46,165 bases of DNA. Origin: Candidatus Gastranaerophilales bacterium (GTDB lineage Bacteria > Cyanobacteriota > Vampirovibrionia > Gastranaerophilales > Gastranaerophilaceae). The stretch spans positions 1 to 46,165 of the forward strand of contig CALVEU010000004.1 in NCBI GenBank assembly GCA_944326635.1, read 5' to 3'. A program made the position numbers and the translations under genes. This document shows, in pieces, positions 1 through 46,165 of the stretch. Under the pieces are notes generated by a model that saw only the letters and a list, made by a program, of their open reading frames with translations, was not told the origin of the DNA and did not search any database. Each line of letters begins with the position of its first letter. Positions within the stretch are counted from its first letter, which is position 1.

Positions 1-1254
1 ACATCAAGAAGTATTGAAGATGCACAAAAAATGCTTGATACTGAATATAAAGGGAAATATAAAATAGAAAAACTGCTAGGAGTAGGCTCCGTTGCAGAAT
101 CATATCTTGTAAAAGATAGTGCAAATAATGAATATGTAGCAAAACTAACAAAACAACATTTCCTTGATAAAGATAAAATTGCGACAGACAAGGCAAAAAT
201 TATAGAAAAAATTAATTTAAGAGCTAAAGACGATTATTCTTTATTTGCCTCAAAGCAAACAATTAAAACCAAAGAAAGAAAAGAATACGACCTTAATCAG
301 ATTGATAATATGTACAAAGTTTGGGGTAATGAAATACACCTAAATCAAGAAGCTATTTCTGCAAAAGAAATAGGAGTACAAACATCAACATTCCAACCCG
401 TTGGAGTTATTGATGCAAAACAAAACATCTTTATTATGGAAAAAGCTCAAGGTTATCAGCTTGATAGTGATAAATTCACTCAAAAGTGGAAAGAAGCAAA
501 CTTGAGTGAAGATGATTTTAAAAACTTTATTGAAAATTATGTACAAGTTTATTGTGAACAATTATTCAGCTTACCTAAAAAGGGTATGAAAGTAGTACAA
601 TCTGATCCTCATGGTGGTAATATTTTAGTTGATATAGATAAAATTAAAAATCTAAAACAGGGCTCAAAACCTATTACAATTATTGATTATGGGAATACAA
701 CTAAAACGACACAAACTCAAGCTATAAAAAATTTATTTAACCATATTGATTATTTGGTAGGCAATACAGATGCAATAGCAGAATCAATGCTTGAAGGAGC
801 TAAACTCGGGAATAATAATAAAAAATCTATTATAAAAGAAATGTCACAAGCTCTGAAAGACAATCTCTATAACACAGATACCAAAATAGATATTGAAAAC
901 CCAGTAAAAATATTCTCAACAGTCAACAGCTTTTGTCTTGACTTTATGCAAAAGAAAAATATAATTCCTAATGCTTCTCACATCAATCAAATGAAAGCAG
1001 AAGAAACATATATTATTTCAAATCTTGGTTGTTTACAAAATATTGCACACAGCTGCGGATACGATTTATCAAAAGCTATCGATAAAAAAATAATTATAAA
1101 ACAACTTGTAAATGAAATGTCTAAAGCTACTCAAGATGCAATTAAAATTAATCCGAAATTAACTGCACAAGAAATTTCTAAACGTTATAAATTCTTTATT
1201 AATAATACAGAAGAAGCACTAAGTAGTTTAGGAATAAACTTCGGAATTTTATAA
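1..1254 (+). CDS. ABC1/UbiB-like atypical kinase domain protein (5' end outside window)
   Basis: The frame is open from base 1, so the gene probably begins upstream; the first ATG inside the window is at 31. Residues below are numbered from that ATG. A glycine-rich ATP loop (LLGVGSVAES, about residue 15) is followed by a catalytic-loop equivalent DPHGGN at 192-197 and a metal-binding IIDYGN at 217-222. These match the ABC1/AarF/UbiB pattern (DPHPGN, IDFG) rather than Ser/Thr kinases; the second Pro is replaced by Gly. UbiB-family proteins support quinone or lipid metabolism in many bacteria, but the substrate here is unknown. The C-terminal 180 residues are helical and unassigned. No transmembrane helix is seen, so it is probably cytoplasmic or peripheral. 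The family call is good; the biological role is open. Confidence 0.7.
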   Translation, partial: TSRSIEDAQKMLDTEYKGKYKIEKLLGVGSVAESYLVKDSANNEYVAKLTKQHFLDKDKIATDKAKIIEKINLRAKDDYSLFASKQTIKTKERKEYDLNQIDNMYKVWGNEIHLNQEAISAKEIGVQTSTFQPVGVIDAKQNIFIMEKAQGYQLDSDKFTQKWKEANLSEDDFKNFIENYVQVYCEQLFSLPKKGMKVVQSDPHGGNILVDIDKIKNLKQGSKPITIIDYGNTTKTTQTQAIKNLFNHIDYLVGNTDAIAESMLEGAKLGNNNKKSIIKEMSQALKDNLYNTDTKIDIENPVKIFSTVNSFCLDFMQKKNIIPNASHINQMKAEETYIISNLGCLQNIAHSCGYDLSKAIDKKIIIKQLVNEMSKATQDAIKINPKLTAQEISKRYKFFINNTEEALSSLGINFGIL

Positions 1255-1300
1255 TTTAATACTTTAGTAATATATAAATATTCCATTTTTTAGTTTTGAA

Positions 1301-1309
1301 TGATATAAT
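1301..1309 (+). promoter_or_regulatory. Extended -10 promoter for the GH57 gene
   Basis: TGATATAAT is a perfect -10 hexamer with an extended TGn. It predicts a start near 1316 and a leader of about 27 nt before the ATG at 1343. No convincing -35 was found. Confidence 0.5.
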
Positions 1310-1342
1310 ATTTTTGAGAGAATAGCATTCGGAATTGATTTT

Positions 1343-3568
1343 ATGATGAGTCAGACAAAAAAGTTATCTATAGCATTCTATTGGCATATGCATCAGCCTG
1401 TATATCAATTGTCACCTGAAGGTGATTATTTAATGCCTTGGACAAGATTACATGCAGTGAAAGATTATCTTGATATGGTGCTTATATTAGATAAGTTTAA
1501 AAATACTAAACTGAATTTTAATATTGTACCTGTGCTTTTAGATGAATTGATTGATTATGGTGAAAATAACATGCACGATATTCATTCAAGACTCACCGTC
1601 ACAGATATTGATGACTTGACTGATGATGACAAAGAATTTATTATAAATAACTTTTTTGATGCCAATTTTCATTCTATGATTTTACCAAATGAAGAATACA
1701 ATAGGCTTTATCAAAAATACCAATCTTGTGAAAATAACGACATTAATATATTTTCTTCTCAAGAATACTCAGATTTAATGGCATTATTCAATCTTGTATG
1801 GTTTGATCCTATATACAAAAACAAATACCCTGAACTAAAAAAACTAATAAAAAAAGGAAAAAACTACACACTTGAAGACAGAATTAAAATAATTGATATT
1901 CAAAGAGATATTATAAGAAAAATTATCCCTACATATAAAAAATTCGTAGAAAAAGACAGAATTGAAATTACAACAAGTCCTTATTATCATCCGATTTTAC
2001 CAATTCTTTTGGATATAAAGAGTATCAAAAAATCTCCTGATAGCGATTTACCAACAAATTTAAAAATGGAACTCGATGCCAAAATGCAGACAAAAATGGC
2101 AATCGACAGAATTGAAGAATTGTTTGGAAAACGACCAAAAGGAATTTGGCCATCAGAACATTGTATTAATCCCAAAGTTATGGAAATGTTGAAAGAACTT
2201 GGAATAAAATGGACAATATCTGATGAAGGAATTTTATCAAATTCTATAAAATTTGAATTTGTTAGAGACTTTAGAGGTTATTTGGAAGATCCATATCATT
2301 TATTAAAATCTTACAATTATAAAGATGTAGATATAATATTCAGAGATTCTGTAATTCCAAATTTAATCGGTTTTGAATATCCTAATCATTCCGCAGAAGC
2401 TGCCGCAAATGATTTATACGACAGAATTAAAGTAACACAGAGTAAATTGTTATCATCACCTGATGAAAATCATTTACTCACTATCGCAATGGACGGAGAA
2501 AACTGTTGGGAAAGTTACACAGAAGATGGATCTACTTTCTTACAAACAATATATTCGTTAATAGAAAATGACCCTACATTAGAAACAGTTTTGATAAGTG
2601 ATTATTTAGAAAAAGACACTCCAAAACCTTTAAACAAATTAAGCTCAGGTTCTTGGATAAATCGCAATTTTAAATTGTGGATTGACGAACCATTGAAAAA
2701 TCTTGCTTGGACTTACCTTAAACAAGTTAGAGATGATTTTTGCACTTTTGTAAAACAAAACCCATTACATCCAAATATTGAAGCAGCAAGAAAAGAATTA
2801 TTTATTTGTGAAGGCAGTGACTGGTTCTGGTGGTACGGAGAACCGAATGACTCTGGCAGAGATAATATTTTTGATTACATATTCAGAGAACATTTAAAAA
2901 ATATTTATCTTTATTTAGGATTAGAAGTTCCACAGTATCTTGATACTCCGCTTTTATCAGCAATTTCAAAACCATCAAGATACCCTAAAGGAGAGTTTAC
3001 CCCAATTCTTAACGGACAAGAAAGTGACGATGAAAATTGGCTTAATGCAGGCTGTATAAAAATTCCAGATGGGCCTGTACTTGATGAAGATAAATTTTAT
3101 GACAAAATTTGTTTCGGATACGACAAAGATAATCTTTATTTAAGATTTTATATAAATGAATACAACAAACAAACTGCAGCAAATTCTAAACGCGTAAATC
3201 AAATGTATGTTTATATGAGAAACCAAAATAAAAAACAAGCATTATCACCAATCCGTATCATTCAAAAAACAGAAAGCATTTTACCAATATCAAAAGAAAA
3301 ATTTCATAATGAAATGCAAATTTCAATTTATAATGATGAAATAAATTTAGTCCGTCTAGTAAGAGCAATTCCAAATAATTTATGGGTTATCACGTCATCT
3401 AAAAATATAACTGCAATTTATGACAAAGTTGTAGATCTTAGCATTCCTTTTGACGATATAGGAATTGATAAAGGTGACACATTAGAATTTTTATTTGTTA
3501 ATGCTAATTATGGAATTAAAGACTACTTTGTTCCAAATGAAATGCTTTTAACAATAAAAAGAATGTAA
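1343..3568 (+). CDS. Glycoside hydrolase family 57 (alpha-amylase/glucanotransferase-like)
   Basis: This is a predicted retaining glycosidase or glucanotransferase acting on alpha-glucans such as starch or glycogen. The N-terminal HMHQP (H15-P19) is GH57 conserved region 1. GIWPSE places the probable nucleophile at E272, and AMDGEN places the probable acid/base at D384. A W-rich stretch (SDWFWWYG) lies near residue 495. The last 180 residues look like a separate beta-rich domain, possibly carbohydrate-binding. There is no signal peptide, so it is probably cytoplasmic and handles stored glucan. ATG codons lie at 1343 and 1346; neither has a strong ribosome site. The 741-aa length fits the larger GH57 members. 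Exact specificity (amylase, branching or transferase) cannot be read from the motifs. Confidence 0.85.
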   Translation: MMSQTKKLSIAFYWHMHQPVYQLSPEGDYLMPWTRLHAVKDYLDMVLILDKFKNTKLNFNIVPVLLDELIDYGENNMHDIHSRLTVTDIDDLTDDDKEFIINNFFDANFHSMILPNEEYNRLYQKYQSCENNDINIFSSQEYSDLMALFNLVWFDPIYKNKYPELKKLIKKGKNYTLEDRIKIIDIQRDIIRKIIPTYKKFVEKDRIEITTSPYYHPILPILLDIKSIKKSPDSDLPTNLKMELDAKMQTKMAIDRIEELFGKRPKGIWPSEHCINPKVMEMLKELGIKWTISDEGILSNSIKFEFVRDFRGYLEDPYHLLKSYNYKDVDIIFRDSVIPNLIGFEYPNHSAEAAANDLYDRIKVTQSKLLSSPDENHLLTIAMDGENCWESYTEDGSTFLQTIYSLIENDPTLETVLISDYLEKDTPKPLNKLSSGSWINRNFKLWIDEPLKNLAWTYLKQVRDDFCTFVKQNPLHPNIEAARKELFICEGSDWFWWYGEPNDSGRDNIFDYIFREHLKNIYLYLGLEVPQYLDTPLLSAISKPSRYPKGEFTPILNGQESDDENWLNAGCIKIPDGPVLDEDKFYDKICFGYDKDNLYLRFYINEYNKQTAANSKRVNQMYVYMRNQNKKQALSPIRIIQKTESILPISKEKFHNEMQISIYNDEINLVRLVRAIPNNLWVITSSKNITAIYDKVVDLSIPFDDIGIDKGDTLEFLFVNANYGIKDYFVPNEMLLTIKRM

Positions 3569-3647
3569 CAAAATTTTAACAATCAAGATAAAATTACTAA
3601 AGTTTTTTCTATCATTGACGTTAAAAAAAATACAAAGGGAACAAAAT

Positions 3648-3818
3648 ATGGTTGATTTTAACAGTGATATACCTAAAGGTCGTCCACAACTGGATCCAGA
3701 CTATTGGTCAAAACTAAATAATAAAGATAACAAAAATCCTGATGCAATTTTTGATGTTAATACTAATTTTGCCTTGAAAGACTTATCTGATATTTCAGTA
3801 TTCAAAGGCAAAAAATAA
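3648..3818 (+). CDS. Small hypothetical protein (56 aa)
   Basis: This is a polar 56-residue protein (MVDFNSDIPKGRPQLDPDYW...) with no recognised domain, membrane segment or signal peptide. An upstream in-frame TTG at 3615 could lengthen it by 11 residues. The ATG at 3648 is preferred because AAAGGGA lies 7 nt before it. It stands alone between the GH57 gene and a bidirectional terminator. It is likely real because of the good ribosome site and typical codon use, but its function is unknown. Confidence 0.6.
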   Translation: MVDFNSDIPKGRPQLDPDYWSKLNNKDNKNPDAIFDVNTNFALKDLSDISVFKGKK

Positions 3819-3852
3819 AAGATTTTATAATATTCCTCCTTTTCCTCGACAT

Positions 3853-3887
3853 AAAAAAGAACCTTTTATAAAAAAGGTTCTTTTTTT
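3853..3887. terminator. Bidirectional intrinsic terminator
   Basis: A 12-15 bp stem (AAAGAACCTTTT paired with AAAAGGTTCTTT) is flanked by A and T runs. It separates the converging 56-aa gene and the TM2-domain gene and can work in both directions. Confidence 0.85.
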
Positions 3888-3902
3888 ATGTAAAATAAAA
3901 TA

Positions 3903-4241
3903 TTAATGAACCCCACCGATTATCGAAGAAGTAACTGCAATATTGAATACAACACTTATTACAATAAGAGCAATCCACACCCAAAATAAAGTTTGCCCTA
4001 ATGACGGATTATAATCAGCTAATTCATTACCATCAGAATCTTTAAATTTTCCGAAACAAAGACTAATAAAATCAATTAAAGTCCAAATTCCACAACCACC
4101 TGCAGTAATTAATTGCAAAATACCAATTCCGATATAACCAGTATAAAATCTATGAATTCCAAAACCACCTAAGAAAAATGATAACAATAATGCTGCTGTA
4201 TAAGATTTGTTCCCGATCATTCCTGTTCCTTCATTTGACAT
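3903..4241 (-). CDS. TM2 domain membrane protein
   Basis: This is a small integral membrane protein of the TM2 family. After a short polar N-terminus come a transmembrane helix (AALLLSFFLGGFGIHRFY), the conserved GFGIHRFYTGY motif and a second helix (ITAGGCGIWTLIDF), then a third hydrophobic segment at the C-terminus. The role of TM2 proteins is not established in general. The start is taken at 4241 because AAAGGA lies 6 nt upstream; a GTG five codons earlier (4256) overlaps that site. It follows the DUF2752 gene on the same strand, a pairing often seen for these two families, and is probably the last gene of the dut group. Confidence 0.85.
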   Translation of the reverse strand: MSNEGTGMIGNKSYTAALLLSFFLGGFGIHRFYTGYIGIGILQLITAGGCGIWTLIDFISLCFGKFKDSDGNELADYNPSLGQTLFWVWIALIVISVVFNIAVTSSIIGGVH

Positions 4242-4292
4242 ATAAATTCCTTTCACAATTTGAGTACAACCGAAATAATAATTGATAAATCA

Positions 4293-4553
4293 TTATTTAA
4301 CATCATTTGTAAGTATTAATTTTATCCATAAATATAACAATAAAGGTGCTACAATTATAATCCCATGATTAAATTCAAAAGCTCTTTGAAACTGCAAATG
4401 AAATAATGCATGAAAAGCTCTTGTAATACCACACCCTATACATTCATGCCCTGTTAAAACTTTCCACAAACAAATTGACTTATCATTGAATTTAACAAGT
4501 AATTCTACAACAAGAATGAATATTAATGGTAAACAATATTTAAAATATCTCAT
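4293..4553 (-). CDS. DUF2752 membrane protein
   Basis: The family signature is [18 protein letters not shown] (compare CPGCGxTRA), with two conserved cysteines between two hydrophobic segments, one at each end. DUF2752 proteins are short two-helix membrane proteins of unknown function. The ATG overlaps the dut stop by 4 nt (ATGA arrangement), so it is translationally coupled to dut. The 86-aa length is normal for the family. Confidence 0.8.
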
Positions 4554-4987
4554 TTGCCGGTAGAACCAAAACCACCCTCACCTCGAACAGTCTCCGTTAA
4601 TTCCACTTCAACTTTAATCTCAGCTTGTTCAACCTTTGCAATTACCATCTGAGCAATTCTTTCATCAGGTTGAATTGTATAAGTTTCATTTGAAAGATTA
4701 ACAATAGGAACACATATTTCTCCTCTATAATCTTCATCAATTGTACCTATACAATTAATCAATGTAATTCCATGCTTTATAGATAAACCTGAACGAGGTC
4801 TAACCTGAGCTTCATATCCATGTTCCAATTCAATTTTCAACCCAGTAGGAACTAATTTCCTTTCAAGAGGTTTAAGAATAATTGGCTCAGAAATTGCAGC
4901 ACACAAATCCATACCTGCAGCACCCTCTGTTTTGTATTCAGGTAAAAATTTATTATGTGGTAATCTTTCAATTTTTAATACAGTCAT
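4550..4987 (-). CDS. dut: dUTP diphosphatase
   Basis: It hydrolyses dUTP to dUMP and PPi, which keeps uracil out of DNA and supplies dTMP synthesis; it works as a cytoplasmic trimer. All five motifs are visible: [20 protein letters not shown], the active-site region [21 protein letters not shown], and a C-terminal [10 protein letters not shown] arm that closes over the active site. The start is taken at 4987 (MTVLKIERL) because GGAG lies 6 nt upstream; the ATG four codons earlier overlaps that site. It lies 25 nt after the 158-aa orphan and overlaps the DUF2752 gene, so these are probably one operon. Confidence 0.95.
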
Positions 4988-5012
4988 AAATTTCTCCATT
5001 TAAACAAATTAC

Positions 5013-5489
5013 CTAATCATTTTTAAATAATCCTAATAAATTATCAATTAAAGTTGGTTTTTTATTTCCAGACACATAACTTTGATAATTAGCAATTTCC
5101 TCTGCAACAGCAAGACATCTACCTTTTTCTCCGTATCTTTTTGCGAGAGGTTCTCCACCTTCCATTATAATTGTCTTAAGAGCTGATTTATGGAAAATAT
5201 TACCATTTCTTCTGCAGTTTAATTCTTCAATAGAATTACCTGTTTTTTTATGAGTCCAAATACTCCCTATAACATGCCATTTTTTTGCATTAATACTCAC
5301 AAAAACATCTGATCCTTTAACAAAAATATCTGAAGCCTTATTATTCACCTGACGTTTAATATATTCTTGCCCTAAATCTGGCTTATTTTCAAATACTTTG
5401 TTGAAAAACTTTTTCCCAGAATTATTAAATTTAACAGACATCCCAAAAGACGGTTTTTTAGCTGTTGATAAAGATGTATTTGTAATCAT
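5013..5489 (-). CDS. Hypothetical protein with N-terminal PSFGM motif
   Basis: This is a 158-residue soluble, basic protein with no domain I recognise. Its N-terminus (STAKKPSFGMSVKF) carries the short S/T-rich plus FGM/FG motif that I recall from many orphan proteins of Gastranaerophilales-type genomes; this is recollection and not a search result. A GAGAGG ribosome site precedes the ATG. It is the first gene of the group leading into dut, and lies just below the hairpin that follows alaS. Function unknown. Confidence 0.65.
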   Translation of the reverse strand: MITNTSLSTAKKPSFGMSVKFNNSGKKFFNKVFENKPDLGQEYIKRQVNNKASDIFVKGSDVFVSINAKKWHVIGSIWTHKKTGNSIEELNCRRNGNIFHKSALKTIIMEGGEPLAKRYGEKGRCLAVAEEIANYQSYVSGNKKPTLIDNLLGLFKND

Positions 5490-5524
5490 TAAAAAATTCC
5501 TCTCAAATCTATTCCCAATTTAAA

Positions 5525-5560
5525 GATAAATCGGAATATAAAAATATATTCCGATTTATC
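5525..5560 (-). terminator. Stem-loop after alaS
   Basis: A perfect 16-bp stem (GATAAATCGGAATATA and its complement) with an AAAA loop begins 7 nt after the alaS stop. On the minus strand it is followed by CTTTAAATT and lacks a real U-run, so it may be a weak terminator or an mRNA-stabilising hairpin. Confidence 0.6.
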
Positions 5561-5566
5561 ACAATT

Positions 5567-8179
5567 TTATTTCAATTCATTTTCAATCTTTGGTAAAATT
5601 TCATCTAATTTAGAAGCATCTTTAATACCACCTTGAGCAAAATTTGGTCTACCACCACCATTTGCTCCTGTAGCACGAGCGATCTCTCCAACAATTTTAC
5701 CGGCATTTATACCTTTTTTTACAAAACTGTCAGATACTTTTACTGCTACAGTCTTTTCAGAAACTAGAACAATAATACTTTCACCAAGTTTTTGAGACAT
5801 AAATTCAATACCTGTTCTAATAGCATTACCATCAAAATGTTCAACTTTTGAAACAAAAAGTTTTCCACCTTCAATATCTTCTGCTTTTGATAAGAATGTT
5901 GCAAATTTTGCTCTTGCACTATCTTCTTTTGCTTGAGTCAATTCTTTTTGAAGTTCTCTATTTTCTTCCTGAAGTTTTTCTACGCGTTCAATTACTTCTT
6001 CTGAGTGAACTTTGAACATTTGAGAAAGTTTGCTCATTTCTTTTACTCTTTCATTCATATATTCAAAAGCAGCATTTGATACAACAACTTCAATACGTCT
6101 TGTACCTGCAGCAATAGCTCCTTCAGAAACTATTTTAAACATTCTCAAATCTCTTGTATTTCTAGCATGAGTTCCAGCACAAAATTCTTTAGAAATACAA
6201 TTTTCACCAATACCCATAGATACAACTCTTACGATATCTTCATATTTTTCACCGAACAATGCAACAGCACCTGTAAGTTTAGCTTGTTCAATATCCATTT
6301 CCTGAGTTGTAACTTCAAGACCTTGAGAAATCCAATTGTTTACAATATCTTCTACTTTAAATATTTCATTCTCTGTCATTGCACGAGAGAATGTAAAGTC
6401 AAAACGCATTCTATTTTCTTCTACCTGTGAACCTGCTTGTTTTACTTCGTTGCCTAAAACTTTTGTTAATGCAGCTTGCAATAAGTGAGCAGATGAATGG
6501 TGAAGTCTTATTTCTTCACGTCTTGGCAAATCAATTTTAGCTTTTACTTGTTCTCCGATTGTAATTTCGCCATTGATAATTTGACAGCGGTGAACAAACA
6601 ATTTATTAACTTTAAAAGTTGTAAGAACATCCAGCTTGACTTCTTGACCTCCTGTCTTCTTATCCTCTATTATTCCGCTGTCTCCTACCTGACCTCCGCA
6701 TTCAGCATAGAATGGAGTTTTATCTAAAACGACATCAACATAGCCATCACCATCAATTGTAGCAAGGATTTTTGCATCACATTCATTTTCTGTATAACCT
6801 ACAAATTCAGAAGAACCAACTTGATCTTCAAGTTTTGCGTACTTCATATCGCCGGTTACACTAATTTTTGCAGTAGCAGCTTTTGCACGATCTTTTTGTT
6901 CCTGCATAGCAGATTTATAACCAACTTCATCAACTTTCAAGCCGTTTTCTTCCGCAATTTCTTTTGTCAATTCAAATGGGAAACCATATGTATCATACAA
7001 TTTAAAAGCACTTTCGCCATCAATATCTTTTTTCGCTTCAATAAACTCATCAAGCATTTTATATCCACGATCAAGCGTTTTGGCAAAACGTTCTTCTTCT
7101 TTTTTAATTGTATCAATAATTTTAGCTTTATTTTTTACTAAATCAGGATATGCTTCACCATAATTTTCTACAACAACATCTACAAGTTTGTATAAGAAAG
7201 GTAAATCCATACCTAAAATTTTTCCATGACGCAATGCACGTCTCAAAATCATTCTTAATACATAGCTTCTGCCCTCATTTCCAGGAATTACTCCATCAGA
7301 AATTAAGAAAGAAACACAACGAGCATGGTCTGTTATAATTCTTAAAGAAATGTCCGTTTTTTCAGATTTTTTATAAGGCACACCACTCATTTCTGAAACT
7401 TTATCCATAATTGGTCTTAAAAGGTCTGTTTCAAAAGTAGAAGCAACACCCTGACATACCATAGTAATACGTTCTAGGCCCATGCCTGTATCAACGTTTT
7501 TACTTTCCAAAGGAGATTGGTTTCCTTCTTCATCTTGGTATAATTCTGTAAATACAAGGTTCCAAATTTCAACCCATCTGTCGCATTCGCAAGTATCAAT
7601 ACCACAATTTGGATCATCACACTTGTATTGTTCACCTAAGTCATAGTGAATTTCAGAGCAAGGTCCACAAGACCCAGAAGCTCCAGGAGGGCCCCAGAAA
7701 TTATCTTTTTTCCCTTTACGTTTAATACGTTCAGCAGGAACACCTACATTTCTCCAAATTTCGTAAGCTTCATCATCAGTTTCAAAAATTGTAATCCACA
7801 ATCTGTCTTTATCAAGTTTTAAAACTTCTGTTACAAATTCCCAAGCCCAAGGAATAATTTCTTTTTTATAATAATCACCAAAAGAAAAATTTCCTAACAT
7901 TTCAAAAAATGTATGATGACGAGGTGTACGTCCAACATTTTCAATATCACTATCTTTTCCGCCAGCTCTAGCACATTTTTGACAAGAAGTAGCTCTTGCA
8001 GGGTCATAAGGAGATTTAACAATTCCTAAAAATATAGGCAAGAACTGCAACATACCAGCTGTTGTCAATAAAACAGTCGGATTGTCTGGTACAAGGCTAG
8101 AACTTTCAACAACTGTATGTTGATGTTTATTTTTAAAATAATCTAAATATAATTTTCTAATTTGATTTCCGGTTAGCAT
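5567..8179 (-). CDS. alaS: Alanyl-tRNA synthetase
   Basis: It charges tRNA-Ala and edits Ser/Gly mischarging. The N-terminal class II catalytic domain includes TTAGMLQFLPIFLG and a CGPCSEIHYDLG segment. The editing domain carries the zinc ligands H561 and H565 (HHSSAH) and C667 and H671 (CAGTH), matching the E. coli spacing. A coiled coil lies around 715-755, followed by a C-terminal DHHA1-like domain ending in GGGRPNFAQGG. The 870-aa length is normal. AGGGAT precedes the ATG. No T-box leader is seen upstream. Confidence 0.97.
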   Translation of the reverse strand: MLTGNQIRKLYLDYFKNKHQHTVVESSSLVPDNPTVLLTTAGMLQFLPIFLGIVKSPYDPARATSCQKCARAGGKDSDIENVGRTPRHHTFFEMLGNFSFGDYYKKEIIPWAWEFVTEVLKLDKDRLWITIFETDDEAYEIWRNVGVPAERIKRKGKKDNFWGPPGASGSCGPCSEIHYDLGEQYKCDDPNCGIDTCECDRWVEIWNLVFTELYQDEEGNQSPLESKNVDTGMGLERITMVCQGVASTFETDLLRPIMDKVSEMSGVPYKKSEKTDISLRIITDHARCVSFLISDGVIPGNEGRSYVLRMILRRALRHGKILGMDLPFLYKLVDVVVENYGEAYPDLVKNKAKIIDTIKKEEERFAKTLDRGYKMLDEFIEAKKDIDGESAFKLYDTYGFPFELTKEIAEENGLKVDEVGYKSAMQEQKDRAKAATAKISVTGDMKYAKLEDQVGSSEFVGYTENECDAKILATIDGDGYVDVVLDKTPFYAECGGQVGDSGIIEDKKTGGQEVKLDVLTTFKVNKLFVHRCQIINGEITIGEQVKAKIDLPRREEIRLHHSSAHLLQAALTKVLGNEVKQAGSQVEENRMRFDFTFSRAMTENEIFKVEDIVNNWISQGLEVTTQEMDIEQAKLTGAVALFGEKYEDIVRVVSMGIGENCISKEFCAGTHARNTRDLRMFKIVSEGAIAAGTRRIEVVVSNAAFEYMNERVKEMSKLSQMFKVHSEEVIERVEKLQEENRELQKELTQAKEDSARAKFATFLSKAEDIEGGKLFVSKVEHFDGNAIRTGIEFMSQKLGESIIVLVSEKTVAVKVSDSFVKKGINAGKIVGEIARATGANGGGRPNFAQGGIKDASKLDEILPKIENELK

Positions 8180-8244
8180 AATCTTTTATCCCTCTATTTA
8201 CTAATCTATATAAATTATATCTTAAACAAAAATAATAAAACATC

Positions 8245-8272
8245 TTGCAATCAAAAATTTTTGTGATAACAT
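8245..8272 (+). promoter_or_regulatory. Candidate promoter for tRNA-Arg
   Basis: TTGCAA (8245-8250), a 16-nt spacer and TAACAT preceded by TGA (extended -10) lie about 70 nt upstream of the tRNA gene. It is the only plausible promoter in the gap between the divergent alaS and the tRNA. Confidence 0.4.
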
Positions 8273-8339
8273 AAATTTTATGAGGGATTATACAGGTACC
8301 CCACAAAACCAAACGCTTGTCTAAACCCTCTGGATCCAA

Positions 8340-8413
<74 letters not shown>

Positions 8414-8427
8414 AATTAATTAAAAGT

Positions 8428-8453
8428 AAGCGGGTTTTTAAATCCGCTTTTTT
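8428..8453 (+). terminator. Terminator after tRNA-Arg
   Basis: AAGCGG pairs with CCGCTT around a 10-nt loop and is followed by T5. It starts 15 nt after the tRNA end. Confidence 0.8.
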
Positions 8454-8507
8454 ATTTGTTAAATAAATATAAATTCAAACTAATGTTTCTTCTACCATTT
8501 GTGATAA

Positions 8508-8717
8508 TTAGGCCCTTTTTTTGCAATGTTTGTGTTTATGCTTATGACAATCAGGATCATCACATCTATCATAAGAAACTGATGTTTTAAACATTATTTC
8601 AGTATTATTACGTCTTAGCCCAAACCAAGTAAAATTATCGTTGTTATTATCTGATTTTACTAAAATTTTATCAAGTATAGTTTTGTTAAGAAATATAAAA
8701 CCTGATATCTTAAAAAT
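8508..8717 (-). pseudogene. Decayed 3' gene fragment with a His/Cys-rich tail
   Basis: On the minus strand a reading frame stays open for about 69 codons and ends at 8508. It reads like real protein (WFGLRRNN, then FKTSVSYDRCDDPDC, then alternating HKHKHKHC, ending CKKRA). There is no ATG, GTG or TTG near its open end; the only ATG (8594) would give 28 residues with no ribosome site. It is therefore probably the surviving C-terminal part of a lost gene. The C-x4-C and His-rich tail suggests metal binding. It sits just downstream of tRNA-Arg, a common site of gene turnover. Confidence 0.4.
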
Positions 8718-8720
8718 TTA

Positions 8721-8749
8721 TTGACATCAGAACATTTATTAGATAAACT
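8721..8749 (+). promoter_or_regulatory. Promoter of the efflux transporter gene
   Basis: A perfect TTGACA -35 (8721-8726), a 17-nt spacer and TAAACT -10 (8744-8749) are present. The predicted start is near 8756, with a leader of about 44 nt. Confidence 0.65.
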
Positions 8750-8762
8750 TAATAGTAGAATG

Positions 8763-8780
8763 GGGTAGAAAATTCTACCC
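8763..8780. promoter_or_regulatory. Operator-like palindrome in the efflux gene leader
   Basis: GGGTAGAA-AA-TTCTACCC is a perfect 8+2+8 palindrome lying just downstream of the predicted transcription start and upstream of the GAGG ribosome site. Its position suits repression of the transporter by a dimeric regulator. No TetR/MarR regulator gene is adjacent. Confidence 0.5.
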
Positions 8781-8799
8781 TTATTTTATTGAGGTTTTT

Positions 8800-10338
8800 A
8801 TGGAAAATACATTAGATAGAAATAAAAATATTAATCCTTGGATAGTTATGATTCCTGTAATGCTTTCAGTATTTATGTTTGCTTTAGACGAAACTATTTC
8901 AAACGTTGCCTTGCCATACATGGCTGGAAGTTTTTCGATTAGTCATAACGAGTCCACTTGGATTATTACAAGTTACTTAGTTGCAAGCGGTGTTATAATT
9001 CCGGCAGTTGATTTTTTCTCAAAACTGTTTGGAAGAAAAACTTATTTTTTGATTAGTGTCACAATTTTCACTGTTGCTTCAGTTCTTTGCGGATTATCTA
9101 CATCAATGACAATGATTTTATTTGCAAGAATTCTGCAAGGTATAGGCGGTGGTGGGATAATGCCAATATCGCAAGCTATCATTTTTGAAATATTTCCAAA
9201 AGAAAAAAGAGCTGCAGCTATGGCTGTATTTGGACTTGGGGTTGTTATGGCTCCGATTATGGGTCCGGCACTTGGCGGTTGGCTTACTGAAACTTGGTCT
9301 TGGCCTTTCATTTATTTTATAAATGTTCCTTTTGGAATTATTGCATTTCACTTAATCAAACAATTAGTATTTGATCCGGAATATGCAAAAAAACAAAAGA
9401 ATGTCACAATGGATTATTCGGGATTTTTCTTTTTATGTGTATGGCTTTTAACATTACAAATCGTACTTGATAAAGGGAATGATGCAGACTGGTTTGGGGC
9501 AGCATGGATTTGCAAAACATTTGCAATTTCAATGATGGCGATGGTTGCATTTTTCACTATCCAAGTTAAAAAGAAAAAACCATTAATTGATTTATCCATT
9601 TTGAAAGACGGGAACTTCTTTTTCGGAACAATAGTTTTAATGGTACTAATGGGTGTAATGATGGCATCTGCAGCAATATTACCATCAATGTTACAGCAAT
9701 TAATGGGATACACATCATTCTTAAGCGGTTTATCAATGGTCCCAAGAGGTGCAGGTTGTCTTATTGCAACAGTAGTATGCGGTGTTCTAACCCCTAAAAT
9801 AGGAACAAAACCATTAATTATTACAGGGCTAATTATTCTTGGCATAGGCGGATTAATGTTTGGAGAAATAAATACAAACATAGCACTTGTAGATATTGCA
9901 TTACCTAATATGGTATTCGGACTTGGTATGATTATGGCAATGGTACCAATGATGAATTTGTCTTGCAGTACATTGACAAATGAACAGCAAACTAATGCTG
10001 CAGGGGTGCAAAATCTATTAAAAAACACAGGTGCTGCAATTGGGACTTCTGTTGCTACAACAATGATTTCAAGATTTTCTCAAGTGCATCAAATGATGAT
10101 GGTAGGACATCTAAATTTCTCTAGCAATGCATATACAGCAAAAATAAATTCATTAGCTGCAAGTTTCGCCGCTAATACTGATTTAGCAACCGCTACTCAT
10201 ATGGCAGGTATGCAAATTTATAATCAGCTTTTGCAACAATCTAGCCTTTGGGGATATGTTGAAACTTTCAGATATTTTGGACTTGCAGCATTTATCATAA
10301 TCCCGCTTGTACTAATTATAAGACAAAAGGCTAATTAA
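8800..10338 (+). CDS. DHA2-family (EmrB/QacA-type) MFS efflux transporter
   Basis: This is a predicted proton-driven drug or metabolite exporter in the inner membrane. Its length (512 aa) and about 14 hydrophobic segments match the 14-helix DHA2 group. Motif D1-like LDETISNVALPYMAG is in helix 1, a motif-A-type sequence DFFSKLFGRKT lies between helices 2 and 3, RILQGIGGGGIMP is in helix 4, and the antiporter motif C (GLGVVMAPIMGPALGGWL) is in helix 5. The GAGG site lies 5 nt before the ATG. No EmrA-like membrane-fusion or outer-membrane partner is next to it. It probably forms its own transcription unit, controlled through the palindrome at 8763-8780. Confidence 0.9.
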   Translation: MENTLDRNKNINPWIVMIPVMLSVFMFALDETISNVALPYMAGSFSISHNESTWIITSYLVASGVIIPAVDFFSKLFGRKTYFLISVTIFTVASVLCGLSTSMTMILFARILQGIGGGGIMPISQAIIFEIFPKEKRAAAMAVFGLGVVMAPIMGPALGGWLTETWSWPFIYFINVPFGIIAFHLIKQLVFDPEYAKKQKNVTMDYSGFFFLCVWLLTLQIVLDKGNDADWFGAAWICKTFAISMMAMVAFFTIQVKKKKPLIDLSILKDGNFFFGTIVLMVLMGVMMASAAILPSMLQQLMGYTSFLSGLSMVPRGAGCLIATVVCGVLTPKIGTKPLIITGLIILGIGGLMFGEINTNIALVDIALPNMVFGLGMIMAMVPMMNLSCSTLTNEQQTNAAGVQNLLKNTGAAIGTSVATTMISRFSQVHQMMMVGHLNFSSNAYTAKINSLAASFAANTDLATATHMAGMQIYNQLLQQSSLWGYVETFRYFGLAAFIIIPLVLIIRQKAN

Positions 10339-10415
10339 AATTATTGACCTCAATAGCCTTAATATAGAATGTAATCCTTCCTTTTAAAAGATAAATTGTA
10401 TAAAAAGGAGGGATT

Positions 10416-10721
10416 ATGTTTTATAACGTACTAAAAGCAAAAGATATTATTGATATCGATCACGAAAAATTTGAACACAAAAAATTACTAGAAAAAGATA
10501 ATAGTAGTTTAACAATCATAGGTCTAAAAAAAGATGAAATAATAGACACCCACACATCAGAATCTGATGCAGCTGTATATGTAATAGATGGAGAAATCGA
10601 ATTACATTTTGATGCTGAAAAATTTAAACTTGATAAAGGCGAAATTTTAATGTTTAAAAAAGACAAAGAACACAAAGTATTAGCCCTTAAAGACAGCAAA
10701 TTTTTCTTAATTAAAATATAA
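10416..10721 (+). CDS. Small cupin-domain protein
   Basis: This is a single-domain cupin of 101 residues. The motif-1 region is DTHTSESDAAVYVIDGEIELHF and the motif-2 region KLDKGEILMFKKDKEHKVLAL. Putative metal ligands are H and E in the first motif and the final H in the second, although the set is incomplete compared with catalytic cupins, so a sensing or binding role is possible. A very strong AAGGAGG site lies before the ATG. It follows the transporter by 77 nt on the same strand but has room for its own promoter. Confidence 0.75.
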   Translation: MFYNVLKAKDIIDIDHEKFEHKKLLEKDNSSLTIIGLKKDEIIDTHTSESDAAVYVIDGEIELHFDAEKFKLDKGEILMFKKDKEHKVLALKDSKFFLIKI

Positions 10722-10748
10722 AATTTTTTGGAAATTAAACATAAGAAC

Positions 10749-10780
10749 AAATAGGTCGAATATAAAAATTCGACCTATTT
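10749..10780. terminator. Bidirectional terminator
   Basis: A perfect 13-bp stem (AAATAGGTCGAAT) sits between the converging cupin and PH-domain genes and overlaps the stop codon of the latter (10775-10777). T-rich flanks lie on both sides. Confidence 0.8.
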
Positions 10781-11281
10781 TATTTGATTTTTTATAACAT
10801 CATAAACTTTGTTAATATTACTAATTCCTGCTAATCTATAACGTTTTTTATCATCATCAATTAATATTTCAGTACTATAACCGTATTTGTATAATCGTAA
10901 ATTATTTATATTTTTATATTGAATATTAAATTCTGAAAATATATTTTTTAATATTTTTATTGAAGACAATTTAATAACTCTTTGATTCGTCAAGCAATAA
11001 TTTATAGAAAGTACAATTACACTAAAAAGCCAAAGCAATAAAATTAACAATCCTATAACAAATACAAAAATAAAATTTAATAATGAATAAATCTGATAAA
11101 AATAATAAGTTATTAGTATTAAAATAATAGGAAAAACATAAATTAGAGAATGAGAATGAATATTTAATATTACTTTTTCCATCGGATAATTTAATCTAAT
11201 ATAATTATAAATAAATTTTTTATTGTATCTGATATAAAAAATTTCACAAAATATAATCAAAAAAGCAAAGAAAACAAACAT
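10775..11281 (-). CDS. Membrane protein with bacterial PH-like domain
   Basis: It has a hydrophobic segment at the N-terminus, two more strong transmembrane segments (about residues 48-92), then a cytoplasmic C-terminal domain. The latter's pattern (YCLTNQRVIKLSS, then YKNINNLRLYKYGYSTEILI, then YRLAGISN, then VYDVIKNQI) fits the bPH/YdbT-type PH fold. Such proteins are common but functionally unassigned. AGGA lies 7 nt before the ATG. It is the first gene after tRNA-Glu on the same strand and could be read through from the tRNA promoter. Confidence 0.6.
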   Translation of the reverse strand: MFVFFAFLIIFCEIFYIRYNKKFIYNYIRLNYPMEKVILNIHSHSLIYVFPIILILITYYFYQIYSLLNFIFVFVIGLLILLLWLFSVIVLSINYCLTNQRVIKLSSIKILKNIFSEFNIQYKNINNLRLYKYGYSTEILIDDDKKRYRLAGISNINKVYDVIKNQIK

Positions 11282-11306
11282 AAATATTCCTAAATTATCT
11301 TAGAAT

Positions 11307-11378
11307 CGGCGGCAACGGGAATTGAACCCGTGTCAACAGAATGAGAATCTGCTATCCTAACCTCTAGACGATGCCGCT
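11307..11378 (-). tRNA. tRNA-Glu (anticodon CUC)
   Basis: Read on the minus strand it forms a full cloverleaf. The anticodon loop TTCTCAT has anticodon CTC at 11345-11343. The T-arm is ACGGG-TTCAATT-CCCGT, and the discriminator is G as in E. coli tRNA-Glu. The acceptor pairs at six of seven positions: the first pair would be A1-C72. CCA is not encoded. It reads GAG codons. Confidence 0.88.
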
Positions 11379-11389
11379 ATTGCAAATTT

Positions 11390-11418
11390 ATATTAGCACT
11401 AAGATTTTATTTGTTCAA
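11390..11418 (-). promoter_or_regulatory. Promoter of tRNA-Glu
   Basis: On the minus strand, TTGAAC (11418-11413), a 17-nt spacer and TAATAT (11395-11390) with a preceding TGC extended element lie 11 nt upstream of the tRNA 5' end. Confidence 0.65.
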
Positions 11419-11449
11419 TAAAAAGTTTTTCAACTCATCATTCTAAAAA

Positions 11450-12247
11450 TTATTTAATTTGTTCATTATCAACAAGCATCGTATAAATTAAATCATTTTT
11501 ATCATCTACTTCTATCAATTTATAATATTTGTTATTAGAAAAATTCTTTGTGACAATATGATAAATATTTCCATCTTTTAATTCTTTATTTTCATGATAA
11601 TGCCCTGATACAACACCTATGACGTTGTCATGTTTTGACAATATTTTTTCATATTCATCTTTTTTATAAAGATTATGACTTTTAGTTTCATTCAAAAGCA
11701 AAGGGAAATGCTGCAAGATAACGACCTTTTTATTTTTATATTTTGAAAGCATTTTATCAAGCCAAATTAATTCAGCTTCCCTATAATAACCACAAGAACC
11801 TGGGATTACTTCTTTTACTCCATTCATTGCTACAAACACAATATTGCCTTTTTTGAAAACATAATTCGGATCTGAGCAGTGATAATGTCCCAAGTTTTTC
11901 TTAACAGTACGCATATAATAATCTTTTGACATACCCTTAGATTTATACAAATCATGATTTCCCATTACAACATATGTCTTTATTTTTTATTGTTTTAAAA
12001 TACTCAAAAAAGTTTCTAAATCATCAGGATTAGCATTATTAATATTGTCCCCTGTAAAAACAATAAAATTCACATCACTGTATTTGTCATTTACGTCAGA
12101 AATAAAATTTTTCAAATACTGCGAATTATCTTTAGTTAAATGAACATCTGTAGCCTGAATAAATTTAATATTCTGAGCATAACTTCCATTACAAAAAATC
12201 AAAAGTCCTAAAATCAAATAAAAAATTTTTTTCATAATCCTCACCAT
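11450..12247 (-). pseudogene. Metallophosphoesterase interrupted by an in-frame TAA
   Basis: The gene reads as one continuous calcineurin-like phosphoesterase except for a TAA codon at 11989-11987. The part before it has a signal peptide (MKKIFYLILGLLIFCNGSYAQ) and motifs ATDVHL and FTGDNINN. The part after it, in the same frame, begins KIKTYVVMGNHD and holds QHFP and SGHYHE. All five metal-binding motifs of the family survive, split two and three by the stop. It is related to the intact gene at 23975-24961. Because no frameshift is involved, a single recent nonsense change is the simplest explanation. The start may be the ATG at 12247 or, more likely, that at 12235. Neither fragment is expected to be active alone. 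Confidence 0.8.
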
Positions 12248-12253
12248 AAAATT

Positions 12254-12297
12254 AAATTGTCAGCTTAATGCATTTACTGACATCAAACTGACAATTT
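12254..12297 (-). terminator. Long-loop hairpin after the secreted orphan
   Basis: AAATTGTCAG and CTGACAATTT pair across a 24-nt loop. The hairpin overlaps the stop of the 12296-13009 gene and lies between it and the broken phosphoesterase. With no clear U-run it is only a possible terminator. Confidence 0.35.
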
Positions 12298-13009
12298 ACT
12301 CACATTGTTTTTCTATCGCCAAATCATCACATAAAATTATCGTAATTTCTTCACCTGCTTTTGCGTGGTATTTAAGCCCTGGAGTAACTAACCCCGTAAT
12401 CAAACCAACAGTTGTACCGACAGGAATACCGATTGCATAACCTACGCCCAATTTTGCAGGATTTGGAATAAAGGCGAACCCCGTACCGGCACCTGCACCG
12501 ACTATACCTAAACCGAGTGTGTAAGCTGTTAATTTCCCTGCTGTATGCCAAGGGCCTTCTTTTAGAGAAGAATCTTTTGTCAAAGGTTTTGCAGACATTT
12601 GAATTGCACTACCGTCAGGTAATAACAAACATTCAAAGTTCAAATAAACACGAGCGTTCTTATTCGGGATTCTTTGCTTTTCAATTCTAATTACTGTCCC
12701 TACAACTTTTGAACCTGCAGGGATTAACAAAGTCCCTTCCTGAGTATATATCGCTCCTGGGACAGAAAAATTAACTCTATCACCTGCTTTTGCACATTCA
12801 GACCAAAATTTACAATCAAATGCAACTTTGAAAGCATTTCCCTTACAAATTATATTTCTTAAATTAGTAATCGTAACATTATTACTTAATGCCCCTTTTT
12901 CACAGAACATATGTTCTCTGCCCAATACTTGCTCATCACAAGCACAATCTTGAGCTTGAGCTGATATTCCAACAATCATTAAAAAAAATATAATAAACAA
13001 TTTTTTCAT
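12296..13009 (-). CDS. Secreted or periplasmic hypothetical protein
   Basis: The start is set at 13009 because it gives a clean signal peptide (MKKLFIIFFLMIVGISAQAQ); an upstream in-frame start at 13063 adds 18 residues that spoil it. The mature protein has several cysteines near its N-terminus (CACDEQ, CEKG, IICKG, FDCKFWSEC), a beta-rich middle (LIPAGSKVVGTVIRIEKQ) and a glycine-rich hydrophobic stretch (about residues 155-205) that could insert in a membrane. The middle is loosely reminiscent of VirB10/TrbI-type beta domains, but I would not assign that. No strong ribosome site is visible. Function unknown. Confidence 0.6.
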   Translation of the reverse strand: MKKLFIIFFLMIVGISAQAQDCACDEQVLGREHMFCEKGALSNNVTITNLRNIICKGNAFKVAFDCKFWSECAKAGDRVNFSVPGAIYTQEGTLLIPAGSKVVGTVIRIEKQRIPNKNARVYLNFECLLLPDGSAIQMSAKPLTKDSSLKEGPWHTAGKLTAYTLGLGIVGAGAGTGFAFIPNPAKLGVGYAIGIPVGTTVGLITGLVTPGLKYHAKAGEEITIILCDDLAIEKQCE

Positions 13010-13144
13010 CACAAATCTATAATCAAACAGTCCACAATAAAAAGCTATTAGCTGATTAGGCAATTAATTAAATAAAAAAAGATATTACAAAACGGTGATG
13101 ACAGAAATATTTATTCAGAAAAAAATCTGTTAAAAGGAGGTACT

Positions 13145-14110
13145 ATGACAAAACCAAATCTTGACAAAACAGTACAAAAATTTATTGATTACATTGAATC
13201 CAAAAATTCAAAACCCTTAAATGAGATTACCCCTGATGAAGCAAGAGAATTTTTAAGTGAATTACAAAAAGAATTCTATGCTCCAATCAATGCTAATACA
13301 GAAGATATAACAATATTCAGTCCATCTGCAGGTGATATTAATGTAAGAATAGTAAGACCTGAAGACTGTTTAAACGAGAAATTACCTGTAATAATCTATT
13401 GCCATGGCGGCGGCTGGGTAATGGGTGACGCTGATGTGTATGATATGACTATCAAAAAAATTGCGAACTACACAAAATCAGCCTTAGCATTTGTAAACTA
13501 CCCTCGTTCTCCTGAATTCAAATACCCTGATGCATTAAACCAAATATATGCGACAATAAAATATTTTGCAGAATATGGAAGCGATCACAACATTAATACA
13601 AATAAAATTGCAATAGCAGGTGATAGTGCAGGCGGTAACTTAGCAATTGCAGCAGCTATAAAAACGAAATTTGAAAACGGCCCAAAACTAATTTTTCAAG
13701 CACTAATTTATCCTGTAGCTGATACGGAAATGAATACAGAATCTTACAAAGAATTCAAAGACGGACCATGGCTTACTAAAAAATCAATGGAATACTTCTT
13801 TAACTGCTACAAACCTAAAAAAGAAATTAAAGAAAATGATATGTTTATATCTCCATTAAAAGCAGAATTACAAGATTTGGAAGACCTTCCTCCAACCCTT
13901 ATCATTACTGCAGAAAATGATGTTCTGAGAGATGAAGGAGAAGCTCTTGCAAGAAAACTTATAGAAGCAAATGTCGATACAGCCTGCGTAAGAATTAACA
14001 ACACAATTCATGATTTTATGCTGCTTAACGCTTTAAAAGAAAGCAAAGCAACAAAAGCAGGATATAAAATTCTTTGCAGATTTTTAGGACACGCTTTAAA
14101 TAACAATTAA
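13145..14110 (+). CDS. Alpha/beta hydrolase, HSL (acetyl-esterase-like) family
   Basis: This is a cytoplasmic carboxylesterase of the hormone-sensitive-lipase group. The oxyanion motif HGGGW starts at H87. The nucleophile elbow GDSAGG gives S161. The acid is D259 (ENDVLRDEGE) and the base H289 (IHDFM). The 321-aa length is typical of Aes-like enzymes, which prefer short acyl esters; the actual substrate is unknown. An excellent AAAAGGAGG site precedes the ATG. It runs tail to tail with the alcohol dehydrogenase gene, their stop codons overlapping at 14107-14110. Confidence 0.88.
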   Translation: MTKPNLDKTVQKFIDYIESKNSKPLNEITPDEAREFLSELQKEFYAPINANTEDITIFSPSAGDINVRIVRPEDCLNEKLPVIIYCHGGGWVMGDADVYDMTIKKIANYTKSALAFVNYPRSPEFKYPDALNQIYATIKYFAEYGSDHNINTNKIAIAGDSAGGNLAIAAAIKTKFENGPKLIFQALIYPVADTEMNTESYKEFKDGPWLTKKSMEYFFNCYKPKKEIKENDMFISPLKAELQDLEDLPPTLIITAENDVLRDEGEALARKLIEANVDTACVRINNTIHDFMLLNALKESKATKAGYKILCRFLGHALNNN

Positions 14111-15135
14111 TATTCAATTGCTATTTTTAAACAATTATCAGATTTTTTCTCAAAAAACTCATAAGCATCTTTTATGTTTTCAAACGCAAATCGATGAGTA
14201 ATTAAAAAATCTGTAGATATTTTTCCTTCAGAAATATATCTGACTAAGTCCTTGCAATGAGCAGCATCGACACCACCTGTTTTAAAAATCAAATTTTTTC
14301 CGTACATTTCAGGTAAGGGAAGAATTTGATTTTTTTCATACATAGCAACAAGAGCAACAATAGCATTTGGTCTTGCAATTTTATAAGCCATTTCAAAAGT
14401 ATTTTCACCACCTGCAGCCTCTATCACAGAATCAGCACCGTAATTTGTGATACTTTTAATAACTTTTTCAACATCTGAATTATTAGGGTTAATTGTTAAA
14501 TCTGAAAAACCTAATTTTTTAGAAAGCTCAAGTCTTTTTTCATCAATATCAATTCCAATGACTTTATCTGCACCCATAAATTTTGCACACTGCATTGAAC
14601 AAAGCCCGACAGGTCCTGCTCCAAGCACAGCAACTGTATCACCCTGCTGAATTTCACAAATTTCAGCACCCCAATAACCGCTTGATAAAATATCTCCAAC
14701 AAATAATGCGTTTTCATAACTCACATTATCAGGTAATTTTGTAAGTCCGTTATCAGCAAAAGGGACCCTCACATATTCCGCTTGGCAACCATCAATTTTA
14801 CAACCTAATTTCCAACCGCCATTTATACAATTATTCACAAAACCTTTTTTACAAAATTCACATTCCCCACAAAAAGTTTCACAATTTACAGATACCCTAT
14901 CACCTTTTACAAAGTTTTTAACACCACTACCAACTTCTATAACTTCACCTACAAATTCATGTCCAAGCACAACTCCATTTTCTGCCAAAGGTACAAAACC
15001 ATGAATTATATGTAAATCACTCGTGCAAATCGAAGAGAAAGTAACTTTTATAACTGCGTCTGTTGCATTCTTAATTACAGGCATTGGTCTTTCGACCATT
15101 TGAATTTTTCCATTTTCACAAATTAAAGCTTTCAT
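14107..15135 (-). CDS. Zinc-dependent alcohol dehydrogenase (MDR family)
   Basis: This is a medium-chain dehydrogenase that oxidises or reduces an alcohol, polyol or aldehyde with NAD(P). It has a catalytic zinc region with C37 and GHEFVGEVIEVG, a structural-zinc loop CETFCGECEFCKKGFVNNC and a Rossmann motif GAGPVGLC. An acidic residue follows the second beta strand (VIGIDID), which favours NAD(H). The GHE motif and the four-cysteine lobe resemble the threonine/sorbitol/butanediol dehydrogenase subgroup. The substrate cannot be decided. Its neighbours give no pathway. Confidence 0.85.
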   Translation of the reverse strand: MKALICENGKIQMVERPMPVIKNATDAVIKVTFSSICTSDLHIIHGFVPLAENGVVLGHEFVGEVIEVGSGVKNFVKGDRVSVNCETFCGECEFCKKGFVNNCINGGWKLGCKIDGCQAEYVRVPFADNGLTKLPDNVSYENALFVGDILSSGYWGAEICEIQQGDTVAVLGAGPVGLCSMQCAKFMGADKVIGIDIDEKRLELSKKLGFSDLTINPNNSDVEKVIKSITNYGADSVIEAAGGENTFEMAYKIARPNAIVALVAMYEKNQILPLPEMYGKNLIFKTGGVDAAHCKDLVRYISEGKISTDFLITHRFAFENIKDAYEFFEKKSDNCLKIAIEY

Positions 15136-15151
15136 AAAAAAAGTTTAGCAT

Positions 15152-15180
15152 AAAAAACTCCGAAAAAATCGGAGTTTTTT
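15152..15180 (-). terminator. Terminator after the YvlD-like gene
   Basis: AAAAAACTCCGA pairs with TCGGAGTTTTTT around a short A loop. It lies 29 nt beyond the 15209 stop and before the alcohol dehydrogenase start, so the two genes are separate units. Confidence 0.8.
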
Positions 15181-15208
15181 ATTAGGATTAGAAATAAAAA
15201 AAAGACTT

Positions 15209-15556
15209 TTAATCAGCTTTATCAATCGTTACCATATTAATAATTAACCCTAAAAAAGCCAAAATGACCGACCCAATAAATGCACTTAAAAAGCCTTCCA
15301 CTTCAACCCCAGGAGCAAGATAACCCGCCAACATTAACAACAAAGCATTAATAACTAAAGTAAATATCCCTAATGTCAAAATATTTATTGGCAAAGTTAT
15401 AAAGACAATTAAAGGTCTTATGAAAATATTTATAAGAGCAATAATCACTGTCACAAGCATTGCACTTTGAAAATTTTCAACATCAATGCCAGGGACTAAC
15501 CAAGCTACAAAAATAATGGCTAATGCAAATAATATCCAACGAACAAGTAAAACCAT
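15209..15556 (-). CDS. YvlD-like (phage holin family 4) membrane protein
   Basis: This 115-aa protein has four closely spaced hydrophobic helices. The repeated WLVPGIDVENFQSAMLV and YLAPGVEVEGFLSAFIG segments are the hallmark of the YvlD/mycobacteriophage-holin-4 family. Most chromosomal members are not lysis proteins; some are linked to envelope stress. There are no phage genes nearby, so a prophage origin is unlikely. AAAGGGAAAA lies before the ATG. It is divergent from the 15701 gene. Confidence 0.8.
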   Translation of the reverse strand: MVLLVRWILFALAIIFVAWLVPGIDVENFQSAMLVTVIIALINIFIRPLIVFITLPINILTLGIFTLVINALLLMLAGYLAPGVEVEGFLSAFIGSVILAFLGLIINMVTIDKAD

Positions 15557-15633
15557 AAATTTTCCCTTTCTTTATTTTCAATTTTAAATTTTTATTTTTT
15601 TATTTTCATTAGACTAAAGCATTATTAAATATC

Positions 15634-15662
15634 TTGCTAATACTATACTTTGTATGTATAAT
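15634..15662 (+). promoter_or_regulatory. Promoter for the 130-aa anchored protein
   Basis: TTGCTA (15634-15639), a 17-nt spacer and a perfect TATAAT (15657-15662) lie 38 nt before the ATG at 15701. Confidence 0.6.
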
Positions 15663-15700
15663 TAATTTTGAAAATAATATTAATTAGAAAAGAGGATTTT

Positions 15701-16093
15701 ATGAAAGAAAATATTTTAATTGCTCTTGCAATTTTAATCCTTGCTACAATGTGGATACAAATTGCAAACACGAATACAAAAAACAGATATGATGTTGTAA
15801 CAGGAAGCAATATGATAACAATCCTAGTTGATAAAAAAACAGGTGAAACTTGGAGAAATTGTGTTTGTGGAGAAAAATCAAACGTACCTGGTTGCTGGGA
15901 AAAAATGGTTACAATAAACCCTGAATCTTTCAACAAACCTCAAGGAGAAGTAAAAGCATTAAAAAAAATGGATAAACTTATAAAAAAACAAGAAAAATTA
16001 CAAAAAGAATTAGACAAAACTAAACAACAAGCTCCTGAGCAAAAACAAGACAATCAACAAAATCAAAATGAACCAATCAGAATTGGTGGTTAA
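15701..16093 (+). CDS. Membrane-anchored hypothetical protein, Lys/Gln-rich tail
   Basis: It is 130 residues long. An N-terminal transmembrane anchor (NILIALAILILATMWIQIA) is followed by a small folded part containing a paired-cysteine region (WRNCVCGEKSNVPGCW). A coiled-coil-like, K/E/Q-rich tail ends in IRIGG. The start at 15701 is chosen because AGAGGA is just upstream; an in-frame TTG at 15668 would extend it without a ribosome site. It has its own promoter and a strong terminator, so it is a single-gene unit. Function unknown. Confidence 0.65.
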   Translation: MKENILIALAILILATMWIQIANTNTKNRYDVVTGSNMITILVDKKTGETWRNCVCGEKSNVPGCWEKMVTINPESFNKPQGEVKALKKMDKLIKKQEKLQKELDKTKQQAPEQKQDNQQNQNEPIRIGG

Positions 16094-16111
16094 TAATTTT
16101 ATAAAACTTAT

Positions 16112-16147
16112 AAAAAAAGAAGCTTTATTTTTAAAGCTTCTTTTTTT
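16112..16147. terminator. Bidirectional terminator
   Basis: AAAAAAAGAAGCTTTA pairs with TAAAGCTTCTTTTTTT between the converging anchored-protein and parvulin genes. Confidence 0.85.
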
Positions 16148-16152
16148 ATTTA

Positions 16153-16500
16153 CTATTTTTTATCCAGAACTTTAATCAAATGCCACCCAAATTGTGTATA
16201 CACAGGATTTGAGACTTCCCCAACAGGAGTATTAAAAGCTACCTTTTCAAACTCTGGAACCATTTGCCCTCTGCCGAAATACCCTAAATCTCCTCCATTT
16301 CGTCCAGATGGGCAAAGAGAATAAGCTCTTGCATAATATTCAAAACTACCACCATTATCAATATCTTTTTTAATCTGCTGAGCTTCAGCAGCAGTTTTCA
16401 CAAGAATATGTTCAGCATGAACAGTTGTATATTCTTCTGCTGACACTACACCCATTAACAAAAAGACCATAATTAATAATTTACAAATGTTTTTAATCAT
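16153..16500 (-). CDS. Secreted parvulin-type peptidyl-prolyl isomerase
   Basis: It catalyses proline cis-trans isomerisation in extracytoplasmic protein folding. A signal peptide (about residues 1-20, ending VVSAEE) precedes a single rotamase domain with HAEHILV, SLCPSGRNGGDLGYFGRGQMVPEFE and the closing GWHLIKV. The active-site His, Cys, Met, Phe and His are all present. It is a minimal, single-domain form (115 aa) and lacks the SurA/PrsA chaperone arms. AGGAT precedes the ATG. It lies 35 nt after the diguanylate cyclase on the same strand and may be co-transcribed with it. Confidence 0.9.
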   Translation of the reverse strand: MIKNICKLLIMVFLLMGVVSAEEYTTVHAEHILVKTAAEAQQIKKDIDNGGSFEYYARAYSLCPSGRNGGDLGYFGRGQMVPEFEKVAFNTPVGEVSNPVYTQFGWHLIKVLDKK

Positions 16501-16535
16501 AATTTTATCCTATCTTCAATTTTAAATAACATCAA

Positions 16536-17201
16536 TTATCCTGCAGACCTAACCTTATTGCGTCCGCTATTTTTTGCCTCATACAAAGCTCTATCGGCAT
16601 CGTCAAACATTTCCCAAGGATTTTCTAAATCCGTATTAGAGCTTACTCCGATACTTACAGTTACGTTTAATTGTTCTCCACGATATACAAATTTTGAATT
16701 TTCTATAGTTTTTCTTAATCTTTCAAGAGGGATAAGAGCTTTTTCTCCTGTAGTTTCAGTCAAAATTACAGCAAATTCTTCTCCTCCATATCTAAATACA
16801 AAATCTGTTTGCCTAAAATTTTTCAAAATTTTATATGCAACCTCTTTTAATACATAATCTCCACAAGAATGTCCATATGTATCATTAAATTTTTTGAAAA
16901 AATCAATATCTATAATTGCAATACTTAAATCAGTATTATAACGTTTTGCACGCATATATTCTCTTTCAAGATTAGTTTCAAAATGTCTGCGATTAGACAA
17001 TCTTGTCAAAGAATCAGTAAAAGACATCTGCTTTGTCTGCGTATACATAAAATTAATCTTTTTGATAACTTCCATTTTATTATCATCTGGAATATCAAAT
17101 CCTTCTATTATATTTTGAATATTCTTTTGAATTTCATCTAAAACGTCAGATGGTATATCAAAATCTGAGTTTTTTATATTATCTATATTTTCCATAACCA
17201 T
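16536..17201 (-). CDS. Diguanylate cyclase (GGDEF domain)
   Basis: It makes the second messenger c-di-GMP from two GTP. The GGDEF domain (about residues 60-221) carries GGEEF at 139-143 with the metal-binding IIDIDFFKKFND before it. An RxxD inhibitory site (R130-D133) sits exactly five residues upstream of GGEEF, so product inhibition is expected. The first 60 residues are helical with no known sensor domain or membrane segment, so it is cytoplasmic. The start may be the ATG at 17201 or the one two codons later at 17195. No Shine-Dalgarno is seen and an extended -10 lies just upstream. Confidence 0.9.
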   Translation of the reverse strand: MVMENIDNIKNSDFDIPSDVLDEIQKNIQNIIEGFDIPDDNKMEVIKKINFMYTQTKQMSFTDSLTRLSNRRHFETNLEREYMRAKRYNTDLSIAIIDIDFFKKFNDTYGHSCGDYVLKEVAYKILKNFRQTDFVFRYGGEEFAVILTETTGEKALIPLERLRKTIENSKFVYRGEQLNVTVSIGVSSNTDLENPWEMFDDADRALYEAKNSGRNKVRSAG

Positions 17202-17205
17202 ATTT

Positions 17206-17214
17206 ATAATATCA
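17206..17214 (-). promoter_or_regulatory. Extended -10 promoter of the diguanylate cyclase gene
   Basis: TGATATTAT on the minus strand lies 4 nt from the first and 10 nt from the second possible ATG. It predicts a leader of almost no length. Confidence 0.4.
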
Positions 17215-17240
17215 AAAATATTGTATGCAATCCATTTTTT

Positions 17241-17249
17241 TGCTAAAAT
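17241..17249 (+). promoter_or_regulatory. Extended -10 promoter of the HD-domain gene
   Basis: TGCTAAAAT lies 11 nt before the ATG at 17261, which predicts a leader of about 5 nt. No Shine-Dalgarno could fit. Confidence 0.45.
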
Positions 17250-17260
17250 TAATGTAAATT

Positions 17261-17848
17261 ATGAAATTATCAGCACAAGAACTGCTTAATAAATATTCAA
17301 AAAGCTCATCACACCCAATTGAAGTGCGAAGAATTTCCATGATGATTTTTGATGAAGCAAATGAAAAAATTCGAGAAATGTCCAACAAAGAACGAAAATT
17401 TCTTGAAGCAGCAGCACTATTACATGATATCGGTTATTATATAGATTCCAAAGGTCATAACAAACACAGCATGAAAATGGTAATCGAAAATGGAATAGCT
17501 GGTTTTAATGAAAACGAAGAAAAAATTATAGGCTGTATTTGCAGATATCATAGAGGTGGTCTGCCTGATAAAAATGATCATGAAATTTATAACACTCTCG
17601 AAAAAAAAGAAAGAAAAATAGTTAAACGTCTTGCAGGAATTCTAAAAATTTCAGACGGATTAGATAGAGGTCATCTTAACTTAATAAAAAAAATTCACCT
17701 AAACTATGATGAAGAAAATAATATCGTTGAATTTATACTTACTCCAAATACTCCGGAATTTAGACCAGATATTACATCTGCAATAAGAAAAAGAGATTTA
17801 TTTGAAATAGGCTTTAAATGCCAAAGTGTTTTAAAATTCAGCGAATAA
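17261..17848 (+). CDS. HD-domain phosphohydrolase (Ppx/GppA C-terminal-like)
   Basis: This is a stand-alone HD domain resembling the C-terminal half of exopolyphosphatase/pppGpp phosphatase. The HD pair is H55-D56 (LLHDIGYYI), followed by GHNKHSMKMV and CRYHRGGLPDK, which supply further metal ligands, and then KRLAGILKISDGLDRGH. It lacks the N-terminal actin-like Ppx domain, so the substrate (phosphate ester, nucleotide or only regulation) is uncertain. It is divergent from the diguanylate cyclase with only 59 nt between them. Confidence 0.8.
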   Translation: MKLSAQELLNKYSKSSSHPIEVRRISMMIFDEANEKIREMSNKERKFLEAAALLHDIGYYIDSKGHNKHSMKMVIENGIAGFNENEEKIIGCICRYHRGGLPDKNDHEIYNTLEKKERKIVKRLAGILKISDGLDRGHLNLIKKIHLNYDEENNIVEFILTPNTPEFRPDITSAIRKRDLFEIGFKCQSVLKFSE

Positions 17849-17864
17849 CATATTGTAAATTTTT

Positions 17865-17891
17865 TGTTACAAAACCTTATTTTTTGTAACA
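17865..17891 (+). terminator. Hairpin after the HD-domain gene
   Basis: TGTTACAAAA and TTTTGTAACA pair around a 7-nt loop, starting 16 nt after the stop. The following bases TTTCTT form only a weak U-run. Confidence 0.5.
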
Positions 17892-17978
17892 TTTCTTCAT
17901 GAAAAACACTTTATATATATAAGGAAACAAAAAAGGGGTTTACGAATATATAAAAAATCGTAAAGTTATGGTGAAAAA

Positions 17979-18260
17979 ATGTCATTCGATGTAAATGTTT
18001 TGAGCACAAAACCGGTTATCAAAGCAGCAGCATCCATGCAAAATGACGGCGGTGCAGGTAACCTCGGGTATATGGCTCAAGGGGAAAAAAAAGAAAAACA
18101 AGAAAGAAAATACTTAGATGAAAGTATTTTTATGAAAAAAGATGAAGGTGATATCTTCACTTTTGATAAAGAACCTGAAATGCCAGAAGATAACTTTTCT
18201 ATAACTAAATTGATTGCTCAAATAATTACTGCAATAAAAAAATTATTTAAACAAGTTTAA
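17979..18260 (+). CDS. Small hypothetical protein (93 aa)
   Basis: This is a 93-residue protein with a polar, charged middle (GEKKEKQERK) and a C-terminal amphipathic helix (ITKLIAQIITAIKKLFKQV) that could lie on a membrane. I recognise no domain. The ribosome site is weak. It is tail to tail with the XRE regulator gene, the two stop codons overlapping in a TTAA. Function unknown. Confidence 0.5.
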   Translation: MSFDVNVLSTKPVIKAAASMQNDGGAGNLGYMAQGEKKEKQERKYLDESIFMKKDEGDIFTFDKEPEMPEDNFSITKLIAQIITAIKKLFKQV

Positions 18261-18568
18261 ATTAAATCTTTTGCAACCTTTAATAAAATTTTTAAATTTT
18301 TATCATCTAACAACTTAACTAGCTCAAAAAGTTGCATTTCATAATGCTGTCTTGATAAAGCTTCATCAAAAGAAAATAAATCAGCATAATCAACATTTAA
18401 AGCATTTGATAATTTTTCAATCAACTCACAAGAAGGAAAACTTCTTGCATTCTCAATAAAAGATATATAACGGAAATCAACTCCGACAATTTCTGCAAGC
18501 TGCTCTTGTGTTAATTTTCGAGATTTTCTTATTTTTTTTAAATTTTCTGCAAATTTTTGTTTAAACAT
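18257..18568 (-). CDS. XRE-family helix-turn-helix regulator
   Basis: This is a DNA-binding protein with an N-terminal HTH_3 domain (residues 5-65: NLKKIRKSRKLTQEQLAEIV, then YISFIENARSFPSCELIEKL, then NVDYADLF). A short helical C-terminal part (about residues 70-103) probably serves for dimerisation. There is no ligand domain. Its upstream region holds a cluster of CTAATTA sites and a strong divergent promoter, so autoregulation and control of the glycosyltransferase gene are likely. This is inference from position. Confidence 0.88.
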   Translation of the reverse strand: MFKQKFAENLKKIRKSRKLTQEQLAEIVGVDFRYISFIENARSFPSCELIEKLSNALNVDYADLFSFDEALSRQHYEMQLFELVKLLDDKNLKILLKVAKDLI

Positions 18569-18594
18569 ACACTCTTAATATATAGTTTATAAAT

Positions 18595-18651
18595 TAATTA
18601 GAAAAATTTTTACTAATTAATTTAACTAATTATATTGACATTTTTCTAATT
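18595..18651. promoter_or_regulatory. Cluster of CTAATTA operator-like sites
   Basis: A 12-bp inverted repeat, AATTAGAAAAAT (18596-18607) and ATTTTTCTAATT (18640-18651), encloses two direct ACTAATTA copies (18612-18619 and 18625-18632) 13 bp apart. The right arm overlaps the promoter spacer and the last base of the -35 of the glycosyltransferase gene. It is a likely binding region for the adjacent XRE protein. Confidence 0.5.
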
Positions 18652-18663
18652 TATATATAGAAT
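18635..18663 (+). promoter_or_regulatory. Promoter of the glycosyltransferase gene
   Basis: A perfect TTGACA (18635-18640), a 17-nt spacer and TAGAAT (18658-18663) are present. The predicted start is near 18670 and the GTG start codon lies at 18718. Confidence 0.7.
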
Positions 18664-18717
18664 TTCATGTTATAATTTAGAATTTATACATATTTTTTCA
18701 AGATAAGGATTAGGAAA

Positions 18718-19569
18718 GTGGCAAAAATAAGTATTATTGTACCAGTTTATAATAATAAAAAATTTTTAGAAAAATGTTTAAACAGCCTTATAAATCAAAC
18801 ATTAAAAGATATTGAAATAATTTGCATAAATGATGAATCAACAGACAAAAGCCTACAACTCCTCGAAAAATTTGCAAATATAGATAAAAGAATACAAATA
18901 ATTAATCAAAAACATTCAGGCCCATCAATTGCTAGAAATAAAGGTATAAAAAAAGCTAAAGGAGAATATATAGGATTTGTAGACTCTGATGATTGGGTAG
19001 ATTTAAACTTTTTTGAACAACTGTATATCAACGTAAAAAAATATAACGCAGATATTGGAGTAGCAGGAATAAAACGAGTTAGAAGTTACAAATGGAAATA
19101 CCATATTAAATTTGAAAAAGAAGAAGTAATTCAAGACATAAATAAAAAATTTCAAAAATGTGATGTACCTGATAAATGTTACCCCGTTAATAAAATATAC
19201 AAACTTTCTGAACTCAAAAAACAAAATATATACTTTGAACCGAATGTATATTTTGAAGACAGACTTTTTACAGCACAAGTACTTATTAATCTAAAAACAT
19301 TAGTAACTGTTCCTAATACTTACTACAACTATTGGACAAATCCTAATTCTATAGTAAAAACAAAGTCAAAGAAAAAATTAAAAGATTCACAATATACAAA
19401 AGAAAAACTAATGAAATACTTAAAAGAAAATAATGTTAATCTTGATCATTATTACACTAAAATAAAAAAATTTAAAATTTTAGGTCTAACTTTCCTAAAA
19501 ATTAAATATTATAAATATAAGAAAGAACTTATTTTTCTAAATCAAATAAAATTTCAAATTAAGAACTAA
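18718..19569 (+). CDS. Family 2 glycosyltransferase
   Basis: It transfers a sugar from a nucleotide donor, probably for surface polysaccharide or glycolipid. The GT-A fold is clear in the first 120 residues: VPVYNNKKFLEKCLNSL, then CINDESTDKSLQLLEKF, SIARNKGIKKAKGEYIGFVDSDDWVD with the donor- and metal-binding SDD. The last 100 residues are Lys/Tyr-rich and not conserved. No transmembrane helix is evident. The start is GTG with AGGA close by; no in-frame ATG lies nearby. It is a lone glycosyltransferase outside any polysaccharide cluster, and its promoter appears to be under XRE control. Confidence 0.88.
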   Translation: MAKISIIVPVYNNKKFLEKCLNSLINQTLKDIEIICINDESTDKSLQLLEKFANIDKRIQIINQKHSGPSIARNKGIKKAKGEYIGFVDSDDWVDLNFFEQLYINVKKYNADIGVAGIKRVRSYKWKYHIKFEKEEVIQDINKKFQKCDVPDKCYPVNKIYKLSELKKQNIYFEPNVYFEDRLFTAQVLINLKTLVTVPNTYYNYWTNPNSIVKTKSKKKLKDSQYTKEKLMKYLKENNVNLDHYYTKIKKFKILGLTFLKIKYYKYKKELIFLNQIKFQIKN

Positions 19570-19583
19570 AATTTTCTTATTTA

Positions 19584-19592
19584 TGGTATAAT
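19584..19592 (+). promoter_or_regulatory. Extended -10 promoter of hom
   Basis: TGGTATAAT has its last T only 6 nt before the hom ATG at 19599, so the predicted transcript would begin at or next to the start codon. Confidence 0.6.
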
Positions 19593-19598
19593 CTATAT

Positions 19599-20867
19599 AT
19601 GGAAAAGAAAATTAAAATTGGACTTATAGGATTAGGAACAGTAGGTTCCGGAGTTTTTAAGACTTTACAGTCTTTTGATAATGTAGAAGTAAAAAGTATT
19701 GCAGTTCGTAATATCAACAAAAAAAGAGATATCAAAGGGTTAGATGAATCAATTGTAACAGATAACGCTTATAAAATCGTCAATGACCCTGAAATAGATA
19801 TTGTTGCAGAACTTGTAGGCGGGTTAGAACCAGCTTTTGACTTAATTGCAACTGCAATTAAAAACGGTAAACATATTGTAACCGCCAATAAAGAACTCCT
19901 TGCAAAAAGAGGAGAAGAATTATTTAAAATAGCAGAAGAATATAACAAAGTAATTCTATACGAAGCTGCAATTGCCGGTGGCATACCAATTATAATGCCT
20001 ATTAAAACAATTCTTGCAGGCAATAAAATTAACCACATTGAAGCAATCGTAAATGGCACAACAAATTACATTTTAACTAAAATGGACGTGCAAGGAGCTC
20101 AATATTCAGATGTCTTAAAAGAAGCTCAAGAATTAGGCTATGCTGAAGCTGATCCTACAGGCGATGTTGAAGGTTTTGATGCAGCATACAAAATTGCAAC
20201 CCTTGCTTCAATTACATTTAATAAAAGAATAAAAATTGAAAATGTATACAGAGAAGGAATTACAAAAATTCGTGCAGAAGATATGAAAGCTGCAAACGAT
20301 TTAGGCTATAAAATTAAACTAATCGCATCAGCACATATGGACGATAATGAAAATGTTGATGTAAGAGTACACCCAATGCTTGTTTCAAAAAAATCAACTC
20401 TTGCACACATTGACTATGTAACAAATGCAGTATCATTAAGCGGCCATCCAATAGGAAGTGTAACCCTGTCAGGCCCTGGAGCAGGTGAATTTCCAACCGC
20501 AAGTTCAGTTGTAGGTGATATTTTAGTAATAGCTACTGAAATTGGAAAATCTGATTATATTCTGCCTATGATGAGATGCAAACATAATGATGCAGCTCAT
20601 ATGATTAATATTTCCGACACAACAAACAAATATTACATATCTATTAATGCTAAAAACAACAAAGGTGTAATAGGTAAAATCGGAACAATTTGTGCAAACA
20701 ATGATATAAGTTTAGCAAGCATTGTACAACGCTGCGTATCAGATGATAATACTGCAGATATTACGGTTATTACAGAACTTGTTAAAGAAAAAAATATGCA
20801 AAAGGCAATCAAACAAATTGAACAAGATGGAAATATCGTAAAAAGCTTAATAAGAGTTCAAGTGTAA
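19599..20867 (+). CDS. hom: Homoserine dehydrogenase
   Basis: It reduces aspartate semialdehyde to homoserine, the branch-point step toward threonine and methionine. An N-terminal NAD(P) fold (GLIGLGTVGSGVFKTL, residues 8-23) is followed by the catalytic domain with KHIVTANKELLAKRG, EAAIAGGIPII and VNGTTNYILTKM. A C-terminal ACT domain (about 345-422, KGVIGKIGTICANNDISLASI) suggests threonine feedback. It is monofunctional with no aspartokinase part. No Shine-Dalgarno precedes the ATG. It heads an operon with the single-TM orphan and thrC. Confidence 0.96.
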   Translation: MEKKIKIGLIGLGTVGSGVFKTLQSFDNVEVKSIAVRNINKKRDIKGLDESIVTDNAYKIVNDPEIDIVAELVGGLEPAFDLIATAIKNGKHIVTANKELLAKRGEELFKIAEEYNKVILYEAAIAGGIPIIMPIKTILAGNKINHIEAIVNGTTNYILTKMDVQGAQYSDVLKEAQELGYAEADPTGDVEGFDAAYKIATLASITFNKRIKIENVYREGITKIRAEDMKAANDLGYKIKLIASAHMDDNENVDVRVHPMLVSKKSTLAHIDYVTNAVSLSGHPIGSVTLSGPGAGEFPTASSVVGDILVIATEIGKSDYILPMMRCKHNDAAHMINISDTTNKYYISINAKNNKGVIGKIGTICANNDISLASIVQRCVSDDNTADITVITELVKEKNMQKAIKQIEQDGNIVKSLIRVQV

Positions 20868-20888
20868 TAAAAACACAGGAGAAGGTAA

Positions 20889-21338
20889 ATGCCAGAAAAT
20901 AAGCAAAAGCTAACTTTTACTAATAAGTTAATTCTTATAATCCTTCCAATAATTGTAATTTTATTTTGTTGTTATAATATTTCAACATCAAATTTGATAT
21001 GTTCATCATATTCTGGATGTAAAATTGTTGAACAAAACTTGTTCAGATACACAGTGAAAGAAAAAAGAGTAAATTTAGATACAATAAGCAAATTTTATGT
21101 ATCAAGTTCTATCGATATAATGAAACTCTGGAATTATTTCAATGCAAGTTCTTCAGATCAAGCTCGGATCAAAAGAAAAGAAATACTAAAATATCATATT
21201 TATGCATTAACAAAAAACGGAGAAAAACAAAAATTTTTCTCTGCCAGCTCACACCAGAAATATAAAGCAGAAAATATAGCTAAAGAGTTAAACGACCTTT
21301 TAAATTCTTCTGACAAAAACATTAATATAAAATATTAA
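20889..21338 (+). CDS. Single-pass membrane hypothetical protein in the threonine operon
   Basis: It is 149 residues long. One transmembrane helix near the N-terminus ([19 protein letters not shown]) is followed by a polar domain with two cysteines ([13 protein letters not shown]). No domain is recognised. AGGAG precedes the ATG, 21 nt after hom, and thrC starts 28 nt after it, so it is embedded in the hom-thrC operon. A role in amino-acid metabolism is not implied by its sequence. The fold could resemble small PH-like membrane proteins, but this is a guess. Confidence 0.6.
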
Positions 21339-21366
21339 AATTTCTATAAAGGAAAAGAGGGAAAGT

Positions 21367-22419
21367 ATGTACTATCAAGGATTAATCAATACATTCAGAG
21401 AATACCTTCCGGTAACAGATAAAACTCCTGTTGTCACATTAAACGAAGGAAACACTCCATTAATTAAAGCTGAAAATTTAGCTAAAAAAATAGGGCTAGA
21501 TGCTGAAATTTATTTAAAATTTGAAGGCTGCAACCCAACAGGAAGTTTCAAAGACCGCGGAATGACAATGGCTGTATCAAAAGCAAAAGAAGCAGGTGCA
21601 GGTGCAATTATCTGTGCATCAACAGGAAACACCTCAGCATCAGCAGCAGCTTACGGTGCAAAAGCAGGTATGAGAACTTTCGTATTAATCCCTGACGGTT
21701 ACATTGCACTTGGCAAATTATCTCAAGCAATGATGTATGGAGCTGAAATTATTGCAATTCAAGGAAATTTTGATGAAGCTCTTGAAATGGTAAGAAAAAT
21801 TTCCGACAACTACCCAATTACACTTGTAAACTCTGTAAACCCTTACAGAATAGAAGGTCAAAAAACAGGTGCATTTGAAATTTGTAACGCATTAGGACAA
21901 GCTCCTGATTACCATTTTATCCCAGTTGGGAATGCCGGAAATATCACTGCATATTGGAAAGGATACAAAGAGTGGCATAAAGCTGGAAAAGTTTCTAACT
22001 TACCAAAAATGATGGGATTTGAAGCTGAAGGAGCTGCTGCGATTGTAAAAGGAGAAAGAATTTTCAAACCTGAAACACTTGCAACTGCAATCCGTATTGG
22101 AAACCCTGCAAGCTGGAAATTTGCAGAAGCTGCAAGAGATGAAAGCAATGGTATGATAAATTGCGTAACAGATGAAGAAATCGTAAAAGCATACAAACTT
22201 ATTGCATCTTGTGAAGGTGTACTTGCAGAACCTGCAAGTGCTGCATCTGTTGCAGGTTTAATTAAAGTAAAAGATCAAGTAAAAGAAGGATCAAAAATTG
22301 TTTGTATCTTAACTGGTAACGGCCTAAAAGATCCTGATAATGCTATTAAATATTCAAATTCAGATGTTAAGAAAACATCATCAGATATGAATGAAATCTT
22401 AAGAGCTATGAATATTTAA
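21367..22419 (+). CDS. thrC: Threonine synthase
   Basis: This PLP enzyme converts O-phosphohomoserine to threonine. The PLP lysine is K62 in GSFKDRG; the phosphate-binding and substrate regions follow as [14 protein letters not shown] and [15 protein letters not shown], and GNGLKDPD is near the C-terminus. At 350 aa it is the short class found in Gram-positives, cyanobacteria and relatives. GAGGGAAAGT precedes the ATG. It is the last gene of the operon and ends at a strong terminator. Confidence 0.95.
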
Positions 22420-22446
22420 CAATTTTAATTGCACAATATAAAAATA

Positions 22447-22478
22447 AAAAAGAGTATTTTAAATAATACTCTTTTTTA
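22447..22478. terminator. Bidirectional terminator
   Basis: AAAAAAGAGTATT pairs with AATACTCTTTTTT around a 6-nt loop between the converging thrC and YD-repeat genes. It overlaps the latter's stop. Confidence 0.85.
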
Positions 22479-23012
22479 TTGATTTCTCAAATCTTGAGTA
22501 ATAATACCGCCAGAACCTCTGTCAATTTCTCTTTTTATCGGTTTGTCATTTTCATCAAACCAAGTTTTTACTGTACCTCGTTCCTCAATTTTTTCAATTC
22601 GTTTCCCATATTCATCATATTGCATATATACCGTAATTTCACCAGGGAATTTTGTTAAAACTTCTAATTTCTTTTTACCATTATCATAGTATTCAATATC
22701 ATATTCATTTTTAATTGCAAGAACATTATTTTCGTCATACACAGAATCATATTTATAAACCATGTTACCCAAATCATCATAACGATGTCCTACTTCAAAA
22801 TTCAGATTTCTTGCAAAATCCAAAATGAGCTTTCCACTTTTGTTATAACTTCTAAAAATTAAAGCTCCATCAGGGCATTTCTCATATACAGTAAGTCCAA
22901 ATTCTTCCTGTTTTTCAATAACCTGAGTTCCATCAGGTTTTACATAAGTAGGTGCCATTGGATCTTTGTTTGGCTTCTTTTCAAATGGGTTTACAAAAAA
23001 ACTTTTAGTCAT
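22476..23012 (-). CDS. YD/MORN-like repeat hypothetical protein
   Basis: This 178-aa soluble protein is built from short Tyr/Asp-Gly repeats (FRSYNKSGKLIL, HRYDDLGNMVY, IEYYDNGKKKLEV, MQYDEYGKRIEK, TWFDENDKPIK) spaced roughly 20 residues apart. This is the beta-hairpin repeat style of YD/MORN-2 antitoxin-like proteins. There is no signal peptide, so it may be cytoplasmic. No toxin-like gene is adjacent, so a toxin-antitoxin role is not supported. Its upstream region is shared with the divergent TPR gene. Confidence 0.6.
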   Translation of the reverse strand: MTKSFFVNPFEKKPNKDPMAPTYVKPDGTQVIEKQEEFGLTVYEKCPDGALIFRSYNKSGKLILDFARNLNFEVGHRYDDLGNMVYKYDSVYDENNVLAIKNEYDIEYYDNGKKKLEVLTKFPGEITVYMQYDEYGKRIEKIEERGTVKTWFDENDKPIKREIDRGSGGIITQDLRNQ

Positions 23013-23075
23013 GATATTCTGAATAACGGCAAAAAATATTTTAACTTTAATTTCTCATACATTTAGATGAAATTA

Positions 23076-23084
23076 TGATATAAT
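23076..23084 (+). promoter_or_regulatory. Extended -10 promoter of the TPR gene
   Basis: TGATATAAT ends 6 nt before the ATG at 23091. A leaderless start is predicted. Confidence 0.55.
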
Positions 23085-23090
23085 TTTGTT

Positions 23091-23975
23091 ATGAAAAAAT
23101 TCTTTCTGTTATGTTTAATATTTCCTTGCATAGCAGTATCCTCAAGTGAAATTACAGAGGATTATTTTGATATAGCAACAAATTACTGCACATATGGCAA
23201 ATACAATGATGCAATAATATATCTTGATAAAATTTTACAACTTGAACCTAACAATAACGACGCAAAGGACTTAAAAAATACCTTATTAAGAATTACAAAT
23301 CCTAATTCAAAATCTTATTTAACATCTAAAAATAAAAATATATACAATTCAAAAATTGCAAAATTGCAAGGAAATTCTGATAAAGAAATATCCTCCTTAA
23401 ATCTTACCACTAATGACTTCTGGTCAATATATTCACTAGGAGAAATATACTTAAATAATAACGATTATAAAAATGCAATTTATAATTATCAAAAAGCTAT
23501 TTCATTAAATCCTGACTATACACAGAGTTATTTAAGCCTAGCACACGCTTATATCTATCTTCAAGATTATCAAAACGCATTAGATGCTTTAAACAAATAT
23601 TTAGCGTATAATAAAAATTCAGATATAGCTTATGCAATGAGAGCAAAAGCATACCTTGCAATAAATAATATTGATAAAGCAGAAAATGATATTCAAAAAG
23701 CAATAAATATAGAAGAAGATATCTCATATCTATTAATAGAAGCTAAAATTCTCTATCATAAAGGAGATTATGCCAAAGCAAGAGAAAAATTAAATATATT
23801 ATCAAAAAATGTTCAAACATCAGAAGTATATAAATACATAGGTCTATGTGATTATGCAATGGGGAACTACCCATCAGCTCTTTTAAATACAGATAAAGCA
23901 ATCATACTCTCTAATGACGACAAAGAACTAGCTTCTAAGTATAATGAAATTAAATCAAAATTGGATAAAAAATAA
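23091..23975 (+). CDS. Secreted TPR-repeat protein
   Basis: A signal peptide (MKKFFLLCLIFPCIAVSSS; the cysteine could be a lipobox, but the context is poor) is followed by several tetratricopeptide repeats. The clearest ones start at about residues 25, 105, 139, 173, 204 and 239 (YGKYNDAIIYLDKILQLEPNN, NDYKNAIYNYQKAISLNPDY, QDYQNALDALNKYL and others). TPRs act as protein-binding scaffolds; the partner is unknown. The stop overlaps the next ATG by one base (TAATG), so it is translationally coupled to the metallophosphoesterase. No ribosome site is seen. Confidence 0.8.
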   Translation: MKKFFLLCLIFPCIAVSSSEITEDYFDIATNYCTYGKYNDAIIYLDKILQLEPNNNDAKDLKNTLLRITNPNSKSYLTSKNKNIYNSKIAKLQGNSDKEISSLNLTTNDFWSIYSLGEIYLNNNDYKNAIYNYQKAISLNPDYTQSYLSLAHAYIYLQDYQNALDALNKYLAYNKNSDIAYAMRAKAYLAINNIDKAENDIQKAINIEEDISYLLIEAKILYHKGDYAKAREKLNILSKNVQTSEVYKYIGLCDYAMGNYPSALLNTDKAIILSNDDKELASKYNEIKSKLDKK

Positions 23976-24961
23976 TGACAAGAAGATACAGAAAAAGAGT
24001 AAAAACAAAGGAAACAGCAATGACTAGAATAAAAAATTGGTCAATATCTATATTATTAGCAGGAGCAATGCTATTTGGACTTCAATCATACAGCAGCACA
24101 TCAAGTCTAAAATTTGCCCAAGTAAGTGACGTACACTACTATACTGGGACTAACAACACAACTTACAAAATGATTGCAGAATCTCCAAAACTACTTGATG
24201 ATGCTATCGAACAAATAAACGCAACTCCTAATGTATCTTTTGTAATGTTCACAGGTGATTTAATAGACAAACCTTTTGAAAAAGAATTAAGTGCATTTTT
24301 ACCTCATACAGAAAAAATCAATGTACCATGGTATTTTGCTTTCGGCAATCACGATACTATGTTTGGCGGCTATTTAACTCCTGCAGTATATATGCAATTG
24401 GTCAATAAATACAATACAAACTATAAATTTGAAAAATCATATTATTCATTCATTCCGCAAAAAGGCTACAAAGTAATTGTCTTAGACACAATTATCAGAG
24501 ATCGCTTAACTTCAAACGGAAGAATGGGGGAAGAACAATTAAAATGGTTAGACAATGAACTTGTAAATTCAAAAAAAGATACTGTTTTAATATTTATGCA
24601 TGTACCTGTACTTGAACCATACAACAGTCCAAATCACAGATTACTTGATGCAGACAAAATGGAAGAAATTTTAACAAAATATAAAAATCCAATCGCAGTA
24701 TTTCAAGGTCACTACCATGGAGCTAAAATTACCCAAAAAGACAACATACTATATGTAAGTTGCCCATCTTTAGTATCATATCCTAATGCTTTTAGAATGG
24801 TAACTGTATCTAATTACAGAAATAAAGTTGTATTCAATATTGAAAATAAAGAAACAAAGCTGACAAATATTCAAAAACTTGCTAAAATACTTGTATTCGG
24901 AACAACCGTTTATACAGGTGAAGAAAAAGACCAAAATGCAACTATTACAATAAAAAAATAG
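23975..24961 (+). CDS. Exported metallophosphoesterase (calcineurin-like)
   Basis: This is a binuclear-metal phosphoesterase of the Icc/CpdA-like group. Motifs in order: QVSDVH, FTGDLID, FGNHD, IFMHVP and FQGHYHG, so all metal ligands are present. The N-terminus has a basic region and then a hydrophobic signal segment (WSISILLAGAMLFGLQSYSS). The first ATG overlaps the upstream TPR stop; a second in-frame ATG at 24020 has AAGGAA just upstream and may be the true start. The substrate is unknown and the export signal argues against an intracellular cAMP role. It is a paralogue of the broken gene at 11450-12247. Confidence 0.85.
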   Translation: MTRRYRKRVKTKETAMTRIKNWSISILLAGAMLFGLQSYSSTSSLKFAQVSDVHYYTGTNNTTYKMIAESPKLLDDAIEQINATPNVSFVMFTGDLIDKPFEKELSAFLPHTEKINVPWYFAFGNHDTMFGGYLTPAVYMQLVNKYNTNYKFEKSYYSFIPQKGYKVIVLDTIIRDRLTSNGRMGEEQLKWLDNELVNSKKDTVLIFMHVPVLEPYNSPNHRLLDADKMEEILTKYKNPIAVFQGHYHGAKITQKDNILYVSCPSLVSYPNAFRMVTVSNYRNKVVFNIENKETKLTNIQKLAKILVFGTTVYTGEEKDQNATITIKK

Positions 24962-25058
24962 GAGCATACAGCTCCACCCATAACTTTGATTTGCATAAGA
25001 ACTTGCAATCTTAAACTAAAAAATGGGTTTTGTACAAACTTTAAAGAAGGATAAAATC

Positions 25059-25991
25059 ATGAGCGAATTTAAGGTAAAATTTAGAGGTGTAAGAGGAAGT
25101 TATCCTATTGCTAACAAAGATTTTTTGCAATATGGAGGTAATACATCTTGTGTTGAAATAAATGTAAACGGACATTTGATAATTCTTGATGCAGGTACTG
25201 GATTAATCGATATAGGAAACGAACTTATTGCTAAATACATTGCTTCTGCAACTAAAAGTGAAAAAAGGACTCCTATTAATGCAACTGTTTTAATTTCACA
25301 CATACATCAAGACCATATCCAAGGTTTTACATTTTTTAGACCGCTTCATATACCGTCATCTAACATTAACGTTTTTGGAAATGTTAATTATAACGAAAGC
25401 CTAGCTGATGAAATATCAGAATTATTATTCGGAAAATCTTTCCCACTTGATTTAGGAGATATCGCAGGGAATTTAAATATTAAAGATTTGAACGAAACAG
25501 AAGGTATAATTCTGCGTCATGGAGAAAGCCCAATAATTAAACGAATTGAAAACGAAAAAGATGCTCAATTAGAAAAAGAAGATGATGTCCTAATTACCTG
25601 CTATCGCTCATATGCACACCCTCAAGAAGGTGTATTAATTTATAAAATTAAATATAAAGACAAAACCCTTGTATATGCAACAGATAAAGAAAGTTACCCA
25701 GGCGGAGATAAAAAATTAATAAATTATGCAAGAGGCTGCAATTTATTAATTCATGATGCTCAATATACAACAGAAGATTATTTAGACTCTTTTGTCCCAA
25801 AACAAGGTTACGGACATTCAACTTTTGAAATGGCTGTTGATGCAAAAAATCAATCTGGAGCTGAAAAATTAGTATTTTTCCACTTTGATCCAAGTTATGA
25901 CGATAACAAATTAAATTCAATAAAAGAACAATATAAATTGCAAGAAGACATAATCCTTGCTTATGAAGGTCTTGAAATTGATTTAATGTAA
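25059..25991 (+). CDS. MBL-fold metal-dependent hydrolase
   Basis: This is a metallo-beta-lactamase-fold phosphodiesterase or nuclease-like enzyme. Its start region KVKFRGVRGSYPI and YGGNTSCVEI, then LIILDAGTGL, is typical of the stand-alone MBL hydrolases sometimes linked to cyclic-nucleotide signalling. The metal motif is ISHIHQDHIQGF (HxHxDH). Later ligands are the H in SYAHPQEG, the D in YATDKES and H in FFHFDPSYDD. The start at 25059 is preferred because AAGGAT lies 8 nt upstream; an ATG 12 codons earlier lacks a ribosome site. It is cytoplasmic. The substrate cannot be named. Confidence 0.82.
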   Translation: MSEFKVKFRGVRGSYPIANKDFLQYGGNTSCVEINVNGHLIILDAGTGLIDIGNELIAKYIASATKSEKRTPINATVLISHIHQDHIQGFTFFRPLHIPSSNINVFGNVNYNESLADEISELLFGKSFPLDLGDIAGNLNIKDLNETEGIILRHGESPIIKRIENEKDAQLEKEDDVLITCYRSYAHPQEGVLIYKIKYKDKTLVYATDKESYPGGDKKLINYARGCNLLIHDAQYTTEDYLDSFVPKQGYGHSTFEMAVDAKNQSGAEKLVFFHFDPSYDDNKLNSIKEQYKLQEDIILAYEGLEIDLM

Positions 25992-26011
25992 ATCATAATT
26001 AAAATGTAAAT

Positions 26012-26572
26012 ATGAAAAAAGTCCTATTAATATCTTTGTTATTTTTAAGCATTCTCACATCAGGATACAGAAAACCTGATGTGTACGTAATTGATGCGAC
26101 CAAAAATGCTTATTTACACAATAACATTGGACTTCGTTATATGAATGAACGTTGTTATTATGCAGCAATACAAGAATTCAAAATAGCAATCAGCTTAAAT
26201 CCGAATACTCAAGCTACTGCAGTATATTATAACAATATTGGTGATGCTTATATGAAAATAGGTTATCCTGATATGGCAAGACAACCCTATGAAGATGCAG
26301 TAAATCAATACAGCTTAAATTTTAAATACTATAAAGATTTAGCCAGATGTTATAAAGATTTAGGTTTAGTTAATGCGAAAATTAAAGAATACAGCAACGA
26401 TAAAAATGCCCTAAATCGAGTGATGCTAGGACTTTTATATATCGAAAGCGGGAATTTAAAACGCGGAATCATTATCCTTGATGAATTTACAATGTCTGAA
26501 CCTGATTTATTAATCACCCCAGCTGTAAAACAATACATCAAGGAAAAAGTTAAAGAAATAAATGATCTGTAA
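26012..26572 (+). CDS. Exported TPR-like protein
   Basis: A signal peptide (MKKVLLISLLFLSILTSG) is followed by about three TPR units (HNNIGLRYMNERCYYAAIQEF, YYNNIGDAYMKIGYPDMARQPYEDAV, YYKDLARCYKDLGLVNAKIKEY). It begins 20 nt after the MBL gene with no ribosome site. A TAAAAT 6 nt before the ATG could make it leaderless, or it may be coupled to upstream transcription. It converges on the prepilin gene with 2 nt between stops. Scaffold role likely; partner unknown. Confidence 0.72.
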   Translation: MKKVLLISLLFLSILTSGYRKPDVYVIDATKNAYLHNNIGLRYMNERCYYAAIQEFKIAISLNPNTQATAVYYNNIGDAYMKIGYPDMARQPYEDAVNQYSLNFKYYKDLARCYKDLGLVNAKIKEYSNDKNALNRVMLGLLYIESGNLKRGIIILDEFTMSEPDLLITPAVKQYIKEKVKEINDL

Positions 26573-26574
26573 AA

Positions 26575-27255
26575 TTATAACCTAACAGGATAATCCTTAG
26601 GAATTTTCCACCCATTGCATTCTATTAACATTAAACACAAAGCGGAATGACCAGTAGAGGTTTTACATTGATTTAATAAGGTTTCTCTATTTTGAGTACA
26701 AGATTTAACTCCCCAATGTTCAGCCCAAGGTTTTACATCAACAACACCTTTTGACATATCCATAAAAAATGTAAAATAATCTTTCCCGCTAATATACTTT
26801 CCTGTTTTATTTTGTTTTATAAGAACCCCAATCTCTAATAACCCTGTTTGATTTAACCCATTAGTAATACGAATAATTTCTCCAGTTTTTAATTTTATAC
26901 CACTTGCGTGACCTCCATTTAAAGTCAATGATGCTTTACCATCTGAAGTATACACTCTATAATTTCCCATATAAGATTCATTTACAAAAGTACTGCCTGG
27001 CAAATAAGGCATAAAATATGTCTTTAAAACAGTTGGGGAATCAGCATCAGACCAATATCTAGGTTCACCATAATCATTTTCTGCTAATTTAACTACACTA
27101 TTTAGAATAGAATCAACTCGTTGCAAACGTGTTTCTACTTCTGTTTTATTATTATTTGAAATTAACATAGGCAATGTCATAGCTGCTACAACACCTATGA
27201 TTCCTAAAGTTATTAATACTTCTGCAAGCGTAAAACCGAATTTGTGATGTTTCAT
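26575..27255 (-). CDS. Type IV prepilin-like protein
   Basis: A short positive leader (MKHHKFG) precedes FTLAEVLITLGIIGVVAAMTLPMLI, the class III prepilin signal: cleavage is predicted after G7, with E at mature position +5. The 25-residue helix then anchors or polymerises the subunit. The globular C-terminal domain has two cysteine pairs near the end (CTQNRETLLNQC and CLMLIECNGW) and a GKASLTLNGGHASG loop. The start at 27255 gives a standard leader; upstream codons in this frame back to 27366 have only a TTG start. There is no Shine-Dalgarno, but a good promoter ends 6 nt away. An N-terminally extended form is possible if the G10 tract upstream changes length. Confidence 0.85.
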   Translation of the reverse strand: MKHHKFGFTLAEVLITLGIIGVVAAMTLPMLISNNNKTEVETRLQRVDSILNSVVKLAENDYGEPRYWSDADSPTVLKTYFMPYLPGSTFVNESYMGNYRVYTSDGKASLTLNGGHASGIKLKTGEIIRITNGLNQTGLLEIGVLIKQNKTGKYISGKDYFTFFMDMSKGVVDVKPWAEHWGVKSCTQNRETLLNQCKTSTGHSALCLMLIECNGWKIPKDYPVRL

Positions 27256-27261
27256 ATCACT

Positions 27262-27290
27262 AATATAACATTCTTTTATTAATTTTTCAA
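27262..27290 (-). promoter_or_regulatory. Promoter immediately upstream of the prepilin start
   Basis: On the minus strand, TTGAAA (27290-27285), a 17-nt spacer and TATATT (27267-27262) with preceding TGT are followed by only 6 nt before the ATG. A leaderless mRNA is predicted. Confidence 0.55.
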
Positions 27291-27317
27291 CCTTGCAAAA
27301 GCCTTGTGGAGTAAGCT

Positions 27318-27419
27318 CTAAATTGCCCCCCCCCCGAGCACTACGTGCGTAGATAAACCAACACAATTACCTTTTAATTTATAAGATCCTTGTGCCTGTA
27401 ATGCGTTAAATCTTTTCAT
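27318..27419 (-). CDS. Short upstream ORF ending just after a G10 tract (33 aa)
   Basis: An ATG at 27419 with a good site (GGGAG, 5 nt away) starts a frame reading MKRFNALQAQGSYKLKGN and so on. After crossing the G10 tract (27335-27326) it stops at once (GGGAI then TAG). With 8 or 11 G residues the same frame would run on without a stop into the prepilin, adding 55 residues (54 with G8) before its MKHHK start. So it is either the off-state of a phase-variable gene or the truncated head of a longer one. I do not recognise the sequence. Confidence 0.55.
   Translation of the reverse strand: MKRFNALQAQGSYKLKGNCVGLSTHVVLGGGAI
27326..27335. repeat. Homopolymeric C10/G10 tract
   Basis: Ten consecutive C on the plus strand (G10 in the sense of the prepilin gene) occur in a genome of about 30% GC where no other comparable G/C run is seen in the window. 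It lies inside a reading frame, which is the arrangement used for slipped-strand phase variation. Confidence 0.9.
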
Positions 27420-27445
27420 TTTTGCTCCCTTTATTTGTATACTTT

Positions 27446-27451
27446 ATTATA
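27446..27451 (-). promoter_or_regulatory. -10 box for the short upstream ORF
   Basis: A perfect TATAAT on the minus strand lies 26 nt before the ATG at 27419. The best -35 match, TTGAAA, is 20 nt away, so the spacing is not ideal. Confidence 0.4.
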
Positions 27452-27460
27452 TTAACATAT

Positions 27461-28552
27461 TTATTTTAACTTTTCAAGCAAAGTTAGTTCATCTTCTTTG
27501 GTCAATTGAGGATTTTCAAGTTTTCGTCTTAATATCTCATCAAAAATTTGGCTATATCTAGGTGAAGGATTTATACCTAACTTCAATAAATCATTTCCTG
27601 TTACTGAAATTCTAATTTGCTTTAAATCATCAAGATAATGACGTGCAATTTTTTCATCAAACAATATTCCATATAAAAGCACTGTCTCAAGTCTTACATT
27701 TTCAAATGCTTTGTAAATTTCAAAATCATTATTCAATATTTTATTTGGAATTTCATCAAGGATTTTTTGCTCAATTTTATTCAAAGGCAATTTAGCTAAA
27801 TCTCTTAATACTCCTGCATATACAAGCCAGACATATTCAGGCTTGTAATCATCGACAAGTTTTTCTATATTTATTTCAGGAATTTTAACATCATTTTCAG
27901 TCACAAGCTTATAAATATTTTCATTTATAAATCTTTCAAAAACCTCTTGAGAATTAAGATTAAAAGTTTCAATCAATTCTTTTTTAACCCTTTTATAGCT
28001 CATATCATAATTTATATTAGCCAAATATTCTTCCTGCAATTTTCTTGTATGCATATCAAGATCAAAGCCAAAACGGATTGAAAATTTTAAACCTCTAATA
28101 ATTCTTGTCGGATCATCAATAAAGCTTTCATCATGCAAAACTTTGAGTTTCTTATTTTTCAAATCTTCAAGTCCACCTGTATAATCAACGATTTCTCCGG
28201 TTGTAACTGATTTTGCAAGAGCATTTATCGTAAAATCACGACGCATTACATCTTCTTTTAAAGAACATCCTATTTTTTCAACAACAGGCAAATGACCTTT
28301 TTGAGGATAACTTTCAGACCTAGTAGATGCAAAATCAACTTCCTTTCCATCAACATTTACCCTTACCGTTCCAAAATCAGGGTTTTCTTGAATAACTTCA
28401 CCGAATTTAGAACAATATTCAATCGCATTCCCAACATATGTAATATCAACATCAAAATATTCTCGTCCTAACAGTTCATCACGGACAACTCCGCCGATAT
28501 AAAACAATTTATTTGAAGTATCCTTTATATTGATGATGTTCATATCAAGCAT
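27461..28552 (-). CDS. tRNA nucleotidyltransferase / poly(A) polymerase family
   Basis: This is a class II nucleotidyltransferase that adds or repairs the CCA end of tRNAs. Motifs: GGVVRDELLG, catalytic DVDIT, the RRDFTINALA motif and DDPTRIIRGLKFSIRFGF. Both tRNA genes seen here lack encoded CCA, so such an enzyme is needed; an A-adding or poly(A) enzyme cannot be excluded from motifs alone. The start is ambiguous: ATG at 28552 or 28543, neither with a ribosome site, and a TAAAAT lies 7 nt before the latter. An earlier in-frame start (28633) would overlap the divergent helicase gene and is unlikely. No HD domain is present. Confidence 0.88.
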   Translation of the reverse strand: MLDMNIINIKDTSNKLFYIGGVVRDELLGREYFDVDITYVGNAIEYCSKFGEVIQENPDFGTVRVNVDGKEVDFASTRSESYPQKGHLPVVEKIGCSLKEDVMRRDFTINALAKSVTTGEIVDYTGGLEDLKNKKLKVLHDESFIDDPTRIIRGLKFSIRFGFDLDMHTRKLQEEYLANINYDMSYKRVKKELIETFNLNSQEVFERFINENIYKLVTENDVKIPEINIEKLVDDYKPEYVWLVYAGVLRDLAKLPLNKIEQKILDEIPNKILNNDFEIYKAFENVRLETVLLYGILFDEKIARHYLDDLKQIRISVTGNDLLKLGINPSPRYSQIFDEILRRKLENPQLTKEDELTLLEKLK

Positions 28553-28592
28553 TTTAGCGTAAAATAAAGAAAAATGGAATAGGAGTACAAAC

Positions 28593-31500
28593 ATGCTACA
28601 GGAAGCTTCACGCGCTATAAATTCAGCATTCAATAACAGTTTTATAAAAAAATTAAGCCAATACCTTCACGATTGCGTAAGAGAAGAGGTAAAAAGCTCT
28701 ACATTCAGAAACCTTAAAGGAGATAAGGATAATAAATGGATTTTCTTAAAAGGAGAAGAACAATTATTCTCTACAGGTGCTGAATATATTTCTTTAGACG
28801 GAAGCGACCCTAAACTTACAGAATTAATGATTCAAAGCGATTTAGGTCAAAAAGATAAATATCTGATTTACGGCTATTTATTCTTAGTTGGCAAAAGTTC
28901 AAAGTCTAAAAGACAAAATGAATTTTTAACCCCGCTTTTATACATGCCATGCAAGCTTGAACGTAACGGCGTAAATATAAACTGCTTACCGCTTGATGAA
29001 GTTCTATCGCTAAACACTGGAGCTTTAGCTGCACTTATGCGAAAGAATGATGATGAAGATGAAGTAGATTTACTACTTGAAGGAATTTTAGATGTTGTTC
29101 CGGATTTGCCTATTACTCAAGACAAATTAAACATTTTTCTTACAACACTAAAATCCCTTGTACCTGAAATAGAAATTGCTTCAAACATTGACGAATACAA
29201 AGAAGAAGATAACATAACTAAAGCAAAAGATTTTTATAAAGAAAAAATTGATGGCGAAAATTTAGACGAAATCATTGAAGAAGAAGAAAATGAGCAAGCT
29301 AAACAAAAAATGAAGCTTGAAAAAGTCGCTGTCACATACCAAAGTGCAATAATTCTTACTAAACGCCCTTCAGTCACTGCAGGGGTACTACATGAACTTA
29401 CCCAAATTGCAGAAAAACCATCAGGAACATATAGAGAAACAGCACTAAATATAATTAATGAAGAATATGCACAAAGTAAGGAAAAATCAGTTCCGCTTAA
29501 AGATATGAATAAAATAACTGATTTTTACCCAATTACCCCTCTATCATTAAGCGACAGCCAACTTCAAGTAATCAAAAATATTGACAACAGCAAATTTGTA
29601 GCAGTACAAGGACCTCCAGGGACTGGTAAATCTCAAACAATCGTAAACCTTGTCGCTCACTTAGTTGCAAACGGAAAAACAGTTCTAGTTGCATCTCGTA
29701 TGGACAAAGCAGTAGATGTTGTTGCTGAACGTCTGAATGACTTAGGAGCAAGTCATATGGCACTAAGAGCGGGACGTTTGAATTACCAAAGACAACTTAG
29801 TGAAGAATTAAATAATCTACTTTCACAAAATGCTGATTTAGATGAAGATGTAGAAGATATTCTGCTTGTCGACACAAAAGATATGAAAGACCATCTTGAT
29901 ATGCTTAAAAATATGGAAATGAAATCTGAGACCATAATTAAGCTTGAAAAAGATTGGCATGACAAATTATTGGAAGTCGAAGAACAAGAAAAACTCTTAG
30001 GCAAAAAAGAATTTATCAAAAAAAGTCTTAAAAAAGGCGAAATAGATATTGTTGCCGGAATTATAAAAATTCTTGAAAGCAATTTGGAAAAAGCAGGTTT
30101 TATTTCTAAAATTGCAAATTTCACAAGTTTAGGACAACTTAAGAAAATCCTTAATCTTAAAGACTTTGAAGTAGATTACGAAAACTTAGGGAAATTAAAA
30201 CAAGAACTTGATTTCGCAAATATGGAATGGTCTTTGAGAAAAATTGAAGCCGATATTCAAAAAACAGGCAATCTCCATATGCTATCAGAACAAATTCGTA
30301 CAATGAAACGCAAACAAAAAACACTTGCTATTAATATTCTGAAAAATAAACGCAGAGAAGCTCTAAAAAGTTTATTGAGAGATGAAAACAAACGCAGAAG
30401 ACTAAAAGTCCATGCAAAATCTCTTGTTACAAACAGAAAACGTCTGCAAACAAATATTTTGGAAGAAGAAGATTTCAAACCGCTATTAGAAGCATTCCCA
30501 TGCTGGTGTGTAACAACTTATGCAGTATCTGATTCACTTCCATTGAAACCAGGAATGTTTGATGTTGCAATCATAGATGAAGCTTCACAATGCGATATAG
30601 CAAGCTGTTTTCCAATTCTTTTCCGTGCGAAACGTGCTGTAATTGTAGGTGATGACAAACAATTACCACACCTTTCATTCTTAGAAAAAGCAAAAGAACA
30701 ATCATTCTTAAGCCAATATGGAATTCCTGACAAATACCAGCTTATGTGGCGTTTCAGAACAAACTCAATGTTTGACTTGGCAGATTATTATTCTATGAAT
30801 TCAGTTATGCTTGACGAACATTTTAGAAGTCTTCCGCCAATTATTAACTTCTCAAATCACGAATTCTATAACGACAGAATTCGCGTAATGAGAAAAGATA
30901 AAAGTGATGAAAAAGTACTGGAACTTGTAGAAGTATTGGACGGTAAAGTTGATTTCGATGCAACAAGAAACTTACCGGAAATCGAAGCTGTTGTAAAACG
31001 CTTACATGAAATAATCATTGAAGATGAAAGACAAAATCCTGATAACCCTGTATCTGTAGGTATAATTTCACCATTCAGAGCACAAGTAGAACAATTAAAA
31101 GTTTCTGTTTCAAAAGTTCTATCAGATTACATGATAAAAAAACACCAGATAGAAATCGGTACAGCTCACACCTTCCAAGGTGATGAACGTGATATTATGC
31201 TTATTTCTTGGGCAATAGCAGATAACAGTTACAATCAAAGTTTGATATTCTTACAAAAACCAAACTTATTTAATGTAGCAATCACAAGAGGTAGAAATAA
31301 AGTCATCAACTTTATTTCACGAAATCCTCGAGAACTTCCTGAAGGACATTTCAGAAACTATGTTTCATTTATGCAATTATATCAAGATAAAAAACAAGCA
31401 ATGCTATCTGGGGAAATTGATGAAAACATATATAAAAATTCCCTAGAACGTGAAGTTGCAGAAAAAATAAGAGAATTAGATCACAAAGTAGTAGCAGGAT

Positions 31501-31712
31501 CAGATATTGCAGGCTTAAGCGCAGATTTACTTGTAGATGACAAGTTTGTAATAGAAATTGACGGATTAGATGACAAAGTTAAATCGCATATTTCTAATAT
31601 GAAAAAACAAGCAATAATTGAACGTTCAGGCTACAAAGTAAAACGTATCACATTCCGTGAATGGCAATATTCCCCAAAAGCTTGCCTTGACAGAGTCCTA
31701 ATTGAAAATTAA
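28593..31712 (+). CDS. SF1 (UPF1/Dna2-like) helicase with C-terminal Vsr/DUF559-like nuclease domain
   Basis: Residues 1-330 form an uncharacterised N-terminal region with an acidic stretch. Walker A is GPPGTGKS at 340-347. A long coiled-coil insertion occupies roughly 420-600. Motif II is DEAS at 662-665, followed by VGDDKQLP, DEHFRS (741-746), GTAHTFQGDERD (from 856) and AITRGR (about 894). The last 60 residues (FVIEIDG at 985-991, then a run ending GYKVKRITFREW) match the PD-(D/E)xK Vsr/DUF559 fold with D990 and E988 as likely catalytic residues. It probably acts on nucleic acid in repair or defence. AGGAG precedes the ATG. It is a single-gene unit with a strong terminator. Confidence 0.85.
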   Translation: MLQEASRAINSAFNNSFIKKLSQYLHDCVREEVKSSTFRNLKGDKDNKWIFLKGEEQLFSTGAEYISLDGSDPKLTELMIQSDLGQKDKYLIYGYLFLVGKSSKSKRQNEFLTPLLYMPCKLERNGVNINCLPLDEVLSLNTGALAALMRKNDDEDEVDLLLEGILDVVPDLPITQDKLNIFLTTLKSLVPEIEIASNIDEYKEEDNITKAKDFYKEKIDGENLDEIIEEEENEQAKQKMKLEKVAVTYQSAIILTKRPSVTAGVLHELTQIAEKPSGTYRETALNIINEEYAQSKEKSVPLKDMNKITDFYPITPLSLSDSQLQVIKNIDNSKFVAVQGPPGTGKSQTIVNLVAHLVANGKTVLVASRMDKAVDVVAERLNDLGASHMALRAGRLNYQRQLSEELNNLLSQNADLDEDVEDILLVDTKDMKDHLDMLKNMEMKSETIIKLEKDWHDKLLEVEEQEKLLGKKEFIKKSLKKGEIDIVAGIIKILESNLEKAGFISKIANFTSLGQLKKILNLKDFEVDYENLGKLKQELDFANMEWSLRKIEADIQKTGNLHMLSEQIRTMKRKQKTLAINILKNKRREALKSLLRDENKRRRLKVHAKSLVTNRKRLQTNILEEEDFKPLLEAFPCWCVTTYAVSDSLPLKPGMFDVAIIDEASQCDIASCFPILFRAKRAVIVGDDKQLPHLSFLEKAKEQSFLSQYGIPDKYQLMWRFRTNSMFDLADYYSMNSVMLDEHFRSLPPIINFSNHEFYNDRIRVMRKDKSDEKVLELVEVLDGKVDFDATRNLPEIEAVVKRLHEIIIEDERQNPDNPVSVGIISPFRAQVEQLKVSVSKVLSDYMIKKHQIEIGTAHTFQGDERDIMLISWAIADNSYNQSLIFLQKPNLFNVAITRGRNKVINFISRNPRELPEGHFRNYVSFMQLYQDKKQAMLSGEIDENIYKNSLEREVAEKIRELDHKVVAGSDIAGLSADLLVDDKFVIEIDGLDDKVKSHISNMKKQAIIERSGYKVKRITFREWQYSPKACLDRVLIEN

Positions 31713-31717
31713 CAAAT

Positions 31718-31748
31718 AAAAAAGACCGTTTTAATAACGGTCTTTTTT
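31718..31748. terminator. Bidirectional terminator
   Basis: AAAAAAGACCGTT pairs with AACGGTCTTTTTT between the converging helicase and fabF genes. Confidence 0.88.
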
Positions 31749-31766
31749 TATTATAAATAATCTAAC

Positions 31767-33020
31767 TTATTTTACGTCTCTGATAACAACTGAAGCATTT
31801 TGTCCGCCAAATCCAAATGAATTTGACAATGCAACATGGATGTCTGCTTTTCTAGCTTTATGAGGTACATAATCTAAGTTACCAACTTTTTCATCTTGAT
31901 TATCAAGATTGATTGTAGGAGGAACAATACCTTCATTAATAGCTTTTACACAAGCAATACATTCAACTGCACCAGTTGCACCTAACAAGTGACCATGCAT
32001 TGATTTTGTTGAACTTACTAATAATTTTTTATTAGTTTCTTTATCACCAAACAAACCTTCAATAGCTTTAGATTCAGCAATATCACCTAAGCCTGTGCTT
32101 GTACCATGAGCATTAATATAATCAACATCTTCAGGTTTCAAACCAGCATCTTCAAGTGCAAATTGCATAGAATGAGTTGCACCTTGACCTTCAGGATCAG
32201 GCGCTACAACATCATAAGCATCAGCAGTTTGACCATATCCAACAACTTCACCATAAATTTTTGCACCACGTTTTTTAGCATGCTCATATTCTTCTAAAAT
32301 AAGAACACCAGCACCCTCAGACATAACGAAACCATCTCTTTCAACATCCCAAGGACGAGAAGCTTTAGTTGGTTCATCGTTACGTTTTGATAAAGTTCTT
32401 GCACTAGAGAAAGCTCCTATACCAACATCGCAAATAGTAGCTTCTGCACCGCCTGTAACCATAATATCTGCATCACCATACTGAATAGCACGGAATGCAT
32501 CACCTACAGAATGAGTACCTGTAGCACAAGCTGATACAACAACTTTATTAATACCTTTAAATCCATATTTCATTGAAATACGACCAGATGCCATATTCAC
32601 AATCATCATAGGAATTGTAAACGGAGAACATTTGTTAGGACCTTTTTCCAAAATTCTAACATGGTTTTCTTCAAAAGTTCTGAAACCGCCTGCTGCAGAA
32701 CTTACAATAACACCTATTTTATAAGGATCAACGTCCTTAACTTCTTCTAATTTGGCATCTTTAATTGCTTCATCAGCTGCAATTACTGCAAACTGAATAT
32801 ATCTGTCCATTTTTTTAGCTTCTTTAGGATCAAGATAATCCTCAGGATTGAAATTTTTGCATTCACCTGATATTTTTACAACGTGCTTACTAATATCAAT
32901 AAGCTCTGATGTACTAATTCCACTTTTTCCTTCAACAAGACTATTCCAAAATTTATCAACACCGACACCAAATGGTGTAACCGCTCCAAGTCCTGTGATA
33001 ACTACTCTTCTTTTTGTCAT
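31767..33020 (-). CDS. fabF: 3-oxoacyl-[ACP] synthase II
   Basis: This condensing enzyme elongates acyl-ACP with malonyl-ACP in type II fatty-acid synthesis. The Cys-His-His triad is C165 (VVSACATGTH), H305 (NAHGTSTG) and H344 (KSMHGHLLGATG). The C-terminus has the conserved SFGFGGQNASVV. The 417-aa length is normal. It is the last gene of the fabD-fabG-acpP-fabF block and starts 139 nt after acpP, with a hairpin between them. Confidence 0.97.
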   Translation of the reverse strand: MTKRRVVITGLGAVTPFGVGVDKFWNSLVEGKSGISTSELIDISKHVVKISGECKNFNPEDYLDPKEAKKMDRYIQFAVIAADEAIKDAKLEEVKDVDPYKIGVIVSSAAGGFRTFEENHVRILEKGPNKCSPFTIPMMIVNMASGRISMKYGFKGINKVVVSACATGTHSVGDAFRAIQYGDADIMVTGGAEATICDVGIGAFSSARTLSKRNDEPTKASRPWDVERDGFVMSEGAGVLILEEYEHAKKRGAKIYGEVVGYGQTADAYDVVAPDPEGQGATHSMQFALEDAGLKPEDVDYINAHGTSTGLGDIAESKAIEGLFGDKETNKKLLVSSTKSMHGHLLGATGAVECIACVKAINEGIVPPTINLDNQDEKVGNLDYVPHKARKADIHVALSNSFGFGGQNASVVIRDVK

Positions 33021-33054
33021 CTCTTTACCTTTTTAAAACTATCTTTGAAATATA

Positions 33055-33088
33055 CGAGGGGAAAATCAATATTAAATTTTCGCCCTCG
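33055..33088. terminator. Hairpin between acpP and fabF
   Basis: CGAGGGGAAAAT pairs imperfectly with ATTTTCGCCCTCG (one bulged G). It lies upstream of fabF and could attenuate transcription past acpP, keeping ACP mRNA more abundant. Confidence 0.45.
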
Positions 33089-33158
33089 CAACTTTTTATA
33101 AAATCTCACTAAATATCTTGAAATCAGCGGATATCTAAGTGACTACGAAATGTAGTGC

Positions 33159-33389
33159 TTATTTGTGAGAGTCGATGTAGTTAACTGCATCTTGTACAGT
33201 TTGAATTTTTTCAGCTTCTTCATCAGGAATTTCGCAACCGAATTCTTCTTCGAAAGCCATAACTAATTCTACTGTATCTAAAGAGTCAGCACCTAAGTCA
33301 GCTGTAAAGCTAGCTTCTGGAGTAACTAAAGCTTCATCAACGCTTAATTGATCTACAACAACTTTTTTTACTTTTTCAAATGTACTCAT
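33159..33389 (-). CDS. acpP: Acyl carrier protein
   Basis: This small acidic carrier bears the phosphopantetheine arm on the Ser of DSLDTVEL. It is 76 residues when started at 33389 (MSTFEKVKK). The ATG five codons earlier (33404) overlaps the AGGA ribosome site and would give 81 aa. It has its own promoter (33441-33469) inside the fab cluster, consistent with high demand for ACP. Confidence 0.97.
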
Positions 33390-33440
33390 TTCTAATTTCC
33401 TCATAATTTAAATTGTATACTATACTATTTGTTCTCTAAT

Positions 33441-33469
33441 ATTATACTTAGAGCAAGATTTTTTTGCAA
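33441..33469 (-). promoter_or_regulatory. Internal promoter for acpP
   Basis: On the minus strand, TTGCAA (33469-33464), a 17-nt spacer and a perfect TATAAT (33446-33441) lie about 52 nt before the acpP start. Confidence 0.7.
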
Positions 33470-33494
33470 GGAATTTACAATCCTAGAGCCATAT

Positions 33495-33520
33495 TGTTAA
33501 AAATCTTTACTTTTTTAACA
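33495..33520 (-). terminator. Hairpin after fabG
   Basis: TGTTAAAAA and TTTTTAACA pair around an 8-nt loop just after the fabG stop and before the acpP promoter. It is a weak terminator candidate. Confidence 0.4.
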
Positions 33521-33529
33521 TAGCTAGAA

Positions 33530-34261
33530 TTATATGATTAAAGCCCCTGCAACTTCGATTGCTTGACCTGAAACATAATCAGCATCTAGAGCTAAATATT
33601 TAACAGTTTTAGCAATATCTTCAGGAGTTCCTAATCTCTTCATAGGAATAGCTTTCAAGTATTCATCGATATTAGGAAGGTTTGCTGTCATAGCTGTTTG
33701 AATAAATCCAGGACATACAGCATTAACTCTGATATTTCTTGAACCAAATTCTTTAGCTAAAGTTTTTGTTAAACCAACTAAACCAGCTTTTGAAGCAGAG
33801 TAGTTAGCTTGACCTGGGTTACCATGTAAGCCTACTACACTTGACATATTGATAATAGAACCTTGACGAGCTTTCATCATATATTTGATTACTGCATGAG
33901 TTACGCAATAAGCACTTGTTAAGTTAATTTTAATAACTCTTTCCCATTGTTCCATATCCATTCTAATGAACAAACCGTCTTTTGTAATACCGGCATTATT
34001 TAATAAAACATCAATTTTGCCATGTTCAGCAATCATTTTATCAACATTTTCTTGTACAGCAACAGGATCTGAGACATCAAATCTGTAAAAATAAGCATTT
34101 GCACCTAATTCTTTAATTTCATCTAAAGCAGGTTGAGCTTTTTCTGCTTCGCAAATATCGTTGATAATGATGTCACAACCAGCTTTTGCAAGTTCTTTTG
34201 CACAAGCTAAACCGATACCGCGAGAACCGCCTGTTACTAATGCAATTTTTCTTTCTGTCAT
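33530..34261 (-). CDS. fabG: 3-oxoacyl-[ACP] reductase
   Basis: It reduces 3-oxoacyl-ACP with NADPH, the second step of each elongation cycle. This is a short-chain dehydrogenase with cofactor motif TGGSRGIG (residues 10-17), NNAGIT, and catalytic S141, Y154 and K158 (YSASK). The 243-aa length is typical. AAGGAG precedes the ATG, 38 nt after fabD. Confidence 0.96.
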   Translation of the reverse strand: MTERKIALVTGGSRGIGLACAKELAKAGCDIIINDICEAEKAQPALDEIKELGANAYFYRFDVSDPVAVQENVDKMIAEHGKIDVLLNNAGITKDGLFIRMDMEQWERVIKINLTSAYCVTHAVIKYMMKARQGSIINMSSVVGLHGNPGQANYSASKAGLVGLTKTLAKEFGSRNIRVNAVCPGFIQTAMTANLPNIDEYLKAIPMKRLGTPEDIAKTVKYLALDADYVSGQAIEVAGALII

Positions 34262-34299
34262 GAATTTTCTCCTTATTAATTATAGGATGTTACTCCTAA

Positions 34300-35247
34300 C
34301 TATACACACACTAATTCTTCTTTCAAAGATTGAACTGTAGCATCTAAAGATGCCATGTCATAAATATTAAATACTTTTGCTTCAGGTGCAATTTTCTTAT
34401 TCAAACCTGCAAGAACTTTACCAGGTCCAATTTCTACAAAAATTTCAACACCTTCAGATGCCATCTTTTGGATTGTTTGTGTCCAGTGAACTGAAGAATA
34501 AATTTGTTTTGGCATTTTAGCTCTAAAATCAGAACTTTCAGTTGTTGCAGATGCATCAACATTTGTAACAACAGGAGTTTGAGCATTATTTAATTCTAAT
34601 CCAGCTACAAAACTTTCAAACTCATGTCCTGCATTTTCCATAAATTTAGAGTGAAAAGCTCCTGATACAGCTAGAGGAACTACTCTTCTTGCACCTTTTG
34701 CTAATAATAATTCTCCGGCTTTTGCAACTGCAGCTTCATCTCCTGTGATTACAACTTGAGCAGGGGAATTATAGTTTGCAACATCAACATATCCTACTTG
34801 AGATACTTCTTTTAGAGCTTCTTCTAAAGCACCTTCAGGTGCATTTAAAATAGCAGACATTGCACCACCATGAGTTGCACCCATTAAATCAGCTCTTTTT
34901 TGAATAGCTTTTAAAGCTGTGTCCAAAGACATAACACCAGCTGAGTACATTGCACAATATTCACCTAAAGAATGACCTGCAACAAAATCAGGTTTGATAT
35001 CTAATTGAGATTTCAAAGCTTCTAATGCTGCGATAGACATTGTAACAATACAAGGTTGAGTATTTACAGTTTGTTTCAAAGCATCTTCTGGTCCTTCAAA
35101 ACACAATGTTGTAACACTTTTTCCTAAAACTTTATCTGCTGTATCAAATACAGATTTTGCACTTTCGAAATTATCATACAAATCTTTACCCATACCTACA
35201 GCTTGTGATCCTTGTCCTGGGAAAAGAAAAGCTATTCTTTTTGTCAT
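34300..35247 (-). CDS. fabD: Malonyl-CoA:ACP transacylase
   Basis: It loads malonate on ACP. The FPGQGSQ motif (residues 9-15) and GHSLGEY with nucleophile S93 are present, followed by the His in GAFHSKFM. The start at 35247 (MTKRIAFLF) is supported by AGAGGGAT upstream; the longer frame to 35325 adds a hydrophobic stretch that is really the promoter region. It has its own promoter at 35278-35306 and heads the fabD-fabG segment. Confidence 0.96.
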   Translation of the reverse strand: MTKRIAFLFPGQGSQAVGMGKDLYDNFESAKSVFDTADKVLGKSVTTLCFEGPEDALKQTVNTQPCIVTMSIAALEALKSQLDIKPDFVAGHSLGEYCAMYSAGVMSLDTALKAIQKRADLMGATHGGAMSAILNAPEGALEEALKEVSQVGYVDVANYNSPAQVVITGDEAAVAKAGELLLAKGARRVVPLAVSGAFHSKFMENAGHEFESFVAGLELNNAQTPVVTNVDASATTESSDFRAKMPKQIYSSVHWTQTIQKMASEGVEIFVEIGPGKVLAGLNKKIAPEAKVFNIYDMASLDATVQSLKEELVCV

Positions 35248-35277
35248 ATCATATCCCTCTCTTTTAATTATGTATAA

Positions 35278-35306
35278 ATTATAATACAAACACCCTAAAA
35301 TTACAA
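35278..35306 (-). promoter_or_regulatory. Promoter of fabD
   Basis: On the minus strand, TTGTAA (35306-35301), a 17-nt spacer and a perfect TATAAT (35283-35278) lie 30 nt before the fabD ATG. Confidence 0.7.
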
Positions 35307-35310
35307 CAAT

Positions 35311-35341
35311 AATAAAGACATACAAAATGTATGCCTTTATT
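35311..35341 (-). terminator. Hairpin after the 184-aa orphan
   Basis: AATAAAGGCATACA pairs with TGTATGTCTTTATT (14 bp, one G-U). It separates the orphan gene from the fabD promoter. Its U-run is poor. Confidence 0.5.
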
Positions 35342-35370
35342 AAATTATTAAATTATTAAATAAAGAATAT

Positions 35371-35925
35371 TTAATAACTATATTCGCAATTTTCAATATT
35401 TACAAGATTACCATTATTATCAATAGTCAACTGCATTGATTTTAATGTTTGTTCATAACTGAACATTTGTAAAAGCTGATCATCTGTTAAATCTTTCTTA
35501 TTTTTCTTTGATAGCTCAAGATATTCTTTTTTTCCATCAACTAAATCTCTTAATGCAAGTGCAGCTAAGTCAATTGCTCCTTGCTTTCCTCTCATATTAG
35601 TTTCATGTCCTCTGCAACTATAACAAGTCCCAAGTTTAGGATCTTCTCGTTTTGTAATTCTGCTATTTTCCAAAAGAGTTTCTTTCAATTGATTAAATTC
35701 TCTATCTAATTTTAATTTTTCTTGATTTTGCTGTTGATTATTTAAAAGAGTTTTAATAGCATCTTCTTCATTATTGACATCTATTACGTTAGTAGGTTTA
35801 GATGTAATGTTATACTTACTTTCAGTAAAAACAGAATTAAGATTTTGATTTTTAACACTAGTAGTACTATTTGTATGATTATTATCTTGAGGTCCTATAA
35901 TTTTATTAATAGATAGAAAACCCAT
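35371..35925 (-). CDS. Hypothetical protein inserted in the fab cluster (184 aa)
   Basis: This is a polar, Asn/Gln-rich protein. The first 60 residues look disordered, a helical region (about 60-95) follows, then a CYSCRGHETNMRGKQGA segment with a CxxC and a helical C-terminus. No domain is recognised. The start at 35925 has AAAGGAG 6 nt upstream; a TTG six codons earlier overlaps that site. It sits between fabH and fabD, where other bacteria have no gene, with hairpins on both sides. Amphipathic or secretion features are not obvious. It is probably unrelated to lipid synthesis, but that is inference. Confidence 0.6.
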   Translation of the reverse strand: MGFLSINKIIGPQDNNHTNSTTSVKNQNLNSVFTESKYNITSKPTNVIDVNNEEDAIKTLLNNQQQNQEKLKLDREFNQLKETLLENSRITKREDPKLGTCYSCRGHETNMRGKQGAIDLAALALRDLVDGKKEYLELSKKNKKDLTDDQLLQMFSYEQTLKSMQLTIDNNGNLVNIENCEYSY

Positions 35926-35941
35926 ATATTCTCCTTTCAAC

Positions 35942-35981
35942 AAAAAGACTTTATTAAACTTATATTTTAATAAAGTCTTTT
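35942..35981 (-). terminator. Terminator between fabH and the 184-aa orphan
   Basis: A perfect 16-bp stem AAAAGACTTTATTAAA with a 7-nt loop is followed by a T run, and the ribosome site of the orphan gene begins directly after it. There is no space for a promoter between hairpin and gene, so the orphan must depend on read-through or on a start within the hairpin. Confidence 0.75.
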
Positions 35982-36051
35982 ATTTATATAAATTTGCTAT
36001 ATTTTTTATATATTGTTAAGTTTTATAAAACTTTTTATGCAACTTATTTAA

Positions 36052-36153
36052 TTATTTATTTTTTACAGAAGATTTTGTAAATACATCGTCATTCAAAAGA
36101 CCAAGTTTTTCTTTACAATAATGGATTGTTTCAAGGTTATAAACAATACCCAT
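36052..36153 (-). CDS. Small ORF translationally coupled to fabH (33 aa)
   Basis: Its ATG overlaps the fabH stop by one base (TAATG) and AAGGA lies 9 nt upstream. It encodes 33 residues (MGIVYNLETIHYCKEKLGLL and so on) ending at 36052. The position and overlap look like a real coupled gene, but its length gives little statistical support. No known small protein is recognised. Confidence 0.4.
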   Translation of the reverse strand: MGIVYNLETIHYCKEKLGLLNDDVFTKSSVKNK

Positions 36154-37163
36154 TAACAAATTCCTTCTCTTAGTCTCACGATAGCACCACCCCATGTCAT
36201 ACCTGCGCCAAAACCGCAAAGTACAGCAGTAGTACCTAATTTTACATTACCTTTTTCTACACTCTCTGCTAATGCAATAGGAATAGAAGCTGCTGATGTA
36301 TTTCCATAGTATTTAATATTTGTAACTACTTTATCATCAGAATATCCCAATCTTTCTTGAACAGCTTGAATAATTCTAATATTAGCTTGGTGCGGAATTA
36401 GATAATCAATATCTTCTGCTTTTAACCCTGCATTAGTGATTAAATTTTCTACATAATGAGGAAGAATTTTTGCAACGAATGTGTATACTCCACGGCCATT
36501 CATTCTAATACCTTTTGGTTTTTCTTCATATTGTTCAACCAAAGGACAATTTTTTCCATCAAATGATAATTCAATTAAATTACCATAGTTACCATCAGCT
36601 TTAATATCAATTGCGATAATATCATCAATACCGTCTTCAGCTTGAGTAACTACCATTGCACCAGCACCGTCACCAAATAAAATTGAAGTTGATCTGTCTT
36701 CCCAATTTACTAAACGAGAATTATTATCAGTTGCAACAATCAAAATATTTTTGTACATTCCAGATGCAACATAAGCTCTTGCAATACTTAAACCATAAAT
36801 TAATCCTGAGCAAGCTGCTGTAATATCAAATGCAGGAATTTGAGCTTTTATACCTAATCTTTGATGAATATGACAAGCGATTGCCGGATATAAATCAGGT
36901 GGAGCAGAAGATGCTGCAACTATTAAATCAATATCATCAGGATTCATTTTAGCTTTTTCCAAAGCTCTTTGAGCTGCTTCAAATCCTAAATCAATTGCGT
37001 TTTGTTCACCTGATACAACACGTCTTTCTTTAATACCGGTTCTGGTATAAATCCATTCGTCTGATGTTTCATACAATTTTGTTAAATCATCATTTGTAAT
37101 AACTGTTTCAGGTAAACTATATCCTACCCCTGCAATTCTCAATGGAATTAATTTATCTGTCAT
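36153..37163 (-). CDS. fabH: 3-oxoacyl-[ACP] synthase III
   Basis: It starts fatty-acid synthesis by condensing acyl-CoA with malonyl-ACP. The Cys-His-Asn triad is C118 (DITAACSGLIYG), H in IPHQANIRI and N in YYGNTSAAS. The 336-aa length is normal. It begins 5 nt after plsX with AGGAAT upstream, so the two are one operon. Confidence 0.97.
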   Translation of the reverse strand: MTDKLIPLRIAGVGYSLPETVITNDDLTKLYETSDEWIYTRTGIKERRVVSGEQNAIDLGFEAAQRALEKAKMNPDDIDLIVAASSAPPDLYPAIACHIHQRLGIKAQIPAFDITAACSGLIYGLSIARAYVASGMYKNILIVATDNNSRLVNWEDRSTSILFGDGAGAMVVTQAEDGIDDIIAIDIKADGNYGNLIELSFDGKNCPLVEQYEEKPKGIRMNGRGVYTFVAKILPHYVENLITNAGLKAEDIDYLIPHQANIRIIQAVQERLGYSDDKVVTNIKYYGNTSAASIPIALAESVEKGNVKLGTTAVLCGFGAGMTWGGAIVRLREGIC

Positions 37164-37168
37164 ATATT

Positions 37169-38227
37169 TTATTCCTCATAAAACTTAGCTATTTTTTCGT
37201 TTACGCCTGTTTCTACAGCGTGTTTTGCAACTCTTACGGCATTTTTAATTGCATATGCTTTACTTCTACCATGAGAGATTACTGTAATCCCCTTAACGCC
37301 TAACAATAAAGCGCCACCGAATTCTTCATAATTAATTTTTGTATAAATCCTTTTCATGAAAGGTTTTGCCATTAAACCGATAATTTTTCCTAAAATATCA
37401 GCTTTAAATTCTTGTTTCAACATTCTAAATAGCATTTGAGATGTTCCTTCAGTAACTTTCAATGCTACGTTACCAACGAATCCGTCGCATACAACAACAT
37501 CACAAACGCTCAAGAAAATTTCTTTTCCTTCAATATTTCCAACAAAGTTCAATTTATCTTGTTGAGCTTCTAATAATTTATAAGTAGCTTGAGCTAACTC
37601 ATTACCTTTTCCGGCTTCTTCACCGATATTCAAAACACCAACTCTAGGGTGTTCAATACCTAAAACGTTTTTAGAGAAAGTTGCACCCATAATAGCAAAC
37701 TGATACAACATTTCTGGAGAACAATTACTATTTGCACCACCGTCAATTACAACGATAGGCTTTTTAATAGTAGGCAAAGTAACAGCAATAGCAGGTCTAT
37801 CAATACCTGGGATTCTACCTAAACCAAACAAACTTGATGCCATTGCAGCACCTGTAGATCCTGCTGCAACAACAGCATCAGAACTTCCTTGAGCTACAGC
37901 ATCAACAGCTAAAACGATAGATGACTTTTTCTTTTTACGAATAGCTTGTCCGGGAGCTTCACCCATTTCAATTACTTCAGAAGCATGAGTAATTTTAATA
38001 TCGAGTTTAGAAGTATCAATTTTTACACGGTATTTAGCAGCTCCGCCTTTACCGTAATCTGTCATAAATCCTTCATGAGAAATTTTATCGAGTTCTTGCT
38101 CGATTCTATCTTGTTTCCCTACTAACTCAATTGCAACTCCGTATTCTTTAGCTGCCCATACTGCGCCGGCAACTATTTCATGTGGAGCATGATCGCCACC
38201 CATTGCATCTATTGCTATTCTTGTCAT
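37169..38227 (-). CDS. plsX: Phosphate acyltransferase
   Basis: It makes acyl-phosphate from acyl-ACP for phospholipid synthesis, working with PlsY. The family opening MTRIAIDAMGGDHAPHEIV, the central GSTGAAMASS and the later VCDGFVGNVALK are all clear. The 352-aa length is typical. It lies between rpmF and fabH, the classical order. GAGAGGGAT precedes the ATG. Confidence 0.97.
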   Translation of the reverse strand: MTRIAIDAMGGDHAPHEIVAGAVWAAKEYGVAIELVGKQDRIEQELDKISHEGFMTDYGKGGAAKYRVKIDTSKLDIKITHASEVIEMGEAPGQAIRKKKKSSIVLAVDAVAQGSSDAVVAAGSTGAAMASSLFGLGRIPGIDRPAIAVTLPTIKKPIVVIDGGANSNCSPEMLYQFAIMGATFSKNVLGIEHPRVGVLNIGEEAGKGNELAQATYKLLEAQQDKLNFVGNIEGKEIFLSVCDVVVCDGFVGNVALKVTEGTSQMLFRMLKQEFKADILGKIIGLMAKPFMKRIYTKINYEEFGGALLLGVKGITVISHGRSKAYAIKNAVRVAKHAVETGVNEKIAKFYEE

Positions 38228-38272
38228 CTTATCCCTCTCAAAGTCTTATATAAAATAACGGTTTTTATTTTT

Positions 38273-38311
38273 TTATAACTTGAATGGCTTTAAAAACCAT
38301 TCAAGTTATAA
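38273..38311 (-). other. Stem-loop between rpmF and plsX
   Basis: TTATAACTTGAATGG and its complement form a perfect 15-bp stem around a 9-nt loop, 10 nt after the rpmF stop. It is followed by A-rich rather than T-rich sequence on the minus strand, so it is more likely an mRNA processing or stabilising element than a terminator. Confidence 0.5.
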
Positions 38312-38320
38312 TATTATAAT

Positions 38321-38647
38321 CTATTTTTCTTCTGATTCAGCAGATTCTTCTGCAGGAGCTTCTTCTTTTACTTCTTCAGTTGCTTCTGCTTTAACTTCTT
38401 CTACTTTTTCAGTTTTTTTAGTTGATTTTTTAGCAGGTTTCTTTTCTTCTTTAACTGCTTCTTCTTCAACTCTGTCTTTTAAGCTTACAGGTTTTCCTTT
38501 ATAAGTTCCGCAAGCTGTGCATACTGTGTGTGTTAATACTGTTTCTCCGCAGTTAGGGCATTTAGTAGTTTCTGGTTTTGTTGCTTTCCAGTTGCTTCTT
38601 CTGTGTCCTTGTGCTGAGTGTCCTGTTCTTTTCTTAGGTACTGCCAT
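38321..38647 (-). CDS. rpmF: Ribosomal protein bL32 with long acidic/lysine tail
   Basis: The first 56 or so residues are a standard bL32: MAVPKKRTGHSAQGHRRS and a zinc ribbon with C30, C33, C43 and C46. After LKDR the protein continues with about 50 residues of Lys/Glu/Ala repeats (KKPAKKSTKK and then EVKAEATEEVKEEAP), nearly doubling the usual length. The tail is low-complexity and probably disordered. It sits in the yceD-rpmF-plsX order. Identity is certain; the tail function is unknown. Confidence 0.95.
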   Translation of the reverse strand: MAVPKKRTGHSAQGHRRSNWKATKPETTKCPNCGETVLTHTVCTACGTYKGKPVSLKDRVEEEAVKEEKKPAKKSTKKTEKVEEVKAEATEEVKEEAPAEESAESEEK

Positions 38648-38688
38648 TTTTCTTTTTCCTTTTTATTTTCTTATACTACTTATATTTC

Positions 38689-39177
38689 TTATTTCCCTTC
38701 GATTTTGATATTTTTAAAAACATCTAATCTCGGATCGGATAAATTTTCTTCTTTTAAAAATTTATCCCCATTACAATTTATACCACAAACTTTCTTATTT
38801 GGTAAATTTAATATTACAGATTGATACAATAAGTCATAAATATCAATTTCATCTGCACCATCAAGATCTGTTACAAACTGTCCGTCTTTCAATTCGAATT
38901 CCTGCCCATAATCCTCTAGGAGCTTATCTTTTGCGAACATTTCATCTACTACAAAATCGAGTTCGTAATCAAATTCTTTCAAACATAAATCACATTCAAG
39001 TTTAACAATTCCTTTAACATTTCCTGTGACTTCAATAAATTCGCCTAAAGATTTTATTTCTAAATCAGAACTTATTGGAGTAACACAATTTAACCCTTCA
39101 ATTTTATCTTCAAAATGAAATTCAAGAGTTTTACTAGAGCTATTTTCAAGTTCTTCTATAGAAATTTTGTAATCCAT
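38689..39177 (-). CDS. YceD/DUF177 family protein
   Basis: This is the protein normally encoded just upstream of rpmF. Family signs are the central LECDLCLKEFDYELDF, the acidic D-rich segment and the C-terminal CGINCNG...DPRLDVFKNI. The cysteine pairs suggest a zinc site. In E. coli and plants, homologues are tied to 23S rRNA accumulation. It lies 8 nt after the 83-aa orphan and precedes rpmF, so all are likely co-transcribed. Confidence 0.9.
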   Translation of the reverse strand: MDYKISIEELENSSSKTLEFHFEDKIEGLNCVTPISSDLEIKSLGEFIEVTGNVKGIVKLECDLCLKEFDYELDFVVDEMFAKDKLLEDYGQEFELKDGQFVTDLDGADEIDIYDLLYQSVILNLPNKKVCGINCNGDKFLKEENLSDPRLDVFKNIKIEGK

Positions 39178-39185
39178 TCGATATT

Positions 39186-39437
39186 TTAACCTACATATTG
39201 TTCTTCTTGTATTGCTAAAGCTGCTACTTGATTAGAAATAAAACAAACTTTTTTCAAAGGACCTAATGTATCTTTTTCAATCAAAGTCGCAGCAGGACTT
39301 TTTATTGCTTGTTGTAATTCAGCATAAAGTTCTTCAGGTTTTTCAACATATAAAACTAAAGGTGCTGTAGAACCTTTTAAAAATACTAAAACTGAAATTC
39401 TTTTTTTTATATTTTGAGCATTAAATTGTTGTGCCAT
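39186..39437 (-). CDS. Hypothetical protein heading the yceD-rpmF-plsX-fabH operon (83 aa)
   Basis: This is a compact alpha/beta protein (RISVLVFLKGSTAPLVLYV, then a helix, then GPLKKVCFISNQVAALAIQ) with no recognised family. AAAGGAG precedes the ATG. It lies 8 nt upstream of yceD and is the first gene after a near-consensus promoter, so it should be transcribed with the ribosomal and lipid genes. The pattern of strands suggests a small binding domain; nothing more can be said. Confidence 0.65.
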   Translation of the reverse strand: MAQQFNAQNIKKRISVLVFLKGSTAPLVLYVEKPEELYAELQQAIKSPAATLIEKDTLGPLKKVCFISNQVAALAIQEEQYVG

Positions 39438-39474
39438 TTCACACTCCTTTTACTTCCTTTAACAAGTATATTAA

Positions 39475-39504
39475 ATTATAAAATAAAAGCAAACACATTG
39501 TCAA
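39475..39504 (-). promoter_or_regulatory. Main promoter of the yceD-rpmF-plsX-fabH operon
   Basis: On the minus strand, perfect TTGACA (39504-39499) and TATAAT (39480-39475) hexamers are separated by 18 nt. It is the strongest promoter in the window and lies 38 nt before the first gene. Confidence 0.8.
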
Positions 39505-39508
39505 TTTT

Positions 39509-39527
39509 ATAACATAATATATGTTAT
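39509..39527. promoter_or_regulatory. Palindrome just upstream of the fab-operon promoter
   Basis: ATAACATA-ATA-TATGTTAT is a perfect 8+3+8 palindrome that ends 4 nt from the -35. It may be an activator or repressor site. A related ATAACATATATTAT occurs at 39840-39853. Confidence 0.45.
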
Positions 39528-39554
39528 GTGAATCTAATCAAATAATTTTAATGT

Positions 39555-39600
39555 TGTATATTCTTTTCTTTTGTTGCGATGCAAAAGAAAAGAATATACA
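39555..39600. repeat. 19-bp perfect inverted repeat (hairpin)
   Basis: TGTATATTCTTTTCTTTTG and its exact complement are separated by the 8-nt loop TTGCGATG. There is no T-run and no upstream gene to terminate, so it is probably part of the repetitive spacer and not a terminator. Confidence 0.75.
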
Positions 39601-39626
39601 TAAGAAAAGAAAACACGCAAACCGTC

Positions 39627-39757
39627 TAATCACTACTAAACTCAACTTAAAACGAGTGAACTCGCTATATTTTAGTCATTCTGAACTTGTTTCAGAATCA
39701 AAAATTTTACCACTCAAACAACACTCGTTTTGTCATTGTTTCGTTAAGTAGTGATTA
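39627..39757. mobile_element. MITE-like nested inverted-repeat element
   Basis: The ends are TAATCACTACT (39627-39637) and its complement AGTAGTGATTA (39747-39757). Inside are AAAACGAGTG (39649-39658) and CACTCGTTTT (39722-39731), and at the centre ATTCTGAA-CTTGT-TTCAGAAT (a widespread dispersed palindrome). The 131-bp unit has no coding capacity. TA bases at both ends would fit a TA target duplication, but copies elsewhere are needed to show mobility. The rest of the 474-bp gap between 39438 and 39911 holds the promoter, palindromes and tpiA terminator listed separately, and otherwise nothing I recognise. Confidence 0.5.
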
Positions 39758-39853
39758 TAAAATCCCCCTGCCTGGAAGACCCATCGGAAATAAATTATTC
39801 AATAAAATTTATTATTTAATTAATAACATTTTTATACTCATAACATATATTAT

Positions 39854-39886
39854 AAAAAAAGACAGGATTATAAAAAATCCTGCCTT
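39854..39886 (-). terminator. Terminator of tpiA
   Basis: On the minus strand, AGGCAGGATT pairs with AATCCTGTCT (one G-U) and is followed by T6, about 20 nt after the tpiA stop. Confidence 0.85.
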
Positions 39887-39911
39887 TCTCTAATTTTTAA
39901 AATATAAAAAA

Positions 39912-40706
39912 CTATTTCATTAATTTCATAGTTTTTTCAATAATTTCGTTTAAGCTATCAGCTTTTAATGAAGCTCCACCAATTAAAGCTCCATCGATAT
40001 CTGATTTAGACATTTGTTCTTCAATTGTAGAAGGTTTAACAGATCCACCGTAAAGAATTCTGATAGAATCAGCAGCAGAAGCACCTGCAACTTCTTTTAC
40101 AACGTTTCTGATCATAGCGATTACTCTGTTAGCTTCATCAGCATCACAAGTTTTACCAGTTCCGATAGCCCAAATTGGTTCGTATGCAATAACTGATTTT
40201 GCAACATCTTCTGAAGAAATACCTTCTAATGCTGCTTTGATTTGAGATGCGATATGAGAATCTGTAACACCAGCTTCTCTTTGTTCTAATGTTTCACCAC
40301 AGCAGATGATAGGAATTAATCCACCAGCTAATATAGCTTTTGCTTTTTTGTTAATCATTTCATCAGTTTCTGAGAAATATTGTCTTCTTTCAGAGTGACC
40401 GATAATTACATAATCACAACCTGCATCTTTCAACATTTCAACAGAAATTTCACCAGTATAAGCACCTGATTTTTCCCAGTGGCAGTTTTGACCAGCAATA
40501 GATATTTTGTTACCGCCACAACCGCAATCACATCTTACAGATTCTACTGCTGCAATTGATGTAAATACAGGAGCAATTACTACTGTAGGTAATTCTTGTG
40601 CTGTGTAATCTTTTACAAAATTTTTAATACCTTCAAAAACTTCTTTAGCTTCTGAACGGCATAAATTCATTTTCCAGTTTCCTGCAATAATAGGTTTTCT
40701 AGACAT
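39912..40706 (-). CDS. tpiA: Triosephosphate isomerase
   Basis: It interconverts dihydroxyacetone phosphate and glyceraldehyde 3-phosphate. Catalytic residues are N10 and K12 (GNWKMN), H104 (IGHSERR) and E176 (AYEPIWAIGTG); the phosphate loop GGSVKP is also present. An unusual cysteine cluster (RCDCGCGGN, residues 58-66) lies just before the AGQNCHWEKSGAYTGE strand, and further cysteines occur at 136-137. The length (264) is slightly longer than usual because of that insertion. AAAAGGAGAG precedes the ATG. It is a single gene with its own promoter and terminator. Confidence 0.97.
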   Translation of the reverse strand: MSRKPIIAGNWKMNLCRSEAKEVFEGIKNFVKDYTAQELPTVVIAPVFTSIAAVESVRCDCGCGGNKISIAGQNCHWEKSGAYTGEISVEMLKDAGCDYVIIGHSERRQYFSETDEMINKKAKAILAGGLIPIICCGETLEQREAGVTDSHIASQIKAALEGISSEDVAKSVIAYEPIWAIGTGKTCDADEANRVIAMIRNVVKEVAGASAADSIRILYGGSVKPSTIEEQMSKSDIDGALIGGASLKADSLNEIIEKTMKLMK

Positions 40707-40742
40707 AATATTCTCTCCTTTTTAAAACATTTAACATGTTCA

Positions 40743-40770
40743 ATTATATGAGGAAAATATTTTATTGCAA
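40743..40770 (-). promoter_or_regulatory. Promoter of tpiA
   Basis: On the minus strand, TTGCAA (40770-40765), a 16-nt spacer and a perfect TATAAT (40748-40743) are present. The intergenic gap is shared with the divergent ribE. Confidence 0.65.
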
Positions 40771-40778
40771 TTTTTTCA

Positions 40779-40787
40779 TGCTAAAAT
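40779..40787 (+). promoter_or_regulatory. Extended -10 promoter of ribE
   Basis: TGCTAAAAT ends 6 nt before the ribE ATG, which leaves no room for a Shine-Dalgarno or an FMN riboswitch. A leaderless transcript is predicted. Confidence 0.5.
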
Positions 40788-40793
40788 AAATTT

Positions 40794-41447
40794 ATGTTTA
40801 CAGGGATTGTAGAAGAAACAGGATTTATAAAAAGTTTTGATGGACACAAACTTATCGTTGAATGCTCAAAGGTGCTAGAAAATACTCAAATCGGTGACAG
40901 CATAGCGATTGACGGTTGCTGTCAAACAGTTGTTGAAATGAGTTCAAATACTTTCAGTGCTGATGTAAGTACTGAAACTTTAAAAATTACAAAAGGTTTT
41001 AAAACAGGTGGATGCGTAAATCTTGAAAGAGCTCTACTCCCACAAGGTTTAATTGAAAATGCTTCCGCTACCGGCAAAGAGGGCTACATGCTTAGCACCC
41101 GACCAACAAGAATGGGCGGTCATATTGTACAAGGACACGTTGACGGGACAGGGAAATACTTAGGTGATATGACTTTTGAAGTACCAAAAGAATTAGACAA
41201 ATACATTGTCTACAAAGGCTCAATTACCGTTAACGGGGTTAGCTTAACTGTCTCTAAAAACCAAAATAATACTTTCGGTGTTGCAATTATCCCGCATACA
41301 TTAGAAAATACCAACCTAAAATATTTAAAAATCGGAGATTTGGTGAATATTGAAACCGATATTTTAGGCAGGTATGTTGAAAAATTTTTATCAACGAAAA
41401 ATAATAATATTACAGAAGATTTTTTGAAAGAAAACGGGTTTATGTAA
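40794..41447 (+). CDS. ribE: Riboflavin synthase, alpha subunit
   Basis: It dismutates two 6,7-dimethyl-8-ribityllumazines to riboflavin. Two lumazine-binding repeats are visible: MFTGIVEETG...GDSIAIDGCCQTVV and MGGHIVQGHVDGTG...GSITVNGVSLTV. The 217-aa length is normal. The N-terminal MFTGI is essential, which fixes the start. ribBA follows after one nucleotide. Lumazine synthase (ribH) and ribD are not in the window. Confidence 0.96.
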   Translation: MFTGIVEETGFIKSFDGHKLIVECSKVLENTQIGDSIAIDGCCQTVVEMSSNTFSADVSTETLKITKGFKTGGCVNLERALLPQGLIENASATGKEGYMLSTRPTRMGGHIVQGHVDGTGKYLGDMTFEVPKELDKYIVYKGSITVNGVSLTVSKNQNNTFGVAIIPHTLENTNLKYLKIGDLVNIETDILGRYVEKFLSTKNNNITEDFLKENGFM

Positions 41448-41448
41448 A

Positions 41449-42657
41449 ATGGAAAAATTTAAATTTGATAGCATTGAATCTGCTCTAGAAGATTTTAAAA
41501 ACGGCAAAATGATTATCGTAGCAGACGATGAAGATAGAGAAAATGAAGGTGACTTAATTTGCTCAGGGCAAATGGTTACTCCTGAAATTATAAAATTCAT
41601 GGCTGAAAATGCAAAAGGACTTATCTGTCTTGCAATTGCTCCTGAAATTGCAGAAAAAATGCAGCTTCACCAAATGGTAGAACAAAATACAGAAAGTATG
41701 AGAACAGCTTTTACAGTAAGCATTGACGCTAATGAAAAATACGGTGTGACAACAGGAATTTCAGCATTTGATAGAGCAAAAACAATAGAAGTATGTCTTG
41801 CTCCTGATGCTCAACCATCTGATTTGAGACGACCAGGACACTTATTCCCTTGTGTAGCAAGAAAAGGCGGAGTTCTGACTCGTACAGGTCATACTGAAGC
41901 TGTTGTTGATTTAGCAAAATTATGCGGACATATCCCTGCAGGTCCAATGTGCGAAATTATGGGAAAAGACGGACACATGGCAAAACGCGATGAATTATAT
42001 GAATTTGCTCAAAAACATGGAATTAAGTTCATCTCTGTTGCCGAATTAATTGCATACCGTTTAAAATCAGAAAAAATTGTAACTCGTGAAGCTGAAGCAC
42101 ATCTTCCAACACAATTTGGAGAATTCGAAATTTACGGATATCTAAATCACATGACAGGTCAAGAAAGTGTTGCATTAGTAAAAGATGACGGTTCTGACAA
42201 AATTCCTCTAATCAGAGTGCACAGCGAATGTTTAACAGGTGATATTTTCCATAGCTTAAAATGTGATTGCAATTACCAATTACACAGCGCACTTGAAATG
42301 ATTAACGAATATGGCAAAGGTGCTCTTGTTTACATGAAAGGTCATGAAGGCAGAGGAATTGGTATAATTAACAAAATTAAAGCCTACCATCTTCAAGAAG
42401 AAGGTCAAGATACCGTAGAAGCAAATGTGTCTTTAGGTTTCAAACCTGATTTAAGAGATTACGGCATGGGTGCACAAATAATTAGAGATTTGGGTTTTAA
42501 CAATTTCAACTTAATTACTAATAATCCTAAAAAAATCGTCGGTTTGAATGGTTACGGATTAACTGTACATGATATAGTAAAAATACCGCCGTTTATAAAT
42601 AAATACAATAAACGTTATATGGAAACTAAAAAAGATAAAATGCATCATATGATTTAA
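41449..42657 (+). CDS. ribBA: Bifunctional DHBP synthase / GTP cyclohydrolase II
   Basis: The N-terminal half (about 1-205) is 3,4-dihydroxy-2-butanone-4-phosphate synthase, with DDEDRENEGDLI and the later HTEAVVDL and DLRRPGH. The C-terminal half is GTP cyclohydrolase II with zinc cysteines C261, C272 and C274 (spacing as in E. coli RibA), KGHEGRGIG and the ending DYGMGAQI. Together they supply both riboflavin precursors. It is placed one base after ribE, so it is co-translated with it. Confidence 0.97.
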   Translation: MEKFKFDSIESALEDFKNGKMIIVADDEDRENEGDLICSGQMVTPEIIKFMAENAKGLICLAIAPEIAEKMQLHQMVEQNTESMRTAFTVSIDANEKYGVTTGISAFDRAKTIEVCLAPDAQPSDLRRPGHLFPCVARKGGVLTRTGHTEAVVDLAKLCGHIPAGPMCEIMGKDGHMAKRDELYEFAQKHGIKFISVAELIAYRLKSEKIVTREAEAHLPTQFGEFEIYGYLNHMTGQESVALVKDDGSDKIPLIRVHSECLTGDIFHSLKCDCNYQLHSALEMINEYGKGALVYMKGHEGRGIGIINKIKAYHLQEEGQDTVEANVSLGFKPDLRDYGMGAQIIRDLGFNNFNLITNNPKKIVGLNGYGLTVHDIVKIPPFINKYNKRYMETKKDKMHHMI

Positions 42658-42703
42658 TCATCATAATTTGTAACAGGAAATAGAGTAACAAGGAATTAAG
42701 AAA

Positions 42704-43699
42704 ATGACTGACGAAAACAAAAACTTTGAAGCCCGATTATTAACCTCAAATGATTACAAAGCTTTTGCTACTGTATACAATGATTTTAGAGATCGTGCAG
42801 TTACAGAATACAATTTTGAACTTGAACCATTAGACTTTGAGGGCTTTACAGATGCTGTTGAAAAGAATTTAATAGACTGCCTTGTTCTATATGATAATAC
42901 AATTCCTGTAGCATTTTTAGTATACACAACTGCCATATCCGAAGCAATTGAGCTTAATATAATTCATTCATTCAAAATGGAAAATATGGTAGAACGCGCA
43001 ATGTATTTGATAAAAAAATTCTTAGAGCTAACAAAAGCTGAAAGATTAGACAAAATCGTATGCTACCCTATGTTAGGTTCACAAAAGAATTTAATCGGAG
43101 ATATTGCAAGATATGGATTTAAATTCGTAGGAATTGCAGTTTTAAGATTTATGATGGCAGGTACAAATTCTAGAGAAATATTAAAAACTACTCAACTTTC
43201 ACAACTTGACAATGACTACAAACTTGTAGACTGGCAGGATAAATATTTTGAAGATGCAGTAGAAGTAGTTCAGGAAGGCTTTGAAACTTCTGCAGATGCA
43301 TTATTCGATCCAAGATTTAAAACTATTGAAGGTACACGTGATATTATTACTAAAATTGTAAAAAATATATATGCGGAATTTTTACCTGAAGCAACAACAG
43401 TGATGTTATATAACAATATTCCAGTAGGTTTCTGTTTTATGAACCTTACAGGCGGAAGAATCGCTAATATCCCTATAGTTTCAATAAGAAAAGAACATCA
43501 AGGTAAAGGATTATCTAAACATATGTTGAAAAAATCCGTAGAAAAACTTATTGAAATCGCTGATAATGGCATAAAACCGATTACAGAAGTAAATACAACA
43601 ACTGAAACTAATAATTTCCAAGCCTTAAAAATGTATAGACATCTTGGATTTAAAGAAGATTATAACTATCCGCAATCATATTTGCCAACTAAAGATTAA
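42704..43699 (+). CDS. Tandem GNAT acetyltransferase protein
   Basis: Two GNAT-like folds are joined in 331 residues. The N-terminal one (about 8-150) has lost a clear acetyl-CoA motif. The C-terminal one (about 175-331) keeps it: IVSIRKEHQGKGLSKHMLKKSVEKL, followed by NFQALKMYRHLGFKE. It probably acetylates a small molecule or protein; the N-terminal half may be structural. AAGGAA precedes the ATG. It follows ribBA by 46 nt and might be read from the same promoter. No riboflavin role is implied. Confidence 0.75.
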   Translation: MTDENKNFEARLLTSNDYKAFATVYNDFRDRAVTEYNFELEPLDFEGFTDAVEKNLIDCLVLYDNTIPVAFLVYTTAISEAIELNIIHSFKMENMVERAMYLIKKFLELTKAERLDKIVCYPMLGSQKNLIGDIARYGFKFVGIAVLRFMMAGTNSREILKTTQLSQLDNDYKLVDWQDKYFEDAVEVVQEGFETSADALFDPRFKTIEGTRDIITKIVKNIYAEFLPEATTVMLYNNIPVGFCFMNLTGGRIANIPIVSIRKEHQGKGLSKHMLKKSVEKLIEIADNGIKPITEVNTTTETNNFQALKMYRHLGFKEDYNYPQSYLPTKD

Positions 43700-43705
43700 T
43701 ATAAC

Positions 43706-43733
43706 TGGACAAATTAAGAAAAATCATTATAAT
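43706..43733 (+). promoter_or_regulatory. Promoter of the 371-aa orphan
   Basis: TGGACA (43706-43711), a 16-nt spacer and a perfect TATAAT (43728-43733) end 7 nt before the ATG at 43741. A leaderless start is predicted. Confidence 0.6.
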
Positions 43734-43740
43734 TTAATCT

Positions 43741-44856
43741 ATGGCAGATTTGAACTTAGGGCATTTAATTTCAAAATTCGTAAATTATCAGGCACTTAAT
43801 GCTCAACAAAAAGCTGCTGCAAATAAGCCTGTCCAAACATCTTTTACACCGGCTCCTCCACAAGCCCCTGCTGGAAGTGCAAATAATTCTATTGCATCAC
43901 CACAATTTGCTAATATGGCAGGAGTCGATCAATCAGCTTATGTAAAAGATATGATGAATTTACCTAAAAATATGAACGAATTATTATATATTCTGCAAAG
44001 AAATATAACCCTTGCCCAATTTAATCAGCGTTTTGCAAACCAAATTAATATGCAAAGAAATGCTTTATCTCAAACCCAAGCTCAAATATTAGCACAATTA
44101 CAAGGCCTATCCTTAACAGAAGCTCAGAATATTTTACTTATGGGTAACAAAGCTGTATTATCTCAACTTCAAAGCTCTTTGAGAAATCTCCCGATTTCCT
44201 CAACAGGACTGATAAATCTTTCAGAAATTGCAGCAATGATTCAGGCTAACGGCAAAGATGCTATTGCAAAACTAATTACAACAATGGCTAATTCTGCCAA
44301 ATTAGGCATAACTGACTTATCACAACTTAAAGATACTGCAAAAATAATCAATGCAAGTATTGCAGCTGCATCTCAAAATGATTCTGCACAGACAATGAAA
44401 CTTCTAATGCTTCTGTATCTTCCATGGCTCCCACTGCAAGAAGGTGTAGGATTTGACTTGGATATTGAAGCAGGTTCAGAAGAAGATGGAAGAGATAGTA
44501 TTTTAATTATTACAATTACAACTCTTAATTATGGAAATGTAATTGCAACATTAATTCTTGAAAGTGCAAACTCCGTTCATGTAAATATTGAATGTGTAAA
44601 AGAATTTCCTAAAGAGGAATTATTGCTAAGAATTGAAGGAGACGAAAAACATTACTCAATGGAATCTGTAGTATCTTTTGAAACAAACACTCAGACAACG
44701 ATTAATGACCAACAAGAAAAACCTCAAGCAAAAATCAACATGAGTAATACTAATGAAATAAACCCTTATTTACTTTTAATGTCACACACAATAATAAGAC
44801 ATGTTATAGAAATTGACAAAAACACATCTAATGGCGTATCATCACATATAGATTAG
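43741..44856 (+). CDS. Hypothetical protein, Ala/Gln-rich with C-terminal beta domain
   Basis: This 371-residue protein has no signal peptide. The N-terminal 60 residues contain a Pro/Ala linker (PAPPQAPAGSA). Residues 70-210 are helical and Gln/Asn/Leu-rich (NELLYILQRNITLAQFNQRF, AQILAQLQGLSLTEAQNILL). A beta-rich C-terminal domain (LPWLPLQEGVGFDLDIE, then ILIITITTLNYGNVIATLIL) follows, with an acidic patch. The layout loosely recalls flagellar hook-length control proteins (FliK C-terminal domain), but no flagellar gene is nearby and the match is not firm. There is no Shine-Dalgarno; the promoter is directly before the ATG. Function unknown. Confidence 0.6.
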   Translation: MADLNLGHLISKFVNYQALNAQQKAAANKPVQTSFTPAPPQAPAGSANNSIASPQFANMAGVDQSAYVKDMMNLPKNMNELLYILQRNITLAQFNQRFANQINMQRNALSQTQAQILAQLQGLSLTEAQNILLMGNKAVLSQLQSSLRNLPISSTGLINLSEIAAMIQANGKDAIAKLITTMANSAKLGITDLSQLKDTAKIINASIAAASQNDSAQTMKLLMLLYLPWLPLQEGVGFDLDIEAGSEEDGRDSILIITITTLNYGNVIATLILESANSVHVNIECVKEFPKEELLLRIEGDEKHYSMESVVSFETNTQTTINDQQEKPQAKINMSNTNEINPYLLLMSHTIIRHVIEIDKNTSNGVSSHID

Positions 44857-44881
44857 TTATATATTATAATAAGGGGAAAAA

Positions 44882-45259
44882 ATGAAATTTTTACACGCAA
44901 TGATTAGAGTAAAAAACATTGATGAATCAATGAAATTTTACACTGAACTTATGGACTTAAACAGAACAGGCGAAGTTAAATTAGACGATTGTGTTCTATA
45001 CTATCTGAGCGATGAAGATGGTCAAACTCAAATTGAATTAACTTACAACTATGAAACTCCTAAAAATGGATACGAAAATGGGAACGCATTTGGTCACTTC
45101 GCTTTCGAAGCAAAATCAATGGAAGAATTTACCGCAAAAATGGAAAAATTCGGTTATAAATACTTATATGAACCATTTTTCATGCCAGAAGTTAATATGT
45201 ATGTTGCATTCTTAAAAGATCCTGATGGCAACGAAATAGAAATTATGGCTAAAAAATAA
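44882..45259 (+). CDS. Glyoxalase I (lactoylglutathione lyase-like VOC protein)
   Basis: This metalloenzyme of the vicinal-oxygen-chelate fold isomerises the methylglyoxal-thiol adduct. Two beta-alpha-beta-beta-beta modules are visible. Metal ligands fit H5, E in TQIELTYN, H in FGHFAFE and E in GNEIEIM, the usual His-Glu-His-Glu set. The 125-aa length is that of bacterial GloA. AAGGGGAAAA precedes the ATG. Its exact thiol cofactor is not decided by the sequence. Confidence 0.88.
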   Translation: MKFLHAMIRVKNIDESMKFYTELMDLNRTGEVKLDDCVLYYLSDEDGQTQIELTYNYETPKNGYENGNAFGHFAFEAKSMEEFTAKMEKFGYKYLYEPFFMPEVNMYVAFLKDPDGNEIEIMAKK

Positions 45260-45291
45260 AAAAAGAGGGGTACAAATTACTCCTCTTTTTT
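45258..45291. terminator. Bidirectional terminator
   Basis: AAAAAAGAGGGGTA pairs with TACTCCTCTTTTTT (one G-U) between the converging glyoxalase and TPR genes. Confidence 0.85.
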
Positions 45292-46165
45292 AACCTAATA
45301 GTTCTAAATTACTCAATTTTTCATTAATCTCATTCATCAAATTAACATCATCTGTCTGACGGGCATAATTTTGAGCTTTTGTCAATAGTCCTTTAGCTTT
45401 AGAGACATTACTGTGTTCTACCATAATATCTGCAGCTTTTGCATAATTTTGTGCAACTTTTAAAGGCGCTTCTGCATCAGCATAATGTTTTACAGCATTA
45501 GAGTATGATTTTAGGGCTTTTTGAGATTCACCGAACTTTTCATAAGCATTCCCCATACTTGAAGATACAAAACCTTTTACTCTTGAATTATCAGTCTGAG
45601 ATGCCAAATCATCTGCTATAGAATAATAATTCATAGCTTCATCTTCATACATATCTGTATATATATTACCCATTTTTGTTAAAGATGTAGATTGTGCAAC
45701 CAAATTTTCTGCCTCTCCCGCAAAAGAGATTGAACTAAAGTAATGATCAAGTGCAGGTTCAATTTGATTTACATCATCATAAATTTGAGCCATTGAATAA
45801 TGAGCTTTTGTCTTTACATTATTATCAGTTGTATTTTTCAATGATTGATTATAACTTTTTAGAGCTTGAGCATAATAATCATGATCATCATAAATTCTGC
45901 CGACTTCATAATAAATCTTAGATTTTGTTTCGGTATCACCTACTTCATCTGCTCTTTTTAAAGCTTTTTGGAATGTTTCTATAGCTTTTTCAGTTTGATT
46001 TGCGTATGCTAGCTTTTTAGATTGAATAAACAGAGATTTCAATTCTTTATCTTGAGGAATTAATGATACAACTTTTGAATCTGTTTCAATTTCTTGTTGT
46101 ACAGGTTCTTTTACAGTATCATTAACAGTTGTTTTATTCTCTGCTTTTTCAGCTTGTTGTGTACT
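45290..46165 (-). CDS. TPR-repeat protein, C-terminal part (5' end outside window)
   Basis: The frame is open to the window edge, so the start is upstream; the first in-window start codon is a TTG at 46042. The first 40 visible residues are a polar Thr/Glu/Gln-rich linker (TTVNDTVKEPVQQEIETDSK). Then come about six TPR units (YANQTEKAIETFQKALKRAD, YYEVGRIYDDHDYYAQALKSYNQSL, HYSMAQIYDDVNQIEPALDHY and so on). TPR arrays of this Asp/Tyr-rich type are protein-binding scaffolds. Partner and location are unknown. Confidence 0.78.
   Translation of the reverse strand, partial: STQQAEKAENKTTVNDTVKEPVQQEIETDSKVVSLIPQDKELKSLFIQSKKLAYANQTEKAIETFQKALKRADEVGDTETKSKIYYEVGRIYDDHDYYAQALKSYNQSLKNTTDNNVKTKAHYSMAQIYDDVNQIEPALDHYFSSISFAGEAENLVAQSTSLTKMGNIYTDMYEDEAMNYYSIADDLASQTDNSRVKGFVSSSMGNAYEKFGESQKALKSYSNAVKHYADAEAPLKVAQNYAKAADIMVEHSNVSKAKGLLTKAQNYARQTDDVNLMNEINEKLSNLELLG

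Follow-up and report, generated by a model that had tools for sequence, protein, structure and literature searches.

A dispersed non-coding element of Gastranaerophilales chromosomes with inverted dif-like sites at its ends and interiors in both orientations at orthologous sites

The DNA analysed here, called the window (46,165 nucleotides), stems from a Candidatus Gastranaerophilales genome that is assembled in 149 contigs and is 92.6% complete (G000). A 131-base unit (39627-39757) is situated in the 474-bp gap between tpiA and a gene for an 83-amino acid protein. In an earlier note on the window it had been described as a non-coding element, possibly a MITE, with three nested inverted repeats around one shared centre and with TA at both borders. 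It was verified that the three inverted repeats are present. As single-stranded DNA the 131 bases fold with -19.9 kcal/mol, compared to -9.1 kcal/mol (sd 2.5) for 200 dinucleotide shuffles (z -4.4), and none of the shuffles folded equally well, showing that the nesting is more than chance. Other parts of the description had to be revised. The centres lie at about 39692, 39690 and 39687, i.e., within 5 bp of each other rather than at a single point, and the TA belongs to the inverted-repeat arms, which it terminates, and does not represent a flanking duplication. The proposed 131-bp boundary was also not that of the true unit: filled orthologous sites revealed that 39627-39757 is the inner unit of a longer, 342-bp element (39513-39854), which additionally includes a 19-bp hairpin and 15-bp inverted ends at 39513-39527 and 39840-39854. 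The full element encodes no protein either, and it folds with z = -7.9. The features of the locus are the following:

39186-39437, minus strand: gene for an 83-amino acid protein, without NCBIfam family match
39513-39527, plus strand: left dif-like end, CATAA-TATATG-TTAT, with the outer XerD-type half, the 6-bp spacer and the start of the inner XerC-type half
39555-39600, plus strand: hairpin P1, 19-bp perfect arms at 39555-39573 and 39582-39600, which covary in relatives
39602-39613, plus strand: third, direct copy of the P1 purine arm, AAGAAAAGAAAA (by eye, unscored)
39627-39757, plus strand: inner unit with stem P2 (39627-39636 and 39748-39757) and stem P3 (39649-39658 and 39722-39731)
39627-39637 and 39747-39757: outer inverted repeat, TAATCACTACT/AGTAGTGATTA
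39649-39658 and 39722-39731: inner inverted repeat, AAAACGAGTG/CACTCGTTTT
within 39627-39757, plus strand: conserved boxes of the inner unit, CTCAAC / AACTCGC / CTCAAAC / GTTTCGTTAA
inside 39675-39699: central palindrome, ATTCTGAA/TTCAGAAT
39675-39699, plus strand: REP of the CGTC/TGTC type, situated in the apical loop and reading GTC-ATTCTGAA-CTTGT-TTCAGAAT-C
39766-39788, plus strand: remnant of a second, inverted half-unit (CCTGtCTGGAAGACCCATCGG; by eye)
39840-39854, minus strand: right dif-like end, inverted, ATAA-CATATA-TTATA, with the same 6-bp spacer as the left end
39912-40706, minus strand: tpiA, named by reading the translation

The inner XerC-type half of the left end is degenerate in the window copy (TTATGTGAATC), and the terminal base of the right end is A, while it is G in relatives. 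Judged from the degenerate XerC-type halves and the changed terminal base, the window copy may be inactive. The orthologous elements of G007 and G018 still have the second, inverted half-unit in intact form, and in many full elements (L058, L059, L065, L115 and others) it ends in a hairpin followed by CCTGTCTGGAAGACCCgCCGGAGG. The P1 arms and the third copy of the purine arm (39555-39613 and loci L046-L064) co-vary between copies; because all three segments change together, the purine arm could pair in two alternative ways.

Related units were sought with a covariance model of the unit alone, which was built from 24 sequences. As the earlier note had anticipated, they are scattered in the genus: units were found in 27 of 33 genomes, in addition to 6 of 25 genomes from other genera of the family and none of 39 outside the family, with a maximum of 32 units in one genome. 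G000 contains two, the one at 39627-39757 and a diverged one on contig C11. When 97 related genomes were searched by blast with 39540-39775, 61 of them had matches (E<=0.001, short REP matches counted too), and many of these matches were 200-bp copies spanning the hairpin 39555-39600 and the 131-base unit. The pattern of conserved boxes occurred in 57 stretches of GTDB genomes, mostly with titles of Candidatus Gastranaerophilales or uncultured gut bacteria, and three matches in records of actinobacteria (Adlercreutzia, Eggerthellaceae, Blastococcus) appear to be due to chance. The elements are 276-645 bp long and non-coding, with AT-rich targets and chromosomal flanks. At blastn sensitivity they had no match in 50,697 phage or 72,556 plasmid records, and spread by phages or plasmids was rejected on these grounds. 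One full unit was seen adjoining the terminase gene of an IMG/VR tailed-phage contig (L202, IMGVR_UViG_3300032007_004085, positions 240-640), which also encodes a major head protein and an endolysin. It has another inverted end (ATAATTTTGTTGCA) at its borders and is devoid of dif-like sites, indicating that units can move without dif-like ends. At two further loci (L139, L121) elements were inserted near RNase P RNA genes, as judged by Rfam matches, and the L139 element directly follows a terminator-like hairpin and T-run.

The locus of the window was compared with its orthologs. Of 30 loci around the 83-aa gene, 12 had tpiA placed adjacent and could be evaluated. The site was filled in five species (G000, G007, G018, G016, G015) and empty in seven (G031, G001, G026, G004, G028, G010, G012). 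Among the 18 loci without tpiA in the stretch, G017 and G019 have an end-like remnant at the corresponding place. A second site was identified via one pair of joined flanks. It is empty in G000, G007, G026, G004 and G031, with 19 nt between the anchors, and is occupied by 338-547-bp elements with both ends in ten genomes and by inserts with at least one end in three further genomes (G017, G010, G008), several other genomes being too diverged to be read. A single-copy element present at the same place in all relatives, which the earlier note had named as the finding that would speak against mobility, is thus at odds with the two units in G000 and the seven empty tpiA sites.

The ends were characterized using 55 elements with both ends recognisable (110 ends), a set that leaves out elements with ends too worn. 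They were collected with fixed arm letters and a free spacer triplet and deduplicated on the interior. The consensus from XerC to XerD is ACTTCCnATAA-YATNNN-TTATGTAAA, or ACTTCCnATAA-YATNNN-TTATGT in a shorter rendering, of which ACTTCC was not imposed by the collecting pattern, whereas the TAA, AT and TTA.G parts were. The dif site of Bacillus subtilis is given as ACTTCCTAGAA-TATATA-TTATGTAAACT, i.e., ACTTCCTAGAATATATATTATGTAAACT, in the part of PMC3025954 that was available. The element ends have the layout and nearly the letters of this site, with two 11-bp half-sites, a 6-bp centre and recognisable XerC and XerD halves. The outer 5 bp of the XerD-type half are weakly conserved, and the window copy has worn arms. 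There is little conservation past ACATAA in the outer arm, and ACATAA itself belongs to the element and arrives with it. Matches to ACTTCCNNNAANNNNNNTTATGTNAA (exact or with one mismatch) are mostly element ends in element-rich genomes; in G022 there were 13, compared to 0 in the reversed control. A search for a chromosomal dif gave no convincing candidate at 2 mismatches in 12 genomes, many of them element-poor. Prediction of dif has also failed for Cyanobacteria according to the same part of PMC3025954.

The 6-bp spacer was the same at both ends in 50 of the 55 elements, and in the remaining five it was one base off in each case. When the two ends of an element were compared, the spacer had a mismatch rate of 0.015 per base, while the rate was 0.49 for the inner 13 bp and 0.58 for the outer 10 bp. 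The within-element kappa reached 0.94-1.0 at each variable position of the spacer and did not exceed 0.35 elsewhere. With a slightly modified pattern, a previous count had yielded identical triplets in 47 of 51 elements, compared to 5.6 in shuffles. Related copies are not independent, and thus one element per spacer was also considered: there are 20 distinct spacers, and 17 of the 20 remained concordant, showing that a single founder cannot account for the agreement. By their sequence, the ends are dif-like and do not correspond to those of an ordinary transposon.

Four orthologous sites were compared between species, and at three of them the interior lies in opposite orientations between the same flanks. 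These are comparisons of assembled genomes of different species, not observations within one population. At the tpiA site the interior of G007 has the opposite orientation to that of G018 (398 bp at 91%) and to that of G000 (218 bp inverted against 46 in the same orientation). At another site the interior of G030 runs opposite to those of G017 (335 bp at 93%) and G016 (377 bp at 79%), and at a third the same holds for G014 when compared to G016 (307 bp at 89%) and to G024 (291 bp at 89%). At the fourth site the orientation is the same in all three genomes compared. Instead of inversion in place, related elements could have been inserted independently into the same hot spots. The spacer triplets at the second site, which differ by species (AGT, ACT, GGA, ATT, GTT, TAT), are in line with this, and elements that were inserted independently and in opposite orientations might look like an inversion in some of these species pairs. 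However, the inverted interiors are near-complete and the junctions are the same, as in G007 and G018, and therefore we regard independent insertion as a rather doubtful explanation, albeit the strongest of the alternatives.

In-place inversion would be explained best by the recombinases XerC and XerD, which usually act at one dif site per chromosome. Tyrosine recombinases are encoded in all 13 genomes tested, and exactly two each in G000 and G010. In G018 one of the pair matches XerD with 331.1 bits (cut-off 329.6), and the other is a XerC/XerD-type protein with 318.6 bits, under the XerD cut-off. The two frames in G000 are shorter and below the cut-offs, with XerC and XerD as best matches. 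Six of the 33 genomes of the genus have no unit; five of these six were among the genomes tested (G031, G012, G028, G004, G002), and all encode tyrosine recombinases, which shows that Xer alone is insufficient to bring the elements in. As none of the 12 genomes yielded a chromosomal dif, binding of the ends by the host Xer proteins is putative.

The mobile element is real: it is dispersed and non-coding, its inverted ends are dif-like, and its orthologous copies include inverted ones. On the present data it is likely to be a non-autonomous, hairpin-rich, Xer/dif-bounded invertible mobile module. A Xer-type recombinase would pair both ends and exchange strands within the 6-bp overlap. The exchange would flip the interior and turn any mismatch between the spacers into a heteroduplex, which replication would resolve so that one spacer would be present at both ends. 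The interior consists of hairpins with stems that remain paired although their sequence changes. It is tempting to speculate further that, throughout a lineage of gut bacteria related to Cyanobacteria, dozens of gene-less chromosomal "mini dif modules" are kept invertible by the host chromosome-dimer resolvase, that each inversion overwrites one spacer, and that the modules spread as folded single-stranded DNA hairpins. We put this forward tentatively, as possible rather than likely; if true, spacer identity would be a running record of in-situ Xer exchange. The insertion step is not explained by ordinary Xer integration, because no dif-like target was visible by eye in the empty sites and the outer arm of the ends is weak.

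The interior is strongly structured. In an alignment of 112 units (110 distinct), which was fitted to the structure and thus leans towards it, 95.2% of the stem cells were standard pairs, 577 cells had two-sided changes compared to 156.5 in shuffles, and the covariation score was 0.509 compared to 0.167 in shuffles and at most 0.117 in slid controls. A smaller MAFFT alignment, for which the structure was drawn from the same sequences, yielded 95.4% paired cells and a score of 0.467. Between conserved boxes, P3 has about two dozen versions that differ in sequence but remain paired. This strong covariation could point to a structured RNA or a transcription-linked element between tpiA and the next gene, e.g., a terminator or an mRNA-stability element, kept for its RNA fold. 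Among all cells the mismatches were GT 52 and AC 61, and without the two helix-end pairs GT 25 and AC 44 (p 0.03, with cells that are not independent). The plus strand thus has no wobble preference, and the minus strand shows a weak hint, because an A.C excess on the plus strand would be G.U on the minus strand, which is the strand of both neighbouring genes. However, this bias is small, both orientations occur at the same site, the site is empty in most of the evaluable species, and no Rfam family scored above the gathering score on 18 loci except RNase P of neighbouring genes. A role as RNA is unlikely, although an RNA on the minus strand is conceivable, and the interior is probably a structured single-stranded DNA cargo or a folding scaffold.

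Paired changes could also arise by template switching at replication between the arms of an inverted repeat, which would homogenise the arms and flip the interior without any recombinase. Such a process is described for RNA hairpins and for coding inverted repeats in the available parts of PMC8794818 and PMC8604942. It is a good explanation for the P2, P3 and REP stems, in which mismatches are rare and whole stems (P3 and P2) have been replaced. For the ends the situation is different: their agreement stops at the 6-bp spacer (mismatch per base 1.5%, versus 49% over the inner 13 bp), a limit that template switching would not be expected to observe. As an account of the whole element it is therefore quite improbable.

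Equally improbable is a classical MITE, i.e., a deletion derivative of an insertion sequence whose inverted ends are recognised by a DDE transposase that duplicates TA. The short, non-coding, dispersed elements of 276-645 bp with inverted ends and AT-rich targets would suit it. It was revealed, however, that flanks of 1-5 bp are identical in 5, 12, 2, 2 and 0 of 31 elements, compared to 4.5, 9.7, 4.3, 1.0 and 0.3 expected from random pairing, and a TA-duplicating MITE was rejected on these statistics. No gene-sized copy with these ends was present among 47 pairs up to 7.5 kb, and no larger end pair was noticed as an autonomous partner among the pairs listed for the 33 genomes. Moreover, a classical MITE lacks end agreement limited to the spacer and dif-like arms. 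Of the MITE idea of the earlier note, the dispersed non-autonomous mobile unit has therefore held, while the 131-bp border and the TA duplication have not; likewise, the empty sites it had suggested were found at two loci, without the expected trace of a duplication in the flanks.

The core of the inner unit, GTCATTCTGAACTTGTTTCAGAATC, has 24 copies in G000 with at most 3 mismatches, several of which are paired changes. With its GTC tag, 8-bp stem and 5-nt loop its sequence fits the CGTC superfamily of REPs, although the base before GTC is variable, mostly T, and A in the window copy. CGTC/TGTC REPs have a CGTC/TGTC tag, an 8-9-bp stem starting A-T, T-A and a 4-5-nt loop, and they are listed for Proteobacteria, Chlorobi, Bacteroidetes, Spirochaetes and Thermotogae, as far as the available part of PMC3733652 goes. 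The core at 39675-39699 resembles the family-2 type; behind its GTC tag it forms a stem of 8 bp, which begins with A-T, T-A, and a 5-nt loop. In contrast to the REPs in that part of PMC3733652, the host phylum is outside the list, and the REP is nested as one module in a larger unit. No match to the Y1 (TnpA-REP) transposase family PF01797 was found in the 92.6% complete genome G000, while the control matched 5 of 14, and a RAYT-driven REP was rejected for this reason. An integron attC has complementary RYYYAAC and GTTRRRY core boxes; this identity was rejected by eye, because ACTCAAC faces GTTTCGT instead of GTTRRRY.

Several known systems resemble the elements in part. The dif modules of Acinetobacter Rep_3 plasmids are bounded by inversely oriented XerC/XerD (pdif) sites, and the elements share with them the inversely oriented end sites, the mostly identical spacers and the interiors that are inverted at three of four sites. 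According to the available part of PMC13141974, such modules contain genes and have been reported only from Acinetobacter. The Gastranaerophilales elements, in contrast, are chromosomal, non-coding and dispersed, and none had a blastn match in the plasmid records. The attP of CTXphi folds from two inverted dif-like sequences. IMEX (CTXphi, VGJphi, TLCphi, GGI) make use of the XerC/XerD of their host and of dif-like sites that have a central region, as described in the available part of PMC5357621. They are phages or islands that insert at the chromosomal dif, whereas the elements have inverted sites and no dif in their targets. Invertons are phase-variable intergenic DNA with inverted recombination sites and an interior found in both orientations; the elements share these two properties, but no promoter or gene switch was identified here and the evidence is between species only. 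MITEs and ERIC/Correia-type repeats are short, non-coding, dispersed, intergenic and palindromic, and the elements differ from them in having no detected target duplication and in their dif-like ends with concordant spacers. In the available parts of the REP/MITE, dif-module and dif-like-repeat literature, no description of such elements was found for Gastranaerophilales/Melainabacteria. The presence of such chromosomal elements, dispersed and with inverted dif-like ends, in another phylum would point to Xer-driven local inversion at many sites, and it would supply dif-arm sequences for a group for which dif prediction had failed. The 20 spacers in 55 elements would be a natural data set on the evolution of recombination overlaps, and with the family it can be tested directly whether paired changes in inverted repeats are caused by structural selection, by template switching or by site-specific exchange.

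Three exact REP copies with a regular spacing of 183 bp were observed inside a tandem repeat of G000 (L003, G000:C25:20409-20799). Other REP copies are seemingly situated inside reading frames (L019, positions 1501-1525, G000:C11:17311; L007; L025). The L019 copy apparently encodes a CHPELVSGS-like stretch, and the in-frame copies resemble the REP-derived peptides in Rickettsia genes.
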